This document shows, one piece after another, positions 1 to 64,000 of a stretch of 64,000 nt of DNA. Position numbers and translations under genes: made by a program. The stretch lies in contig NZ_CP022242.1 in assembly GCF_003351865.1 (NCBI RefSeq), forward strand, positions 930,001 to 994,000. The letters run 5' to 3'. The notes under the pieces are model-generated. The model ran no database searches, had not been told where the DNA came from, and saw only the letters and a list, made by a program, of their open reading frames with translations. This DNA is from Methanofervidicoccus sp. A16. GTDB taxonomy: Archaea; AGJL01; Methanococci; Methanococcales; Methanococcaceae. Each line of letters begins with the position of its first letter. Within the stretch, counting starts at the first letter, position 1.

Positions 1-400
1 GTGCATCACTTAACATCTCCCCAAGGCGTTCTGTCATAGTTGTTATGATCTCGTTCTCCCTCTTAATATTTAAGTCGGATCTTAGCGTAATCCCTGCGAT
101 CTTATAGGCACAGTCTCCTATCTTCTCCAGTTTCGATATTATCTTTATAATAGTCAGTATAGTTCTCAAATCTGTTGCCACAGGCTGATAGAGTGCTATA
201 AGTTTAATACACTTATCCTCGATCTCCATCTCCTTTAGATCTATAATATCGTCCCCTCTTCTCACCTTCTTAGCAAGTTCCCTATCACAGTTTAGAAAGG
301 CCTCTGTGGATTTATTTAAGGCAGATATACAGATATTCCCCATATCGACAACATCGTCTTCTACCATTTTTAACTTAGAGTAGAATATTTCCTTTGTCAT
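1..400 (-). CDS. phoU: PhoU-family phosphate transport regulator, C-terminus cut by window edge
   Basis: The frame reads from an ATG at 400 down to base 1 without a stop, so only about the first 133 residues are seen. The visible protein is the all-helical PhoU repeat: the N-terminal helix with MVEDDVVDMG, and later a segment with LYQPVATDLRTI and SKLEKIGDCAYKIAG, matching the two signature helices of the family. PhoU is a cytoplasmic regulator that works with the Pst phosphate ABC transporter. A GGTGAT ribosome binding site lies 4 bases before the ATG, and the start is only 19 bases after the pstB stop, so the two are co-transcribed. Product call is firm; length cannot be judged. Confidence 0.93.
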   Translation of the reverse strand, partial: MTKEIFYSKLKMVEDDVVDMGNICISALNKSTEAFLNCDRELAKKVRRGDDIIDLKEMEIEDKCIKLIALYQPVATDLRTILTIIKIISKLEKIGDCAYKIAGITLRSDLNIKRENEIITTMTERLGEMLSDA

Positions 401-419
401 AGATATCACCAAATTCTAT

Positions 420-1181
420 TTATCCGAATCTACCACTGATATAATCTTCAGTCTCCTTCCTTGAAGGTGCAAGGAATATCTTTTCAGTTTTATCGAACTC
501 TATAAGTTCTCCCATTAAGAAGAATGCTGTATAATCTGATACCCTACTCGCCTGCTGCATATTGTGGGTAACAACTACAACAGTGTAATCTTTTTTTAAC
601 TCTACCATAAGATCCTCTATCTTCTGGGTAGATATAGGATCAAGTGCAGATGTTGGTTCATCTAACAGTATAACTTCAGGTTTAACTGCTATGGTACGGG
701 CTATACAGAGCCTCTGTTGTTGTCCTCCAGATAGTTCAAATGCAGATTTTTTCAAGTCATCCTTGACCTCATCCCATAGAGCAGCCTTCTTTAGGGCCCA
801 TTCTACAATCTCGTCTAAGACTTTTTTATCCTTTATACCGTGTATCCTTGGACCGAAGGCTACATTATCGTAGATACTCATTGGAAATGGATTTGGCTTT
901 TGGAAAACCATCCCCACCCTCTTTCTCAGATCTACCACATCTACATCTTCATCGTATATGTTCTTTCCATCTAGAAGTACTTCACCCTCAATCTTTGTAT
1001 TGGGAACAAGATCGTTCAACCTGTTGAGACACCTTATAAAGGAACTTTTACCACATCCACTGGGACCTATTAGTGCAGTTATCTTGTTCTCGTATATTGG
1101 TAAGTTTATATTCTTAAGGGCGTGAAAATCTCCATAGTATAAGTTTAAATTTTTAGTTTCCATTTTTATCTTTCCACCCAT
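420..1181 (-). CDS. pstB: Phosphate ABC transporter ATP-binding protein PstB
   Basis: Cytoplasmic ATPase that powers the Pst phosphate importer. Visible motifs are Walker A GPSGCGKS at residues 39-46, Q-loop VFQKPNPF near 92, signature LSGGQ at 150-154, Walker B ILLDEP at 171-176 and the switch histidine at 206. The 253-residue length is normal for the family. Two starts are possible: the ATG at 1181, only 3 bases after GGTGAT, or the ATG at 1163, about 10 bases after a GGTGG; the difference is six residues. It is the first gene of a pstB-phoU unit. The permease and binding-protein genes (pstS, pstC, pstA) are not upstream: the next gene is the divergent ppsA, so the usual pst operon is split in this genome. 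Confidence 0.97.
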
Positions 1182-1511
1182 TACATCACCATAGGTAAAT
1201 TTTATTTATAAAAGTAGTTCTTTTATTTATAAAAGTGGCTCTAATATACCTTTTTTCTAATTTTTTTAACATTATAATAATTATTATTTTTATTTTAAAC
1301 TATACTGTAAAATCATATTTTATATAAATGTTTCTATAATGTCAAATTTTATTCACAAAATATAAACAGCATAGGACTCAATCTTAATTATAACAACGAA
1401 AAAAATAAAATATTGAATATATGTGTAATACCTCTTGATATTATTTCTTAATAAATTATAAATAACTTTTAACAGATAAAGATTTAAATAAATAAAAATA
1501 GGAGGAACACC
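1182..1511. other. Intergenic region between divergent pstB and ppsA
   Basis: A 330-bp AT-rich gap. It holds the tandem TATA repeat for pstB and, close to 1500, an AGGAGG ribosome binding site for ppsA. No other ORF, RNA-like GC-rich patch or repeat was recognised. Confidence 0.6.
1200..1241 (-). promoter_or_regulatory. Tandem 21-bp repeat carrying two TATA boxes upstream of pstB
   Basis: Bases 1200-1220 and 1221-1241 are the same 21-bp unit with 2 differences. Read on the minus strand each unit contains cttttataaata, a good archaeal BRE/TATA-like box. The repeats lie 19-60 bases upstream of the pstB start. A direct repeat of exactly two helical turns suggests a doubled promoter or an operator overlapping the TATA box, perhaps for phosphate control; the regulatory role is inferred. 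Confidence 0.55.
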
Positions 1512-3809
1512 ATGAAATTGATAGCCTGGTTAGATGAGATTTCTAACAAAGATGTAGATATCGCAGGTGGGAAGGGAGCCTCCCTTGGTGAGATGTGGAA
1601 TGCAGGTTTTCCAGTACCTCCAGCATTTGTGGTCACTGCAGAGGCATACAGGTACTTTATAAGGGAGACGAAACTTGATAAAAAGATCAGAGAGATCCTG
1701 AAGGATATAGATGTAAATGACCCTGAGGAGTTAAATAGAAAATCAGAGGAAATAAGAAGATTAATACTAGATGCCAATATGCCGAAAGATCTGGAGATAA
1801 TCATTATCGAGAGTTATAACAGACTCTGTGAGGAGAGTGGTGGGGAGGAGGTATTTGTTGCAGTTAGGAGTTCTGCCACTGCAGAGGATCTACCTGATGC
1901 AAGTTTCGCTGGACAGCAGGAGACTTACTTAAATATTAAAGGGGCTAAAAACGTTGTTAAATCTGTTCAGAAGTGTTTTGCATCTCTCTTTACCCCAAGG
2001 GCTATATTCTACAGGGAGCAGAAGGGATTCGATCACTTGGATGTGGCATTGGCTGTAGTGGTACAGAAGATGGTAAATTCTGAAAAGGCAGGTGTGTTAT
2101 TTACCGTGAATCCTATAAATCAGAACTACGAGGAGATGGTAATAGAGGGTGCCTGGGGACTAGGAGAGGGGGTAGTAAGTGGTGTAGTAACTCCAGATAC
2201 CTACATTATAGATAAAAAGACCTTAACTCCAAAGAGCGTCTCTGTGGCGAGAAAGGAGGTAATGTTTATAAGGGATGAGAAGGGAGAGACTAAAAAGGTA
2301 GAGGTGCCTGAGGATCTAAAGGAGAAGAGGGTGCTCTCTGACGAAGAACTTAGAAAACTTGCTGAGATGGGATTATCTATCGAGAAACACTACGGAAGAC
2401 CTATGGACATCGAGTGGGCAATAGAGAAGGGCAATATATACATGCTTCAGGCGAGGCCGGTAACTACGTTAAAGGAGAAAAAGGAAGAAACGTCTAAGGA
2501 ATCTCAGGAGTCAGGAGAGATACTCCTAAAGGGTATCGGAGCATCTCCAGGTTTAGCCTCTGGTAAGGTGAAGATAATCCACGACATCAAGGAAATAGAT
2601 AAGATAAAAGAAGGAGATATATTAGTAACAAAGATGACAACACCAGACATGGTACCTGCAATGAAGAAGGCCAGTGCCATAGTTACAGATGACGGGGGAT
2701 TAACCTGCCATGCAGCCATTATATCAAGGGAGTTAGGTACTCCCTGTGTTGTAGGTACTCAGAAGGCTACAGAGATGTTGAAGGACAACATGGTAGTTAC
2801 AGTAGATGGGGAGAAGGGGATTGTATATAGGGGAGAGGTAAAGAAGGAGAAGGTAGAGAAGGATAAAGATACACAGATAAGTGCAGGATCTCCAGTGATT
2901 ATAACTGCAACTGAAATTATGGTAAATGTCTCCATGCCTGAGGTTGCAGAGAGGGCTGCTGCAACTGGTGCAGATGGAGTGGGTCTTCTAAGGGCAGAGC
3001 ATATGATCCTGGAGACAGGTGTCCATCCAATCAAGATACTTAAGGAGAAAGGAGAGGATGCCCTTGTAGAGGTGTTCGCAGAGGGTATTAGAAAGGTGGC
3101 AGATGCCTTCTATCCGAGACCTGTAACATACAGAACCTTGGATGCTCCAACAGATGAGTTTAGAGGGCTGGAAGGGGGAGAGGATGAACCTGTAGAGCAG
3201 AACCCTATGTTAGGTTGGAGGGGAATTAGAAGAGGTTTGGATGAGAAGGAGATACTAAGATGTGAATTACTTGCAATAAAGAAACTTAGAAGTGAAGGAT
3301 ATAAAAATATAAGGTTGATGATACCTCTCGTTACAATCCCATCAGAGGTTAGAAAGGTAAAGGAGTTGGCAAGGGAGATAGGTTTAGAGTTAGGAAAGGA
3401 TGTTGAATTTGGAGTGATGGTGGAGACACCGGCTGCTGCACTTATCATAGAGGATATTATAAAAGAAGGGATCGACTTTGTCTCCTTAGGTACAAACGAT
3501 CTAACCCAGTATACAATAGCCATAGATAGGAACAACGAACTTGTTGCGAAGTACTACAGGGAGAATCATCCTGCAGTTTTGAAGTTGATAGAGTACGTTA
3601 TAAAGACATGTAAAAAATACGGTGTAAAAACCTCCATCTGTGGCCAGGCTGGAAGTAGGCCCTCTATGGTGGAGAAACTTGTTAGATGGGGTATTGATAG
3701 CATTTCTGCAAACATAGATGCTATAGATACTATAAGGAAAACTGTGGCGAGAACTGAGCAGAGAATCATCTTGGAGACTATAAGAGATAGGAAGTTTAAG
3801 ATGGATTAA
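1512..3809 (+). CDS. ppsA: Phosphoenolpyruvate synthase
   Basis: Converts pyruvate, ATP and water to PEP, AMP and phosphate, the entry into gluconeogenesis from the pyruvate that methanogens make from acetyl-CoA. Domains in order: N-terminal PPDK/PEP-synthase ATP-binding domain (about 1-330, starting with the typical GGKGASLGEM), the swivelling phosphohistidine domain with GGLTCHAAI and catalytic His400, and the C-terminal PEP-utilising TIM barrel with SICGQAGSRPS (Cys710). The 765-residue length is usual for archaeal PpsA. AGGAGG lies 7 bases before the ATG. It stands alone, divergent from pstB, and followed after 60 bp by a DUF357 gene. Very high confidence. Confidence 0.98.
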   Translation: MKLIAWLDEISNKDVDIAGGKGASLGEMWNAGFPVPPAFVVTAEAYRYFIRETKLDKKIREILKDIDVNDPEELNRKSEEIRRLILDANMPKDLEIIIIESYNRLCEESGGEEVFVAVRSSATAEDLPDASFAGQQETYLNIKGAKNVVKSVQKCFASLFTPRAIFYREQKGFDHLDVALAVVVQKMVNSEKAGVLFTVNPINQNYEEMVIEGAWGLGEGVVSGVVTPDTYIIDKKTLTPKSVSVARKEVMFIRDEKGETKKVEVPEDLKEKRVLSDEELRKLAEMGLSIEKHYGRPMDIEWAIEKGNIYMLQARPVTTLKEKKEETSKESQESGEILLKGIGASPGLASGKVKIIHDIKEIDKIKEGDILVTKMTTPDMVPAMKKASAIVTDDGGLTCHAAIISRELGTPCVVGTQKATEMLKDNMVVTVDGEKGIVYRGEVKKEKVEKDKDTQISAGSPVIITATEIMVNVSMPEVAERAAATGADGVGLLRAEHMILETGVHPIKILKEKGEDALVEVFAEGIRKVADAFYPRPVTYRTLDAPTDEFRGLEGGEDEPVEQNPMLGWRGIRRGLDEKEILRCELLAIKKLRSEGYKNIRLMIPLVTIPSEVRKVKELAREIGLELGKDVEFGVMVETPAAALIIEDIIKEGIDFVSLGTNDLTQYTIAIDRNNELVAKYYRENHPAVLKLIEYVIKTCKKYGVKTSICGQAGSRPSMVEKLVRWGIDSISANIDAIDTIRKTVARTEQRIILETIRDRKFKMD

Positions 3810-3869
3810 TTAAAAAAAATTATAATAATTATTATTTTTAAAATTATTTTTTATATTCTGGATGGTAGT

Positions 3870-4184
3870 ATGGTAGAGGAAAAGAAGATTCAAAATAGAA
3901 TCACTAAGGAGAAGATAGAGGAGTATCTCAAAAAGACAGAGGAGGCAATAGATATTATTAAAAAGGGTCTACCTCCAGAGAGAAGTTTACTCTACGACGT
4001 CGCCCTGGACTTTCTATCTATGATAGAGTGTTACTTTAAGGATGCAAAGGTGTTTATAGAGAGGGGAGATTATATAAATGGATTTGCATCTCTAAATTAT
4101 GCCTACGGCTGGATAGATGCTGGAGTACGTTTAGGTATATTTGATGTTGGAGACGACGATGTAAAATTCACACTGGCGAAATAA
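3870..4184 (+). CDS. DUF357 family protein
   Basis: A 104-residue, mainly helical cytoplasmic protein of unknown function, restricted to archaea. The recognisable family core is the helix pair with [21 protein letters not shown] and [20 protein letters not shown] in the C-terminal two thirds, preceded by a charged N-terminal helix. It precedes a UPF0212 gene by 24 bp in the same direction, so the two are probably co-transcribed. The family resembles small helical-bundle (HEPN-like) proteins, but no catalytic motif is visible, so no function is proposed. Confidence 0.85.
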
Positions 4185-4208
4185 AGTAAAAAAGATGGTG
4201 AGAGGAAA

Positions 4209-4550
4209 ATGCCCAACTATCATGTAACCCTACAGGCTCCCTACATAGTAAAAAACGTTGAAGATGTGGAGGACGCCATAAGTGTAGCAATATCCAATGT
4301 GGGAAAGTTGCTAAACAAGAACAATATGGAGTATGTAGATATAGATGTGGGGCTAACCATATGTCCAAAATGTGGAGAACCTATAGACTGTGTTTTAGTA
4401 GTTGCTAGAACTGCTATGGTAGGACTACTACTATCTATGAAGGTATTTAATGCAGAGAGTTTGGAACATGCCATAAGGATAGCCAAATCTACCATAGGTA
4501 GGGCTTTAAAGGACATTCCCCTTGAAGTGGTGGATGTGGTAGAGATCTAA
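4209..4550 (+). CDS. UPF0212 (DUF555) family protein
   Basis: A 113-residue protein of a conserved archaeal family with unknown function (the Methanocaldococcus member is known as UPF0212). It has an N-terminal alpha/beta part, a central [15 protein letters not shown] segment with a CxxC pair followed by another cysteine that could bind zinc, and a C-terminal helical region. The start ATG follows a GAGAGG-type site (ggtgagaggaaa). Co-directional with the DUF357 gene 24 bp upstream. The family assignment is by recognition; the zinc site is inferred from cysteine spacing. Confidence 0.85.
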
Positions 4551-4892
4551 CAAACCCTATATATTTTTAAGATATTTTCATTAAAAGAGTAAAAATCAAA
4601 TACATGAAATATTAATAAAAGAATATATAAGGTGTCAAATTTACCTAAAAGGTATTTTTTATTTTTATTTTTTATCTAAAAATTCCACTAACCTAATAAT
4701 TTAAACCCCCGTATTTTGAACAGAATCAATTAAAAAATTAATCTTTTCCGGCGCCCAGAAAATATGTGCTAAAGAAGTAATATAAGTACTGCCTTTTTAA
4801 TTGCCTTTTTAAAATATTATTTTGGATTTAATTATTTTTTCTGTTTTAATCTATAATATTTTATCTTAATTTTAATAAAAATAGGTGTAGAT
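4551..4892. other. Intergenic region, no gene recognised
   Basis: About 340 bp of AT-rich DNA after the UPF0212 gene. A short GC-rich patch (ttttccggcgcccagaaaat near 4743-4762) stands out but shows neither C/D boxes nor a convincing tRNA-like fold. The 3' end holds the ribosome binding site AGGTG for the next gene. Confidence 0.5.
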
Positions 4893-5924
4893 ATGCTTCC
4901 AAATAAGGTTGCCATAGATATTATTAGAAAATACATGGCAAGATTTGAAAAGGGTGAAGATATAGAGAATTTTAGAAAGGATCTCATTAGGGATCTCCTG
5001 AATCATAATCTTTTAGTTAAAACTGAAGACGGTACTTATACATTGGTATCGGAATGTAAGGAAGAACTTATGCATTCCAGAATAGGAGCATTAAGGGAAA
5101 GTATTGAAAAGTTTGTAATACCTTCAGATCTCAGATCTATGAAAAATCCTAAAATACTGGATCTTTGTAGTGGTATAGGTTACAACTCTATAGGAGCACT
5201 TCACTACAATAAAAACTGTAGAATAGATATGGTGGAGTGTTGCAAGGAGGTGCTCTTTCTATCCCTATGTCTAGATATGCCCTACGAAGAACATAACATA
5301 ATAAAGGATAGAATTAAGAATTTTCTCGAGGGAGATGCAAGTAGAAGTGATATAAACATATACCTTGAAGATGGGAGGAGTGCCATTAAGAAGTTAGAGG
5401 GAAGATATAATGTAGTATTTCACGATGCATTCTCCCCCCAGAGGGATGCTGTACTTTACACTGTAGATTTCTTAAGAGAAGTTTACAAGAAGATGGATGA
5501 TGACGGTGTTTTAATATCCTACTCCTCCTCTATACCCTTTAGGAGCGCACTGGTAGAGGCTGGCTTTATTATATCAGAGGGAAATTCCGTAGGTAGAAAG
5601 AGAGGAATAACCATAGCCTATAAGAACCCATCTCCAGATAGGAAGATAAGGAGGATACCTCTAACAGATGAGAGGCTTATAGCAATATCTACAGTTGGAG
5701 TGCCCTACAGAGATCCTAATTTAAACCTTTCTCATGAGGAAATAATAAAGAATAGAAATTTTGAAAGAATGATATTTAAAAAGAAATTGTTAGAATTAGG
5801 CAGGTACTATTCTACAAAGAATGTTAAACTAGGTAAGATAGACAGGAAGTTCTTAGAAATTCAAAAGTTGGATTTAAACTCTACCCAGGTGATTTTAAAA
5901 ATGAGAGAAATTTTAGGAGTGTAA
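4893..5924 (+). CDS. MnmC2/MnmD-like (DUF752) SAM-dependent methyltransferase
   Basis: Probable tRNA wobble-uridine methyltransferase. The central Rossmann domain has SAM motif ILDLCSGIGYNS at residues 88-99 and the DUF752 signature HDAFSPQRD at 177-185, followed by DGVLISYSSSIPFRSALVEAGF, the conserved C-terminal part of the MnmC methyltransferase domain that finishes mnm5U34 in bacteria. Here there is no fused FAD oxidase. The 343-residue length includes an N-terminal extension of about 80 residues and a C-terminal tail of about 70. The reaction on archaeal tRNA is inferred from the family. The stop is one base from the stop of the convergent glycosyltransferase. Confidence 0.82.
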   Translation: MLPNKVAIDIIRKYMARFEKGEDIENFRKDLIRDLLNHNLLVKTEDGTYTLVSECKEELMHSRIGALRESIEKFVIPSDLRSMKNPKILDLCSGIGYNSIGALHYNKNCRIDMVECCKEVLFLSLCLDMPYEEHNIIKDRIKNFLEGDASRSDINIYLEDGRSAIKKLEGRYNVVFHDAFSPQRDAVLYTVDFLREVYKKMDDDGVLISYSSSIPFRSALVEAGFIISEGNSVGRKRGITIAYKNPSPDRKIRRIPLTDERLIAISTVGVPYRDPNLNLSHEEIIKNRNFERMIFKKKLLELGRYYSTKNVKLGKIDRKFLEIQKLDLNSTQVILKMREILGV

Positions 5925-5925
5925 A

Positions 5926-6660
5926 TTATTTTTTAAAATTTAATTTAAGAGAGTTCTTGAGATCCGATATTATATACTTTGCAACTTCCATCATAACATC
6001 AAGTATTTTCCTAGTAGTAATATGAGAATAGGCCTCTGGATGATACTCAACATCTATATACTCCTCCAATATTTTTGCCCCTTTTTTAGCCAACTGTATA
6101 GCCACTAAGTGCTCTACACTGTATCCTTCACCAAAGTACATACCTCTCAGGAGATCACCTCTGATGATCCTAAATCCACACTGTATATCTCTAAAGAAGT
6201 AGATCCTACCTACATAGAGGGAGATCAAGAGGGACATAAAAACACTGGCTAAAAAATTAGATATCTGTCTATGAAAGGGAATAGAAGAGTATCTCCTTAT
6301 GCCAAAAACAGCATCTCCCTTGTATTCCTTCAATTTTTTAGACATCTTTGGAATGTCCTTAGGTTTATGTTGGTAGTCCCCATCCATAAATACGATATAC
6401 TTATATCCCAACTTCAGCGCCAACTCTGTTCCACTTTTAAGGGCTTTCGACTTACCCTCGTTTTTCTCTTTAAATATGGTATAAATCCTGTTTTTATACT
6501 CTCCCCTATTTAGATACTCTTCAATAACTTTTTTTGTGTTATCTGTACTTCCATCGTCTACAATAAGCACATCTATAGATATAGTGTCTAGATCCTTTAA
6601 AACCTTTAGAATGTTTTTTTCCTCGTTGTAAGTTGGAATTATTACTATGGACTCCCTCAT
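5926..6660 (-). CDS. Family 2 glycosyltransferase, dolichol-phosphate mannosyltransferase-like
   Basis: GT-A fold enzyme that moves a sugar from a nucleotide donor, probably to a polyprenyl phosphate for cell-surface glycan assembly. Seen: start strand IPTYNEEKNI, DDGSTDNT with the donor-binding aspartates at 35-36, the metal-binding FMDGDYQH, and CGFRIIRGD in the acceptor part. A hydrophobic stretch with ASVFMSLLISLYVG near residues 133-150 may anchor it to the membrane. At 244 residues it lacks the multi-TM C-terminal domain of some homologues. It is convergent with the upstream methyltransferase gene; substrate unknown. Confidence 0.88.
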   Translation of the reverse strand: MRESIVIIPTYNEEKNILKVLKDLDTISIDVLIVDDGSTDNTKKVIEEYLNRGEYKNRIYTIFKEKNEGKSKALKSGTELALKLGYKYIVFMDGDYQHKPKDIPKMSKKLKEYKGDAVFGIRRYSSIPFHRQISNFLASVFMSLLISLYVGRIYFFRDIQCGFRIIRGDLLRGMYFGEGYSVEHLVAIQLAKKGAKILEEYIDVEYHPEAYSHITTRKILDVMMEVAKYIISDLKNSLKLNFKK

Positions 6661-6854
6661 ATAGTTTCCTCTAATTCTTGATAAATTTTAGTAAAAACAG
6701 TTTAAAAGATATAGAAAATCTGTATAAGTTTAGTTGTTTTAAATTTTATCCATAGAACTATTAAAATAATTAAAATTATAATTATAAAAATTATTTCAAA
6801 AATCATAATTAGTAAGTTTATAATATTTATTTTTTACCTAGTACAGGGATCGAT

Positions 6855-9185
6855 ATGAAGATAAAAAAAATAATTATAAAGGGTATAGTTCAAGGTGTTG
6901 GATTTAGACCTTTCATCTATAGGATAGGCAGAGATAACAACCTAAGAGGTTATGTAAAAAATATGGGAAACTACGTTGAGATAGTAGTATCTGGTGAAGA
7001 TAGGGATATAAAAAACTTTCTAAGGGATATAAGGGATAAGAAACCACCTTTAGCCCAGATAGATAAGATAGAGGTGTTAGATTACAATACTCCCCTCCAT
7101 TACAGGAATTTTGTTATAGAGGACAGTGGTAGTAAAACAGATAAAGATGGAAGTACTGTGCCTCCAGATGTATCCATATGTGAGGAGTGTCTAAGGGAGA
7201 TGTGGGATAAAAATAACAGGAGATACAGATATCCTTTTATAGCATGTACAAACTGTGGCCCAAGATTCACTATAGTAAAGAGACTTCCCTACGACAGGGA
7301 GAATACCTCCATGGCTCAATTTCCCCTATGTGAGGAGTGTCTAAGGGAGTACAGGGATCCGTTGGATAGGAGGTTCCACGCCCAGGCAACATGCTGTCCA
7401 AACTGTGGTCCAAGGGTGTATCTAGTGGATAATGAGGGTAAGGTGTTGGATGAGGGGGATGGTGCTATACTTGAAAGTGTAAAACTTCTAAATGAGGGTT
7501 ATATTCTCGCTGTGAAGGGTATTGGAGGCACCCACCTTGCATGTAGATGTGATATAGACGATGTTGTTTTAAAACTTAGGGAACGTCTAAATAGACCTAC
7601 TCAGCCCTTTGCAGTGATGACGAAGGAGGAGAATGTTAAACTCTTTGCAGAGGTTGATGAGGAGGAGTTATCCCTTTTGAGATCTCCAAAGAGGCCTATT
7701 GTGGTACTGAAGAAGGGAAGGGATTACAGTAGATACTTCTCAGAGTACATCTCCAACTTAGATACAGTAGGGGTTATGCTACCTTACTCTGGGCTACACT
7801 ATCTACTCTTAGAGGGTTCAGAGGCATTAGGATATGTTATGACATCTGCAAATCTCCCTGGCTATCCTATGGTTATAGACAATAGGGAGATACTCCATAA
7901 ACTGAGGGGTATTACAGATTACTTTTTGATCCATAACAGGGAGATAGTTAATAGGTGTGATGACAGTGTCCTTAAGAAGGTGAATAACAGGGTGGTATTT
8001 CTTAGGAGATCCAGGGGGTACGTCCCAGAACCTGTGGTTGTGGTAAATCACAGGGATATTAGGGAAAATATGGAGAATATAATTGCAGTAGGTCCTGAGA
8101 TGAATTCAACAGCATGTTTAGTTAAGGGTAATAGATTCTATCTATCCCAACATATTGGAAACACCTCAAAGTACGAAACATTTAGATACTTAAGTGAGGG
8201 GATAGAGAACTTACTTAGGATCACAAACACTAAGGATATCCATGGGGTTGTATGTGATCTACATCCTGGTTATAACTCAACTAAGTTGGCCGAGGAGTTG
8301 GCGGAGAGGTTTGATGCAGAACTCTACAGGATCCAACACCATATGGCACATGCCTACTCCCTCCTTGGAGATGAAGATATATTCCAGGAGTCTATAATCA
8401 TCGCTATAGATGGTGTGGGATATGGGGAGGACGGTAAGGTATGGGGTGGTGAGATATTAAGGTATAGGGATAACCATATGGAGAGGGTGGGACACTTAGA
8501 GGAACAGTACATGCCTGGGGGAGATCTATGTACAGAGTACCCTCTTAGGATGTTGATGTCTATACTCTATAAAAGATTAGGAGAGGAGGAGTTATTAGAG
8601 TTTATAAGGAGTTATAACTTCTTCGACGATAGAACTTTGGAACTTATACTCTTCCAGTTAGATAGAGAGATAAACGTTGTGGAAACAACCTCCTGTGGAA
8701 GGGTGTTAGATGCTATATCTGCCATGCTCTCCATCTGCCATAGAAAAACCTACGACGGAGAACCTGCTATAAGGTTGGAGGGTTTTGTAAGAGGTAGAGG
8801 TTATGGGGAGAGGGAGTATAATAGATACTTAGAGATGGCTAAGGAGGATATAAAGATAAAGAGTGGAAAACTTATTACAAGTGATCTGGTGTATAGGGCT
8901 TACAGTATGTTGTTAGAGGGGTATGAGAGGGAGTTTATAGGGTTGTATATACATCTCGCTATAGGGGAGGGGTTGTCCTCTATGGCTATAAAGTTTGGGG
9001 AGAAGGAAGGGGTGGAGTATATAGGTATCACTGGAGGGGTGTCTTATAACAGTATAATATGTAAAGTGGTAAAAGAGAGAGTTGAGGAGGAGGGTTTTAA
9101 GTTTCTGTATCACAGTAGGGTGCCAAATGGAGATGGAGGTATAAGTTTCGGCCAGGGTATTGGGTATATTTTGAATAGGGATTAA
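6855..9185 (+). CDS. hypF: Carbamoyltransferase HypF, [NiFe]-hydrogenase maturation
   Basis: Takes carbamoyl phosphate and passes the group, via a carbamoyl-adenylate, to HypE, feeding synthesis of the cyanide ligands of the NiFe hydrogenase site. All modules are visible in order: an acylphosphatase domain (GIVQGVGFRPFIYRI, residues 9-23), two zinc-finger motifs each with paired CxxC (CEECLREM...CTNCGPRF and CEECLREY...CPNCGPR), a YrdC-like nucleotide-binding domain, and the Kae1-like carbamoyltransferase domain with HHMAHAYSLL. Length 776 is normal. It is monocistronic here; hypA lies 34 kb away in this window and hypE is not seen. Methanococcales carry several NiFe hydrogenases that need it. 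Confidence 0.97.
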   Translation: MKIKKIIIKGIVQGVGFRPFIYRIGRDNNLRGYVKNMGNYVEIVVSGEDRDIKNFLRDIRDKKPPLAQIDKIEVLDYNTPLHYRNFVIEDSGSKTDKDGSTVPPDVSICEECLREMWDKNNRRYRYPFIACTNCGPRFTIVKRLPYDRENTSMAQFPLCEECLREYRDPLDRRFHAQATCCPNCGPRVYLVDNEGKVLDEGDGAILESVKLLNEGYILAVKGIGGTHLACRCDIDDVVLKLRERLNRPTQPFAVMTKEENVKLFAEVDEEELSLLRSPKRPIVVLKKGRDYSRYFSEYISNLDTVGVMLPYSGLHYLLLEGSEALGYVMTSANLPGYPMVIDNREILHKLRGITDYFLIHNREIVNRCDDSVLKKVNNRVVFLRRSRGYVPEPVVVVNHRDIRENMENIIAVGPEMNSTACLVKGNRFYLSQHIGNTSKYETFRYLSEGIENLLRITNTKDIHGVVCDLHPGYNSTKLAEELAERFDAELYRIQHHMAHAYSLLGDEDIFQESIIIAIDGVGYGEDGKVWGGEILRYRDNHMERVGHLEEQYMPGGDLCTEYPLRMLMSILYKRLGEEELLEFIRSYNFFDDRTLELILFQLDREINVVETTSCGRVLDAISAMLSICHRKTYDGEPAIRLEGFVRGRGYGEREYNRYLEMAKEDIKIKSGKLITSDLVYRAYSMLLEGYEREFIGLYIHLAIGEGLSSMAIKFGEKEGVEYIGITGGVSYNSIICKVVKERVEEEGFKFLYHSRVPNGDGGISFGQGIGYILNRD

Positions 9186-9935
9186 CATAAAAATAAAATT
9201 AATAAAAAAATATTTTAAACTAACAACAACTGTGGGATATATCAATAAAAAAGAAAATAATAATAAAAATAATAAATAAATAACAAATAAAAAGAGGCTA
9301 AAAACTCTTAAAAAGGATTAAAAGGGGTTCTACTTCACTTTCTCAATACTCAAAATAATAGATAAAAACTTAATCTTATTGATATATTTTTCATCAAGTT
9401 TATAGTTAAAAAATAATAATGATTTAATAAAAATTATTAAAAAATAAAAGAATAAAAAACTAAAAAGGAATAATATAGAATATCCCATCTTTTCTAATAG
9501 ATTAATAATTAATTAATAAGGAAATCTCATCTGTTTCTCCAGTATCCAGTGTAGCCTTAGAAGAATAGGAACTTATTTTACTTTTTTCTTACTATCATTC
9601 AGAATATCTTATCTATTTCAATATAGTATTCAGAAGTTTATTTATTTTATTATTATTTTTTTTTTGGTTTATATTTAAATTATTTTTTTTATTAGAGTAG
9701 AGCATTCTTCTAATTACTATCTGATGGAAATCAGATAAAAAACAAAAATATGACTCTTATATCCTAGACTACACCGAACACTGGAGAAATAGGATTTGGT
9801 TAAATCTTCTTTTTAAGAGTTTTTATCTTTTTATTATAACTTTCATTATAAGTAATATTTATCATTCTTTTAATCACAACTATTATAGGATTTTATATTA
9901 CTCTATATTGTTAAATAACAATAGAGAACGATAAC
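9186..9935. other. Long intergenic region with degenerate repeat motifs
   Basis: A 750-bp gap with no supported ORF. It contains two copies, in opposite orientation, of a loosely conserved motif built around ctggagaaa (9526-9551 as reverse complement, and 9765-9797 forward) that recurs elsewhere in the window. Near 9720-9735 an imperfect palindrome (atctgatggaaatcagat) is visible. No TIR pair of the R1-R3 type was found. Confidence 0.4.
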
Positions 9936-10817
9936 ATGGAACGAATAGAGTACGAGATAAAACATGCTATAAAACACATGATGGAGACGAACTATCCAAG
10001 AAAGAGATTGTGGGATATGGATCCCAAGGTAAAAGATCTAATAAGAGGTATTAGGGCAGGGGATGACAGTGTAGTAATAGGTAGAAATGTTATAAACATG
10101 GAGGGGCCTTATCCCCTAAAGTTAGGTTCAAAAACTGCCCTTATCCATACCTCCTGTGATGTTGTAGCCATGGGGGCAAGACCTCTCTACGCCTTAGATG
10201 CCATCCAGGCCCAGAACGAGGAAGAGATAAAGATGGCAATAGAGGGGTTGAGGAGGCAGTCCTTAGGTTTAAACATCCCAATCGTCGGAGGAAACACTCA
10301 AACTGAGGAGAGTTTAAAATCCTGTATATCTGTAGTGGTATTTGGTGAGTTGATAGGTGATAAGGTAATTACAGATGGAGGTGCCCAGGTTGGAGATGTT
10401 GTACTTATGTTGGGGCATCCTGTAGAGGGAGATATTGGTGAGAGGATCCAGAGGGCTAAAAATAAGTACGATACATTTCTAAGTATAGTGGAGGAGGGTA
10501 TTGAGATTAACGCCTGTAAGGACGCTTCCAGGGGTGGGTGGTTGTGCAACATACTTGAGATGATAGTGAAGGCCAGGGTAGGTGTGGAAATAACCGCTAT
10601 ACCTTATCCCCGCTCCACTAGATACCTGGGAACCTATATAGTAAGTACTAGGGAGGAGAATTTAAGGGATATATTGGAGATATGTGTGGAGAAGAGGTGC
10701 CCTGTTATACCATTTGGGAGGATCATCGAGGAGAAGGTTTTTAAGGTGGGGAATAAGAAGTATATCAGTGAGGATGTTCTCAGAGATATTATTGCTAGGT
10801 TTCCCTATAAAAAATAA
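9936..10817 (+). CDS. AIR synthase-related protein (PurM/HypE/SelD superfamily)
   Basis: A 293-residue ATP-binding protein of the superfamily that includes PurM, HypE, ThiL and selenophosphate synthase. Seen: GDDSVVIG near the N-terminus, the central TSCDVVAMGARPLYALDAI metal/ATP segment, IVGGNTQTEE, and the C-terminal domain with GDVVLMLGHPVEGDIG and CKDASRGGWL. It lacks the C-terminal PRxC cysteine tail of HypE and the long glycine-rich N-terminal catalytic loop of SelD, so it is probably neither. It follows hypF by 750 bp on the same strand, too far for a tight operon. The substrate cannot be told from sequence. Confidence 0.75.
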   Translation: MERIEYEIKHAIKHMMETNYPRKRLWDMDPKVKDLIRGIRAGDDSVVIGRNVINMEGPYPLKLGSKTALIHTSCDVVAMGARPLYALDAIQAQNEEEIKMAIEGLRRQSLGLNIPIVGGNTQTEESLKSCISVVVFGELIGDKVITDGGAQVGDVVLMLGHPVEGDIGERIQRAKNKYDTFLSIVEEGIEINACKDASRGGWLCNILEMIVKARVGVEITAIPYPRSTRYLGTYIVSTREENLRDILEICVEKRCPVIPFGRIIEEKVFKVGNKKYISEDVLRDIIARFPYKK

Positions 10818-10915
10818 TAATTAGTAATACTTACTTCTCTAACTAAAAAAGTAAAATATATTTAGGAAAAAATTTTATTTTTATTATAAATTTTTATTAT
10901 TTTTTTAATTTTCCA

Positions 10916-11839
10916 TTATATATGTTTTGAGAGTTCTTGGAATATCTCTTCAACTAGTATATTTCTACCATATTTTCTACAATATTCTCTCAATATACTT
11001 ATCCTTTCATAAACAAGATCTGGATATTTTTTAGTTATTTCATAAATTGTATGAAGTGCAGTATTTCTTATAATTTCATTATCGCTGAAAATCAGTTTAA
11101 AAATGCTATCAATATACTTTTCTATTTCCTTTTTATCCAAATTTATTAGAACAGAAAAACAGTATGCTACATTTAATGGATTTAGTTCTTCTAATTTCCC
11201 TTTTTCAATGAGTTTTAAAGTTCCCTTTAAATCTTCTTTCTTTATAGGCGATTCTATTTTTTCTTCAGAGATCTCTAGTTTTTTAACTAGAGAAAGATTA
11301 AGAAGGGATTCTCCTAAATCAAGTAGTTTCTTAATTAATGCCTGCTGTTTAATAGAGTCCTTCAATTTAACAAGTTTTTCATATAGAGCATTTTTTCGAG
11401 ATTGGGCTTCATTTAACTTTTCAATATCTCCATAATTCTTTATCAGTTCCCAAGTATGCTCTCTTATAAGCACATTTACAGATTTTTTATTAATTTCGTA
11501 TATCTCTTTTTCCACATATTTAAAGTAATCTGGATTTTCTTTTAACAGTAATTTTAGACACATTAACGTATTTAATACAATTTCATCGTCATCACTCTTC
11601 AAAAACTTTTTTATGTACGGCAGTAGTTTTTTATGGTTCATCTTATGTTTTAAGAATATCTTCGTTAAAAGGTATATGGAATTTGAAGATAATTTTGTAT
11701 CATCTGATCCAACAAATTCTAGTAGATATTTTAAAAGAGACATATCACTTTCTATCAATTTTTGGGCTTTTAAAAGATGTCCCTTTTCAATAAGTTTTTT
11801 CAATTGAAGGGACTTTGGATATAAAAGGGGGAGAACCAT
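10916..11839 (-). CDS. Uncharacterised helical-repeat (HEAT/ARM-like) protein
   Basis: About 307 residues of amphipathic helices in pairs of 35-40 residues, for example FVGSDDTKLSSNSIYLLTKI, FLKSDDDEIVLNTLMCLKLL and IFSDNEIIRNTALHTIYEIT, each opening with an (S)DD/SDN turn: the look of a HEAT or armadillo solenoid used for protein binding. A lysine-rich middle part (residues 150-215) looks coiled. No catalytic motif, signal or membrane segment. The ATG at 11839 is preferred over the TTG at 11845 because GGTGAT lies 6 bases before it. It follows the 165-residue unknown by about 36 bp, likely one transcript. Base composition is more AT-rich than the neighbours. Confidence 0.65.
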   Translation of the reverse strand: MVLPLLYPKSLQLKKLIEKGHLLKAQKLIESDMSLLKYLLEFVGSDDTKLSSNSIYLLTKIFLKHKMNHKKLLPYIKKFLKSDDDEIVLNTLMCLKLLLKENPDYFKYVEKEIYEINKKSVNVLIREHTWELIKNYGDIEKLNEAQSRKNALYEKLVKLKDSIKQQALIKKLLDLGESLLNLSLVKKLEISEEKIESPIKKEDLKGTLKLIEKGKLEELNPLNVAYCFSVLINLDKKEIEKYIDSIFKLIFSDNEIIRNTALHTIYEITKKYPDLVYERISILREYCRKYGRNILVEEIFQELSKHI

Positions 11840-11875
11840 TAACAAATCACCCTATTTTATTAATTACATTTCCAA

Positions 11876-12373
11876 TTAATAGCATTCATAAGGTTCTATA
11901 GGTATCACCTTGTACGTTAGATCTTCTTTTTTAACCAACTCTAAAAACTTTGTACATTTTGAAGGATCCCTATTAGTAACAACAATATCACAAGTGGCTG
12001 TGTTAAAGTCCTCAGATATAATCTCAGATTTAATAGGGAGTGCCCCCGAGTTTATCAAAGAGTTTAATATTTCCTTATGTAGACTTAAACATTTATCCAT
12101 ATCCCCAGATATTCTAACAAGATATGAAGGAAATGCTATTTCTTGACAATTCGTAATAATAAATTCGTACTCTTGCAAAATTTCACAGAGTATTTTACAT
12201 TTAGTGCTAGTGGTTTTTACAATAATCTTTAAAAAATAATGGGAGTGGTTTAAAATATTCGTTATTTTTATACAATACATTTTTGAAATGTTGTCAGAGA
12301 TCAATATTTTAAGTTTATCAAAGATTTTTGCCTCACAGATACACTGTATAATGAATATCTTTTCAGAATCCAT
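11876..12373 (-). CDS. Uncharacterised protein, 165 residues
   Basis: Not recognised. The sequence is alpha/beta in character with alternating strands and helices, two apparent half-repeats (each with a strand such as YFLKIIVKTT or SYLVRISGDM followed by a helix), vaguely ACT/ferredoxin-like, and eleven cysteines spread without a CxxC pattern. It starts 15 bases after an AAGGGGGG site and leads a two-gene unit with the HEAT-like protein. Like that gene it is unusually AT-rich. No function proposed. Confidence 0.6.
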   Translation of the reverse strand: MDSEKIFIIQCICEAKIFDKLKILISDNISKMYCIKITNILNHSHYFLKIIVKTTSTKCKILCEILQEYEFIITNCQEIAFPSYLVRISGDMDKCLSLHKEILNSLINSGALPIKSEIISEDFNTATCDIVVTNRDPSKCTKFLELVKKEDLTYKVIPIEPYECY

Positions 12374-12694
12374 ATTCCCCCCTTAAACTTTGTAATAACT
12401 GGATAAAAACTTAACATTATTTATTTCTAAACCAATTATATTATAATAATCATTATAATAATCCATTATATATAATTTTATTTCCAATATTATTAATCTT
12501 ATCTATTAGGTCCAAATCTTTTTTCCTAAAATCTGGTAAACAGCATTTTATTTTAGTAATTAAACTAGAAATATTATATTAAAAAATCCAAATATAAACA
12601 TATGGACACTATCTATAAACCAAAAATTATATATAGAACTTTAAATGAACAAATAAGTACTTCCACACTTGTTAAAATTTTATAAGGTGATAAA
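12374..12694. other. Intergenic region between divergent unknown pair and DUF505 gene
   Basis: About 320 bp, AT-rich. A 42-codon frame without a start codon on the minus strand (about 12448-12576) looks faintly protein-like but cannot be supported as a gene. A TATA-like attatatatag near 12626-12636 and a GGTGAT before 12695 probably serve the DUF505 gene. Confidence 0.4.
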
Positions 12695-14422
12695 ATGTTT
12701 TTAAAGAAGAGACATTTGGAAATACTGAAACTTATGAAAAATACAACTAAAAGTAAAGAGTTAAAAAGTAAACTACCTGAAGAGTTTGAGGTAAGAATAG
12801 CAGAACTCTTTATCTTAGGATTTGTAGAGATATCTGGAGAGGACATAATCTTTACAGACGTTGGAAAAAGGATGGTGGAGTTAATCGACAAGATACCTGT
12901 AGAGGATATACCTGATGTGTATATAAATTCTGAGATTATCAAGATTATGGAACTCTTAGATAAAACAGGTTATGTCCCAGAGAAATGGAACAATTTACTA
13001 GTAGAGAGACATTTGGCAAATTCTGAAGGACTAACTGAAGTTGGGAAGGAGATACTCAAGATCTACAGAGAATCTCACCCAGTGGTATATTTAACACCTG
13101 ATATACTGGACTTTGTAAGAGGTATGCCAAAGATCGGCCTTTACGAGGAACTGATAACTTATAAGAACACCAAGAAACAGGGCGACAATATACTTAACGC
13201 CCTTCAGGCTATGAGATTACTAAGTATATCCCCTACAACTGAGGCTGGTAAGGCCTTCGCCACAACAGTGGCACTGAAGGAGGTATTGAAGATTGCCTCC
13301 ATGGTTCCAAAACTAGGTAGAACGTTGATCCTAAGAAAGGAAGATTTCGATGCAATGAAGAGAGGAGAGTTCAGTGAGGAGATGGTGGACAGTGGTTTCT
13401 GTGAAGAGGGGGAGATTACAGAGTTGGGACAGTCCATGCTAAACACCTACAGTGAGATAGGTAAAACCTATCAGGAGATAACACCTATCTATGTATTGGA
13501 GGACGAGATCAAAGTTTTAAAGACTATCGAGATTATCAAAGAGAAGTATGAAACCAACCCGGAGGTACTACCTACCTACAAGGAGATAAAAAAGAGAAGT
13601 GGAATTGAAGATTTGGGAGAGGTCCTTCACACATTGGAGTTTAAGGAACTTATAAGAAGGGAAGTTATAAAAAATAAAGATACATACTGGATGACTGAAT
13701 TTGGAGAGAAGGTTAAGGACTTAGGAACAGTAACTACCGACGGTATGAAAGCAATTACTTATCCTGAACACAACGATACACCTATCGCAGAGTGGGTGGT
13801 AAAGGGTAAAGAAGAGAAGGTAGTACAGAGAGGTATTACTGATAAAGGTAGTTTCTTACTGAAATTAACCAGATCCATTAAAAGAAGACCTTATCTGACT
13901 AAGTACGATATATCTGCCCTAATTAACATGCCAGTGAAGAGGTACATCCACAGGGACGAACTAGTTAAGTTGATACAGAAACACGTTGGTGGTGATGAGG
14001 AGGCAATTATTAAGGCTTTAAATGAGAGTGAGTCCAAGGGACTAATTAGAGAACTACAGAATAAGATGATTATTTTAACAGAACTTGGAGAGGGTGTTAA
14101 AGAGGCCGTTGAGATGGCAAAGGTACAGGAACTCCTATCTACGAAGTTTGCAATAACTCCAACTACCTTCAATATACTACTGGCAATATACAACAACAGG
14201 GAAGACTTTGACAGAGTATGGAGAGAGAAAAGTGAAGTTGGAGAGCATAAAGAGAATGAAATCATACTTCTAGCCAAGTTACTCCCATTAACTGTGGATG
14301 AGATAAAGAAGAGTCTGGTCATTTTGAAAAACGTTGGGTTAATTGGTAAGAAGGGCCTTACAGATGCTGGAGTTAAACTGGTAGAGTCCTATCTCAAACT
14401 CTGGAAGGGCATAAACAATTAA
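12695..14422 (+). CDS. DUF505 family protein
   Basis: A 575-residue member of a methanogen-centred family of unknown function. The protein is built of repeated winged-helix-like units: helix pairs ending in short turns such as FTDVGKRMVELI, LTEVGKEILKIY, ITELGQSMLNTY, MTEFGEKVKDLG, LTELGEGVKEAV and LTDAGVKLVESY. The motif (L/I/M)T(E/D)xGxxxxxx recurs at least six times, as in chains of wHTH domains. That suggests nucleic acid or protein binding, but no function is known. GGTGAT precedes the ATG by 4 bases. It stands alone and is followed by a hairpin and T-run. Confidence 0.82.
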   Translation: MFLKKRHLEILKLMKNTTKSKELKSKLPEEFEVRIAELFILGFVEISGEDIIFTDVGKRMVELIDKIPVEDIPDVYINSEIIKIMELLDKTGYVPEKWNNLLVERHLANSEGLTEVGKEILKIYRESHPVVYLTPDILDFVRGMPKIGLYEELITYKNTKKQGDNILNALQAMRLLSISPTTEAGKAFATTVALKEVLKIASMVPKLGRTLILRKEDFDAMKRGEFSEEMVDSGFCEEGEITELGQSMLNTYSEIGKTYQEITPIYVLEDEIKVLKTIEIIKEKYETNPEVLPTYKEIKKRSGIEDLGEVLHTLEFKELIRREVIKNKDTYWMTEFGEKVKDLGTVTTDGMKAITYPEHNDTPIAEWVVKGKEEKVVQRGITDKGSFLLKLTRSIKRRPYLTKYDISALINMPVKRYIHRDELVKLIQKHVGGDEEAIIKALNESESKGLIRELQNKMIILTELGEGVKEAVEMAKVQELLSTKFAITPTTFNILLAIYNNREDFDRVWREKSEVGEHKENEIILLAKLLPLTVDEIKKSLVILKNVGLIGKKGLTDAGVKLVESYLKLWKGINN

Positions 14423-14437
14423 ATATTTTTCTCGGAC

Positions 14438-14458
14438 AGAGGTTTTTACCTCTTTTTT
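14438..14458 (+). terminator. Hairpin plus T-run after the DUF505 gene
   Basis: A perfect 6-bp stem (agaggt at 14438-14443 with acctct at 14448-14453) closes a 4-base loop and is followed at once by a T-run, 16 bases past the stop codon. Archaeal termination mostly needs only the T-tract, so the hairpin may instead protect the 3' end. Confidence 0.5.
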
Positions 14459-14727
14459 ATAATCGATAAAATAAACTAGTGTACTAGAGATCATTATCGA
14501 GGAGTTTTAAATAAAAAATAATATATTATAAAAATTAAAATTAATGAAAGATGATAAATATATAACATGTAAATAAAATCCTGTAATATCCCTTAGAATG
14601 TTTTGAGCATTAAAAAACAGGTTTGGATCTCTATTTAACCCCTCTTCTTTCATTAAGAGTTTTTTATTTTTTATTTTATTATTTTTTTAACATTGATTAT
14701 AATAATAGGAAAAATAAGAAAAAGAGA

Positions 14728-14979
14728 TCAATCCACTTTCTCCACTTCAATCTCGTAATCGTGGATAACAGGGTTTGCAAGTAATTTTCTACACATCTCT
14801 TCAACTCTTTCTATCACTTTATCCTTATCTTCGCCCTCAATAAGGAGTTCTATACATTTAAAGGTATTTGCATCTTTAACCTCTTTGTATCCCAGGAAGT
14901 TCAAGGCTCTCAAGATAGTTCTTCCCTCTGGATTCAGCACTCCTTTTTTTAACTTAACAGTTACCACTGCCCTGTACAT
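14728..14979 (-). CDS. purS: Phosphoribosylformylglycinamidine synthase subunit PurS
   Basis: Small dimeric subunit of the three-part FGAM synthase (PurS-PurQ-PurL), step four of purine synthesis. The 83-residue protein shows the family pattern: YRAVVTVKLKKGVLNPEGRT at the N-terminus, LGYKEVKDANTFKCIEL in the middle and a CxKLLANPVIHDYEIEVE ending. The frame extends 10 codons upstream to 15009 inside purC, but the ATG at 14979 is chosen because a GGGAG site sits just before it and the family begins there. It follows purC by 20 bp in one operon; purQ and purL are not in the window. Confidence 0.93.
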   Translation of the reverse strand: MYRAVVTVKLKKGVLNPEGRTILRALNFLGYKEVKDANTFKCIELLIEGEDKDKVIERVEEMCRKLLANPVIHDYEIEVEKVD

Positions 14980-14999
14980 CCTAACTCCCTTATATATTT

Positions 15000-15728
15000 T
15001 TATATACATCCTATTCTCTTTGCTACAATCTCGTACTTACTTACAACATCTCCTAGATCCTTCCTAAATACATCCTTATCTAAAACATCTCTAGTCTCCT
15101 TGTCCCACAATCTCATAGTATCTGGACTTATCTCATCGGCAACGACAAGTTCTCCGTCCTTTGTTCTTCCTACCTCTATCTTAAAGTCCACAAGTATTAT
15201 TCCCTTCTCATCGAAGAACCTCTTAAGTACATCATTTACCTTTAGAGCCAATTCTCTCAACTTCTTCAACTCCTCCTCTGTAGTTAAACCTAAGGCAATG
15301 GCAATATCCTCGTTTAACATAGGATCTCCATATTCATCACTCTTGTAGTCAAACTGTACAATGGGCCTCTTTAACTCCTCTCCCTCTTTGAAGGGATACC
15401 TTCTACAGAGACTTCCCGCAGCAATGTTTCTTACAATTACCTCTATAGGTATGATTTCTACCCTCTTGGCAACCATATATACAGGATCTATATATCCTAA
15501 GTAGTGAGTAGGTACACCTTCCTTTTCCAACACCTCAAATAACTTGGAAGATATAAGGGCGTTAAGATGACCCTTTCCCTTCTTTACATCTCTCTTCTTT
15601 CCATCTCCTGCAGTTATGTCATCTCTAAACTCGATAAGTACTCTATCTTCATCTATTTCATATATAGACTTCGCTTTACCACTGTAAAGAGGTTCCCTTT
15701 TAAGTATCTCTTGGATATCTATATTCAT
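15000..15728 (-). CDS. purC: SAICAR synthase (phosphoribosylaminoimidazole-succinocarboxamide synthase)
   Basis: Ligates aspartate to CAIR with ATP in purine synthesis. Typical signatures: LYSGKAKSIYEID at residues 15-27, the DDITAGDGKK loop near 35-44, VVRNIAAGSLCRRYPFKEG-type segment in the middle (here IVRNIAAGS), and VDFKIEVGR and DEISPDTMRLWD in the C-terminal half. The 242-residue length matches bacterial and archaeal short-form PurC. GGGTGGAT precedes the ATG. It leads purC-purS on the minus strand, divergent from dnaG. Confidence 0.97.
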   Translation of the reverse strand: MNIDIQEILKREPLYSGKAKSIYEIDEDRVLIEFRDDITAGDGKKRDVKKGKGHLNALISSKLFEVLEKEGVPTHYLGYIDPVYMVAKRVEIIPIEVIVRNIAAGSLCRRYPFKEGEELKRPIVQFDYKSDEYGDPMLNEDIAIALGLTTEEELKKLRELALKVNDVLKRFFDEKGIILVDFKIEVGRTKDGELVVADEISPDTMRLWDKETRDVLDKDVFRKDLGDVVSKYEIVAKRIGCI

Positions 15729-16176
15729 TATTATCCACCCTTCTTTTTTTATTCATATTTCTTATTTTTTTATAATAATTTAAATATATATCTGTAGTTG
15801 GTGTATTTTAGTCATCTGTTAAGAATTGGAACCGTCCTTTTTAAAACCTCAAAGGTATTTTTAGAAAAAATATTATAGTTTTAATTTCACCTAAACTAAT
15901 TTTTATTATTCTTTATCATATTTTTATTAATTTTGTTCCAATTCTCCATCATTTTAATCAAACTACAATTTAACGAATATGATCTTATTATTTAACTCCT
16001 TTTCTAATAGAATATCTTGTTTTAACAATGATATCCCCTCTATCCTATTTATTTAATCTTAATATTTCAATATACATAAATTATAATTAAAATAAGTTTA
16101 AATAGATTGTTATATTATTATTTTTATATAAAAATTCAAAAGCGAGATTACTGTTGGCATCAAGGAGGGATGTTAT
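15729..16176. other. Intergenic region between divergent purC and dnaG, with an 11-bp inverted repeat
   Basis: A 448-bp gap. agaattggaac at 15822-15832 is perfectly inverted as gttccaattct at 15935-15945, 102 bp apart. Nothing else in the gap resembles the R1-R3 elements. AAGGAGG before 16177 is the dnaG ribosome binding site. Confidence 0.45.
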
Positions 16177-17433
16177 ATGGATTTTGGCACTACTAAGTAC
16201 ATCATATACGCTGAACTTGTTGCAGATGGATACGTGGAAAAAAATGATATAATAGGTGCGATATTTGGGCAAACTGAGGGATTACTAGGGGGTGATTTAG
16301 ATTTAAGGGATCTCCAGAAGAGTGGGAGGATTGGGCGGATAGATGTTGAAGTTACCAACAACAGCAACGGGAAATCCTATGCAAAGATAACCTTGCCATC
16401 TAGTTTAGATAGGATTGAGACAGCGATTATTGCTGCGACGTTGGAAACTATTGACAGGGTAGGACCTTGTTCAGCCAAGGTAGAAGTGAAAGATATAAGG
16501 GATATTCGTCTTGAAAAACGTAAGTATATTACAAATAGGGCGAAGGAACTTTTGGAAACCCTTATGGATAGTATGACAGATATCCATGATATATCAGAGG
16601 AGATCAGGGAGCATATTAGAACTAGAGAGATAGTTGAATACGGTGAAGAGAAGTTACCTGCAGGTCCAAATATAGATAGTTCAGATAGTATAATAGTGGT
16701 AGAGGGAAGGGCAGATGTTTTAAATCTCCTAAGATGTGGGATCAAGAACGTAATAGCAGTTGGAGGTATCTCCATACCTAAGACTATTGTAGAACTGTCC
16801 AAAAAGAAAATTACCACCATATTTATCGATGGAGATAGAGGAGGAGAACTTATACTGAAGGAATCCCTTCAGAGGTGTGATATAGACTACATTGCGAGGG
16901 CTCCCAAAGGTAAGGAGGTAGAGGAACTCTCTAAGAAAGAGGTATTAAAGTATTTAAGGCTAAGGGTACCAGTAGAGCAGTATTTACAACAGGTAAATAG
17001 ATGTAACGACCTCAGTAGAAGTGTAGTAGAGACATCTAAGGAGGAGGAAATTACTAGTACAGACTTTAACTCGAAGGAGGAGTGCCCTAAGGAGGATAGT
17101 AATAACAAGGAAACACTTACTTACGAGGTACTAAAGAGTGAAAATTATGAGTTAAAATTGGAGTATATTAGATCATCAATTGAAAACATTAAAGGAACTA
17201 ACAAGATAAAGTTGATATCTCCAAACTTTGAAAAGGTACTGTCTATGGAAGAGTTATCAGAGGATTTACTTACTGATGTTTATTTTATTATCACAGACAC
17301 TCCAATAACCCAGCAATTGATAGATAGATTTTTTAACAATGTCAACTCTAACTTAGTTATAATTGGAAGGGAAACACATATAACTAAAAAACCGCCTAAT
17401 TTAAAGATCTTGAAGTATGAGGATGTGATGTAG
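16177..17433 (+). CDS. dnaG: Archaeal DnaG-like primase / exosome-associated DnaG
   Basis: Archaeal DnaG has primase activity in vitro and is also a stable exosome subunit that favours poly(A) RNA. Domains: N-terminal region about 1-165 with GQTEGLLGGDLDLRDLQ, a central TOPRIM domain with catalytic glutamate in VVEGRADVL (Glu176) and the acidic DGDRGG at 218-223, then a poorly conserved C-terminal half. The 418-residue length is normal; zinc-finger and helicase-binding domains of bacterial DnaG are absent, as expected. AAGGAGG precedes the ATG. The tail from about 285 (rich in Glu, Ser, Asn) is a likely flexible linker before a final domain. Confidence 0.95.
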   Translation: MDFGTTKYIIYAELVADGYVEKNDIIGAIFGQTEGLLGGDLDLRDLQKSGRIGRIDVEVTNNSNGKSYAKITLPSSLDRIETAIIAATLETIDRVGPCSAKVEVKDIRDIRLEKRKYITNRAKELLETLMDSMTDIHDISEEIREHIRTREIVEYGEEKLPAGPNIDSSDSIIVVEGRADVLNLLRCGIKNVIAVGGISIPKTIVELSKKKITTIFIDGDRGGELILKESLQRCDIDYIARAPKGKEVEELSKKEVLKYLRLRVPVEQYLQQVNRCNDLSRSVVETSKEEEITSTDFNSKEECPKEDSNNKETLTYEVLKSENYELKLEYIRSSIENIKGTNKIKLISPNFEKVLSMEELSEDLLTDVYFIITDTPITQQLIDRFFNNVNSNLVIIGRETHITKKPPNLKILKYEDVM

Positions 17434-17891
17434 TTAAAAATAATATTTCCCGTTGGACATCTTGGATCATTGAAAAATAATTTTTAAGGTTAAGTATTCT
17501 TTAATAATTATTATAAAAGTTATAATTATTATAAAATCTTAGAAAAGGATAGGTGAAAAGGAAGCAAAACTCTATTGGCCCTTAAAGGTGTTTATTTTCT
17601 ACACAGTCCTATAGATGGAAGTCTCTTAAAGATGAAAATTCATACCTTAAAGTATTAAAGATAGTTCAGAAAAATGTAAATATAGAAAATTTTTTATTCT
17701 CTATTTTATCATTGTCCATTATTTCATTGTTTTTTATTTTTATTATCATTTTTATTATTCCTTTAATAAAGAATTAAGAAATATATAATTAAAATTACGA
17801 TTAATAAGTAGGATTGGCTTAATAGGAAACTACTAATAGATGAGATAAACATTAAACTGATAAAAACCCTCTTCTCTTTTTAGGTGATTGT
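17434..17891. other. Intergenic region, no gene recognised
   Basis: About 460 bp of AT-rich DNA downstream of dnaG with several T-runs. No ORF or RNA-like structure was supported. The end holds an AGGTGAT site for the UPF0058 gene. Confidence 0.5.
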
Positions 17892-18215
17892 ATGCACAAA
17901 GATGAACTTATTCAATTACATCAACTTTTAGTATATATGAGAAAGATATTGAAAAAGAAATTTGGAGATTCTATCGATATGTATTTTACATCCTATGATA
18001 ATCTAAAAATATACCCTCATCATATACATAGGACTAAATCTGAACATACTTATGCCATATTTCTACTGGCAAGTGGTATAGCAAAGGTATTATCGGAGTA
18101 TGGGAACGTCCCAAGGAGTGTAGCCAGTAGACTAAAAAGTACAGGGGAGAGAATAGAGAGGGAACTTGTAAGGCAGAGAAGAATAGACAATAAATTTAAA
18201 AAGAATATAATATAG
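17892..18215 (+). CDS. UPF0058 family protein (copy 1)
   Basis: A 107-residue helical protein of an archaeal family with no known function. The hallmark is the conserved YPHHIHRTKSEHTYAIFLLAS stretch, with the PHHIHR histidine cluster near residues 51-56 followed by a helix, after an N-terminal helix opening HKDELIQLHQLLVYMR. The first ATG follows AGGTGAT. Eight bases separate its stop from the next gene (UPF0179), so they form one unit. A second paralogue lies at 55170-55541. Confidence 0.87.
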   Translation: MHKDELIQLHQLLVYMRKILKKKFGDSIDMYFTSYDNLKIYPHHIHRTKSEHTYAIFLLASGIAKVLSEYGNVPRSVASRLKSTGERIERELVRQRRIDNKFKKNII

Positions 18216-18223
18216 GGATTATT

Positions 18224-18661
18224 ATGGAGAAGAAGATCACATTAATTGGAAGTAGATTGGCGAAGACTGGGAATGAATTCATCTACTGTGGAATGTTAAA
18301 GGAGTGTGAGAGTTGTAAGTTTAAAAAAATCTGTCATGAGGGCATGATTGTAGGGAGGAGATACAGGATCCTCAGTGTCAGATCTGCAGATCATCCCTGT
18401 AAGATCCATGAATGTGGAGTTAAGGTTGTAGAAATTGAAGTATCTCAGGAGATACCTATGTTAATAGAATCGAGAAAGGCGTTAGAGGGTTTAACCCTAT
18501 CTAATGGTACAAAGTGCAACAATATATTTTGTGAAAACTATCCACTATGTAATCCAGAGGGACTGTCTGAGAAGTTTAAAATAGTAAAGGTATTTAAAAA
18601 TAAGGTGTCCTGTCCTAAAGGACACTCCCTGAGGAAGGTATTAGTATCTCCAGTAGATTGA
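18224..18661 (+). CDS. UPF0179 family cysteine-rich protein
   Basis: A 145-residue archaeal protein of unknown function. Ten or so cysteines form two clusters: CGMLKECESCKFKKICHEG near residues 22-40 and CNNIFCENYPLCNP near 106-119, plus CPKGHS near 134, a spacing suggestive of metal or Fe-S binding. Family recognised from these motifs. The ATG lies 8 bases after the UPF0058 stop with a short GGGATT site. Metal binding is inferred. Confidence 0.87.
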   Translation: MEKKITLIGSRLAKTGNEFIYCGMLKECESCKFKKICHEGMIVGRRYRILSVRSADHPCKIHECGVKVVEIEVSQEIPMLIESRKALEGLTLSNGTKCNNIFCENYPLCNPEGLSEKFKIVKVFKNKVSCPKGHSLRKVLVSPVD

Positions 18662-18694
18662 AAAATTTTTATAAAAAAAGAGTAAAATATAAAC

Positions 18695-18752
18695 TGCTCA
18701 GCTGTCCCCGATGTCATCACCGATCAGTGAAGTCGGCACTCATCATTGCAGT
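18695..18752 (-). ncRNA. C/D box sRNA (2'-O-methylation guide), predicted
   Basis: On the minus strand the order is C box atgatga (18746-18740), a 12-nt guide gtgccgacttca, D' box ctga (18727-18724), a 4-nt spacer, C' box gtgatga (18720-18714), a 12-nt guide catcggggacag, and D box ctga (18701-18698). All four boxes match the consensus RUGAUGA/CUGA, and both guides are the usual archaeal 12 nt, making about 58 nt in all. The patch is much richer in G+C than the flanking intergenic DNA, as for ncRNAs in AT-rich thermophiles. It lies antisense between UPF0179 and the marker-15 gene. Targets should be the nucleotides pairing with the fifth base before D and D'; I did not identify them. Confidence 0.85.
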
Positions 18753-18835
18753 GTAATATTACAATGTTGAAAGATTAATATTTAATATTTTTTATCATTA
18801 ATAATAATATTTTTTATCACTTATACGGTGATACT

Positions 18836-20071
18836 GTGGCAGTAAAGATAGCAGAGATAACCTGTGGTCCTGAATACAGTGGAGTTCAGGCTGAAATTGA
18901 AAAGGCTGCAAGGGAAGTTGGAGGAGAGATAGTATTCCCTGAAGTAGATTTAGACTATATAGATAAGGTTAATGAAGAGTTAGGTTTTGAGGTAGCCTCT
19001 GCAAATTTAAAACTTATGTTTGCAAGGGCTATGTCCATAATAGAGGGAAACAGTGATGCAGATGCAGTATTTATAGCCACATGCTTCAGATGTGCAGAGG
19101 GTGCTCTCGTTAGAAACGAGGTTAGAAGACTTATTCAGGAGTACACAGATCTACCTGTTGTTATGTACTCCTTTACAGAGAGAACTAAGGCATCGGAGTT
19201 ATTGACAAGGATGGAAGCCCTAGTAACTATAGTGGAGAGAAAGGCACTACTAGTTAGAAAGAGACAGGAAGGTATAAGTCTAGGTATAGACAGTGGATCT
19301 ACAACTACAAAGGCTGTAGTAATGGTAGATAACAAGGTTGTTGGAAAGGGATGGGTTTATACTAGAGACGTTATAGAGTCTGCAAAGGAGGCTGTAAATG
19401 AGGCCCTGAAGGAGGCAGGATTAAAGATGGAGGATATTGAAACCATTGGAACTACTGGATATGGAAGACATACCATTGGAGAGTACTTTAAAGCAGATCT
19501 CATACAGGAGGAACTTACTGTAAACTCCAAAGGTGCCGCCTTTTTGGCAGATAAACAGGAAGGTGAGGCGACAGTTATTGATATTGGAGGTATGGACAAC
19601 AAGGCTATCTCCCTTAACAACGCCATACCAGACAGTTTTACTATGGGAGGTATCTGTGCTGGTGCCAGTGGAAGGTTCTTCGAGATCACTGCAAGGAGGT
19701 TAGGTGTGTCTATCCAGGAGTTGGGAGAGATGGCTGCAGAGGGAGACTGGAGAAAGGTGAGGATGAACAGTTACTGTATAGTATTCGGTATTCAGGATCT
19801 TGTTACAGCCTTGGCAGAGGGTGCCGATCCAAAAGATGTAGCAGCTGCAGCGGCCCATTCAGTTGCAGAGCAGATATACGAGCAACAACTACAGGAGGTA
19901 GATGTAAGAGATCCTGTAATACTTGTAGGTGGTAGTAGTCTCTTAAAGGGTATGGTGTTGGCGTTGGAGGAGATACTTGGTAGGAAGATAGTGGTACCAC
20001 CTTATTCACAACATATTGGAGCAGTAGGTGCGGCACTTCTCTCCTCTGGGTATAAGTACTTCAAGGAGTAA
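18836..20071 (+). CDS. Methanogenesis marker protein 15 (BadF/BadG/HgdC-type ATPase)
   Basis: A 411-residue protein found nearly only in methanogens, homologous to the activator ATPases of 2-hydroxyacyl-CoA dehydratases and benzoyl-CoA reductase. Seen: an N-terminal domain (about 1-145) with ATCFRCAEG (Cys83, Cys86), then the ASKHA ATPase with phosphate loop DSGSTTTKA at 152-160, [10 protein letters not shown] at 206-215, DIGGMDNK, and [10 protein letters not shown] at 274-283 whose cysteine in homologues ligands the bridging 4Fe-4S cluster. It probably couples ATP to electron transfer to a low-potential partner; the partner is unknown. The start is GTG with GGTGATACT just before. Confidence 0.9.
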
Positions 20072-20313
20072 GGTATTTTATATCTCATTAAAAATTCAAT
20101 GTTATTTCTCTACCTGTTCCGAGCATTGGAAAATTAGATGGAATATCTGCCATTTTTATTTTTTAGAAGATTTTACTTTTTTTATTTTTTAAAATTATAT
20201 TTATTATTTATAATTTTTATTTTAAAAATTATTTAAAATGTCATATAAAATGGACTATCTGATATTATTATTAATTCTTAACTATTTTTATAATTATTAT
20301 TCTAGCTTATAAT

Positions 20314-22563
20314 TTAAGACTTAGTGTACTTTTCAGTGAGCACCTCTTTTATCTTCCTTGCAGTTGTCTTACCTACACCTTCCACCTTCATAAGTTCTTC
20401 CTCAGGTGCATTAACTATATTCTCTATGGTACCAAAACTTAGAAGTAGATTCTCTGCAGTGACAGGCCCAACATCTGGGAAACTCTCAACTATAAACCTC
20501 TGTCTCTCCCTTAGAGACATAGGCTTCTTTCCAGTTCTAATCTCTACAGGTCTCTTATTTTTAATTTGTTCCCTCTCTGCCAACTTTAACAGTATATCTG
20601 CAGTCTCCTCTGGATCCTTGGTGAAGATTATAGGGATGTGGTAATCTAACACTATAGAGAGTATAGCACCCTTTATTGCATTCTCTTCGAGTCTCTCGAA
20701 CCTATCTCCCTCGATAATTAGAATAGGTTTCTCGTAGTTCTTCAACTCCTTCAACTGTTTGAAGAGTCTCTTGTCTATTATGGAGTTTTCGAAGTCTTCA
20801 GACGTCTTTCTCTCTACAACTACCCTATCACTGAGTATATAGTCTCCAAACTCCAAATTTTTAAACTCCAACTCTGCCCTCTCAAATAGAAGTTTTCCTA
20901 TATTCCTCTCCCTGTGGTCTATCACTATCTTAGGTTTTTTCTCTCTATCCTTCTCCTCACTTTCATCTTTCTTCTCTAACTTAGAAGGGATCTCTCTTTT
21001 ATCTACTACTCCAATATCGCCCTCTATATAGACATCTAAAGGTCCTCTACACCCCTCTACTCTTCTCTCCTTCAACTTCTTATTTAACGTCTTCACCATC
21101 TCCCTTAGTATCCTCTTCATATTCCTCTCCTTCTGTATCGCAGACCAGTAGTACGCCTCATCCCTGCTATTCTCAGTTATAAGGATAATACATTCTCCCC
21201 CCTCACCTCTGGAGGCTCTCCCTTTCCTCTGGATAAACCTAATCTCAGAGGGCACCGGTTCGTAGAATATTACGTAATTAACACTTGTTATATCTATACC
21301 CTCCTCTGATACACTTGTAGATACCAATACGTTTATACTATCGTCCCCCTTAAACCTCTCCAAGGTTCTTATCTGCTCCTTCTGGGACATCCCTTTACCT
21401 CCCCTGTTAGACTGGCCCATAAAGGGCAGTGCTCCGATGTTGTTCTCCCTAAGGAGATTAACGATCTTCTCTACAGTGTCCCTGTACTGGGCAAATAGGA
21501 TGATCTTCTCCTTTTTATTTTTACTTAGGATATTCTTTACTATCTTGAGGAGTTTATCCAACTTTGGATGATCTACATCCAATGTTCTCAACTTGTATAC
21601 TGCCTTCAGTACCTTACTGTCCCTAACGATCTCTTTGGCAGATTTTGTATTTTGACTACCTAACTTCTCGAAGTAGTTTAGGAACGCATCCTTTCCCTGG
21701 CACTCCAAAATCTCTACTGCGTAATCCAATTTTATAGCCTCAGATACCACCCTTATCAACTCGTACTTAGAACTGCCCTCTATCTCCATCACTCTCCTCT
21801 GTAGGGATAGAAGTTCAGATCTATTTACCACTGTAGAGGGAATTATTTTACAGTCTCTAAGTATCCTCAACCTCTCCTTTAGAGCCTCTCTAACTAACTT
21901 TATACATTCCTGGTACTCCTTAGGTAGTTTTACCTTTACAGTCCTTATTTTCACAGTTTTAACGTACTTCTTTACATCGGGATCCTCATGGGTTCTTATC
22001 TCCACATGTTCAATTCCAAGGTTCTCACACACCTCAAATACCTTATCTATATCAGACCCTGGAGATGCAGTTAATCCAAGAACTCTAACCTTCCCCTTAA
22101 ATGCAGAGGCTACAAATGTATAGGAGTGATTACCTGTTGTATGATGTGCCTCATCTGCTATAAGGAGGACAAATTCATCAAGGGGCACCCTCCCTGCCAC
22201 GATGTCGTTTTCAACGATCTGAGGAGTCGCAACGAATACCTTACCTGTTTTCCAGAGTTTTTTCCTCTTTTCAGGAGGTATCTTTCCAGTTAAAACTACT
22301 ATATCCTTCTCAGGAATGTTTAAGAAATTCTTTAGACTGTTGTAGTGTTGTTCTACCAAGGGACGAGAGGGGGCTATAATTAGAACCTTTCCATCTCTTT
22401 TAGACAGTACTCCTGCAATTGTTAATGTAGCAATAACTGTTTTTCCAAGACCTGTACCTAAGACACAGAGGGTATTCTTCTCCAGGGCTTTTGCTACGAT
22501 CAACTCCTGATAAGTTCTCGCCTCTACAGTGTTAGGTTTTATTAGAGGGTGATCTACGTACAT
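20314..22563 (-). CDS. hef: Hef: fork-structured DNA helicase-nuclease (XPF/FANCM family)
   Basis: Archaeal Hef unwinds and cuts stalled replication forks. N-terminal superfamily 2 helicase: GTGLGKT at residues 36-42, DEAH at 136-139, GLTASPG, and helicase motif VI QRKGRASRGEGG. Then an acidic/lysine linker with EKKDESEEKDREKK, the XPF-type nuclease with GDYILSDRVVVERKT (ERKT at 584-587), and a C-terminal tandem helix-hairpin-helix ending VEGVGKTTARKI. About 749 residues, normal for euryarchaeal Hef. The frame opens at a GTG (22572) but GGTGA lies just before the ATG at 22563, where homologues begin. Monocistronic. Confidence 0.97.
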   Translation of the reverse strand: MYVDHPLIKPNTVEARTYQELIVAKALEKNTLCVLGTGLGKTVIATLTIAGVLSKRDGKVLIIAPSRPLVEQHYNSLKNFLNIPEKDIVVLTGKIPPEKRKKLWKTGKVFVATPQIVENDIVAGRVPLDEFVLLIADEAHHTTGNHSYTFVASAFKGKVRVLGLTASPGSDIDKVFEVCENLGIEHVEIRTHEDPDVKKYVKTVKIRTVKVKLPKEYQECIKLVREALKERLRILRDCKIIPSTVVNRSELLSLQRRVMEIEGSSKYELIRVVSEAIKLDYAVEILECQGKDAFLNYFEKLGSQNTKSAKEIVRDSKVLKAVYKLRTLDVDHPKLDKLLKIVKNILSKNKKEKIILFAQYRDTVEKIVNLLRENNIGALPFMGQSNRGGKGMSQKEQIRTLERFKGDDSINVLVSTSVSEEGIDITSVNYVIFYEPVPSEIRFIQRKGRASRGEGGECIILITENSRDEAYYWSAIQKERNMKRILREMVKTLNKKLKERRVEGCRGPLDVYIEGDIGVVDKREIPSKLEKKDESEEKDREKKPKIVIDHRERNIGKLLFERAELEFKNLEFGDYILSDRVVVERKTSEDFENSIIDKRLFKQLKELKNYEKPILIIEGDRFERLEENAIKGAILSIVLDYHIPIIFTKDPEETADILLKLAEREQIKNKRPVEIRTGKKPMSLRERQRFIVESFPDVGPVTAENLLLSFGTIENIVNAPEEELMKVEGVGKTTARKIKEVLTEKYTKS

Positions 22564-22677
22564 AGGGTTCACCTTAAAATTATATTATCAAAATTAATTT
22601 GTGAAAATGAATATAAAATGAAGTACCTTAGATTTAAAAAATAAAATAGTAAGGATTAAAAAAATTTAATTAAAAAA

Positions 22678-23032
22678 ACTTAGTTCCCATCCAAGTAGTG
22701 ATTAAAAGAACAGTAAAAATGATAATTATTATAATAAAAATCATGATTAAAATAATCGGTATAAAACTATATAAAGACTATTATTAAATATCCTAGGATC
22801 TTTCTGATCACCTAGATAAGAAATCATGTTCTGATATCCACTATATTAAAAGATATTCAGGGGATCATTTTAAAATTTTTGTATCTGGAATAATAGAGGT
22901 TTTCTGTTTTTTAAACATTTTTTATTTTAATTTTTTATTTTAAAATCTTTTCTTATTTTTTATTTTTTTATATCTTATTATTTTTATAATTCTTATTATT
23001 CTCTAAACTATCCTTTTGATGGGAACCAGGGT
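22678..23032 (+). repeat. R1 element, copy a (MITE-like)
   Basis: A 355-bp AT-rich non-coding element opening with tagttcccatccaagtagtg and closing with ccttttgatgggaaccaggg, i.e. inverted termini. Interior landmarks shared by all R1 copies: gtgattaaaaga near the left end, a gatctttctga block, cagrggatcatt and actatccttttgatggg at the right. It lies between hef and the ferritin gene. Confidence 0.8.
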
Positions 23033-23258
23033 TTAAAAAATAATTTTAAAGAATTATAAAAATATTAAAAAAGTATTTCTTTAATTTAAAATTTTAATTA
23101 ATGATTTCTGCCATATAAAACCTTAATCTTACTTAATAACCCCCGTCTATAATATCCTCTACTACTATAACACAGGATGAAGGCTAAAGGGAGAAGAAAT
23201 AGTTTTTATACCAACCTCCCTTAACATAACATTAATAAAAATAAGAATATAAAAACGT

Positions 23259-23795
23259 TTATTTAATCGATTCAATCTCTTTATTTTTAATTGATTCAAT
23301 CTCTTTATCTTTCATCGATCCAATTTCTCTATCTACTATAAATAGACCGCGCCCTTCTAATCCTACCATATTTATTTTGTCTAATATAGATTTAAACAGT
23401 TTTTCTTCTTCACGTTGCTCTTCAACAAACCACTGTAAAAAGTTAAAAGTTCCAAAATCTTTTTCCGATAAAGAAAGTTCTACAAGCTCATGGATACGAG
23501 ATGTTACTAATTTTTCATGTTTATAAGCAGTTTCAAAAACATGTTTTAAGTCTTTATATTCTGATTTCGGTTTTTCAATAGCATCAATAATTGGCAATGC
23601 ACCAATGTCTTGAATATAATCAAATAATTTTTGCATATGTTCCATTTCTTCTGCTGCATGATTTCTTAAAAATTTAGCAGATCCTTCAAATCCTTCATGA
23701 TTGCACCATGCACTCATTTGCAAATATAAATTAGCAGAATAAAACTCATTCATCATTTGCTCATTTAACTTTTTTAGTAACTTTTCACTTATCAT
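23259..23795 (-). CDS. ftnA: Non-haem ferritin (FtnA type)
   Basis: Iron-storage protein that oxidises Fe(II) and holds it in a 24-subunit shell. The four-helix bundle is clear: EFYSANLYLQMSAWCNHEGF, AAEEMEHMQKLFDYI, ALPIIDAIEKP and NFLQWFVEEQREEEKLF, with ferroxidase ligands Glu17, Glu50, His53, Glu94 and the Gln/Glu of the last helix. At 178 residues it is about 10 longer than usual: the tail carries an 8-residue unit three times (DREIGSMK, DKEIESIK, NKEIESIK). Codon use differs from the neighbours: three of five arginines are CGN and five of six glutamines CAA, while local genes use AGA/AGG and mostly CAG. With R1 elements on both sides, transfer from a bacterium is likely. Confidence 0.96.
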   Translation of the reverse strand: MISEKLLKKLNEQMMNEFYSANLYLQMSAWCNHEGFEGSAKFLRNHAAEEMEHMQKLFDYIQDIGALPIIDAIEKPKSEYKDLKHVFETAYKHEKLVTSRIHELVELSLSEKDFGTFNFLQWFVEEQREEEKLFKSILDKINMVGLEGRGLFIVDREIGSMKDKEIESIKNKEIESIK

Positions 23796-24155
23796 TTTTT
23801 CACCTTTATTTTTTATTAAAGGGCAATAATTGACCTTAAAAACATTATTTCTTATTTTAAAATAAAGTTGTATCTTCTCCCATATAAACCTTCCTATCTC
23901 GAACCTATGATAAGGGCACTTCTATACAAAGATCTGCGACTTGATAATCTTCCCTATTTTAGTCCACACAAGTATAAAATCAATTAAATAAAATAAATAA
24001 AGAAAATCCACAAGAAAAACACAATAAAACCAAATAAAACCCCTAATTAATCCAGATCCCAATAGATTATTAAATCTAAATTTATAAAACAATCATAACC
24101 CATCACCGATATGGGATTACTTATTTACTTCTATTTAAAAAATTAAAATTATAAA

Positions 24156-24482
24156 ACTCTAGTTCCCATTAAAGTGGTAATTAAAAGAATAATAAAAAGA
24201 TAATTATTATAATTAAAAATCATAACTAAAATAATCAATTAAAAATATTAGATATTCTAAGATCTTTCCGAACCCTTAGGTAAGATAGGAGATCTTATTC
24301 TAAATCCCTGTATTAAAAGATATACAGAGGATCATTCTCCTCCAATCTTCTTTTTAAAATGTTATATCTGAGATTATAAAAGTTTTTTGTTTTTTACCCC
24401 TTTTCTTTATTTTTTTATTTTTATTATTTTTATAATTATTTTTATTATTCTTTAAACTACTCTTTTGATGGGAATTAGGGTT
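24156..24482 (+). repeat. R1 element, copy b
   Basis: Opens tctagttcccattaaagtgg and closes ctcttttgatgggaattagg, about 327 bp, same orientation as copy a. Interior blocks tctaagatctttccgaaccc and cagaggatcattctcctcca match the other R1 copies. Its right end abuts an R3 remnant directly, which has lost its own left terminus, so R1b probably landed in or replaced the end of that R3. Confidence 0.8.
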
Positions 24483-24661
24483 TATTATAATAAGAATAAT
24501 AAAAATCTTAATGAGGAATAACAATAAAATAATTCTGAAGGGATAGAGATAAAAAGTAAAATTAATATTGGATACAGGATAGACAGGTAAAATTCCTTTT
24601 TAATTTTTTTAGTTTTTATGATCTTTAATTTTTTATACTACCATTTTGATGGGAAGTAGGC
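24483..24661 (-). repeat. R3 element remnant, copy c (left end missing)
   Basis: Matches the reverse complement of the R3 copy at 26577-26821 over the blocks aataattctgaagggataga and tttttaatttttttagtttt, closing with attttgatgggaagtagg at 24643-24660. The left terminus is absent; the element begins where R1b ends. Confidence 0.65.
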
Positions 24662-24709
24662 ATTTATAATTATTATTTTTTATCAGGATTTTTTGATGGG
24701 AAATAGGGT
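24662..24709 (-). repeat. R2 element terminal fragment
   Basis: About 48 bp equal to one end of R2: ttataattattattttttat then caggattttttgatgggaaa, matching the R2 copy end at 38030-38080. It sits immediately after the R3 remnant; the rest of R2 is missing. Confidence 0.55.
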
Positions 24710-24869
24710 ATTATAAAATAAAATATAAATAAAGAGTAAATACAGTAGATAAAAATAATAGGGATTCTTCTCTCTAGATTGCATTTGGACTAGGGAGCCA
24801 GAAAACATCTGTTATATCCTTTATTCTTAAAAGTTCTTCTTAAGAGTTTTTTATCTTATATTTTTTACT

Positions 24870-25182
24870 ATCGTTCCCATCAGTAGTGATTAAAAGAATA
24901 ATGAAAATGATAATTATTATAATAAAAATCATAATTAAAATAATCAGTATAAAATCATATAAAAATTATTAAACATTCTAGGATCTTTCTAATCACTTAG
25001 TTAAGATAGAAAACCTTACTCTGATATCCAATTATATTGGAGGGCATACAGAGGATCATCAATCTTCTTTTTAAAATATTTTATATCGGAGATAATAGAA
25101 GTTTTCTATTTTTTAAACATTTTTTTATTTTTATAATTATTCTTATTATTCTTTAAACTATCCTTTTGATGGGAACTAAGGT
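24870..25182 (+). repeat. R1 element, copy c
   Basis: Opens tcgttcccatcagtagtgat and closes ccttttgatgggaactaagg, about 313 bp, third R1 copy within 2.5 kb and in the same orientation. Interior blocks aggatctttctaatcactta and cagaggatcatcaatcttct are typical. Confidence 0.8.
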
Positions 25183-25246
25183 TAATAATAGGGTATTTTT
25201 CCCCATTTCCCAAATCGTTGTTAATTCAATATCTCATTTTATAAAC

Positions 25247-26479
25247 TTACCTACCTAACTGGGCATGGGCTCTCGCTAAGTGTCCAGATGCAAGGGCTCC
25301 AAGGAGAGACAACTCTCCAGCCAAAACTGCCCCTCCAACGATCTCTGCAAATTTAAGAGCCTTGCCACTACCGTAACATCCCAACATCTCTAAGCACTCC
25401 CTCTGTGTCTCCACCCTTGTACCTCCCCCTACTGTCCCCAAGGGCACATCTGGTAGAGTAACAGAGAAGTACAACCCATCCTCCTCAGATTCTGCAACAG
25501 TTATACCTATACTTCCCTCTACAATGTGAGCCTCATCCTGCCCAGTTGCTAGGAATAGAGCACCTATTATGTTGGCGTAGTGGGCGTTGAACCCCATAGA
25601 GTTAGAAACTGCCGAACCTATGAGATTTTTATATAAATTAACCTGCTCTATAGCCTTTGAGGTGGTTTTTAGATACTTCCTTACCTCCTCCTCCTTTAAA
25701 AACACCTCTGCAACTATGGTTTTACCTCTCCCCTCTACCATATTTACTCCACTAGGTTTCTTATCTGTACAAAAATTACCACTTAGTGCCACAGTGTGCA
25801 CCTTTATACCTCCATTTTCCTCTTTAGCAACCTCCTCCTCGATGAATTTACATGCCTTTTCCGTAGCAATCGTCACCATATTCATTCCCATAGCGTCCCC
25901 AGTAGTGTAGGTAAATCTTGGATATACGTACCTCCCAACTATTACTATGGGATGAATAGATATCAACTTACCATATCTAGTTGTACCCTCTGCAACCTCC
26001 TTTATCCTATGGAAGTTCTCCAATATCCAGTTCTTCAACTTTATTGCCTCAACTACAGAGGATGTTTTAAATACTGGTGCCCTTGTCATCTTATCATCTA
26101 TTACCCTAACTGTACATCCACCACATTTATTTATAACACTGCAACCTCTATTAACCGATGCTACAAGGGCGCCCTCTGTTGTAGATAGAGGTATGTAAAA
26201 CTCTCCCTTGGCGTACTCTCCATTAATTTTCAACGGTCCTGCAAAACCTAAGGGAATCTGGATGGCACCTATCATATTTTCGATGTTCTTCTTTATAGCC
26301 TCTTTCTCATCTATAGAGTATCTTCCAACATGCTCTAACTTCACTCCCGTTACTTCTTCAATATACCTCCTCCTAACCTCTACTGCATCCTTTGGGCCCA
26401 TCATATCTTCAAGTTGATAGGGTTTAATCTCCCCTCTTTTTAACTTCTCCACAATCTCCTCGATATTTTTATTGTCCAT
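25247..26479 (-). CDS. hmgA: 3-hydroxy-3-methylglutaryl-CoA reductase, class I
   Basis: Makes mevalonate from HMG-CoA with NADPH, the committed step to archaeal isoprenoid lipids. Seen: ENMIGAIQIPLGFAGPL and LSTTEGALVASVNRGC (catalytic Glu), DAMGMNMVTIATE (NADP-binding), the catalytic lysine region CTDKKPSG, GQDEAHIVEGS (catalytic Asp) and the terminal histidine in ASGHLARAHAQLG. The 410-residue soluble form lacks the membrane domain of eukaryotes, as usual in archaea. It is monocistronic, bracketed by R1c downstream and R3a upstream. Confidence 0.98.
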   Translation of the reverse strand: MDNKNIEEIVEKLKRGEIKPYQLEDMMGPKDAVEVRRRYIEEVTGVKLEHVGRYSIDEKEAIKKNIENMIGAIQIPLGFAGPLKINGEYAKGEFYIPLSTTEGALVASVNRGCSVINKCGGCTVRVIDDKMTRAPVFKTSSVVEAIKLKNWILENFHRIKEVAEGTTRYGKLISIHPIVIVGRYVYPRFTYTTGDAMGMNMVTIATEKACKFIEEEVAKEENGGIKVHTVALSGNFCTDKKPSGVNMVEGRGKTIVAEVFLKEEEVRKYLKTTSKAIEQVNLYKNLIGSAVSNSMGFNAHYANIIGALFLATGQDEAHIVEGSIGITVAESEEDGLYFSVTLPDVPLGTVGGGTRVETQRECLEMLGCYGSGKALKFAEIVGGAVLAGELSLLGALASGHLARAHAQLGR

Positions 26480-26899
26480 ATTTTCCCCTTTTTTACTATT
26501 TAATCTAAATTAACGTATCATTGAGAATTTAATAATAAAAATAATTATTATTATAATATAAAACAATAATATAAAATCCTAGTTCCCATCAAAGTGATAA
26601 TGTAAAAAATAATAATAAAATTATAAAATAAGAATAAAAACTAAAAAAATTAAAAAGAAATCTTACTTGCTTATCCAGTATCTAATATAGGAGGAAAAGG
26701 TTATTTAACTTTTTTATCTCTATCCCTTCAGAATTATTTTATTATTCCTCTTAAAACTTTTATTATTTTTATTATAATAATTATTATTCTTCTAAATTAC
26801 AATCTTGATGGGAACTGAGGTTAATATAAAAATAATAAAAAATACGTTAAAACACTTGATAAAAATTATAATACCGATAAATAAAAAGGTATATTCAGA
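26480..26899. other. Intergenic region occupied by an R3 element
   Basis: A 420-bp gap between HMG-CoA reductase and cbiT. Most of it is the R3a element (26577-26821); the remainder is AT-rich spacer. Confidence 0.6.
26577..26821 (+). repeat. R3 element, copy a (complete)
   Basis: A 245-bp non-coding element with inverted ends tcctagttcccatcaaagtg and aatcttgatgggaactgagg. Distinct interior from R1 and R2: ataagaataaaaactaaaaa on the left, a central ttgcttatccagtatctaat, and cccttcagaattattttatt on the right. It is the reference for the interrupted copy at 35545-36123 and the remnant at 24483-24661. Confidence 0.75.
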
Positions 26900-27445
26900 C
26901 TACAATCTACAGGTGATTATATTTATAGGATTCCTAGATAGCATCATATGGCCATTTTTTATCTTCTTCCCATAACTTACAACAACATTTACAACCTCAA
27001 TATTGTACCTATCTATGTCCTCGAAGTAGTTCAGAATTCTAGCAGTGTTTTCAAGGACTATTGTATTTATCACTATAACCTCTGTATTCTTTTCTGTAAG
27101 TATATCCAAAATTTTATATATATTCTTTGTACCTCCTACAAAGGCTTTATTAAAATCCAAGGATTCTAAAACCTCCTCTCCCTTTCCCTTTATCACTTTA
27201 CAGTTTTTTATATCAAAGAGTTCCAAATTTCTTTTAGTAGTTAATATTGCATCTTCAGAGTAGTCTATAGCGTAAACAAACTTACACTTCCTACCTATCT
27301 CCACAGTCATACCTCCACTACCACATCCAATATCTACCACAACATCATCAGGCTCCAACTGTAATTTACCTATACTTATGGCTCTTATCTCCTCCTTAGT
27401 TATTGGAACTCCCTCCATTCTAAAAAAATCCTCGTCTCTGATCAT
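26900..27445 (-). CDS. cbiT: Cobalt-precorrin-6B (C15)-methyltransferase CbiT
   Basis: SAM-dependent methylation and decarboxylation at C15/C12 in the anaerobic cobalamin pathway, needed for the corrinoid cofactors of methanogenesis. Seen: family N-terminus RDEDFFRMEGVPITKEEIRA, motif I VVDIGCGSGGMT near 36-47, then AIDYSEDAILTTKRN and AFVGGTKN. Length 181 matches CbiT alone, not fused to CbiE. AAGGTG precedes the ATG. Single gene, divergent from radA. Confidence 0.95.
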   Translation of the reverse strand: MIRDEDFFRMEGVPITKEEIRAISIGKLQLEPDDVVVDIGCGSGGMTVEIGRKCKFVYAIDYSEDAILTTKRNLELFDIKNCKVIKGKGEEVLESLDFNKAFVGGTKNIYKILDILTEKNTEVIVINTIVLENTARILNYFEDIDRYNIEVVNVVVSYGKKIKNGHMMLSRNPINIITCRL

Positions 27446-27568
27446 CTTTACACCTTCCTATATATATTGCAAAAATTATAAATAGTGATTTTCCAATAGG
27501 TTATCCTATCACTTTGATAATTATAAATTTATAATTATCATACATCATGATTATAAGGTGATCCTTCA

Positions 27569-28537
27569 ATGGCAGATAAATTAACTGATATACCTGGAGT
27601 TGGTCCCTCAATTGCAGAGAAACTTATTGAGGCTGGATACACTGATTTTATGAAAATAGCAACTGCCTCAATTGGCGAACTTGCCGAGATCGATGGTATA
27701 AGTGAGAAGGTAGCGGCTAAGATAATTGCCCATGCGAGGGAGTTGTGTGATCTTGGGTTTAAAAGTGGTACAGATCTTTTGAAGCAGAGGAAAACTGTAT
27801 GGAAACTATCTACAGGTAGTAAGGAGTTAGATAGGATACTCAACGGGGGATTGGAGAGTCAATCTACTATAGAGTTTGCAGGGATGTTCGGAAGTGGTAA
27901 AACCCAGATTATGCATCAGGCATGTGTAAATCTCCAGTGTGACGATATGATAATTGCAGATAAGGAGGCGTTGGATGAAGGTGAGTTGGAGGATAGAAAG
28001 GCTGTGTATATAGATACTGAAGGTACCTTTAGGCCTGAGAGGATCATGCAGATGGCGGAAGCCCTGGGAATAGATGGCCAGAAGGTTCTTGACAACGTCT
28101 TTGTTGCAAGGGCTTACAACTCAGATATGCAGATGCTCTACGCAGAGAAGATAGAGGAACTTATTAGATCGGGAAATAATATAAAATTGATCATCGTGGA
28201 CTCCCTTACAAGCACCTTCAGGAACGAGTATACAGGGATGGGAAAACTTGCAGAGAGGCAACAGAAACTTGGTAGGCATATGGCAACCTTAAATAAGTTG
28301 GCCGATCTCTACAACTGTGTAGTACTTGTAACTAACCAGGTTGCATCAAGATTAGACGCCTTCTTTGGACCTGCAGAGCAACCTATAGGTGGACACATCG
28401 TAGGCCATGCTGCAACCTTTAGGTTCTTCCTTAGGAAGGGTAAGGGAGACAAGAGGATAGCCAAGTTGTACGACTCTCCACATCTCCCAGATTCCGAGGC
28501 TATATTCAGGATAACTGAGAAGGGAATTCATGATTAA
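27569..28537 (+). CDS. radA: DNA repair and recombination protein RadA
   Basis: Archaeal RecA/Rad51 recombinase that forms filaments on ssDNA and drives strand exchange. N-terminal helix-hairpin-helix domain with [13 protein letters not shown] at residues 7-19, polymerisation linker, Walker [10 protein letters not shown] at 105-113, Walker [13 protein letters not shown], and loop 2 with [20 protein letters not shown]. 322 residues, standard, no intein. AAGGTGAT precedes the ATG. Confidence 0.99.
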
Positions 28538-29479
28538 GGAGTGTATATTTAAGTATATTGGCTATTAAGGTAGAGTTTTGCTAATTTTTTTATATTTTTT
28601 TTAATAATATATTTTTACAATATTTTTTTATTAACAATAAATACGACAATCATTCTGAACAGAACTTTTTAAATTAATAACAACTATCGAGGATCTTAAA
28701 TAAAAAAGTAAATAATTATAAAAAGAATACCCTAATTCCCATCAAAAGAATAATTTAAAGAATAAATAGAAATAATTATAAAGATAATAAAATAAAGAAA
28801 ATGTTTAAAAAACAGAAAACTCCTATCATCCTAGATACAAACTAATTTTAAAATAAATATTGAAGGAGAATGATTCTCTAAATATCTTTTAATATAGGGA
28901 TTCAGAATGAGATATTCTATCTTACCTAAGGGTTCGGAAAGATCCTAGAATGTTTAATAGTTTTTATATAGTTTTATACTGATTATTTTAATCATGATTT
29001 TTAATTATAATAATTATCATTTTCACTGTTCTTTTAATTACTACTGATGGAAACTAAGGTAAAAAGAATAATTAAAATTATAAAAAATAATATTGAAACT
29101 GTTAATATCCAATAAAAACAAAATAGGGGCAAAAAAGCAAAAAATATACCCTTGTCCTCGAGTTTGCACTGAGTACTGGAGAAAACAGGGCAGAGTTTCT
29201 GTTAAACCTTCTTCTTAGAAGTTTTTCCTCTCTTTTTTATTATTAATCTTTTATCCCAATTTTTTGGTTATTATTATTTTTTATTAATAAATTTTTAAAA
29301 GTTATGTTTTTGACTATAATTATTAGAAAAATAATAAAAGGGTAAGGGGTAGAAACTTAGTATCTCGAAGTAGCAAGAGGGTATTTATTTTTATTTAATG
29401 AGAAAATTAAGATATTAATCAAGAACATAGGATTTTATTACTTTAAAAACCAGAAAATACTTTAACAAGGGATTAAAAT
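28538..29479. other. Intergenic region with an R1 element
   Basis: A 940-bp gap after radA containing R1d (28729-29060), then a 420-bp AT-rich stretch with one copy of the degenerate tactggagaaa motif (29171-29195). No ORF is supported. Confidence 0.55.
28729..29060 (-). repeat. R1 element, copy d (opposite orientation)
   Basis: Opens accctaattcccatcaaaag and closes tactgatggaaactaaggt, 332 bp, reverse complement of copies a-c. Shares gaaggagaatgattctctaa, agggattcagaatgagatat and the gttcttttaattactact right-end block. Confidence 0.8.
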
Positions 29480-30091
29480 ATGAAACTCTCAGATGATAAA
29501 ATAAAATATATCTGTCTAATAACCGTCTTATTTGGCATTTTATCTTTAAACTTCTACAACTTTGAACCTAAGGAGAAGAAAATAAGGGATATAGAAGAGG
29601 GAGATTACGTTAAGATAAAGGGGTATATTCAGAGTATGAAGGTGATAAGAGATTGGTGTGGAAAGATCCAGGATATTAAGTATATAAAAATTGGGGATAA
29701 TACAGGAGGCGATCTAAGAATATACCCTTCAAAAGATATTGAAAAGGATCTTATAGAATACATATACAGTTATACTCCAAGTATAAAGGAGGGGGACCTT
29801 ATAGAGGTTGTGGGAACTGTAGAAGTATTCAACGGCATCTACCTTATACACCTTAAGGATCTAAAAAATTTTAAACTGTTAGAGAAGAGAAACTTTAAGA
29901 GGGATATATTCCTTTCTCCTACACCTACAGGGATATACGCATCGAAGTATGGAAAAATATACCATACCTCTAACAAGTGTCCCTATGGGAAGAAAATAAA
30001 GGAAGATAACAGGATATACTTCTACAGTGAGGAGGATGCTCAAGATCTTGGTTATAGAAAATGTAAATGGTGTGCCTCTAAGGATGATTAA
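29480..30091 (+). CDS. Membrane-anchored OB-fold protein with C-terminal Ada-like zinc motif
   Basis: Function not known. An N-terminal membrane segment ([18 protein letters not shown], about residues 10-27) acts as anchor or uncleaved signal. Residues 35-135 have the strand pattern and glycines of an OB-fold ([31 protein letters not shown]). The end (about 155-199) reads as an Ada-type metal-binding domain: [15 protein letters not shown] ... [18 protein letters not shown], with three cysteines and a histidine. Such modules occur in secreted nucleases and DNA-uptake proteins, so extracytoplasmic nucleic-acid binding is possible but inferred. The stop overlaps the convergent purE stop by 4 bases. 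Confidence 0.75.
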
Positions 30092-30564
30092 CTTTTATAT
30101 AGTTCCCTAACTCTTTTATCTGAATTCATAACTTTTTCTTTTAGTTTTTCTCTATACTTTTCCAACTTCTTGGCTAACTCCTCATCGGAGAGTGCTAAGA
30201 TCTCAAGGGCTAAAAGTGCGGCGTTATCTCCTCTGTCGATTCCTACAGTTGCAGTTGGTATACCAGGAGGCATTTGGACACAACTTAATAGGGCATCCAT
30301 TCCATCTAACTTACTCTCTACAGGCACCGCTATCACAGGTTTTGTTGTTAAGGAGGCTACAACTCCTGGGAGATGGGCTGCAAGCCCTGCAATCGCTATA
30401 AATACCTTGGCTTTACTATTTTTTACTATCTCCTCGACGAGATCTGGAGTTCTATGGGCAGAGGCAACTCTTACCTCAAATTCTACTCCAAATTCTTTTA
30501 GAATAGGTATTCCCTTTTCAGCTATCTTTAAGTCACTTTCACTACCCATTATTATACATATCAT
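30088..30564 (-). CDS. purE: N5-carboxyaminoimidazole ribonucleotide mutase / AIR carboxylase PurE
   Basis: Purine synthesis enzyme forming CAIR. Seen: [12 protein letters not shown] at the N-terminus, the ASAHRTPD loop with the catalytic histidine, [14 protein letters not shown], and [27 protein letters not shown] (shortened here as [12 protein letters not shown]), then [12 protein letters not shown]. The frame can start at 30582, but the TATA box at 30599-30607 would place transcription near 30575, so the ATG at 30564 is preferred (158 residues). It is divergent from ndk through an 80-100 bp double promoter. No purK is adjacent, in keeping with archaeal PurE alone. Confidence 0.95.
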
Positions 30565-30598
30565 GGTCCCACTCTCAGTCATTAGTTATGTAAGAAAT

Positions 30599-30622
30599 GT
30601 TTATAAATAATATATTTATAAA
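30599..30622. promoter_or_regulatory. Divergent TATA boxes for purE and ndk
   Basis: Two tttataaa boxes lie 8 bases apart as a near-palindrome (30600-30622): the left serves purE on the minus strand and the right ndk on the plus strand. Distances to the preferred starts (30564 and 30663) fit archaeal spacing of about 25 bases to the transcript start. Confidence 0.5.
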
Positions 30623-30662
30623 ATGTTATTTATACCTTTTGACAAAAGTAAAAGGGGATATA

Positions 30663-31070
30663 TTGAAAGAGAGAACCTTTGTAATGATAAAACCTGATGC
30701 TGTAAAAAGGAAGTTAATGGGGAGAATTATTCAGCGCTTTGAAGATAAAGGGCTGGAAATAGTGAAGATGAGGATGTTGAAGATGTCAAGGGAGTTGGCA
30801 GAGAAACTATATGAAGAACATCGAAATAAGGACTTTTTTAAGGAGTTAGTTGATTTTATTACTTCAGATAGGGTTGTTGTAATGGTAATTGAGGGGGAAA
30901 AGGCCATATCTGTAGTTAGAAAAATGATAGGAAAAACCAACCCATTGGAGGCAGATATGGGAACTATAAGGGGGGATTTTGGATATTCCACACCAGATAA
31001 CCTAGTACATGCCTCGGACTCTGAAAAGAGTGCTAAGAGGGAGATCCAGTTGTTTTTTGGAGAGTATTAA
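30663..31070 (+). CDS. ndk: Nucleoside diphosphate kinase
   Basis: Balances NTP and NDP pools by phosphate transfer through a histidine. Seen: KERTFVMIKPDAVKR at the N-terminus, MVIEGEKAISVVRKMIG, NPLEADMGTIRGDFG and the active-site NLVHASDS with His116. The frame is open back to 30597, but the start is taken as TTG at 30663: homologues begin MKERTFVMIKPDAV, GGGGATA lies just before it, and the upstream ATG lies before the TATA box. 135 residues. Confidence 0.97.
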   Translation: MKERTFVMIKPDAVKRKLMGRIIQRFEDKGLEIVKMRMLKMSRELAEKLYEEHRNKDFFKELVDFITSDRVVVMVIEGEKAISVVRKMIGKTNPLEADMGTIRGDFGYSTPDNLVHASDSEKSAKREIQLFFGEY

Positions 31071-31212
31071 CTTTTAACTTTGTTATTTTTTAATAGATAT
31101 TCTTTAATATTTTTGCAAATTTATGTCTATTTTGGATTAATTTTATTTTTTATCGGGATTAATTTAACTATTGTTGTTCATATTATATGAATTACAATTC
31201 AAATATAGAAAA

Positions 31213-31222
31213 CTTTATATAG
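31213..31222 (+). promoter_or_regulatory. TATA box of the alkaline phosphatase gene
   Basis: ctttatatag preceded by a purine-rich gaaaa (BRE-like), about 50 bases before the GTG start at 31273 in otherwise AT-rich DNA. No copy of the pstB tandem unit was found here. Confidence 0.45.
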
Positions 31223-31272
31223 CAATTTGAGATATATTACCCTATGTCAAACTCTATAAATAGGTGATAGAT

Positions 31273-32802
31273 GTGAAGAAAAAGATAGGTGCAATACTAA
31301 GCACCTTATTTGTCATATCCATATTACTTACCTTCCAGGCAAGTATAGCAAAAAGTTACAGTGGAGAGGATCTATCTATTAGATCTCAAGGAGTAAAAAA
31401 TGTCATTGTACTAATTGGAGATGGTATGAGTGTTGGTCAGGTGGAAATAACAAAACTTTGCTATGGACATCTTAATATGGAAGATCTGACCTATGGAGGT
31501 TATGAACTTACAGACTCACTAAGTGGTCCAGTTACAGATTCTGCAGCGGCAGGAACCGCTATAGCCACTGGATTTAAGACATACAACGGAATGATCTCTA
31601 CAGTGAAGGTAGGAGATAAACTTGTAAATGTAAGTACTCTCTTAGAACTGGCAAAGTACAGTGGTAAGGCTACAGGGTTGGTAACTACCACCAGAATAAC
31701 CCACGCCACTCCAGCGGTATTCGCATCCCATGTGGAAGACAGAGATATGGAAAAAGAGATAGCAAAACAACTAATAAAGGAGAAGGTTAATGTATTATTT
31801 GGAGGAGGTAAGAAAAAATTTGACAGCGATACCTTAAAGTTGGCAGAGAAGATGGGTTATAAGGTTGTGTACACAAAGAAGGATTTAGAGAGTGTAGATG
31901 GAAACTATGTATTGGGATTGTTCTCTGACAGCCACATGCCTTATGTATTAGACAGAGACGAGGATACTGTAGGATTGCTGGACATGACAAAGAAGGCTAT
32001 AAAGTTGTTGGAGAAGGATCCAGATGGGTTCTTCCTGATGGTAGAAGGTGGAAGAATAGACCATGCATGTCATGCTAACGACGTTGCATCTGTTGTAGCA
32101 GAGACTAAGGAGTTTGACGACGTTGTAGGATACTGTCTCGATTACGCAAGGAAAAATAAAGACACCCTTGTAATAGTTCTCGCAGACCATGAAACTGGTG
32201 GGCTGGGAGTAGGAATAGACTATGGAGATCCAATAGATGAGGATAGAATACTCAGTATCAAGGCATCCACTGGAAAGATGGCAAAGGAAATAAAGAATGG
32301 AGCAGATCCAAAAGAGGTTATAAAGAAGTATACAGGTATAGATCTAACAGATGAAGAAGTTAAAAAGATCAAAGAAGCCTTAGAAGCCGAGAAATCTGGT
32401 AAGAAGTACGCCCTTGGAAATGCTATAGCAGAGATCATCAGTGAGAAAGTAGGAGTGGGGTTTGTATCCCACAAGCATACAGGTAATCCAGTTCCAATAT
32501 TGGCATACGGTCCTGGAGCGGAATACTTCAGAGGATTTAGACACCATGTAGATACAAGTAAGGAAGTTGCAGATATAATGTTATTTGGTGGAAAGAAGAG
32601 AGTAAGTATCAACGGAATAGGAGTTATAAAAGGAGATGCTAATGGAAATTACAGAATAGATTTAGACGATGCTTACATAACACTTAACTACTACGTCGGT
32701 AAGATGGCACTGAACGGAGATGAGAGGAGGCTGGACATGGACAATAATGGAATAATTGACTACAAGGATGTTGCCATAATAATGGAGATGGCAGAATCCT
32801 AA
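31273..32802 (+). CDS. Secreted alkaline phosphatase with C-terminal dockerin domain
   Basis: Extracellular phosphomonoesterase. The GTG at 31273 is chosen because GGTGAT is 4 bases before it and the resulting protein opens with a clean signal peptide (KKKIGAILSTLFVISILL, cut near residue 27). Metal and catalytic motifs: GDGMSVGQ (Asp50), DSAAAGTAIATG with nucleophile Ser90, GGRIDHACHAND, LADHETGG and HTGNPVPI. After residue 445 a dockerin type I module follows: two calcium loops, DANGNYRIDLDD and DMDNNGIIDYKD, each followed by a helix. The dockerin implies docking on a cohesin-bearing surface protein. About 509 residues; single gene. Confidence 0.92.
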   Translation: MKKKIGAILSTLFVISILLTFQASIAKSYSGEDLSIRSQGVKNVIVLIGDGMSVGQVEITKLCYGHLNMEDLTYGGYELTDSLSGPVTDSAAAGTAIATGFKTYNGMISTVKVGDKLVNVSTLLELAKYSGKATGLVTTTRITHATPAVFASHVEDRDMEKEIAKQLIKEKVNVLFGGGKKKFDSDTLKLAEKMGYKVVYTKKDLESVDGNYVLGLFSDSHMPYVLDRDEDTVGLLDMTKKAIKLLEKDPDGFFLMVEGGRIDHACHANDVASVVAETKEFDDVVGYCLDYARKNKDTLVIVLADHETGGLGVGIDYGDPIDEDRILSIKASTGKMAKEIKNGADPKEVIKKYTGIDLTDEEVKKIKEALEAEKSGKKYALGNAIAEIISEKVGVGFVSHKHTGNPVPILAYGPGAEYFRGFRHHVDTSKEVADIMLFGGKKRVSINGIGVIKGDANGNYRIDLDDAYITLNYYVGKMALNGDERRLDMDNNGIIDYKDVAIIMEMAES

Positions 32803-33090
32803 ATTATAAGTTTTTCTTTTTTAATTTTTTGTGGTAGGTAAAAATAATAACTTTTTTAAGTTTATTGTAAAAATTTTTAGAAGTAAAGGGATTTTTATAA
32901 AAAGTAATACAGTTGAAGAAAGTAAAAACTAGTTTTTTCCATATTATTAGAGAAAGAGACCACTATTTTAATTTATGATATTCATAAACCTTAGTTCTTA
33001 TTAAAAAAATAATAATTATTATATAAAAATTATAAAAAAGTTAAAATAAAAAATAATAAAAAAGTCAGTAAAAAAGGAGTTTAATCTATT

Positions 33091-33855
33091 CTAAGGATTT
33101 TCTCTGTACACTACTATGCTCACGTTGTCCTCTGTTTTTTCTAATGCAATATACAACAATTTTTCAACAATTTTCTTCGGATCGCTATAACTATTTACGA
33201 CCTTTAAAATATCCTCCTTTTTAACGTAGTCATGAAGTCCATCGGAACTTAGAAGAAGTGTATCTCCCTTTTTTATGTCCCAGAGGTAGGTATCTACTAT
33301 AAAATCCTCTAACCCTAATGCCGAAATAATGATATTTTTCATTGGGTGATACATGGCATCCTTCTCTGAAATAAAACCACTATCTACTAAAACCTGGACA
33401 TAAGAGTGATCTTTAGTTCTGTGAATTATACTTCCATCTCTAATTAAATACGCCCTACTATCACCACAGTTCGCTACAATACATCTGTCTCCCTTTACTA
33501 TTGCAGTTGTCAGTGTTGTTCCCATTCCTTCCTTATCTCCGATAGCATTTTCCCTTATCTTACGATGGGCTAAATTGTAGGCTTCTTCCAATATTTCTTT
33601 AATCTCTTCAATGGATAGATCCTCTCTGTATCTCTCTGTTATAAAGTTCTCTAGAGTTTCCACTGCCATTTTAGATGCAACCTCTCCTGCGTTATGTCCT
33701 CCAATACCATCTGCAACTGCTAAGAGATAGATATCCTTGATCTTCTTAACTAGGATGTAGTCCTCGTTATGTGTCCTGTTGCCCTTATGTGATATACCGT
33801 AGGCCTTATCTTCCTCACAGATGATCTCATTACGATTTAGAGGTTTATTATCCAT
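33091..33855 (-). CDS. PP2C-type serine/threonine protein phosphatase
   Basis: Metal-dependent cytoplasmic phosphatase of the bacterial Stp/PstP type. Seen in order: HKGNRTHNEDYIL, AVADGIGGHNAGEVAS (metal Asp and Gly-Gly), GMGTTLTTAIV, VANCGDSRAYLI, LLLSSDGLHDYV and KTEDNVSIVV (final metal Asp-Asn). The 254-residue catalytic domain has no extra domain or TM segment. It follows nrdG by 53 bp on the same strand. PP2C enzymes are patchy in archaea; the cognate kinase is not in the window. Confidence 0.95.
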   Translation of the reverse strand: MDNKPLNRNEIICEEDKAYGISHKGNRTHNEDYILVKKIKDIYLLAVADGIGGHNAGEVASKMAVETLENFITERYREDLSIEEIKEILEEAYNLAHRKIRENAIGDKEGMGTTLTTAIVKGDRCIVANCGDSRAYLIRDGSIIHRTKDHSYVQVLVDSGFISEKDAMYHPMKNIIISALGLEDFIVDTYLWDIKKGDTLLLSSDGLHDYVKKEDILKVVNSYSDPKKIVEKLLYIALEKTEDNVSIVVYRENP

Positions 33856-33908
33856 AGTTTTCTCCTCTTATCTTTCTATTTTTCCTTAAAGGTTCTTTCC
33901 TCTTCACT

Positions 33909-34622
33909 TTAAAGATACAGTATTCCCTCCTTAGATCTCACGACAACATTAGGGATGTACTCCTTTGCCACATTTCCCAACTCTACAAGTTCCTCCAAAG
34001 TAGGCTCCCTCATTTTTCTGTACTCTTCCTTCCAACAGTGTTCACTGTCAAACTGCTGTAGGGCGTAGAGATTACAACCTTTCACAGTGTTAACAATAGT
34101 GTATATGTCTTCTTTATCCATCTTCTCAGGAATATATGTAGTTCTACACTCGATAAAAATACCCTCCTTCTTACAGATCTTTATAAGTTTTTTTACATTA
34201 TCCTCTATTTTACTACCCTCGTATTGGGCAATATCCCAGTACTTTTCAAAGGCACACTTAACATCTACAGCTAGATAGTCTATAAGGCCCTCCTGAATCA
34301 ACTCCTTTACAACATCTACATTGGATCCATTGGTATCTAACTTTATTGGGAGATTCTCTTCCCTCTTAACTATCCTACAAAACTCTATTAGAGTCTGGGG
34401 CTGTACCGTCGGTTCTCCACCACTTATTACTATAGCCTCTGAAAAGGTTAGATCTATACTTTTATAGACCTTATACGGTGGAATATCCCGAGTGTTCCTC
34501 TTCATATGTAAGTAGTTATGGCAGTATCCACATCTCATATTACAACCACTCATAAATACAACAGAGGAGCACCTCTTAGGGTAATCCAATGTGGACAGAT
34601 CTATTATTCCAAATATTTTCAT
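33909..34622 (-). CDS. nrdG: Anaerobic ribonucleotide reductase activating protein NrdG-type radical SAM enzyme
   Basis: Radical SAM protein that makes the glycyl radical on the class III ribonucleotide reductase. The 4Fe-4S/SAM motif CNMRCGYCHNY has Cys27, Cys31 and Cys34 in the CxxxCxxC pattern; SAM-binding ISGGEPTVQP follows. The N-terminal GIIDLSTLDYPKRCSSVVF is the subfamily signature. 237 residues. It leads a two-gene unit with the PP2C phosphatase. nrdD is not in the window. Homologous activators of other glycyl enzymes are possible but less likely. Confidence 0.9.
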   Translation of the reverse strand: MKIFGIIDLSTLDYPKRCSSVVFMSGCNMRCGYCHNYLHMKRNTRDIPPYKVYKSIDLTFSEAIVISGGEPTVQPQTLIEFCRIVKREENLPIKLDTNGSNVDVVKELIQEGLIDYLAVDVKCAFEKYWDIAQYEGSKIEDNVKKLIKICKKEGIFIECRTTYIPEKMDKEDIYTIVNTVKGCNLYALQQFDSEHCWKEEYRKMREPTLEELVELGNVAKEYIPNVVVRSKEGILYL

Positions 34623-34737
34623 AGTTATCCCAGAATGAGAGTTAACTGATTTACGACTTTAAAAATTATTTTTTTTCTTATTATTTTTATATTTTTAATT
34701 ATTAAGATATAATTATCATCTTTATAAGGTGGCTCCT

Positions 34738-35523
34738 ATGGAAATTGTAGTCCTTGTTGATAACATCGCCAGTAAACCCTACATTGCTCAACATGGTTTA
34801 TCCATAATTGTAAAAACTGAGGACAGGAAAATACTATTTGATACAGGCCAGGACCCTAATACGTTAAAGAGGAATTTAAAGTTAATGGGGGAGGATGACA
34901 ACTTCGACTGTATAGTTATAAGTCATGGTCATTACGATCATACAGATGGACTGAAGTACTTTATAGAGGGAGGCAAAAGTAGACTTAAAGTACCTATATA
35001 CATACATCCAGAGGCCTTTGTAGACAGGTATATAGAGGGGAGATATATAGGAATCGATAGAAATCTGAAGAAGTATCTAAAAAAAGAGAATCTAATACTT
35101 GTAAACGATAAACCTCACTATGAAAAGGATATGATAGTATCTGGGAAAGTTGAAAGGTTATTTCCTTACGAGATAGATCCGTTTTATATGGTTTTGGAGG
35201 ATGGAACACGTAAAGTAGACTATGTAAATGATGATATGTTTATAATTGTTGAGGATATTGTATTTACAGGGTGTGCCCATAGTGGTATAATTAACGTTAT
35301 AGAATACGCCAAGAAGATAAACAAGAATGTTAGGGGAGTTGTAGGAGGTTTCCATCTAATCCATGCCTCAAAAGATTATATAAAGACAGTATATGACTAC
35401 CTCTCTGCCCACAACTTCGAATTTATAATGCCTCTCCACTGTACAGGCTTATACGCCACAAAGGTTTTGAGTAAATTGAACAACTTTATATATGGACATG
35501 TTGGTAAAAAGTTGATGGTATAA
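34738..35523 (+). CDS. Metallo-beta-lactamase-fold hydrolase (COG1237, MJ0301-like)
   Basis: Zinc hydrolase of the COG1237 group, whose Methanocaldococcus member has been linked to the dihydropteroate-synthase step of methanopterin synthesis. Seen: N-terminal VLVDNIASKPYIAQHGLS, metal motif HGHYDH at residues 63-68, later GCAHSGIINV and FHLIHAS, and MPLHCTGLYATKVL near the end. The frame opens at GTG 34729 but AGGTGG is placed for the ATG at 34738. 261 residues, monocistronic. Fold and family are certain; the pterin role is inferred from the family. Confidence 0.88.
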   Translation: MEIVVLVDNIASKPYIAQHGLSIIVKTEDRKILFDTGQDPNTLKRNLKLMGEDDNFDCIVISHGHYDHTDGLKYFIEGGKSRLKVPIYIHPEAFVDRYIEGRYIGIDRNLKKYLKKENLILVNDKPHYEKDMIVSGKVERLFPYEIDPFYMVLEDGTRKVDYVNDDMFIIVEDIVFTGCAHSGIINVIEYAKKINKNVRGVVGGFHLIHASKDYIKTVYDYLSAHNFEFIMPLHCTGLYATKVLSKLNNFIYGHVGKKLMV

Positions 35524-35544
35524 TTAATTAAAAAAGTTAATATT

Positions 35545-36123
35545 AGCCCCAATTCCATTAAGATAGTAATTAAAAAAATAATAATTATTATTATGATAAA
35601 AATTATAAAAGTTTTAAGAGGAATAATATAAAAGGAATAAAATTCTGATAGACGTAAAAAACAAAATATAACCATTTGGACACTGAAAGAAACAGGTAGG
35701 ATTACTTTTTAATTTTTTTAGTTTTTATCCTTATTTTTATTTTATTAATATTATTTTACCCTACTTCCCATCAAAAGGATAGTCCAAAAAATAATAAAAA
35801 TAATTATAAAAAATAATAGATTAATAAAAATAAAAAATAAAGAATAATGTTTAAAAAACAGAAAAATTTAAAAAGAGGATTGAAGGAAAATGATCCTCTA
35901 AATATCTTTTAATACAGGGATTCAGAAATAAGATCTCATAATATTATCTAAGGATTCGGAAAGGTCCTAAGGATATTCAATAGTTTTTATATAGATTTTA
36001 TACTGATTATTTTAATCATGATTTTTATTATAATAATTATCATTTTTCACTGTTCTTTTAATCACTACTTGGTGGGAACTAAGGTATATTATTTTATATT
36101 ATCACTTTGGTGGGAACTAGGGT
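35545..36123 (-). repeat. R3 element, copy b, interrupted by R1e
   Basis: The left part (35545-35757) matches the reverse complement of R3a in order: aattattattatgataaaaa, aaaagttttaagaggaataa, then tttttaatttttttagtttt. The right part (36086-36123, atattatcactttggtggga then actagggt) is the missing R3 end. Removing R1e and one target copy restores a continuous R3. Confidence 0.75.
35758..36085 (-). repeat. R1 element, copy e, with target site duplication
   Basis: 328 bp opening accctacttcccatcaaaag and closing cttggtgggaactaaggt. It is flanked by atattatttt(a): 35748-35757 on the left and 36086-36095 on the right (an eleventh base, a, is ambiguous with the terminus). Interior blocks agggattcagaaataagatc and gattgaaggaaaatgatcct match R1d. 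Confidence 0.85.
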
Positions 36124-36321
36124 TTGATATTATAATTAGAAGTTTATTTTATTATAATTATTTTTCGTTAAAATGTTATATCTCTGGTTAAAATTAAATA
36201 CCCTAGAACATCTATAGATTTCCAATATTTTTTAAACTACTAATGCCACCCTAAGAGAAGATCTAACAGGATTCTCTATCTCTTCTTCTAATGTTTAGAC
36301 TTTAACTGGGAGGATGATACT

Positions 36322-37503
36322 TTGATAGTAAACTGTGATCTACATATACACTCGAGATTTGCAGGGGGGACCTCGAAGAATATGGACATAGAGCATATAC
36401 TGAAATACGGGAAATTAAAGGGCCTTAATATAATTGGTACTGGAGACTGTCTCCATCCCAAGTATCTTCAGGAGATCCAGGATTATAAAGATAGTAATTT
36501 AATTTTAACAGTGGAGATTGAGGATAAAAACCGTGTTCATCACCTTGTATTGCTACCCTCTATATCTAAAGCCTACGAACTTCGGGAGAGGTTGAGGAGA
36601 TACTCTAACAACATAGATACCGAGGGAAGACCTAAGGTTACCCTTAGAGGAGGGGAACTGTTGGAGATAGTTAAGGAGACTGGAGGGCTTATAGGGCCTG
36701 CCCATGCCTTCACTCCTTATACTAGCATTTACAAGTCCTTCGATTCTATATATCAGTGTTATGGGAAGAAACCTGATTTTGTGGAGTTAGGGTTATCTGC
36801 AGATACTGATATGGGAGATATGGTCCAGGAACTTAGAGATATACCTTTTCTAAGCAACTCCGATGCCCACTCCTACCATCCCTATAGATTGGGGAGGGAG
36901 TTCAACCAATTTGAGGTTAGAAGTATTGGAGATCTTGAGGAGAACTTCGAAGAGATAAAGAGATCTATAAAACATAACAAGATCGTTGCAAACTACGGCT
37001 TAGATCCTGCCCTTGGGAAGTACCATCTAACAGCCTGTTCAAAGTGCCATCTAAGGTACCGTATAGAGGATGCTATAAAGTTGAACTACAGATGTCCTGA
37101 ATGTGGAGGAGTTATAAAAAAAGGAGTCTACGATAGAACCTTAGAGTTGTCCAAGGATAAGAAGGTTATTCATCCTGATTTTAGACCTCCCTACTACAGG
37201 ATAGTTCCTCTCTCCCAGATAATCTCTCTATCTATTGGGAAAGGTATTGATACTAAGATCGTTGAAAGTTTATGGAGAAAATATGTTGAACTCTTCGGTA
37301 ACGAGATAAATGTCCTTATTAAGGAGGACATCTCTAACTTGATAAAGGTAAATGAGAAGATAGGTAAAACTATCGAGATGTTTCGAAAGAATAAGATATA
37401 CTACTATCCTGGAGGGGGAGGAGAGTACGGCAGGATATTAAAAACTCCTCCAAAGATCAGATGGTATAAACCGATGACCACTTTAGATAGTTGGTTAGGT
37501 TAA
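36322..37503 (+). CDS. Endonuclease Q (PHP-domain nuclease for deaminated DNA)
   Basis: EndoQ nicks 5' of uracil, hypoxanthine and AP sites; it is found in Thermococcales and some methanogens. Seen: the PHP metal motifs DLHIHSRFAGG (6-16), GTGDCLHP, the acidic VEIEDKNRVHHLVLLP, GPAHAFTPYTS and SNSDAHSYHPYRLGREF; then a zinc finger CSKCHLRYR...YRCPECGG (about 233-259) and a C-terminal domain ending IRWYKPMTTLDSW. 393 residues, as in the family. The start is TTG, with GGAGGAT 8 bases before. It is flanked on both sides by composite repeat insertions. Confidence 0.9.
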   Translation: MIVNCDLHIHSRFAGGTSKNMDIEHILKYGKLKGLNIIGTGDCLHPKYLQEIQDYKDSNLILTVEIEDKNRVHHLVLLPSISKAYELRERLRRYSNNIDTEGRPKVTLRGGELLEIVKETGGLIGPAHAFTPYTSIYKSFDSIYQCYGKKPDFVELGLSADTDMGDMVQELRDIPFLSNSDAHSYHPYRLGREFNQFEVRSIGDLEENFEEIKRSIKHNKIVANYGLDPALGKYHLTACSKCHLRYRIEDAIKLNYRCPECGGVIKKGVYDRTLELSKDKKVIHPDFRPPYYRIVPLSQIISLSIGKGIDTKIVESLWRKYVELFGNEINVLIKEDISNLIKVNEKIGKTIEMFRKNKIYYYPGGGGEYGRILKTPPKIRWYKPMTTLDSWLG

Positions 37504-37786
37504 ATAATGAAGATAGTAATAAAAATTTAATGACGATAAGATAAAAATAATAAAAAAGAATGGATACAGAATCTCTTAATTTATTACTACGTGAAAATAT
37601 CTTTAAGTGCCTGTTCCTAATTAATTATTTGCAAAACTCTATTTATAACATTGTTGAAATTAACACACGATCCTTAAGATTTCTCTGTTTTAATTTTATT
37701 TAACATTTTTTTATTATTTTTATTTTTATAATAATTATTATTTTAATTTAATTCGAGACTCTCGATGTAGTTGCTATTTAATAATA

Positions 37787-38334
37787 ACCTTAGTTCCCAC
37801 CAAGTTAGTGATTAAAAGAACAATGAAAATAATAAATATAAAAACCTTAATTCCCATCAAAGTAATGATTTGAATAATAAAAATAAGAATAATAAAAAAA
37901 AGACTGAAATTATAATAAAAATTAATAACAGCAACTGTTAGGGAGGATCTGCTCCACTTCCATAGTATCTTAGAGCGTCCCAGAAAGATTATCTTTTATT
38001 TTAATTTTAATGTCCTCACTTATACTTTTATTTTTATAATTATTGTTATTCTTATCAGAATTTTTGATGGGAAGTAGAGTTCAGTATAAAAAATCATTAA
38101 ATACTCTTAGAATCTTCTGAACATTTAGGTAAGATAAGAAATTATATTCTGATATCCTCTATATTAGAAGATGTACAGAGGATCATTCTCTTTCAATCTT
38201 CTTTTTTAAATTTTTTCTGCATCTGGGATAATAGAAGTTTTTATTTTAAAATCTTTTCTTTATTATTTTTATTTTATTATTTTTATAATTATTTTTATTA
38301 TTTTTTAGACTATCCTTTTGATAGGAACTAGGAT
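37787..38334 (+). repeat. R1 element, copy f, interrupted by R2a
   Basis: Left end accttagttcccaccaagtt with gtgattaaaagaacaatgaa (37787-37843), then R2a, then the R1 interior resumes at cagtataaaaaatcattaaa (38082) and runs through cagaggatcattctctttca to the right end ccttttgataggaactagg. Without R2a it is about 310 bp, the usual R1 size. Confidence 0.78.
37844..38080 (-). repeat. R2 element, copy a, inserted in R1f
   Basis: 237 bp with inverted ends accttaattcccatcaaagt and tttttgatgggaagtagagt. The interior carries the R2 core (about 37930-37985): aacagcaactgttagggagg, atctgctccacttccatagt, atcttagagc. A clean target duplication is not visible, though tataaaa stands at both junctions with a small offset. 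Confidence 0.78.
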
Positions 38335-38357
38335 TAATAATATTAAAGATAAGAAAC

Positions 38358-38795
38358 CTACTCCAACTCTTCAAGAAACTTGGCTATCTTTTGAACCACA
38401 ACCTTTGCCTCCTCTTCATTCTTTGGATAGATAAGGTTTAACTTAGGTATCCTCCTTCTTCTTATAAGGTACTTTGTAAGTTCATTTGTCCTGGCACAAC
38501 CTATACATCCAAATGCTATAGGAGCCTCATCCATTATAATGGCAGCATCTGCCTCCTCAATTAAGGGACCTATTAAGGACATTCTCCCCCTAACTCCAGA
38601 GGGCACCTCTATTGCTGCATAACGTAATCCCTTCTTGGGATCTTCATCTGTCATGTTCATAGGAGGACTGTCTATCTCTGGAGTTCTAACCTTCTTACCT
38701 ACAACGTTGTTGAGCATTAAGGGTTTATGGCCAAACCTCTCAACGAGATCTCCAAGTATTAGACTGTTAGGTGGATAGATAAATATCTTCTTCAT
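38358..38795 (-). CDS. Methanogenesis marker protein 5 (DUF2112)
   Basis: A 145-residue protein of a family confined to methanogens, function unknown. Family features seen: [18 protein letters not shown] at the N-terminus, [24 protein letters not shown] in the middle and [17 protein letters not shown] with two conserved cysteines (CxxC) near residues 96-99. It ends in a helix-rich tail. It follows the DUF2111 gene by 18 bp on the minus strand, so the two form an operon, divergent from purD. Confidence 0.9.
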
Positions 38796-38813
38796 ACTCT
38801 CACCTAATAATTT

Positions 38814-39203
38814 TTATTTAGGGAAGGCTTCCTCAGGTAGGAATTTCATCAACTCTGGTCTCCTTGAAAGGGTCAGTATTTCCTCAAATATTCCTGCAGT
38901 GATATCTACTACTCCAATCGCTCCAAGAACCTCTCCATCATCTACTATCGGCACCACTATTACTGGCAGTCCTGCATAGGGTCCCTTTACAGCACTTACC
39001 CTCAAGGTCTGTCCCAACTCTATAGCCAACTTTAACACGTATCCCTCGTAGTTGGTATCTACTATTTTACCCTTTTCAACCCTTACACCAGGTTTTTCCT
39101 TGGATCTCATAGCAACAGGTACCTTATTTACAAGTAGATGTATTGTATATGCTATAGGTGCAATATCCTTAGCATCTGCATTTTTCAAAACCTCCTTTAA
39201 CAC
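38814..39203 (-). CDS. DUF2111 family protein
   Basis: A 129-residue methanogen protein with a single alpha/beta domain resembling PAS/GAF-like sensor folds: GQTLRVSAVKGPYAGLPVIV, VVPIVDDGEVLGAIGVVDIT and FEEILTLSRRPELMKFLP at the end. The pattern V(V)PI-DDGE-LGAIG is typical of small-molecule sensor domains, so a sensing role for a metal or cofactor is possible but inferred. First gene of the unit with marker 5. GGTGAAAG-type site before the ATG. Confidence 0.85.
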   Translation of the reverse strand: MLKEVLKNADAKDIAPIAYTIHLLVNKVPVAMRSKEKPGVRVEKGKIVDTNYEGYVLKLAIELGQTLRVSAVKGPYAGLPVIVVPIVDDGEVLGAIGVVDITAGIFEEILTLSRRPELMKFLPEEAFPK

Positions 39204-39275
39204 ACTTTCACCTTAATAAGGTATTTATTATATAAAGTATAATACCTATCCTAATATAAAAAACCTGGTGATAAG

Positions 39276-40619
39276 ATGAAGGTGTTGTTAATAGGTGGTG
39301 GAGCAAGGGAACATGCCATTGCAGAGGCTCTTAGGAAGAACCCCTCTGTAAAACTCTATACAGTTATGAAGAACAGGAATCCAGGAATATACAGGATCTC
39401 GGAAAAGGTATCTCTAAAACCTGAGACAGATGTTGAGGCTATAATGTCCTTTGTAAATGAGGTAAATCCAGATATTGCAGTCATCGGTCCCGAGGCACCT
39501 CTAGAGGTAGGAGTGGCAGATGTACTCTGGGATATGGGAGTGCCCACAGTAGGGCCAAAGAAAGATCCTGCACAGATCGAGACAAGTAAGGAGTTTATGA
39601 GAGGGCTGATGAAAAAGTACAACATAAAGGGATCTGTAGAGTATGCCTCCTTTGATACCTACGAGGGTGTAGAGGAGTATATAGACAGTTTAAGTGAGAG
39701 GGGGATAGATGTAGTTGTAAAACCTGTAGGATTAACTGGAGGTAAAGGGGTAAAGGTTGTAGGGGAGCAACTAAAGGACAACGAGGAGGCAAAGAAGTAT
39801 GCAAAGGAGATCCTTGAGAAGAATATAGGTGGAGGAAAGGTAGTAATAGAGGAGAAACTTGTAGGGGTAGAATTTACACTCCATGGCTTCGTAGATGGAA
39901 AGAATATTGCCTTCACTCCAGCAGTCCAGGATCACCCTCACGCCTACGAGGGAGACGAGGGACCAATTACTGGAGGTATGGGATCCTACTCCTGTCCAGA
40001 TCACAAGTTGCCATTTTTGAGTGATAGAGATCTGGAGGAGGCTAAGGAGATCATGAGAGATACAGTTGAGGCTATAAGGAAGGAGGTTGGTCCATACCAG
40101 GGTATCCTCTACGGCCAGTTTATGCTTACAGTTGAGGGTCCTAAGGTAGTTGAGTACAATGCAAGGTTTGGAGATCCTGAAGCGATGAATATACTACCTC
40201 TCCTGAAGAACGACTTCCTAGAGATCTGTGAGGCTATAGTTAACGGTACCTTAGATAAGATAAACTTAGAATTTGAGAGAAAGGCAACTGTATGTAAGTA
40301 CGTTGCACCAAAGGGATATCCAACAAATCCTGTAAAGGGTGAGGTTATAAAGGTTGATGAGGAGAAGATAAGGGAGACTGGAGCACTTCTCTACTATGCG
40401 TCAGTAGATGAGAGAGATGGTAAGTTGTATCTAACAGGTTCAAGGAGTATTGCAGTAGTGGGGGTATCGGAGAATATTGAAGAGTGTGAGAGGATTGTAG
40501 AGGAGGCTATAAAGTATATAGAGGGAGAAGTATTCCACAGGAGAGATATAGGTAAGATAGAGTTGATCAAAAAGAGAATTGAGATTATGAGAAAACTGAG
40601 GGAAGGGAGTAGAGAATAA
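39276..40619 (+). CDS. purD: Phosphoribosylamine-glycine ligase PurD (GAR synthetase)
   Basis: ATP-dependent step two of purine synthesis. N-terminal domain opens [20 protein letters not shown]-grasp signatures [26 protein letters not shown] and [10 protein letters not shown]-type (here [13 protein letters not shown]) are present, and a C-terminal domain from about 335. 447 residues, normal for archaeal PurD. GGTGAT lies 3-4 bases before the ATG. Single gene, divergent from the DUF2111/marker-5 unit. Confidence 0.98.
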
Positions 40620-41071
40620 ACCTTATTAAAATATTATTTATGACAATAATTATTAGGATCTCGATAAAAATAATTATTATAAAAAATAAATAAAGAATTA
40701 AAAATGGAAAATCTTAAGAAAACTGTTTAAATCTTAATTAAAGGTTCAGTACAGGTGGAAATTAAAATCTCACTATTACTGTGGAATACCTGGAAACTAT
40801 AGGGGTGAGTCGAAATTTCTGTTAATTTATCTTTTTAAGAAAATTTTTATCTTTTTTATTCTTTATTATTATCTTTATTATCAGTCCTAATCTTATATAT
40901 AATAACAAAATATAAAATAAGAAAATAGGACAAAGTAGTTAGGAAGAATTTCCAGTTGGAGGCTAGATAAATCCTCTCCATTGGGACACCTATAATCTGC
41001 CCCTTAGGTTAAAGTAAATATAAAACTTAATAACAATAATCTAATTGATCAAAATAAAAAGGAGGGATTAC
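40620..41071. other. Intergenic region, no gene recognised
   Basis: About 450 bp after purD, AT-rich with less biased patches at 40735-40830 (ttactgtggaatacctggaa) and 40955-41010. They resemble the degenerate ctggagaaa motif elsewhere, weakly. No ORF. GGAGGGA before 41072 is the site of the next gene. Confidence 0.4.
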
Positions 41072-42220
41072 ATGAAAAGAATAGACCATGAAAAACTTTT
41101 AATGATTCCAGGACCTACCATGGTATCAAGTGAAGTACTGAATGCAATGGCATACCCTATAATAGGCCATAGAACAGAGGAGTTTAGAACACTGTTGGAG
41201 GACACTGTAGAGAAGATGAAGAAGGTGTTTATTACCGAGGGAGACGTCTATATTATCACTGGATCTGGTACTGCAGTTATGGATATGGCTATTGCCAACA
41301 CTGTAGATAAGGGGGATAAAGTACTTACAATATGCAACGGTAACTTTGGAGAGAGATTCTCCAAGATCGCAGAGGTGTATAAGGGAGAGGTTATTAAATT
41401 GGAGTATCCATGGGGTAAAGGTGCAAGACCTGAAGATGTAAAGAAGATCTTAGAGGAGAACCCAGATATTAAAGTTGTTACAGTAGTTCATAACGAAACC
41501 TCTACAGGTGTAAGGAATCCAATTAAGGAGATTGGAGAGGTAGTTAAGGATTACGACGCCCTCTATATAGTTGATACCATCTCCTCCCTAGGTGGAGACT
41601 ACGTAGATGTAGATAAGTTCCACATAGATATATGTGTTACAGGTTCCCAGAAGTGTCTAAGTGCTCCTCCAGGGATCTCCGCAATATCCATAAGTGAGAA
41701 GGCCTGGGACGTTATAAATAATACAAAGAGTAAATCTTTCTACCTAGATATAAAGGCGTACAGGGATAGGTTCGAGAGTAAGAGGGAATCACCATATACT
41801 CCTGCAGTTTCACTGATCTATGCACTAAATAAGGCGTTGGATAGAATACTTGAGGAGGGGCTGGAGAACAGGGTTAAGAGACATGAGAGATTGGCAAAGG
41901 CAACAGTTGCAGGTTTGGAAACTATGGGAATAGAACTCTTTGCAGAGGAGTGGGCAAGATCTATAACTGTAACCTCTGCCAGATATCCAGAGGGTATAGA
42001 GGATGGAAAGTTTAGAGGGATCCTCTCTAATAAGTATAAGGTAATTATTGCTGGTGGACAGGGACAGGTTAGTGGTAAGATATTCAGGATAGGACATATG
42101 GGGGAGGCAAGGGAGATCCATATACTGGGAACCTTGGCTGCCATAGAGATGGCATTTAAGGAGTTAGGTTATAACGCCAGTGGAGGAGTAGAGGCTGCCA
42201 AGGATGTACTTGGGATGTAA
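41072..42220 (+). CDS. Class V PLP-dependent aminotransferase (serine/alanine-glyoxylate/aspartate type)
   Basis: Fold-type I aminotransferase of the alanine-glyoxylate/serine-pyruvate group; the Methanocaldococcus homologue is annotated as an aspartate aminotransferase. Seen: MIPGPTMVSSEV near the start, GSGTAVMDMAIAN (cofactor phosphate site), HNETSTGVRNP, the cofactor-ring Asp168 in IVDTISSLGG, and the PLP lysine Lys194 in TGSQKCLSAPPG. The frame opens with TTG at 41045, but GGAGGG stands before the ATG at 41072, giving 382 residues. Amino donor is uncertain. Monocistronic. Confidence 0.92.
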   Translation: MKRIDHEKLLMIPGPTMVSSEVLNAMAYPIIGHRTEEFRTLLEDTVEKMKKVFITEGDVYIITGSGTAVMDMAIANTVDKGDKVLTICNGNFGERFSKIAEVYKGEVIKLEYPWGKGARPEDVKKILEENPDIKVVTVVHNETSTGVRNPIKEIGEVVKDYDALYIVDTISSLGGDYVDVDKFHIDICVTGSQKCLSAPPGISAISISEKAWDVINNTKSKSFYLDIKAYRDRFESKRESPYTPAVSLIYALNKALDRILEEGLENRVKRHERLAKATVAGLETMGIELFAEEWARSITVTSARYPEGIEDGKFRGILSNKYKVIIAGGQGQVSGKIFRIGHMGEAREIHILGTLAAIEMAFKELGYNASGGVEAAKDVLGM

Positions 42221-42617
42221 AATTTAGTAGAAGAAGAGGCACAGGAATAGGTATTTCCTTGTGAGGGGAGTTAAATTTTTATTTTTACACTACTATCTTC
42301 TTCTATTTTCTATATTACAGAAAAATTCAATAAAAATAACAAAATAATTACTATAAAGATAAAAAATAACACAAAAAGTTATTCAAAAAAATAAAAAAAG
42401 AAGTATAAACAATGATTCTCACTCTTTTTCCTCCACTTCAAAACATTTAGAAAGGTACTTAATTTAGATTTAAGGTATTTTTTCTAACAGGATTGGCTTT
42501 TATATTTTCTAACCACAATTTGGATATCTTTTCATATACCTATAAAAGTGGTAATTTTGGAAGTAATAAAAATAATAATATAACTATTATAATAAATTAT
42601 AAAAAATATATTAAAAA

Positions 42618-43147
42618 ACCCTACCTCCTATCAAAAAATTCTGATAAGATAGCAATAATTATAAAAATAAAAAGTATAAAAGGGAAGGTATAAAATCAGA
42701 ATAAATAAAAGATAATCTCCTCGGGTGCTCTAAGATACTATGGAAGTGGAGCAGATCCTCCTAACAGTTGCTGTTATTAATTTTAACCTTAGTTTCCATC
42801 AGTAGTGATTAAAAGAATAGTAAATCAATATAAAAATCATTAAATATCCTAAGATCTTTCTGAACACATAGGTAAGATAGGAGATCTTACTCTGATATCC
42901 GCTATACTAGAAGGTTTACAGAGGATCATTCTCCTTCAATCTTCTTTTTAAAATTTTTTCTACATCTGGGATAATAGAAGTTTCTGTTTTTTAAATATTT
43001 TCTTTAATCTTTAATTTTATTATTTTTATAACCAATTTTTATTTTTATTATTCTCTAAATTATCCTTTTGATGGAAACTAGGGTAATTATAATTTTTATT
43101 ATTCTTATTTTTATTATTTAAACCATCACTTTGATGGGAATTAAGGT
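42618..43147 (+). repeat. R2 element, copy b, interrupted by R1g
   Basis: Left part 42618-42785 opens accctacctcctatcaaaaa and contains the R2 core (gctctaagatactatggaag, tggagcagatcctcctaaca, gttgctgttattaat). The right part 43085-43147 resumes aattataatttttattattc and closes tcactttgatgggaattaag. Rejoined it is 231 bp and collinear with the reverse complement of R2a. Confidence 0.78.
42786..43084 (+). repeat. R1 element, copy g, inserted in R2b
   Basis: 299 bp opening accttagtttccatcagtag and closing ccttttgatggaaactaggg. Slightly shorter than other copies through a deletion after gtgattaaaagaatagtaaa. Typical blocks aagatctttctgaacacata and cagaggatcattctccttca are present. Confidence 0.8.
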
Positions 43148-43373
43148 ATTAAAAATTAATTAAAAAATTTAACAAAAAAGTTAAAAATAGGCTTAATCAT
43201 CATTTATCAGTATATATTATAGATTCTATAGCCATACTCATCAAATATGGTAGATTTAAACCGAGAATAAAATAATTTACCCATTTTTTCATTTTTTAAC
43301 AGTTTTAAAGATTTACTTTCGTTTTTCAATCCTAGTTATTTTTATTCTTTAATTACTACTTTGATAGATAATT

Positions 43374-43748
43374 CTACTCATCCTCGAACTCTACAGTTAT
43401 ATTCTTTATGTTGAACTCCCTACCACCCTCTATCTTCAACGACGACGGACTGCCACATTTTGGACAACTTATAAGAAGATCATCTATAACATCTAATTCT
43501 CCCTTATAACCACAGTTGCCACATATTACATAAGGTTTTATAAATTTTACCTCTATCTCTGCCCCTTCGCATATTGTAGATTTAGAAATCACCTCAAAGG
43601 CAAACTTCAACTGTTCCACATTTATAAACGTTAACTCTCCAATTTCCAGGTTTATCTTACTTACTCTTTTAACGTTTTTAAAATCGTGATTTTTTACAGT
43701 TTCTAATATAGTGTTTAGCATCGAGGTTGCGTAGGATAACTCGTGCAT
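43374..43748 (-). CDS. hypA: Hydrogenase nickel incorporation protein HypA
   Basis: Nickel chaperone for [NiFe]-hydrogenases. It opens MHELSYA, with the nickel-binding His2-Glu3, and has the zinc site CGNCGYKG...CPKCGS (Cys76, Cys79, Cys95, Cys98). 124 residues, typical. Single gene; hypB is not adjacent, and hypF lies far upstream, so maturation genes are dispersed in this genome. Confidence 0.97.
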   Translation of the reverse strand: MHELSYATSMLNTILETVKNHDFKNVKRVSKINLEIGELTFINVEQLKFAFEVISKSTICEGAEIEVKFIKPYVICGNCGYKGELDVIDDLLISCPKCGSPSSLKIEGGREFNIKNITVEFEDE

Positions 43749-43977
43749 ATTTACACCTTTGTTAAGACTATTGGCAATATTAAAAAATGTAATAATCGTA
43801 ATTGGAAAGATTTGTGAGTATTTTTAATTAGACTTATTATTAAAGTCAATCTTGATTTTTATGGAATTTTTATAAGAATCAGGAAATTAATTACTGTTTT
43901 GTTCCAAGTTGGATTAAAATGATAAAATTAAAATAATAATTTTAATTATTTTTATATTATTACTTTTTGGTGATAGA

Positions 43978-44856
43978 ATGAGTATTGTAGTAGGATACTA
44001 TGGAAATAACGGTGCTGTGATTGGAGGAGATAGAAGGAATATTATATTCAGGGGAGACCCTAAGAAGAGGGAGGAACTGGAGAAGAAACTGTACTCTGGA
44101 GAGATTAAGGATGAGGAGGAGTTAAAGAGGATTGCAGAGGAGTTGGGAGTTAAGGTGTATATAGAGGATGAGAGGGTTAAGGTGAAGAAAATAGACAATA
44201 CTTTGGTAGGGGAGGTTAGATCCATAGGTGCAGATTCCCGTAGGAGAAGGATGTATTTAACGAAGGGGATGTGTGCCATAGTGGATATACTCAACGATGA
44301 TATTGTAAATAAGTCTATAAAAAAGGGCAGTGGTATCATCATCTTTGGAAATAAACATCTTAAGGAGATGGTTAGTAAAGAACTTAAAAAGTATATGTAC
44401 GACTTCAACAGGATGAGTATTGAGGAGGTAAAGGAGGTTATTGAGGATATACTGAGGAAATGTTGCGGAGGTCCAACATCCTCCAAGGACTTCGATATCC
44501 TATATACAGATAAGAGGGAAAAGGATCTAGAAAAAGTTATTGAAAAGGACTTAGAGGAGTTAAGAAGATACAGGGAAGAGTTGAGACAAAAAATGATAGA
44601 TTTTGGAAAGGTAATGGCGATAGTGGATAAGATAGAGAACAACGGTGAAGTTGGTGTTATAAAAAATGGGAAACTTGTCCTAAATGAGGATCATTTGGCT
44701 ATAGATAAAATATGTCCAAATCCAAAGATATTTAAAGAGATTGAAGTTGAGGGGGATTTTGAGGAGGGGGATATAGTAGTGATAGAGAACGGTACCATGA
44801 AGGTAAAGGGTAAGGATGCGATACTTAAAACTAATTATATAATATGTAGGAAATAA
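43978..44856 (+). CDS. Uncharacterised methanogen protein, probable DUF2121, Ntn-hydrolase-like N-terminus
   Basis: A 292-residue protein of a methanogen-restricted family. The N-terminal SIVVGYYGNNGAVIGGDRRNI resembles the first strands of proteasome-like Ntn hydrolases (as in VVLAADRR), and GIIIFGNKHLKEMVSKEL and CCGGPTSSKDFDILY follow. A charged stretch (about 25-75) and a helical hairpin (about 180-220) are inserted. The usual N-terminal Thr/Ser/Cys nucleophile is replaced by Ser2 after Met, so activity is uncertain. The start follows GGTGAT. No function known; family recognition is moderate. Confidence 0.7.
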   Translation: MSIVVGYYGNNGAVIGGDRRNIIFRGDPKKREELEKKLYSGEIKDEEELKRIAEELGVKVYIEDERVKVKKIDNTLVGEVRSIGADSRRRRMYLTKGMCAIVDILNDDIVNKSIKKGSGIIIFGNKHLKEMVSKELKKYMYDFNRMSIEEVKEVIEDILRKCCGGPTSSKDFDILYTDKREKDLEKVIEKDLEELRRYREELRQKMIDFGKVMAIVDKIENNGEVGVIKNGKLVLNEDHLAIDKICPNPKIFKEIEVEGDFEEGDIVVIENGTMKVKGKDAILKTNYIICRK

Positions 44857-45013
44857 TTAGTTAATTTTACAGGGCTTTCTATAAAAAGTATATTTTGAGG
44901 TTATTTCCTGGTATTATACGGAGTACTATTGAGAGGACTAGATTTTTGTTAATATTTACTTTTTAGATTTAATTATTTTAATTTTATTTTTTTTATTATT
45001 ATTTTTAAATTGT

Positions 45014-46444
45014 TTAAAGACTTTGTTCCTTATTTTTTAACAGGGAAACATATCCAACAAAGGCTCCAGAAGAGATAGTATCTCCCAATCCCACTGTAGA
45101 TTTAGGATCCTCTACTAACCTTGTAGGTACCATTGCAATCTTGTAATCTCTATATTCCGGGCTTGTCTTTATATCTTTTACAATTTTTCTAAGGGATTTT
45201 CCATATCTATTGTAAGGTATCTTTATACCTTCCTTCAGATCTTCAATTGAGGATATCCCACCTAATTTAGCCTTTGTACTTGCTAAAACTGTGGCTAACT
45301 CTAAGGTTTCTTCAAGTTCTTTCTCTTCTAAGAGATTATCTCTCCTACAGAGGTGTAGTAAGTAGTATAGTGTGTGAACCTGTACAACCTCTAAGTTGCT
45401 ATAACTCTCAAGAAGTGTCTTGCAGGCATAGAGGACATTTTCAATCCTACTCTCTTTTATTAGAGAGTCACTTAGATCTTCGTATCCCATAATCTCCATA
45501 ATGTTGGCAATCTCAACCTCATCCATCCCTAGGGAATCTACCTTGGGAACTATTTTATCTAATATCATCTTTCTAAGTCTCTCATTCTGGATAGAGGCAA
45601 ACTCTAAGTGAATCCTTATATCCTTTTTTCTCCTTAATAGATCTATATCCTCCTGGGATTTTTCAATATAGTAGAGACAGTCTTTTCCATCTGAGTATTT
45701 CTCCTTTATTCCCTGATACCCTGAAAGGATGGCACAATCTACCATTTCACCAATTTCAGGTAGCTTTTCTTTTAGATCCTCCTTAATCTCTACCCTATAA
45801 ACATCAAGATCTGAGGCAGCGATGAATCTATTTGCACAGGGTGTTTTTATTTTCTCCCCTCCTAGAAAAAACTCCAAACCTTTTTTATATTCAAAGATAC
45901 GATTTATCTTTAAGGGATCCTCTTCTCTGTACACCTCTATAGGTTTCCCCAACATGAGTTTTCCATTAACAACTGTAGGATAGAGTAGATTATCACTGTT
46001 GTTAAACATTTCGGCCACTTTCTTTGATAATAGAGGCGTGTAGGCTATTATTGTTCTTAAATTTAATACAGATAGTAGATTGGAAATTATTCCTACCTGT
46101 CCTCCTATTCTCTCCTCGTCGTACTTTATACTGTCAAACCACCTATTGAGGGTTTCATCTTCAACTATATGTACTTCAACAGGTTTTCCATACTTCATAC
46201 TGTATATTAATCCTCTTATGAAATCTACAGGGCTTTTTATCTCTTTAGGGAGTTTCTCTGTACTTCTTAATATCTCTTCTATCTGGAACTTATTTATTAA
46301 TTCCTCTACCTCTTTTCCATCTTTAAAGATCTTTATTGCATCTACATTGACATTGTAGGCTAGGAATACACCGATATTGGAAAAACCTTCTATAAGTCGT
46401 AGGATTTTACTGTATTGAATTTCTCTATCTTCCATCTCTTCCAC
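45014..46444 (-). CDS. pfkC: ADP-dependent phosphofructokinase/glucokinase
   Basis: Phosphorylates fructose 6-phosphate (in Methanococcales also glucose) using ADP, in the modified Embden-Meyerhof pathway for glycogen use. The ribokinase-like fold is seen in FLAYNVNVDAIKIF at the N-terminus, GGQVGIISNLLSVL, LHLEFASIQNERL, the EVEIANIME motif and VHTLYY; the anion-hole motif GLGDTISSGAF near the C-terminus holds catalytic Asp455. 476 residues, normal. It is the last gene of a probable GTPase/map/pfkC unit (49 bp after map). Confidence 0.95.
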   Translation of the reverse strand: MEEMEDREIQYSKILRLIEGFSNIGVFLAYNVNVDAIKIFKDGKEVEELINKFQIEEILRSTEKLPKEIKSPVDFIRGLIYSMKYGKPVEVHIVEDETLNRWFDSIKYDEERIGGQVGIISNLLSVLNLRTIIAYTPLLSKKVAEMFNNSDNLLYPTVVNGKLMLGKPIEVYREEDPLKINRIFEYKKGLEFFLGGEKIKTPCANRFIAASDLDVYRVEIKEDLKEKLPEIGEMVDCAILSGYQGIKEKYSDGKDCLYYIEKSQEDIDLLRRKKDIRIHLEFASIQNERLRKMILDKIVPKVDSLGMDEVEIANIMEIMGYEDLSDSLIKESRIENVLYACKTLLESYSNLEVVQVHTLYYLLHLCRRDNLLEEKELEETLELATVLASTKAKLGGISSIEDLKEGIKIPYNRYGKSLRKIVKDIKTSPEYRDYKIAMVPTRLVEDPKSTVGLGDTISSGAFVGYVSLLKNKEQSL

Positions 46445-46493
46445 CGATAAATAGATTGGATATTAAATCCCTGATCTCTCTATAAAAAATAAG

Positions 46494-47396
46494 TTAGAGT
46501 AGTCCCTTAGTTATAACCTCTACGCCGTTCTCTGTCAGTAGTACAGTATGTTCAGCCTGACTAACTATTCCCCTCTCTTTCTCTATCAGTACTGGATAGG
46601 CGTATATACAACCTGAAACTACTAAATTCCTCAGAGCAGATCTATACTTTACATCCTCCTTCAGTACCCACCTCTCGGAAAATGGTAAATAGGGATATTT
46701 CTCCTCTATAAGTTTTAACAACTTCCTTGCAAGGGGTAATCTAAGGGGTCTTGACCTGAGAAACTTAAATATATACCTCTCACTACCATCTACAACCTGT
46801 CCAAAGCCCTCTGTAGCGAAGGGCTCTATCGCTACAATATCCCCCACATCTATATACTCCTTAGACTTCTCCCTAACATTTGGAACATTTACCCCAGAGT
46901 GTAGTAGATACCTCTCCATCACATGGCCAGAGAGGTTGGATATAGGCTTATACCCATAACTCTCGATAACCTCCTGGATAATTGCACCTATCTCCCCCAC
47001 CTTCATAGGTGGCACTATCTCCTTAATTGCAGATCTAAGGGCATCCTCCGACGCCCTCTTTAAATCACTGTAACACCCCGAGAGATCTACAGTCACCGCA
47101 CCATCTGCTATATACCCATCTATATGTACCCCAATATCCAACTTTACAACATCCCCCTCTGAAAACACTTTCTCATCCATATAACATGGAGAGTAGTGAG
47201 CAGCAACCTCGTTTATAGAGATGTTGCAGGGAAAGGCAACACCTCCCCCAAGTTCCACTATCCTACTCTCAACGTACTCGGCAACATCTAAAAGTTTCAC
47301 ACCTGGTTTAACAAGTTTTACTGCCTCCTCCATTACCTTAACATGTATCTCTCCAGCCTTCTTTAACTTCTCCAACTTCTCCTCTAAGTTATCCAT
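46494..47396 (-). CDS. map: Methionine aminopeptidase, type II
   Basis: Removes the initiator methionine. Pita-bread fold with metal ligands Asp87 and Asp98 (KLDIGVHIDGYIADGAV), the histidine in SGHVMERYLLHSG, and glutamates in AIEPFATEG and QAEHTVLLTENG. The 60-residue helical insertion of type II enzymes is present (from about 195, LARKLLKLIEEKYPYLPF). 300 residues. Ten bases separate it from the upstream GTPase gene. Placed 6 kb from the initiator tRNA gene by chance or not. Confidence 0.97.
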   Translation of the reverse strand: MDNLEEKLEKLKKAGEIHVKVMEEAVKLVKPGVKLLDVAEYVESRIVELGGGVAFPCNISINEVAAHYSPCYMDEKVFSEGDVVKLDIGVHIDGYIADGAVTVDLSGCYSDLKRASEDALRSAIKEIVPPMKVGEIGAIIQEVIESYGYKPISNLSGHVMERYLLHSGVNVPNVREKSKEYIDVGDIVAIEPFATEGFGQVVDGSERYIFKFLRSRPLRLPLARKLLKLIEEKYPYLPFSERWVLKEDVKYRSALRNLVVSGCIYAYPVLIEKERGIVSQAEHTVLLTENGVEVITKGLL

Positions 47397-47405
47397 ACTA
47401 TCCCA

Positions 47406-48506
47406 TTACCTCCTCTTTATCACTATAGTTAATATATCTCCATCCTCGAGAACATGGTTAAGTCCCACCCTCTGCCCTGGATGTTTGGCAGATTTTCCCC
47501 AAACCTGGGCGTATCTAAAGTTCTTAACAAAATCCCTGTGAAGTTTATTACATACATCCTCAACTGTAGAGTTCCTCAATAGTACCAAGGGCTCATCTAG
47601 ATCAGGTTTTTTACCTTGAGGTTTCATATAAACCTTGATAAACCCTAAGGTGTTGTAGATCTTCTCCTTCAACTCCTCCAAGTTTATACCCTTATGTCCA
47701 GATATCAACACATGAGGTCTATCCTTCAACTTCTCCTTAATCTTTTTTATAAGTTCCTCATCTGCCAGATCTATCTTGTTAACCACTACAAGGGATGGGA
47801 TATATACTCTGTTTCCACTTATCACGTCTATAAGTTGATCCACTGTAATATCCTCCCTTATTACAACATCTGCATTGTGGATCTTGTTCTCCTGGAGTAC
47901 AGCCCTTATAGTCTCCTCGTCTATCTTAGTCAGTGGCACAGTGGCGTTTATAGTAATTCCTCCTCTATCTTTCTTTATTATCTTAACATCTGGAGGTTTC
48001 TCATCTAACCTTATACCTACGTTGTAAAGTTCTCTCTCCAGTATAGGTAGATGATCAAGGGTAAAGACATCCACTACCAACAGTATCAGATCTGCACTTC
48101 TAACGGCAGAGAGTACCTCACTACCTCTACCCTTTCCACCAGAGGCTCCTGCTATAATCCCTGGAGCATCTAATACTTGTATCTTCGCCCCTTTGTACTC
48201 TAAGATACCTGGTACTATGGTTAAAGTTGTAAATGCATAGGCACCTACCTCTGAATTTGCATTGGTAAGTTTATTTAGTAGGGTAGATTTTCCAACTGAT
48301 GGAAAACCAACAAATGCAACTGTAGCATCTCCAGTCTTCTTAACTGCATAGGAATAACCTGAACTTCCACCCCTTGGCTTATTCTGTAGATCTCTCAACT
48401 TAGCAAGTCTCGCCTTCAATATACCTATATGTTTCTGAGTAGCCTTGTTGTACTTCGTCCTCTTAAGTTCCTCCTCTATCCTCCTTATCTCCTCCTCTAT
48501 TCCCAT
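47406..48506 (-). CDS. DRG-family GTP-binding protein with TGS domain
   Basis: Obg-like translation-associated GTPase, the archaeal counterpart of eukaryotic DRG. Seen: N-terminal helical hairpin (1-45), G1 GFPSVGKST at 67-75, DAPGIIAGASGGKGRGSEVL (G3 and the DRG glycine-rich loop), NKID as G4, and a C-terminal TGS domain (from about 280, MKPQGKKPDLDEPLVLL to the end). The frame opens with GTG at 48515 but GGTGAT fits the ATG at 48506, giving 366 residues. First gene of the map/pfkC unit. Confidence 0.95.
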   Translation of the reverse strand: MGIEEEIRRIEEELKRTKYNKATQKHIGILKARLAKLRDLQNKPRGGSSGYSYAVKKTGDATVAFVGFPSVGKSTLLNKLTNANSEVGAYAFTTLTIVPGILEYKGAKIQVLDAPGIIAGASGGKGRGSEVLSAVRSADLILLVVDVFTLDHLPILERELYNVGIRLDEKPPDVKIIKKDRGGITINATVPLTKIDEETIRAVLQENKIHNADVVIREDITVDQLIDVISGNRVYIPSLVVVNKIDLADEELIKKIKEKLKDRPHVLISGHKGINLEELKEKIYNTLGFIKVYMKPQGKKPDLDEPLVLLRNSTVEDVCNKLHRDFVKNFRYAQVWGKSAKHPGQRVGLNHVLEDGDILTIVIKRR

Positions 48507-48689
48507 AAGGATCACCGTTATTACTTTAGAGATAAATTATTCCCTCTTCAGTACCGATTATTTTTTTTAAGAAAATTATTGTTAATATTGATTGTAATTA
48601 TTAAAAATAAAAATTTAAATAATTCATTAAAAAAGTAGTGTAAAATTTATTAGGTATTCATTATTTTATTATATAATAATTTTATATCA

Positions 48690-49460
48690 TTATTTATTGT
48701 TATCCAATCTCTCATCTAAAAACCTTTTAAAATCAACCTTTAATTTCTCCAAGCACCTCTCACCATTTAAAGTATCAAACTTTAGATTTTTTAAAAACTC
48801 CTTTCTAAGTTTTAAGATCACTTTAATATCCTCTCCTTTTACAACTCCCTTTTTAATATACTCTCCAACAACCTCCCTGGTTATCTTATCTATCCTATCC
48901 CATATCTCTTTTTTAGAGTTATCTTCTTTTCTATTTTTCTCTATTTTAGATTTCTTAGTACCTTTATCGAGAATGGTATCAACTATCTTATTAAAGTCTA
49001 TATCCCCATTAGTATCCACTACAATATCAGGTCTATCCCATGCGTACTTCTTTCCAGGTTCATCAAATTTATTGTACATCTCTAAAATCAACTCATTTGG
49101 AACCTTCTCTCCTCTTCTTGTATTTCTCTCTAATATAACATCCAATGGAGCCCTTAGATAGATGATTATGTAATCCCTATTTCTCTTCCTTGCAATATTT
49201 ATTAGATCTCTCCTCTTCGAGTTGTAATAGTTTGTATCGTCTACTATTACATAGAACTCCCTTAGGGCGCTATCTATAAGTTGGTACGTTGCATTTTTTA
49301 TATACTCTTCGTACTCACTCTTCCAGACAGGAAAGCACTCCCTTATAACATCACTTCCTATTACTAGATTATCCACACCTCTACAGTAGAGTTCCTTAGA
49401 CAGTCTCCTTGCAAAGGTACTCTTCCCCACAGATGGGAGGCCCACAAGTATTATCAGCAT
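48690..49460 (-). CDS. pstK: L-seryl-tRNA(Sec) kinase PstK
   Basis: Phosphorylates Ser-tRNA(Sec) so that SepSecS can make Sec-tRNA, the archaeal selenocysteine route. P-loop GLPSVGKST near residues 7-15, DVIRECFPVW, VDDTNYYNSKRRDLI, the lid region LERNTRRGEKVP and a C-terminal helical tRNA-binding domain (about 175-256). It could be confused with the diphthamide-type or Kti12-like kinases, but the RG(E)KVP lid, size and archaeal context favour PstK. ATG at 49460 after GTGAT is preferred. Divergent from a YedE-like selenium/sulfur transporter pair. Confidence 0.88.
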   Translation of the reverse strand: MLIILVGLPSVGKSTFARRLSKELYCRGVDNLVIGSDVIRECFPVWKSEYEEYIKNATYQLIDSALREFYVIVDDTNYYNSKRRDLINIARKRNRDYIIIYLRAPLDVILERNTRRGEKVPNELILEMYNKFDEPGKKYAWDRPDIVVDTNGDIDFNKIVDTILDKGTKKSKIEKNRKEDNSKKEIWDRIDKITREVVGEYIKKGVVKGEDIKVILKLRKEFLKNLKFDTLNGERCLEKLKVDFKRFLDERLDNNK

Positions 49461-49586
49461 AGTTATCACATTAAGATATACATATTAAAAATATTAATAG
49501 CAATTAGAATATTAAAAACTCTATTAAGAAAATTTTATATAACCCGATAACATAATACCGTTAAAGATAGGATTAAAGGTGGTAGT

Positions 49587-50054
49587 ATGAAGATATCACC
49601 GCTACAGGCAGGGTTATTTGCAGGGTTCTCAGGGGCGATTCTGCAGGGAATTTTTAAGGTTGCTCCTCCTCCAGCCTACGGTTTATGTATTGCATGTCAT
49701 ACAAGGGATTTGATAAACTGGATAATGAACAACATAGTAGATACAACACTGGGAGTAGCTCCAGTATCGGAGTTTTTCCCTGTTTTAACTGTGGTAGGTG
49801 TATTTTTAGGGGCGTTGATAGGTGCTGTTATTCATAAAGACTTTAAACTTAGATCCACCAAAAACTTAGGGATTAGCTTCATTCTTGGATTCCTTGTGAT
49901 AAATTTCGCCCTTTTAATGGGAGGCTGTCCCCTTAGAATGAGTTTAAGAACTAGTTATGGAGATATATTTGGTATAATTGGCCTTCTAGGGTTGTTCATC
50001 GGAGTTGTGGTGGGAAGTGAGTTGTATCTAAAAGGGAATCTTAGAGTACCATAG
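49587..50054 (+). CDS. YeeE/YedE-family membrane protein, first half (selenium/sulfur transport)
   Basis: A 155-residue integral membrane protein with about four hydrophobic segments (AGLFAGFSGAILQGIF, FFPVLTVVGVFLGALIGAV, LGISFILGFLVINFALLM, IFGIIGLLGLFIGVVVGS). The conserved GGCPLRM motif has the family's reactive cysteine; a second cysteine pair lies in GLCIACHTRD. YeeE/YedE proteins import thiosulfate or, in selenium gene clusters, probably a selenium species. In many bacteria both halves form one chain; here they are two abutting genes. Selenium as substrate is inferred from pstK next door. Confidence 0.82.
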   Translation: MKISPLQAGLFAGFSGAILQGIFKVAPPPAYGLCIACHTRDLINWIMNNIVDTTLGVAPVSEFFPVLTVVGVFLGALIGAVIHKDFKLRSTKNLGISFILGFLVINFALLMGGCPLRMSLRTSYGDIFGIIGLLGLFIGVVVGSELYLKGNLRVP

Positions 50055-50063
50055 GTGATATCT

Positions 50064-50534
50064 ATGGAGGGATATCTACCTGCTATAGGGACATTTATAT
50101 TCGGTATCCTAATTGGATACCTTGGGCAGAGATCAGCACTCTGTTTTATCGGGGGAATGAGGGACTTTTATCTAATTAGAGATACATGGCTTATAAAAGG
50201 ACTCTTGGGATTCCTTGGAGGCTCCTTAATAGGATACCTTATATTTCATGGGTTGGGTATGATTCCATTCTATCCCTGGATCTTGGAGAGGGGCTTAACT
50301 GCCATACCAGGGGATGCTGCAGGTAGTGCTGGATTTATGGCGCATTTCTTAGTTACAATAATTGGGGGAATAGGAGTAGGGTTTTTATCTGTTATACAGG
50401 GTGGATGTCCTTTTAGAAACTATGTGATGGCAGCTGAGGGAAATAAAAGTGCAATAGCCTACGTCCTTGGATTACTAGTTGGTGCCGTAGTGTTTCACCT
50501 ACTTGTACTACCAGTTTTAAAGATGTTGTTATAA
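50064..50534 (+). CDS. YeeE/YedE-family membrane protein, second half
   Basis: 156 residues, again about four membrane spans (PAIGTFIFGILIGYLGQ, GLLGFLGGSLIGYLIFHGL, FLVTIIGGIGVGFLSVI, AIAYVLGLLVGAVVFHLL), with SALCFIGGMRDF and the reactive GGCPFRNYV motif. The frame begins right after the first half's stop (GTG 50055), but the ATG at 50064 follows GGTGAT and is preferred. The two halves together would make one pseudo-symmetric transporter of about 310 residues. Confidence 0.85.
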   Translation: MEGYLPAIGTFIFGILIGYLGQRSALCFIGGMRDFYLIRDTWLIKGLLGFLGGSLIGYLIFHGLGMIPFYPWILERGLTAIPGDAAGSAGFMAHFLVTIIGGIGVGFLSVIQGGCPFRNYVMAAEGNKSAIAYVLGLLVGAVVFHLLVLPVLKMLL

Positions 50535-50564
50535 ATATTTTATCGTTATAATAATGGTGATAGG

Positions 50565-51182
50565 ATGGATTTTCTCTCCTCTATTTTTAAAAAGGTTAAA
50601 AAGAAAGAAGAGGAAAAGAAGGATCATAGGGGACTGATAATTTTTAAAAGTGTTAAAGAGGCGATAAGGGCGGAGAAAATCTTAAAGGGATACTCTATAA
50701 AGGTTGTTGCCCCACCTCCTGAGATCAGAGAAGGGTGTGATCTCGCTTTAGAGTACGAGATGGTGGAGGAGATAGGGATAAAAAGGGAACTGGAGAAAAA
50801 TAACTTAAAACCTCTAAAGTTTATCCCTCTAAGCGATCCCTCTCTAAAGCCCCTTGAACTTATAAAGGTAAAGGAATTCAATGACGGTTCCATTATGGTA
50901 AGATGTGGAAATATGAAGATAACTGTAGATAGAGAGGGAAACATCCTAAACGTATCTGGAGGGGGATGTCCAGATGTACCCTACCTTGCACTGAAGTTGA
51001 AGGGAAGAAATATACTGGAGATCCCTGAAGGGGAGGTCCCAAAGGAGTTAGGATATACCTTATGTGCATATACATTGAACAAATCCTTTGAGGAGGCTAG
51101 AAGAATAGTTAAAGAGAACATGGGGAGATGTGAAAATGATAGTAGCAGGTACTCTACCGATAGAGGGATTGGATCTTATTAG
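50565..51182 (+). CDS. DUF3343 (Se/S carrier-like) domain protein
   Basis: 205 residues. After a basic N-terminus (FKKVKKKEEEKKD), residues 22-95 form a DUF3343 domain: LIIFKSVKEAIRAEKIL, VVAPPPEIREGCDLALEYE; the cysteine in REGCD is the candidate carrier thiol or selenol site. The second domain (about 98-190) has VSGGGCPDVPYLALKLKG and ELGYTLCAYTLNKSFEEA, with more conserved cysteines. DUF3343 proteins accompany YedE, YedF and selenium genes in bacteria. It lies 30 bp after the transporter pair and overlaps the next gene by about 47 bases, implying translational coupling. Function inferred. Confidence 0.82.
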   Translation: MDFLSSIFKKVKKKEEEKKDHRGLIIFKSVKEAIRAEKILKGYSIKVVAPPPEIREGCDLALEYEMVEEIGIKRELEKNNLKPLKFIPLSDPSLKPLELIKVKEFNDGSIMVRCGNMKITVDREGNILNVSGGGCPDVPYLALKLKGRNILEIPEGEVPKELGYTLCAYTLNKSFEEARRIVKENMGRCENDSSRYSTDRGIGSY

Positions 51183-51954
51183 GGGAGAGGGAAAACTGAA
51201 AGGAAATAAAATAGTTATAGGTAATAGGGAGTTTCCCCTATCTATGGGTACTGGAGCACTGATAGGTGCCTCCATTAAAGTTCATGAGTACTTTGGAGAG
51301 AAATTACCAGAGGTTATAACTGCAGGAGATATTGGTACAGGAGAGGGGAGTTTAAAGATATATAGACATTTAAGGGATGTTGATGACGATCTATTAGTAA
51401 TACACTATATAAAACCTAAGATCTCTGAGATAATGAAGATAGACTTTTCTCCAAAGATAGTAGCTGATGCTGGAGGGATGTACGCTGCAAAGGCTGCTGG
51501 GATAGGAGATAAATTCCACATCTTTCTACCAGATGTAGGAGAACTTGCCTTTTTGGCAGATGAGAAAGCCTCACATCCCGCTTATGTTAGAGGGTTTATC
51601 TCCGAGGTAGACGATAGAGAGGTACCAGAGTTGATAAAGAGAGCCTACAGAAACAGGATGCCAAGGTATATGGTTGTCAAGGGAGAAGTTGATTATATAG
51701 TGAAGGAAGGGGATATAATAGAGAGAATAGACAGTCCAAGAATTGAAACTATGGAATGTATTGGAGGTACTGGTGATACACTTACAGGGGTTGTATCTTC
51801 CCTTATAAGTTGTGGTTATAGAACAGAGGAGGCTTGTATATTGGGGTGTAAGGTAAACAGATTACTTGGGGAGATTGTGAATCCCACTCCAAGGACGCAG
51901 ATTGAAGAGTTAATAATTCAAATACCTAAGGCTCTTGAGATGTTAGGTTTATAA
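51136..51954 (+). CDS. YjeF C-terminal-like (NAD(P)HX dehydratase/ribokinase-fold) protein
   Basis: 272 residues of ribokinase-like fold with the ending GGTGDTLTGVVSSLIS that marks the ATP-binding anion hole of the YjeF C-terminal/kinase group. Also seen: MGTGALIGASIKVHEYF, ITAGDIGTGEGSLKIYRHL, KIVADAGGMYAAKAAG and FLPDVGELAFLADEKASHP. It lacks the N-terminal epimerase domain of full YjeF. The gene overlaps the DUF3343 gene, so their products probably act in one process; a link to selenium or sulfur metabolism is suggested by place only. GGGGAG sits before the ATG at 51136 (GTG at 51130 also possible). Confidence 0.78.
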   Translation: MIVAGTLPIEGLDLIRGEGKLKGNKIVIGNREFPLSMGTGALIGASIKVHEYFGEKLPEVITAGDIGTGEGSLKIYRHLRDVDDDLLVIHYIKPKISEIMKIDFSPKIVADAGGMYAAKAAGIGDKFHIFLPDVGELAFLADEKASHPAYVRGFISEVDDREVPELIKRAYRNRMPRYMVVKGEVDYIVKEGDIIERIDSPRIETMECIGGTGDTLTGVVSSLISCGYRTEEACILGCKVNRLLGEIVNPTPRTQIEELIIQIPKALEMLGL

Positions 51955-52083
51955 TTTTTGATTTCTAAAAGAATTTTTAATAAAAATTAACAAAATAATT
52001 ATTTTTAAGATTTTAGATGTTTTAAAATTTTAAAATCTAAATAAATAAAGTAATTAATAAATAACCATTGGAATAGGGAGATT

Positions 52084-53307
52084 ATGGACGCAGTTATTCT
52101 ATGTGCTGGAAAAGGTACAAGATTATTGCCGTTAACTGAAAATAGGCCTAAACCTATGCTTCCAGTGGGGGGAAAGCCCATACTAGAATATATCATAAAT
52201 AAAGTGGAGAATCTTGTAGATAATATATATCTTGTTGTAAAGTATAAGAAGGATATGATTATAGATTACTTCAGGGACCATCCCAAGATAACGTTTGTGG
52301 AACAGGGGGCGATAGATGGGACTGGATATGCCCTTTTAAGTGCAAGGAATTACTTAGGGGATGAATTTTTAGTAATAAACGGGGATATTATCTTTGAGGA
52401 CGATTTAAGTGGTATCTTATCCTATGAGAACGCTATGGGCTTGGTGGAGGTAGAGAATCCCGAAAATTTTGGAGTAGTTCTGTTAGATAGAGAGGGTAAC
52501 GTAGTGGAGATAGAGGAAAAACCTAAAAATCCAAAATCTAACTTGATAAACGGAGGCGTTTATAAATTTCAGAGTGATGTCCTAGATATACTTGAGGACT
52601 TAGAACCCTCAGAGAGGGGGGAGGTGGAACTTACAGATGCTATAAAGGAACTTATTAAGGAGAGGAGGATAAAGGGCGTAAAGTTAAAGGGATATTGGAA
52701 CGACATCGGTAGGCCCTGGGATCTTTTAGATAGCAATAGACATATCCTAAAAGGTATAAAGAGGGAGATAAAGGGAGATATAGGAAAGAATGTTGTAATT
52801 GAAGGAAATGTTATAGTGGAGGAGGGGGCTGTAATAAAGCACAACTCTGTAATCGAAGGTCCTGCTGTTATAAAGTCTGGGGCAGTTGTCGGCCCTTTGG
52901 CTTATATCAGGCCCTATACTGTCCTTATGGAGAACACCTTTGTAGGGAACTCCTCTGAGATAAAGAACAGTATTGTAATGAGAGGTACAAAGATACCTCA
53001 CCTATCCTACGTAGGGGACAGTATAATAGGAGAGAACTGTAATTTCGGTTGCAATACCATAACTGCTAATCTTAGGTTTGACGATAAGCCTGTGAAGGTA
53101 AATATTAAGGGCAAGGTTGTTGAGAGTGTTAGAAAACTTGGAGTGATAATGGGAGATAACGTAAAGACGGGAGTCCAAGTATCCTTTATGCCTGGGGTGA
53201 AGGTTGGGAGTAACTCCTGGATAGGTCCTAATCTCCTAGTGGATAGGGATGTGGAGCCCAATACTTTTATTTATAAGATAGATGAGAAGAGGGTAAAGAG
53301 GTTATAA
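52084..53307 (+). CDS. Bifunctional sugar-1-phosphate nucleotidyltransferase/acetyltransferase (GlmU-like)
   Basis: Makes UDP-GlcNAc or dTDP-sugar precursors for surface glycans. N-terminal nucleotidyltransferase: LCAGKGTRLLPLTENRPKPM (shortened core GKGTRL at 8-13), FLVINGDIIFED, ENPENFGVV, GGVYKF and GYWNDIGRPWDLL. From about 235 a left-handed beta-helix of hexapeptide repeats begins (IGKNVVIEG, IVEEGAVIKH, MGDNVKTGVQV). 407 residues, like the Methanocaldococcus two-domain enzymes. 129 bp after the kinase gene, perhaps a separate transcript. Confidence 0.93.
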   Translation: MDAVILCAGKGTRLLPLTENRPKPMLPVGGKPILEYIINKVENLVDNIYLVVKYKKDMIIDYFRDHPKITFVEQGAIDGTGYALLSARNYLGDEFLVINGDIIFEDDLSGILSYENAMGLVEVENPENFGVVLLDREGNVVEIEEKPKNPKSNLINGGVYKFQSDVLDILEDLEPSERGEVELTDAIKELIKERRIKGVKLKGYWNDIGRPWDLLDSNRHILKGIKREIKGDIGKNVVIEGNVIVEEGAVIKHNSVIEGPAVIKSGAVVGPLAYIRPYTVLMENTFVGNSSEIKNSIVMRGTKIPHLSYVGDSIIGENCNFGCNTITANLRFDDKPVKVNIKGKVVESVRKLGVIMGDNVKTGVQVSFMPGVKVGSNSWIGPNLLVDRDVEPNTFIYKIDEKRVKRL

Positions 53308-53534
53308 GGGATAAGAGACTCTCTATCAAAAGTAATTTTTTAAATTTTTAAATTATAAAATAATTAATAATTAAAATAAAAAATATATTTAGTGTTTAGA
53401 AAATTTTTTAAGATATAGTTTAAGATTTTTTATTATTTTTTATTTAAATAACAGTATTTGTTCTTCTAATTAATATTTTAATGAAAACTGGAGTTATAAC
53501 AACTGTTGTGTTATATTTTGCACAAAACCGAAAA

Positions 53535-53547
53535 TTTTATATATAAC
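53535..53547 (+). promoter_or_regulatory. TATA box of the initiator tRNA gene
   Basis: ttttatatataac centred about 34 bases before the mature tRNA 5' end, preceded by the purine-rich ccgaaaa (BRE-like). This is the strongest promoter-like sequence in the window. Confidence 0.65.
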
Positions 53548-53574
53548 ATACTACTTTTATAATTACTGCTGTGA

Positions 53575-53653
53575 AGCGGGGTGGGGTAGCCAGGCCGATC
53601 CCGCCGGGCTCATAACCCGGAGATCCGAAGTTCAAATCTTCGCCCCGCTACCA
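53575..53653 (+). tRNA. Initiator tRNA-Met (CAT)
   Basis: Full cloverleaf: acceptor stem agcgggg/ccccgct, D-arm ggg...ccc, anticodon stem ccggg/cccgg around ctcataa (anticodon CAT at the centre), T-arm cgaag/cttcg with ttcaaat loop, and an encoded CCA end (53651-53653). The A1-U72 first pair and the three G-C pairs flanking the anticodon loop are the archaeal initiator signature. No intron. Confidence 0.97.
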
Positions 53654-53664
53654 TTTTTATTTTT

Positions 53665-53724
53665 TTACCATTCGCTCCCAGCAACTATATACTCCCCATC
53701 TGGAGTTAATATTAACCATCTGTC
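53665..53724 (-). pseudogene. Possible remnant of a beta-propeller (WD/PQQ-like) gene end
   Basis: On the minus strand a short open stretch reads DRWLILTPDGEYIVAGSEW and then stop. This looks like a last blade of a WD40/PQQ-type propeller (xxLTPDGxYIVAGS). A stop codon lies directly upstream and no start is present, so at best it is a decayed fragment beside the tRNA gene, a frequent integration site. Could be chance. Confidence 0.25.
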
Positions 53725-53809
53725 TTATACTTCCACAACAACTCTCCTTTAATATTTTTTCTTTTTTAGTGCAATTTTCAAAAGAAAAATAGGTATCTAT
53801 TTTTAAATA

Positions 53810-55162
53810 TTATTTTATATTTATAATCGACATATATTGATTTACGAATATATCTCTATAAACCTCACCATTCACAGGAGAAACATACTTAGGATGTTTT
53901 ACCCTGTCCTTCAATTTTCCAGAGACTATATCCTCGAAAAGTTGGTATACATCTCTATATTTTCTCTCTACGTAGGCACATACTCTACAATCTCTGATAA
54001 AATGCTTAGGATACTTCTTTACAAAGTCTTTAACCCTCTTATTGAATACAGGAGGTCCAATTCTAACCTTGACATTTGGAAGTTCCCATACCAAAAACTC
54101 CCATGATAGATAACAGGCATCTTCACTGGCATAAACTCCACAGTCCAGTATCTGGAAGTCATTTTCAATTAACAACTTGTTTATACTCCTCTGCAACTTC
54201 TCCATCTGAGGGTATATAATATCCTCTACTATACTACTGTCTCTCTCTATCTTCAGAGTAAGTAAGGCTCCTCTATCTCTATTACTTAATCTCTCTATTA
54301 GTTTCCTATGATAGTTGTAGAAGTAATCCTTAGAGGGATTCTCTAGGAACTGTCGAGAGTAAAATATAAATCTACAGAAGTTCTCCTCACTGAGGGCAGC
54401 CGCCACGTTTCTCTGAAGATCTACAGGATCGTACACTATAAGAGGATGATCAAAATCTGGAAATTTGTAGTCTCTATCTATACCATAGATCTGAAATATC
54501 TCATCTAGTACTATCTTCTCCCCAATCCTCCACCTCTGGGCGTTCTTTAAGGTATTGATAAAACTCCCGTAGTGTATAACCAACAACTCACATAGGTATC
54601 CGGAGAAACCCTTAGTTTTTAGATCTGAACCGTATATTCCCACTCCCTTTAAGAACTTCTTCAGTAATCTTATATCGTTGTTTAGAGGTTTTGATTTAAG
54701 GACATTCTTTACAAATTCGTTGTGGAGAGGAGTTCTATCTACAGCGGAGATTATTCTCTCGTTCCAACCTATCCTATAACATGGTACTATATCTATATCG
54801 TACCTCCCTATTCTCCCTGAGACGTAGGGATGTTCGGCGTACTCCACCCAGGAGGTACCTCCTAAGTTCTCTATAGCCCTCCTACCTATATTTAAGATAG
54901 TCTCCCTCAACACCTCTCTATCCACATCCCTTTTAAACCTTACAAAGATATCGATATCGTAGTCATTCCTTAGGTGAGTATCTCTGGCTGTAGATCCCAC
55001 CTGTACTATATCCTCAACTATATCATCTAGTCCCTCTCTTTTGATAATATTGTATAGCTCCTCAATAATTTTCTTAGAGAGTCTTTTCAACTCCTCCTTC
55101 TCCTCCTCTTTTGGAACTATATCCTCTAATACTTCCTTCAGTATCCTATTGATATCCTCCAT
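53810..55162 (-). CDS. cca: CCA-adding enzyme (tRNA nucleotidyltransferase, archaeal class I)
   Basis: Adds or repairs the 3' CCA of tRNAs. N-terminal nucleotidyltransferase signature GSTARDTHLRNDYDIDIFVRF-like (GS at about 52-53, the catalytic DxD in DYDIDIF), then ISAVDRTPLHNEFV, the tRNA-binding neck with FSGYLCELLVIHYGSF and a C-terminal region with YLSWEFLVWELP. 450 residues, as in archaeal class I. It follows the second UPF0058 gene by 7 bp, one operon. The initiator tRNA gene lies 157 bp beyond its 3' end and already encodes CCA, so here the enzyme is for repair or other tRNAs. Confidence 0.97.
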   Translation of the reverse strand: MEDINRILKEVLEDIVPKEEEKEELKRLSKKIIEELYNIIKREGLDDIVEDIVQVGSTARDTHLRNDYDIDIFVRFKRDVDREVLRETILNIGRRAIENLGGTSWVEYAEHPYVSGRIGRYDIDIVPCYRIGWNERIISAVDRTPLHNEFVKNVLKSKPLNNDIRLLKKFLKGVGIYGSDLKTKGFSGYLCELLVIHYGSFINTLKNAQRWRIGEKIVLDEIFQIYGIDRDYKFPDFDHPLIVYDPVDLQRNVAAALSEENFCRFIFYSRQFLENPSKDYFYNYHRKLIERLSNRDRGALLTLKIERDSSIVEDIIYPQMEKLQRSINKLLIENDFQILDCGVYASEDACYLSWEFLVWELPNVKVRIGPPVFNKRVKDFVKKYPKHFIRDCRVCAYVERKYRDVYQLFEDIVSGKLKDRVKHPKYVSPVNGEVYRDIFVNQYMSIINIK

Positions 55163-55169
55163 ATTTTCC

Positions 55170-55541
55170 CTAAGGGTGATGTTGTTCCAACCTTCTATCT
55201 TTCCTTTTTTTATCTTTAATCTTCTCTATCAACTCCATATATTTCTCTATATCATTAAAATTCTTAGATCTTGAATTTAGGTATCTAAGGGCGTTTTCTA
55301 ACAACTTTACAGACAGGGATTTGGGAATCATATCGTCGTTATCTGCTATATAACTGGCTATACATGCAGAGAGTAAAAATATAGCAGCACTCTGTTCAGT
55401 TTTCAACCTGTGGATATGGTGAGGTTTGACATCTAACTTTTTGTAAAGTTCTAGATAGGGGCAGGTATAATCTTCAGGTACTAATTCCCTATAAACATGG
55501 ACAAAGAACTGATGAAGTTCCATAAGTTGCTCCTTGTTCAT
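55170..55541 (-). CDS. UPF0058 family protein (copy 2)
   Basis: 123 residues, paralogue of the gene at 17892-18215: both share the opening helix (EQLMELHQFFVHVYR here) and the motif KPHHIHRLKTEQSAAIFLLS. The C-terminal helix is longer and very basic (IEKIKDKKRKDRRLEQHH). Family function unknown. It leads a two-gene unit with cca, 7 bp apart, which hints at an RNA-linked role, though the first copy sits next to a different partner. Confidence 0.85.
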   Translation of the reverse strand: MNKEQLMELHQFFVHVYRELVPEDYTCPYLELYKKLDVKPHHIHRLKTEQSAAIFLLSACIASYIADNDDMIPKSLSVKLLENALRYLNSRSKNFNDIEKYMELIEKIKDKKRKDRRLEQHHP

Positions 55542-55902
55542 CCTTATCCCGTAAATTTATTGTTATAAACCATTATAAATTTATATAGAGGTATCATATA
55601 AACCTTTATCTACCTTATGTATTTAAGACAGTAAAATAATCCCTGATAACAATTCAGAGCCGTTATAAAACCCTCTTTTATCATCTTACATAAATATTTT
55701 TTATTTATGATCTCTCTATTATGATTTATATATATAGAAATTATCTTATTCATGTTGACATCTTAGCAGTTTTATTTTTTAACTACACAAAAGTTTTTAT
55801 ACTATACCGCTGTAATTAATGACTATTTTTCCTATATGGAAATATTAAAAAATATATAAAAAAAAGAGATATTAATAAAAGATTAAAAAACAAGGTGAGA
55901 GA
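55542..55902. other. Intergenic region between divergent UPF0058 and aIF5A
   Basis: A 361-bp gap. For aIF5A there is a TATA box (tttttatact, 55794-55804) roughly 100 bases before the GTG, implying a 5' leader of about 75 bases. No other structure recognised. Confidence 0.5.
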
Positions 55903-56298
55903 GTGCCAGGAACAAAACCTGTAGATTTAGGGTCTTTAAAGGAGGGACAGTATATAATGATAGACGGCGTCCCATGTAGGATCGTAAGTATTACAAAGTC
56001 AAAACCAGGAAAACATGGAGGGGCAAAGGCTAGAATCACTGCAATAGGTATCTTTGAGCCAATTAAAAAGGAGATGGTAGGTCCAACATCTTCAAAGGTA
56101 GAGGTACCTATTATAGACAGGAGAAAGGGGCAGGTTTTGGCTATAATGGGAGATACAGTACAGATAATGGATCTGGAAACATACGAAACCTTAGAACTCC
56201 CAATACCTGAAGATGTAGAGGGACTTGAGAGTGGTGTAGAGGTAGAGTACATAGAGGCAGTTGGAAGGTACAAGATCACCAGGGTAATTAGTAAGTAA
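55903..56298 (+). CDS. eif5A: Translation factor aIF5A (hypusine-containing)
   Basis: Ribosome-binding elongation/initiation factor that relieves stalling. 131 residues, two beta-rich domains: the SH3-like N-terminal domain with the modification loop SKPGKHGGAKA (Lys37 is the hypusine/deoxyhypusine site) and an OB-fold C-terminal domain (about 72-131, VLAIMGDTVQIMDLETYET). Starts with GTG after AAGGTGAGA. Single gene; an R2/R1 hybrid repeat fills the space to the convergent trmJ. Confidence 0.98.
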   Translation: MPGTKPVDLGSLKEGQYIMIDGVPCRIVSITKSKPGKHGGAKARITAIGIFEPIKKEMVGPTSSKVEVPIIDRRKGQVLAIMGDTVQIMDLETYETLELPIPEDVEGLESGVEVEYIEAVGRYKITRVISK

Positions 56299-56304
56299 TC
56301 TTTT

Positions 56305-56570
56305 ACCTTAATTCCCATCAAAAAAATTTTGATAAAAATAATAATAATTATAATAAAAGTAACAAAAAGAAGGTATTAAGATCAAAAATAAGATATAGAT
56401 TATCTCTCCTGAATACTCTAAGATACTATGGAATCGGAGCAGATCCTTCCTAATAGGTTGCTATTATTAATATTTATTATGAAGATTTTTCTCCTTCAAT
56501 CTTCTTTTTAAAATGTTTTTATAATTATCCTTATTATTCTTTAAACTATCCTTTTGATGGGAACTAGGGT
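56305..56570 (+). repeat. Hybrid R2/R1 element
   Basis: 266 bp with the left end of R2 (accttaattcccatcaaaaa, then the R2 core ctaagatactatggaatcgg and agcagatccttcctaatagg) joined after ttgctattattaat to the right end of R1 (ctccttcaatcttcttttta then actatccttttgatgggaac). Inverted termini are intact. It fills the gap between two convergent stop codons. Confidence 0.75.
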
Positions 56571-56576
56571 AATCTT

Positions 56577-57272
56577 TTATACTTTTTTACTTCTAAAGGC
56601 ACACATAAGAGTATTTGCCTCCTTACCACTGATAAATGCCCTACTTACTATTCTTTTAAAGATCACCTTACACAGTTCTTTTCTATACTCTGGGATATTT
56701 TCGTTGGTATCTACGAAGTCCTCAAATAACTTTATAAGAGTATCCTTTTCAAGTTTTGATGCCTCCCTCATCTTTACAGGGAAAGGTTTTTCAAGTTTCG
56801 AGATGTACAACTCGTAGAGTATTACAGCCACCGCATGGGAGAGGTTCATTACAGGGTACTCAGGTGATGTAGGGATAGATAGAAAGAGATCACAGAGATC
56901 AAGTTCCCTGTTAGTTAGCCCATCGTCCTCCCTTCCAAAAACTAAACCTATTTTGCCCTTTAACTCTAAGTGTTTCTCTGCCAACTCTCTAGGTGTAATA
57001 GGTACCCTTTTTAAATTCCTATCTCCAGATACTATTCCCGAGGTGCCAACTACTAGGTCAATGTCTTCTATAGCGTCCTCTAAGGAGTTGTAAAATAACG
57101 CTTTATCTAGAATGTCTTTGGCATGTACTGACCTTATGTAGGCTTCCTTATCTAGTATATTTTTGTTTCCTACTATTCTTAACTCTTTTACTTCGAAGTT
57201 CTTCATACATCTGGCAATCGCTCCAACGTTTCCACTGTACTTGGGATTTACTAAGATTACTACAGGTTCCAT
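56577..57272 (-). CDS. trmJ: TrmJ-type tRNA 2'-O-methyltransferase (SPOUT)
   Basis: Methylates ribose of tRNA position 32 in characterised homologues. Trefoil-knot motifs: motif 1 ILVNPKYSGNVGAIARCMKNF, motif 2 IGLVFGREDDGLTNRELDLCD and motif 3 SPEYPVMNLSHAVAVILYEL. A C-terminal extension (about 165-231) is helical. 231 residues, usual for archaeal TrmJ. The archaeal enzymes accept C32 or U32; position inferred from the family. Convergent with aIF5A. Confidence 0.92.
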   Translation of the reverse strand: MEPVVILVNPKYSGNVGAIARCMKNFEVKELRIVGNKNILDKEAYIRSVHAKDILDKALFYNSLEDAIEDIDLVVGTSGIVSGDRNLKRVPITPRELAEKHLELKGKIGLVFGREDDGLTNRELDLCDLFLSIPTSPEYPVMNLSHAVAVILYELYISKLEKPFPVKMREASKLEKDTLIKLFEDFVDTNENIPEYRKELCKVIFKRIVSRAFISGKEANTLMCAFRSKKV

Positions 57273-57622
57273 AGGATCCCTTTTTATTGTTGGTAAATTA
57301 CTTCTATAAAATAATAAAAATTAAATAAATAAAAATAATGAGAATAATTATTTAAAAGAGAAGATAAAGAATAAGGATTAACAGATTTCTGTTCTACTTC
57401 TATAACTCTCTGTGTAAAGCAGAGGATAACAGCGAAATTTAATTTTTACCTATATAAACTTCTTTATTTAATAATTTGGGATCTTTGTTTTTATTTTAAT
57501 ATTAATAATAGTTATTTTAATCTAATTCCTCACCAGTTATTGTTGAGTATAACTAATTTTATTCTTGATTATAATTGATTTCTATTTTTATATACCTGGA
57601 TCTTGCTTTTAACCATTAATTT
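57273..57622. other. Intergenic region, no gene recognised
   Basis: A 350-bp AT-rich gap between trmJ and the RibD-like gene. A less biased patch (57380-57450, with ctgttctacttctataactc) was examined on both strands for C/D boxes and tRNA folds without success. Confidence 0.45.
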
Positions 57623-58721
<1,099 letters not shown>

Positions 58722-58924
58722 AGGGATCTTGGATGTTTTTTATACTATTATATATACCATTATTTAAATTATTTTTCTGATTATTAGGGATTTTATGTTT
58801 AATGTATAATTCATGTACTAAAGAGGTATTAACTAGGCTTAAAACACAGAAAAGTATAAAAAATAGAAAATTCAGAATTTAAAGTATAAATTTATAGTAA
58901 TTTATGACAATAGAGGTGTTATAT

Positions 58925-59263
58925 ATGTCGAAAACTAGTCTTGGTTTAGAAGAAAATATCGAAGGTTTATTATGTTATTTAGTAGGGGTGATAACTGGTA
59001 TTATATTTTTGGTTTTGGAAAAAGAAAGTGATTTTGTTAAATTCCATGCTATGCAATCTTTGGTAACCTTTTTAAGTTTGACGATAATAGGCATGATAGT
59101 AGCATTTATTCCATATATTGGAGGTTTAATTAGTTTATTGATAAATCTTGTAAGTCTTGCATTTTGGATACTGGGCATGTATAAGGCATATCAAGGGGAG
59201 AGGTACAAATTCCCAATATTTGGAGATATTGCAGAGGATCTCCTTAAAAAAGTTAATATTTAA
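58925..59263 (+). CDS. DUF4870-type small membrane protein
   Basis: 112 residues with three likely membrane spans: LLCYLVGVITGIIFLVL, SLVTFLSLTIIGMIVAFI and LISLLINLVSLAFWILGMYKAYQG. The conserved VKFHAMQSL between spans 1 and 2 and the YKFPIFGDIAE ending are characteristic. Unknown function. The frame opens at 58904, but GAGGTG is placed for the ATG at 58925, where the charged SKTSLGLEENIEG segment begins. Single gene. Confidence 0.87.
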   Translation: MSKTSLGLEENIEGLLCYLVGVITGIIFLVLEKESDFVKFHAMQSLVTFLSLTIIGMIVAFIPYIGGLISLLINLVSLAFWILGMYKAYQGERYKFPIFGDIAEDLLKKVNI

Positions 59264-59306
59264 ATTTTAATTTTATAATATATAATTATTTTTTATTATT
59301 CTGATA

Positions 59307-62300
59307 TTAATTTTTCCCTTCTATAACCTTAACCCAGGGATGGGACTTTATCTTGTTTATCAGTACTGAGATCTTCCTGTCTTTTTTGATGTTTTTGACA
59401 ACTTCTTTAATTGTTTTTAAGTTTTCTTCCTCTAATTCTTTTATTTTATTTTCCTCTTCTTTATTTAATTCTCCTTCTAATTCCCTTTTCCAATAGAGTT
59501 CAGCCCAGAGATCGTAGTTAATTGGTTTTAAGTGCCTGGAGATCAACTCTAAGAGGTACTCCTTCGGCTCTGGATATAGTTTATCCTGGTAGAATTTTTC
59601 TTTAAAGTACAGTTCATAAACCAGGGAATCGATTATTTGCCTGTCGATGAAATTTATTAGTTCTTTTTCTTTTTTTCTTCTATTCTCTGTGGCGTTGAGG
59701 AAGAGGAGGTAGTCGGCGAGGGTTATGAAGGGTTGTTGGGTTGGTGGAATTTCTAGTGGAAGTGTATATATATTTTCTATTAATATCCTAGGAAATAACT
59801 GTTTTCCCTTAAAAAGTTTTGAATAATACCATTTAATTAACATAGAATTTATAATAAGTAGAAAGGTCTTGGCAGACAATTCTAATGATTTCATATGAAT
59901 ATTATAAACTGTTTGTAGTGTAATAAAATCTTGGTTTCCATCAAAAGCAGCGTTAATTTCTTCCCCTAATTGTCTAATTACTATTTTTGGAGATTTATAT
60001 AAATCTGGATTTTTCTTTATTTTTTCTTTTTCAATAAAACCATATGAACTTATATAATATCTAAAAATATTTTCTCCAGCTAAAATTTTAAGAAATTGGT
60101 TTTTTTGATTTAAATTTATTACTTTTTTTATAACCTTTTTCCCGTATTCTTCGCCTCTACGAATTTTTATAAATTTTTCACACTTTTGTTTATTAATAAG
60201 GTGTTTTATAATATCCTTTTCCTCTAAAGAAAGTATAGCAATCTGTACAAAAGGCATCTCCAGTATAAAATCTCTTGATAATAAACAGAATTTTTTCTTA
60301 TTATCATTTTTTATGTCCTTATAAGAGTGTAAATTATACACTTCTAAAATATAATCCTTGTTTTCATATCTTTTTATGAAGAAAAGTAATATATTTGAAA
60401 CTGTAGGATCACTAAAAACTTCTCTAATCCTAACAATTTTAAATATATGAGTATAATTGAGTAAAAATTCTCTTATTGGAGCATGATTAGATCTATCTAA
60501 AAATACATCTGGAATTATATATCCAAAATATCCATCTATTTTTAAGATAGTAAATGCTCTCTCTATAAATAAAGTAAATATATCATATTGACCTTTTGCT
60601 AATGAAAATAATTTTGAATAAATTAATTTATTAGATGTCTCTATCTGTTTATTACTTACATAAGGCGGATTCCCAACTATAATATCAAAACCCCTCTCCT
60701 CCTTCGGCTTCTCCAGATCAAAAACATCGTAGAACTCAAAACCCCAATGGAAGGGCTTCAAATTCAAAAACTCCTCCTTAGATATCTTGATCCCTTTCCC
60801 CCTCAACATACTGTAAAACTTCTCATTTAAAAACTCCCTCCCCTTTTCCAACTCTCTATTTAAACTCTCCTTCAACTTTACAGCCTCATGAGATGGTAAA
60901 GTCTTAAACTCCCTCTTCTTCTTAGCAAGATCTTTAAGCCACTCCACCTTACTATCTCCAAATAGGGAATCTAAGGTTATCTGTCCCCCGATAAAATCAA
61001 ACTCCACATCCTCAATATCCACAAATCCTATTAATGAATTACCAACCATTAAATTAAAATCTAAATTAGGGAGTGTTTCGATCCTCTTACCTTCAACCCT
61101 CTTAGGATCAACCTGAGATATCAACCAGAGCCAGAACCTCAATTTAGCGATCTCAACTGCACCCTCCATTACATCTACTCCATAGAGGTTATTTACAATT
61201 ATCTGCCTAACGATGTAGTAGTTCCTCGTTGGAGATCTTTCCATCTCCTCTAAAACCTTTTTAACGTCCTTATCCTCACTTAAATTCTCCCCTAAGATCT
61301 TCAAAACCCTACTGTACAACCTAAGTAGAATATCCCCAACAGCGATTAAGAAACTACCAGAACCACAGGCGTTATCACAGATCTTCAATTTCCTTAAAAC
61401 TTCAAAGTAGAGGTACTTTACAATCTCCAGTTCCTCCCCACTAAAACTATCCTTACTGAAGAGGTTATCGAGTAAAGTTTCCCCATCCCCTTTAAACCTC
61501 TCCCTCAACCTATCTCTGATATAGGGATAGATGGTATTCATGGAGATGTAGTTTGTGATCTCCTCAGGTGTATAGTAGGCTCCAATCTTCTTCCTCCCAT
61601 ACCTCAACTCCCTTCTGACAGTATGGACATCCTCTAACTTTATCCTCCCAAGTCCTATCTGCTCCAGGGAGACGACAAACTTTTCATATATATGTCCGAT
61701 GATCTCCGGTGTTAGATCTCCAACTACATCCTCCTCCTCGGGAAGTTCCTCTCCAATTATCCAGTTGTAGTTGTTGAGGACATCGAGGATCAACTTCTTT
61801 ATCCCGGAGATCCTAATATCCCTCTCTGAAATACCTTCAACCTCCTCCTCCACAAACAACCCACCGTTTAAGCAAGGTGATAGAATAGAGAACCTCTCCC
61901 CTCCAATCTCAAACTCCTCCGAGACAAAACCCCTCTCATTAACCTTCCCTAAAACGTCAAAGAATATCCTGTTGAGAAACTCCTGCAACTCCTCCTCACT
62001 AAGTTGATCACAGATCCACTGGAAAAACTCCCTTGTATTCCTCCTATCTAAAACCCACTCCATCCCCTCGCTCCTTACCTTTATAAGTTTCAACTGGGCG
62101 AGGAAGTAGAAGAAGATGAGTCTGTCGATCAGACGTTGGACAACTATAAGTTTATCCCTATCCTCCTTCAACTCCTCTATACTCTTAGCCATCAGTATTC
62201 TATGCTCCCACAACTCCCAGTAAAACTTCTCTACAACGTCCCTGATATCGAAGAGAATATTCATATTGTCTGGAGAGAACCTCTTCAGTTTATCCTCCCT

Positions 62301-62585
62301 ACTCTTCCGATAGTCCTTTCTCATCTTAGGAGAATAGTAGAACCATTTAATCTCACCGATCCTCCTAAAAACTTTTACTTTTCCTGTAGAGGGAAAGAAA
62401 AACCAGATATACTTAACCTTCAGAGACATTAACCTCCTCTTTATCCTCTCAACCTCTTCGTTGGAGGAAACCTCCACATAGGCTAACATATTCTTTTCAT
62501 CCACTAAAGCCCCCTCAACATCCTCCAACGGTATAACCTTTTTAAAAAATCCCTTCTCCTTCAACCAATCTAAGTTATAAACCAT
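59307..62585 (-). CDS. Type IIG restriction-modification enzyme (N6-adenine, Eco57I-like)
   Basis: One 1092-residue chain combining endonuclease, methyltransferase and specificity parts. SAM motif DNACGSGSF at 404-412 and catalytic NPPYV at 639-643 define the gamma-class adenine methyltransferase; the N-terminal 300 residues would hold the nuclease, though I cannot fix a PD-(D/E)xK site (VEVSS near 38-42 is one candidate). Residues about 640-945 are the TaqI-like target recognition region, encoded by markedly more AT-rich DNA than either flank (see findings). The end is a charged helical tail. GGTGAT precedes the ATG. No separate R, M or S genes nearby; BREX PglX was considered, but no BREX partners are present. 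Confidence 0.87.
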   Translation of the reverse strand: MVYNLDWLKEKGFFKKVIPLEDVEGALVDEKNMLAYVEVSSNEEVERIKRRLMSLKVKYIWFFFPSTGKVKVFRRIGEIKWFYYSPKMRKDYRKSREDKLKRFSPDNMNILFDIRDVVEKFYWELWEHRILMAKSIEELKEDRDKLIVVQRLIDRLIFFYFLAQLKLIKVRSEGMEWVLDRRNTREFFQWICDQLSEEELQEFLNRIFFDVLGKVNERGFVSEEFEIGGERFSILSPCLNGGLFVEEEVEGISERDIRISGIKKLILDVLNNYNWIIGEELPEEEDVVGDLTPEIIGHIYEKFVVSLEQIGLGRIKLEDVHTVRRELRYGRKKIGAYYTPEEITNYISMNTIYPYIRDRLRERFKGDGETLLDNLFSKDSFSGEELEIVKYLYFEVLRKLKICDNACGSGSFLIAVGDILLRLYSRVLKILGENLSEDKDVKKVLEEMERSPTRNYYIVRQIIVNNLYGVDVMEGAVEIAKLRFWLWLISQVDPKRVEGKRIETLPNLDFNLMVGNSLIGFVDIEDVEFDFIGGQITLDSLFGDSKVEWLKDLAKKKREFKTLPSHEAVKLKESLNRELEKGREFLNEKFYSMLRGKGIKISKEEFLNLKPFHWGFEFYDVFDLEKPKEERGFDIIVGNPPYVSNKQIETSNKLIYSKLFSLAKGQYDIFTLFIERAFTILKIDGYFGYIIPDVFLDRSNHAPIREFLLNYTHIFKIVRIREVFSDPTVSNILLFFIKRYENKDYILEVYNLHSYKDIKNDNKKKFCLLSRDFILEMPFVQIAILSLEEKDIIKHLINKQKCEKFIKIRRGEEYGKKVIKKVINLNQKNQFLKILAGENIFRYYISSYGFIEKEKIKKNPDLYKSPKIVIRQLGEEINAAFDGNQDFITLQTVYNIHMKSLELSAKTFLLIINSMLIKWYYSKLFKGKQLFPRILIENIYTLPLEIPPTQQPFITLADYLLFLNATENRRKKEKELINFIDRQIIDSLVYELYFKEKFYQDKLYPEPKEYLLELISRHLKPINYDLWAELYWKRELEGELNKEEENKIKELEEENLKTIKEVVKNIKKDRKISVLINKIKSHPWVKVIEGKN

Positions 62586-62841
62586 CGCTTATCACCTTTT
62601 TTTATTATTTTTATTATTATTCTTATATTTATAATAATAAATATTCTAAGAATAATTAAAAAAAGAATAAACCTCGTTGTTATCCTCTGGAATACCTTGA
62701 GTACTGAGAAAAAATGAGAGTTTATTTAAACACTGGTATTTAATTAGATATCAATACAAAGTAAAAAAGAAATTAGAAAATCCCTGTCTATATTTCCTGT
62801 TTCTAAGTATTTAGGATATAAAAAATAAAAAAAATTATTAA

Positions 62842-64000
62842 TTAAGGCCTCTCTATCCTCACTGCTTCCCCATTCCTCCACTCCACGAAGATAGGCTCAT
62901 CTGGGAGATCCTCCAAGGTTTTGAAGTACTCCACTGCAGCCTTTGTACCCCATCTGTCAGAACCTGCCAGGAGGACAACTGTGTGACCGTCGATCTTTAT
63001 TACCTCTATTACACCTTTATGTTTTCCTGGATATTCGTTGGTTACTCTTACTGGGAAGTAATTCAGGTACTTTTTCACAACTGGGTTTGCCACTGGACCT
63101 CCTACGAGGATACAGTCTTCTTTTATCTCGAAGGGAGTATCTATTAGATCTATATCAGTTTTTAGGTACTTTGCTGAGAGGTTGATATCTATCTCTGAAC
63201 CTACTATGAGTTTTGTTTTATATATGAAGTTTCTAATTTCCTCTGATTTGATGTCTGTTTCTATAATGGTGGAGCTGGTAGTTCTTCCTTCAGATCCTTC
63301 AGTAGATTCTCTAGGTTCATCAGGTCCTCTAGGTCTTCTATTAGAGGTAGAAGATCCTCCTGGAGTTTGTAAATCTTCTTCCGTTGATAAATTCGCTGAG
63401 AGGGTAATATTTACCATAGGATCTTTTATTAGTGTTATCTCCAATACTCCCTTGACAGGTATTCTGTACCATCCTATGTCTGAACTTATACTTTCATTCC
63501 ACTGTGGTAGTGGTGTTACAGTATCATTCTCAATTACTGTGACATTTTTTACTGTTAGGTTACCTATTGGTATCCTGACTATTACGAATCCTTTATTGGA
63601 GGTATTTTCTGCCCTGAAGGAGATAATAGCTCTTACTGTGTTTGTGCTATTATCAATCTCTGTTCTATTGGTTATATTACTTATATTGAAGTTCTGAGAT
63701 AATACTGGTGTAATGTTTCCTGCAATCTTTTCAACTACTTCTTTTACATCAGATTCGTTTTTAATTTTTTCTTTTGTAATATTCTCTGCCACTTCGAGGA
63801 TTCTAGTTATGTTTCCAATTATACTGTCGTTTATAGTTATATTTGCACTTTCGTTGACTATTGGTATTATTAATGTGTCATTTAATTGGCTTGGATCAGT
63901 GTTATTTATTATTTGAAGTTCAGTTAAGTTTATATCTCCTACTTCTATTAATGATTTTGTTGTGACGTTACAGCCACTTACATTTATTTTTATATTCTCT
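62842..64000 (-). CDS. S-layer-like surface glycoprotein, C-terminal part (N-terminus beyond window)
   Basis: The frame is open from 62842 to the window edge at about 64000, giving the last 386 residues. N-glycosylation sequons abound (NIT, NDT, NES, NVT, NLS and others). A low-complexity Ser/Pro/Arg/Glu linker (STSNRRPRGPDEPRESTE) separates an Asn-rich beta part from the C-terminal domain, which matches the Methanococcales S-layer C-terminal family: CILVGGPVANPVVKKYLNYF, GKHKGVIEVI, GHTVVLLAGSDRWGTKAAVE. So the protein is exported and surface-associated. A signal peptide would lie outside the window. Confidence 0.85.
   Translation of the reverse strand, partial: ENIKINVSGCNVTTKSLIEVGDINLTELQIINNTDPSQLNDTLIIPIVNESANITINDSIIGNITRILEVAENITKEKIKNESDVKEVVEKIAGNITPVLSQNFNISNITNRTEIDNSTNTVRAIISFRAENTSNKGFVIVRIPIGNLTVKNVTVIENDTVTPLPQWNESISSDIGWYRIPVKGVLEITLIKDPMVNITLSANLSTEEDLQTPGGSSTSNRRPRGPDEPRESTEGSEGRTTSSTIIETDIKSEEIRNFIYKTKLIVGSEIDINLSAKYLKTDIDLIDTPFEIKEDCILVGGPVANPVVKKYLNYFPVRVTNEYPGKHKGVIEVIKIDGHTVVLLAGSDRWGTKAAVEYFKTLEDLPDEPIFVEWRNGEAVRIERP

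Follow-up and report, generated by a model that had tools for sequence, protein, structure and literature searches.

The window is the whole 64,000-nucleotide stretch analysed here (G000:C1:930001-994000), taken from an archaeal genome that is a single contig of 1,504,113 bp. The archaeon is a heat-loving methane producer; one protein of the window shares 85% identity with a protein of a Methanothermococcus okinawensis MAG, which places it as a Methanothermococcus-like member of the Methanococcales. Between two of its genes, UP, which belongs to the metallo-beta-lactamase superfamily, and DN, lies a nest of two short gene-less elements (35545-36123), in which an R1 copy (R1e) interrupts an R3 copy (R3b). 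A second nest, of an R4 element inside an R1 copy, separates DN from the genes X and Y (DUF2112 and DUF2111), and an intact R3 (R3a), a further R1 copy and a chimeric element lie elsewhere in the window. The window also encodes, at 59307-62585, a restriction-modification-like protein, 1092 aa long, that combines Eco57I-type methylase with TaqI-like specificity domains.

Table 1 Features of the nests, their neighbours and the composite elements (window positions, except where the contig G000:C1 is named)
Feature	Position	Strand	Remarks
UP	34729-35523		
R3b own probable 8-bp duplication, left copy	35537..35544	+	TTAATATT (7/8 match)
R3b, larger part	35545..35757	-	Inverted relative to R3a; final 10 bases are the left target duplication copy
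R1e target-site duplication, left copy	35748..35757	+	ATATTATTTT
R1e, 328-bp MITE	35758..36085	+	No gene; ends ACCCTACTTCCCATCAAAAGG... / ...CACTACTTGGTGGGAACTAAGGT
R1e target-site duplication, right copy	36086..36095	+	ATATTATTTT
R3b, remaining terminal stub	36096..36123	-	Outer inverted repeat ...CACTTTGGTGGGAACTAGGGT
R3b own probable 8-bp duplication, right copy	36124..36131	+	TTGATATT
DN	36322-37503		Gene inverted versus G005, G008 and G010
R1 copy with R4 MITE nested inside (37844-38080)	37787..38334	-	8-bp duplication TAATAATA
X and Y	38358-39203		
R3a, intact R3	26576..26821	+	Unoccupied paralogue of the R1e target site; duplication TAATATAAA, 9 bp, exact
Other R1 copy	28729..29060	+	Exact 9-bp duplication AAAAAGAAT
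Chimeric MITE with an end from R4 and another from R1	56305..56570	+	Exact 8-bp duplication AATCTTTT
Composite, R1 + 38-bp R3 stub	G000:C1:176103-176524		Exact 8-bp outer duplication TCTTTAAT
Composite, R3 stub + R1	G000:C1:1211596-1211985		Exact 8-bp outer duplication
Composite, R4 stub + R1	G000:C1:1408023-1408432		Exact 8-bp outer duplication
Composite, R1 + R4 stub	G000:C1:1137057-1137455		Exact 10-bp outer duplication

The nest and the order of insertion

The first bases of R1e, at 35758, are ACCCTACTTCCC and its last, up to the T at 36085, are ...GGGAACTAAGGT (final letters CTAAGGT). An exact 10-bp copy of ATATTATTTT stands on either side of the element, in agreement with the original prediction of an R1 inserted into R3 with a 10-11 bp target duplication. 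The length is best called 10 bp, an optional 11th base being the A of the terminal ACC, and it falls at the long end of the family range (7-12 bp; norm 8 bp). Both boundaries obey A|CC...GG|T, and it is at boundaries of this form that the genome's other MITE copies show duplications. When flanks from the same AT-rich context were mismatched, exact matches of at least 10 bp occurred in 0.06% of all pairs and exact matches of 8-13 bp in 0.38%. The insertion of R1e into R3b between 10-bp target duplications is confirmed.

Removal of R1e and one copy of the duplication joins the halves of R3b into 241 nt that align end to end with the oppositely oriented R3a (77%), with a score of 134.5 against a shuffled-sequence maximum of 39.5; the predicted collinearity with R3a thus held when the pairwise alignment was run. 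R3a itself proved to be the intact element it had been taken for, with its left boundary one base further out than the 26577 first given. Against five further R3 copies the rejoined sequence reaches 83.5-88.8%, in alignments that cross the junction, and deletion of one duplication copy outscores keeping both against 5 of 6 R3 references and outscores deleting both against all 6. R3b rejoins to a complete R3 and, because it is itself probably flanked by an 8-bp duplication, R3 was there first and R1 came second, as had been proposed. No base-precise empty site was found in other genomes: the intergenic sequence of even the nearest relatives has diverged too far. Coarse evidence for empty sites comes from gap lengths: the UP-DN gap is ~14 bp in three other genomes (G005, G008 and G010) versus ~800 bp here, and the gap around the R3a locus is ~14 bp in relatives versus 421 bp here. 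The R1e/R3b nest fixes boundaries and duplication at once for a genome-wide element family.

Three MITE families and their target duplications

R1, R3 and R4 have in common a ~16-bp end, ACCYTAGTTCCCAYCAA. The terminal motif YNARTTCCCAYCAA, with at most one mismatch, occurs 451 times genome-wide compared with 15 times for a reversed control pattern. The elements form a swarm of about two hundred in the 1.50-Mb genome. BLAST of the own genome returned at least 35 full copies of R1, mostly 265-384 bp long; R3 measures ~240 bp and R4 ~250 bp, and no ORF of at least 120 aa lies within the window copies.

Duplications were tested on short stretches around ~40 loci with all ends marked, the boundary for the scan being set at A|CC...GG|T. 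Over 51 elements the signal has a sharp maximum at 8 bp (mean identity 0.62 versus 0.45, z 6.5). A qualifying duplication, defined as exact over 8-13 bp or as at least 10 bp long with one mismatch, was present in 31 of 110 inward-facing end pairs versus 0.87% of control pairs, with 8 bp dominant and a range of 7-12 bp, which substantiates the earlier claim that R1 moves by a transposition that duplicates its target. R1, R3 and R4 are MITEs: they are short, gene-less and present in many copies, their duplications have a characteristic length (mode 8 bp), and their terminal inverted repeats are common to autonomous IS elements of three other genomes (G006, G014 and G023).

R1 copies lie 7-13% away from their own consensus, and the two nearest to each other, R1e and G000:641074, share 93.5% identity; these divergence figures leave out copies 958729, 1211641 and 1415148. 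Among the matches listed from a search of 11 congeners, a full-length R1 match was present only in G001.

The IS982 family as the likely mover

In related Methanococcales the same end motif pairs off at ~1 kb. These ends, nearly identical over ~16 bp, bound IS elements of 942-1044 bp in G014, G023 and G006, whose transposase matches the NCBIfam IS982 model NF033520 (E 4.5e-37; 128 bits, with a curated cut-off of 130) and Pfam DDE_Tnp_1. Six of the relatives' IS copies were checked: three carry exact duplications, of 8, 7 and 7 bp, and an exact 7-8-bp duplication is absent from the other three. Members of the IS982 family have conserved 5'-AC-3' ends and direct repeats of variable length, with table values of 0-10 bp (PMC7335449). 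The ends of R1, R3 and R4 likewise begin with 5'-AC, and nearly all of their boundaries fit A|CC...GG|T, where the duplications are exact.

The parental transposase lies between the same ends in the relatives, and only as a remnant in the own genome. This remnant, one decayed C-terminal IS982 fragment (G000:C1:218135-218344) adjoining the end ACCCTAGTTCTCATTA, is the only IS982 trace found there, and no intact IS982 gene was found. The MITEs are linked to IS982 only by their ends, the duplication length and this one remnant. Movement looks old, because the only IS982 remnant found is decayed and even the most similar R1 copies are 6.5% apart. The simplest reading is that an IS982 transposase spread the MITEs and was then lost. 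With ~450 ends in 1.5 Mb and no intact mover detected, the genome looks like the home of a large MITE swarm outliving its transposase.

Our best explanation, which we hold with high confidence, is that an IS982-family DDE transposase moved R1, R3 and R4 in trans, R3b first and R1e later. Such an enzyme would recognise the common ~16-bp end, staggered cleavage would insert the MITE at an AT-rich site, and gap repair would duplicate ~8 bp of target (10 bp at R1e). R3b would have inserted first and R1e would have landed afterwards in its AT-rich arm; to form composites, the transposase would pair an end of the guest element with the outer end of its host. That an IS982 transposase was the worker, and that movement has stopped in this genome, are both inferences.

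We consider it improbable that R1 did insert into R3 but was moved by a transposase of another family recognising similar ends. Such a mover would accord with the lack of an intact IS982 gene in the own genome and with MITE interiors for which no IS982 origin is known, but the ends match those of IS982 elements in three other genomes over ~16 bp, the sole transposase remnant found in the own genome bears nearly the same end, and that genome yielded no DDE_Tnp_1 match.

Less probable again is that AT-rich repeats built the nest by recombining homologously or by gene conversion, the 10-bp repeat being a chance match in AT-rich DNA. The flanks do consist almost wholly of A+T (chance match ~0.45 per position), and the R1/R3-stub junction of R1e recurs in the composite at G000:C1:176103-176524, where the 38-bp stub is identical though the R1 bodies are 86% alike. 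Chance and recombination nevertheless fit poorly with a duplication that sits exactly at the element ends, in a length class common to dozens of copies and against mismatched-pair controls of 0.06-0.9%, and an R3 left whole and collinear around an equally whole R1 is not an expected product of recombination. The common junction possibly goes back to an older shared nest that conversion altered later, or to a site within R3 that insertions prefer. Direct derivation of the 176-kb composite from R1e is not supported, given the 86% likeness of the R1 bodies and the lack of rare variants in common.

The notion that R1 and R3 are functional repeats, such as RNA genes or regulatory sequences, and not mobile parasites has next to no credibility, for although the many copies and a conserved core of lower A+T content would suit it, no Rfam family matched up to its threshold, leading us to reject an RNA-family identity, and the repeats have inverted ends and target duplications, differ in their flanks and nest in one another.

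Nests, composites and their known counterparts

R4-in-R1 nests occur at three places, 60 kb, 865 kb and 967 kb (this third one is the second nest of the window), and each rejoins to R1 at 82-88%; elsewhere in the genome R1 adjoins or sits within R3 or R4. Four composites of R1 and an R3 or R4 stub (Table 1) show no duplication at R1's own ends, only at the outermost ends. Because the composites and the chimera carry outermost exact duplications, ends of different elements seem to have been paired into new mobile units; the end motif appears to suffice for movement, and ends of different elements can apparently be paired. Composites with their own duplications show a simple route from nests to new MITE families.

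At about six loci (G000:C1 200820, 732420, 826485, 1130718, 1137057 and 1408101), R1 runs at its right end into one and the same R4-type stub (tttttctagtc...), while the left flanks differ. The recurrence of this joint suggests a composite turned mobile subfamily.

The gene order beside the nest differs between genomes. The local order in the window (REARRANGEMENT) is UP> [R3b::R1e] DN> [R1::R4] <X <Y, whereas G005, G008 and G010, in which no R1 match was found, have UP> <DN <X <Y; in G010, DN and X are 78 bp apart. This comparison shows an in-place inversion of DN, each of whose breakpoints is occupied by a MITE nest (35545-36123 and 37787-38334). Inversion by recombination between the present R1 copies is not favoured; because these nests keep matching duplications on both sides, they are probably not the recombining copies, or inserted later. 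That nested IS982-type MITEs acted in this archaeal lineage as a combinatorial generator, in which repeated end pairing yielded composites and chimeras as new mobile units while nests at gene borders accompanied a local gene inversion, is a proposal to which we give an even chance.

Few archaeal members of the IS982 family are on record, and the review that lists Methanotorris formicicus and Methanocaldococcus bathoardescens as potential hosts makes no mention of MITEs (PMC7335449). No archaeal IS982-type MITE was found in the literature searched, which left most subscription papers outside its scope. An IS982-derived MITE is already known from a Cardinium endosymbiont (PMC9769881), and mosaics built from miniature ends are known from Tn3-type TIMEs (PMC4133298).

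The likeness to the IS982 insertion sequences of G014, G023 and G006 lies in the ACC... terminal inverted repeats with their ~16-bp core, the AT-rich targets, the 7-8-bp duplications seen in relatives and the one decayed remnant in the own genome; R1, R3 and R4 differ in being mostly 240-360 bp long and without a transposase, and no IS982 origin is known for their interiors. MITECca01 of Cardinium resembles them in its size of circa 240 bp, its lack of genes, its IS982-family ends and its many copies (PMC9769881). It resides, however, in a bacterial endosymbiont that keeps intact parental copies, whereas the archaeon described here holds several old element families and no intact parent was found in it. 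TIMEs, inverted-repeat miniature elements that derive from Tn3 and build mosaic transposons, are alike in that gene-less end pairs mobilise whatever DNA separates them and give rise to new composites, although they have Tn3-family 38-bp ends and 5-6-bp duplications (PMC4133298); R1, R3 and R4, in contrast, have IS982-type ends, and their composites appear to arise from nested MITEs.
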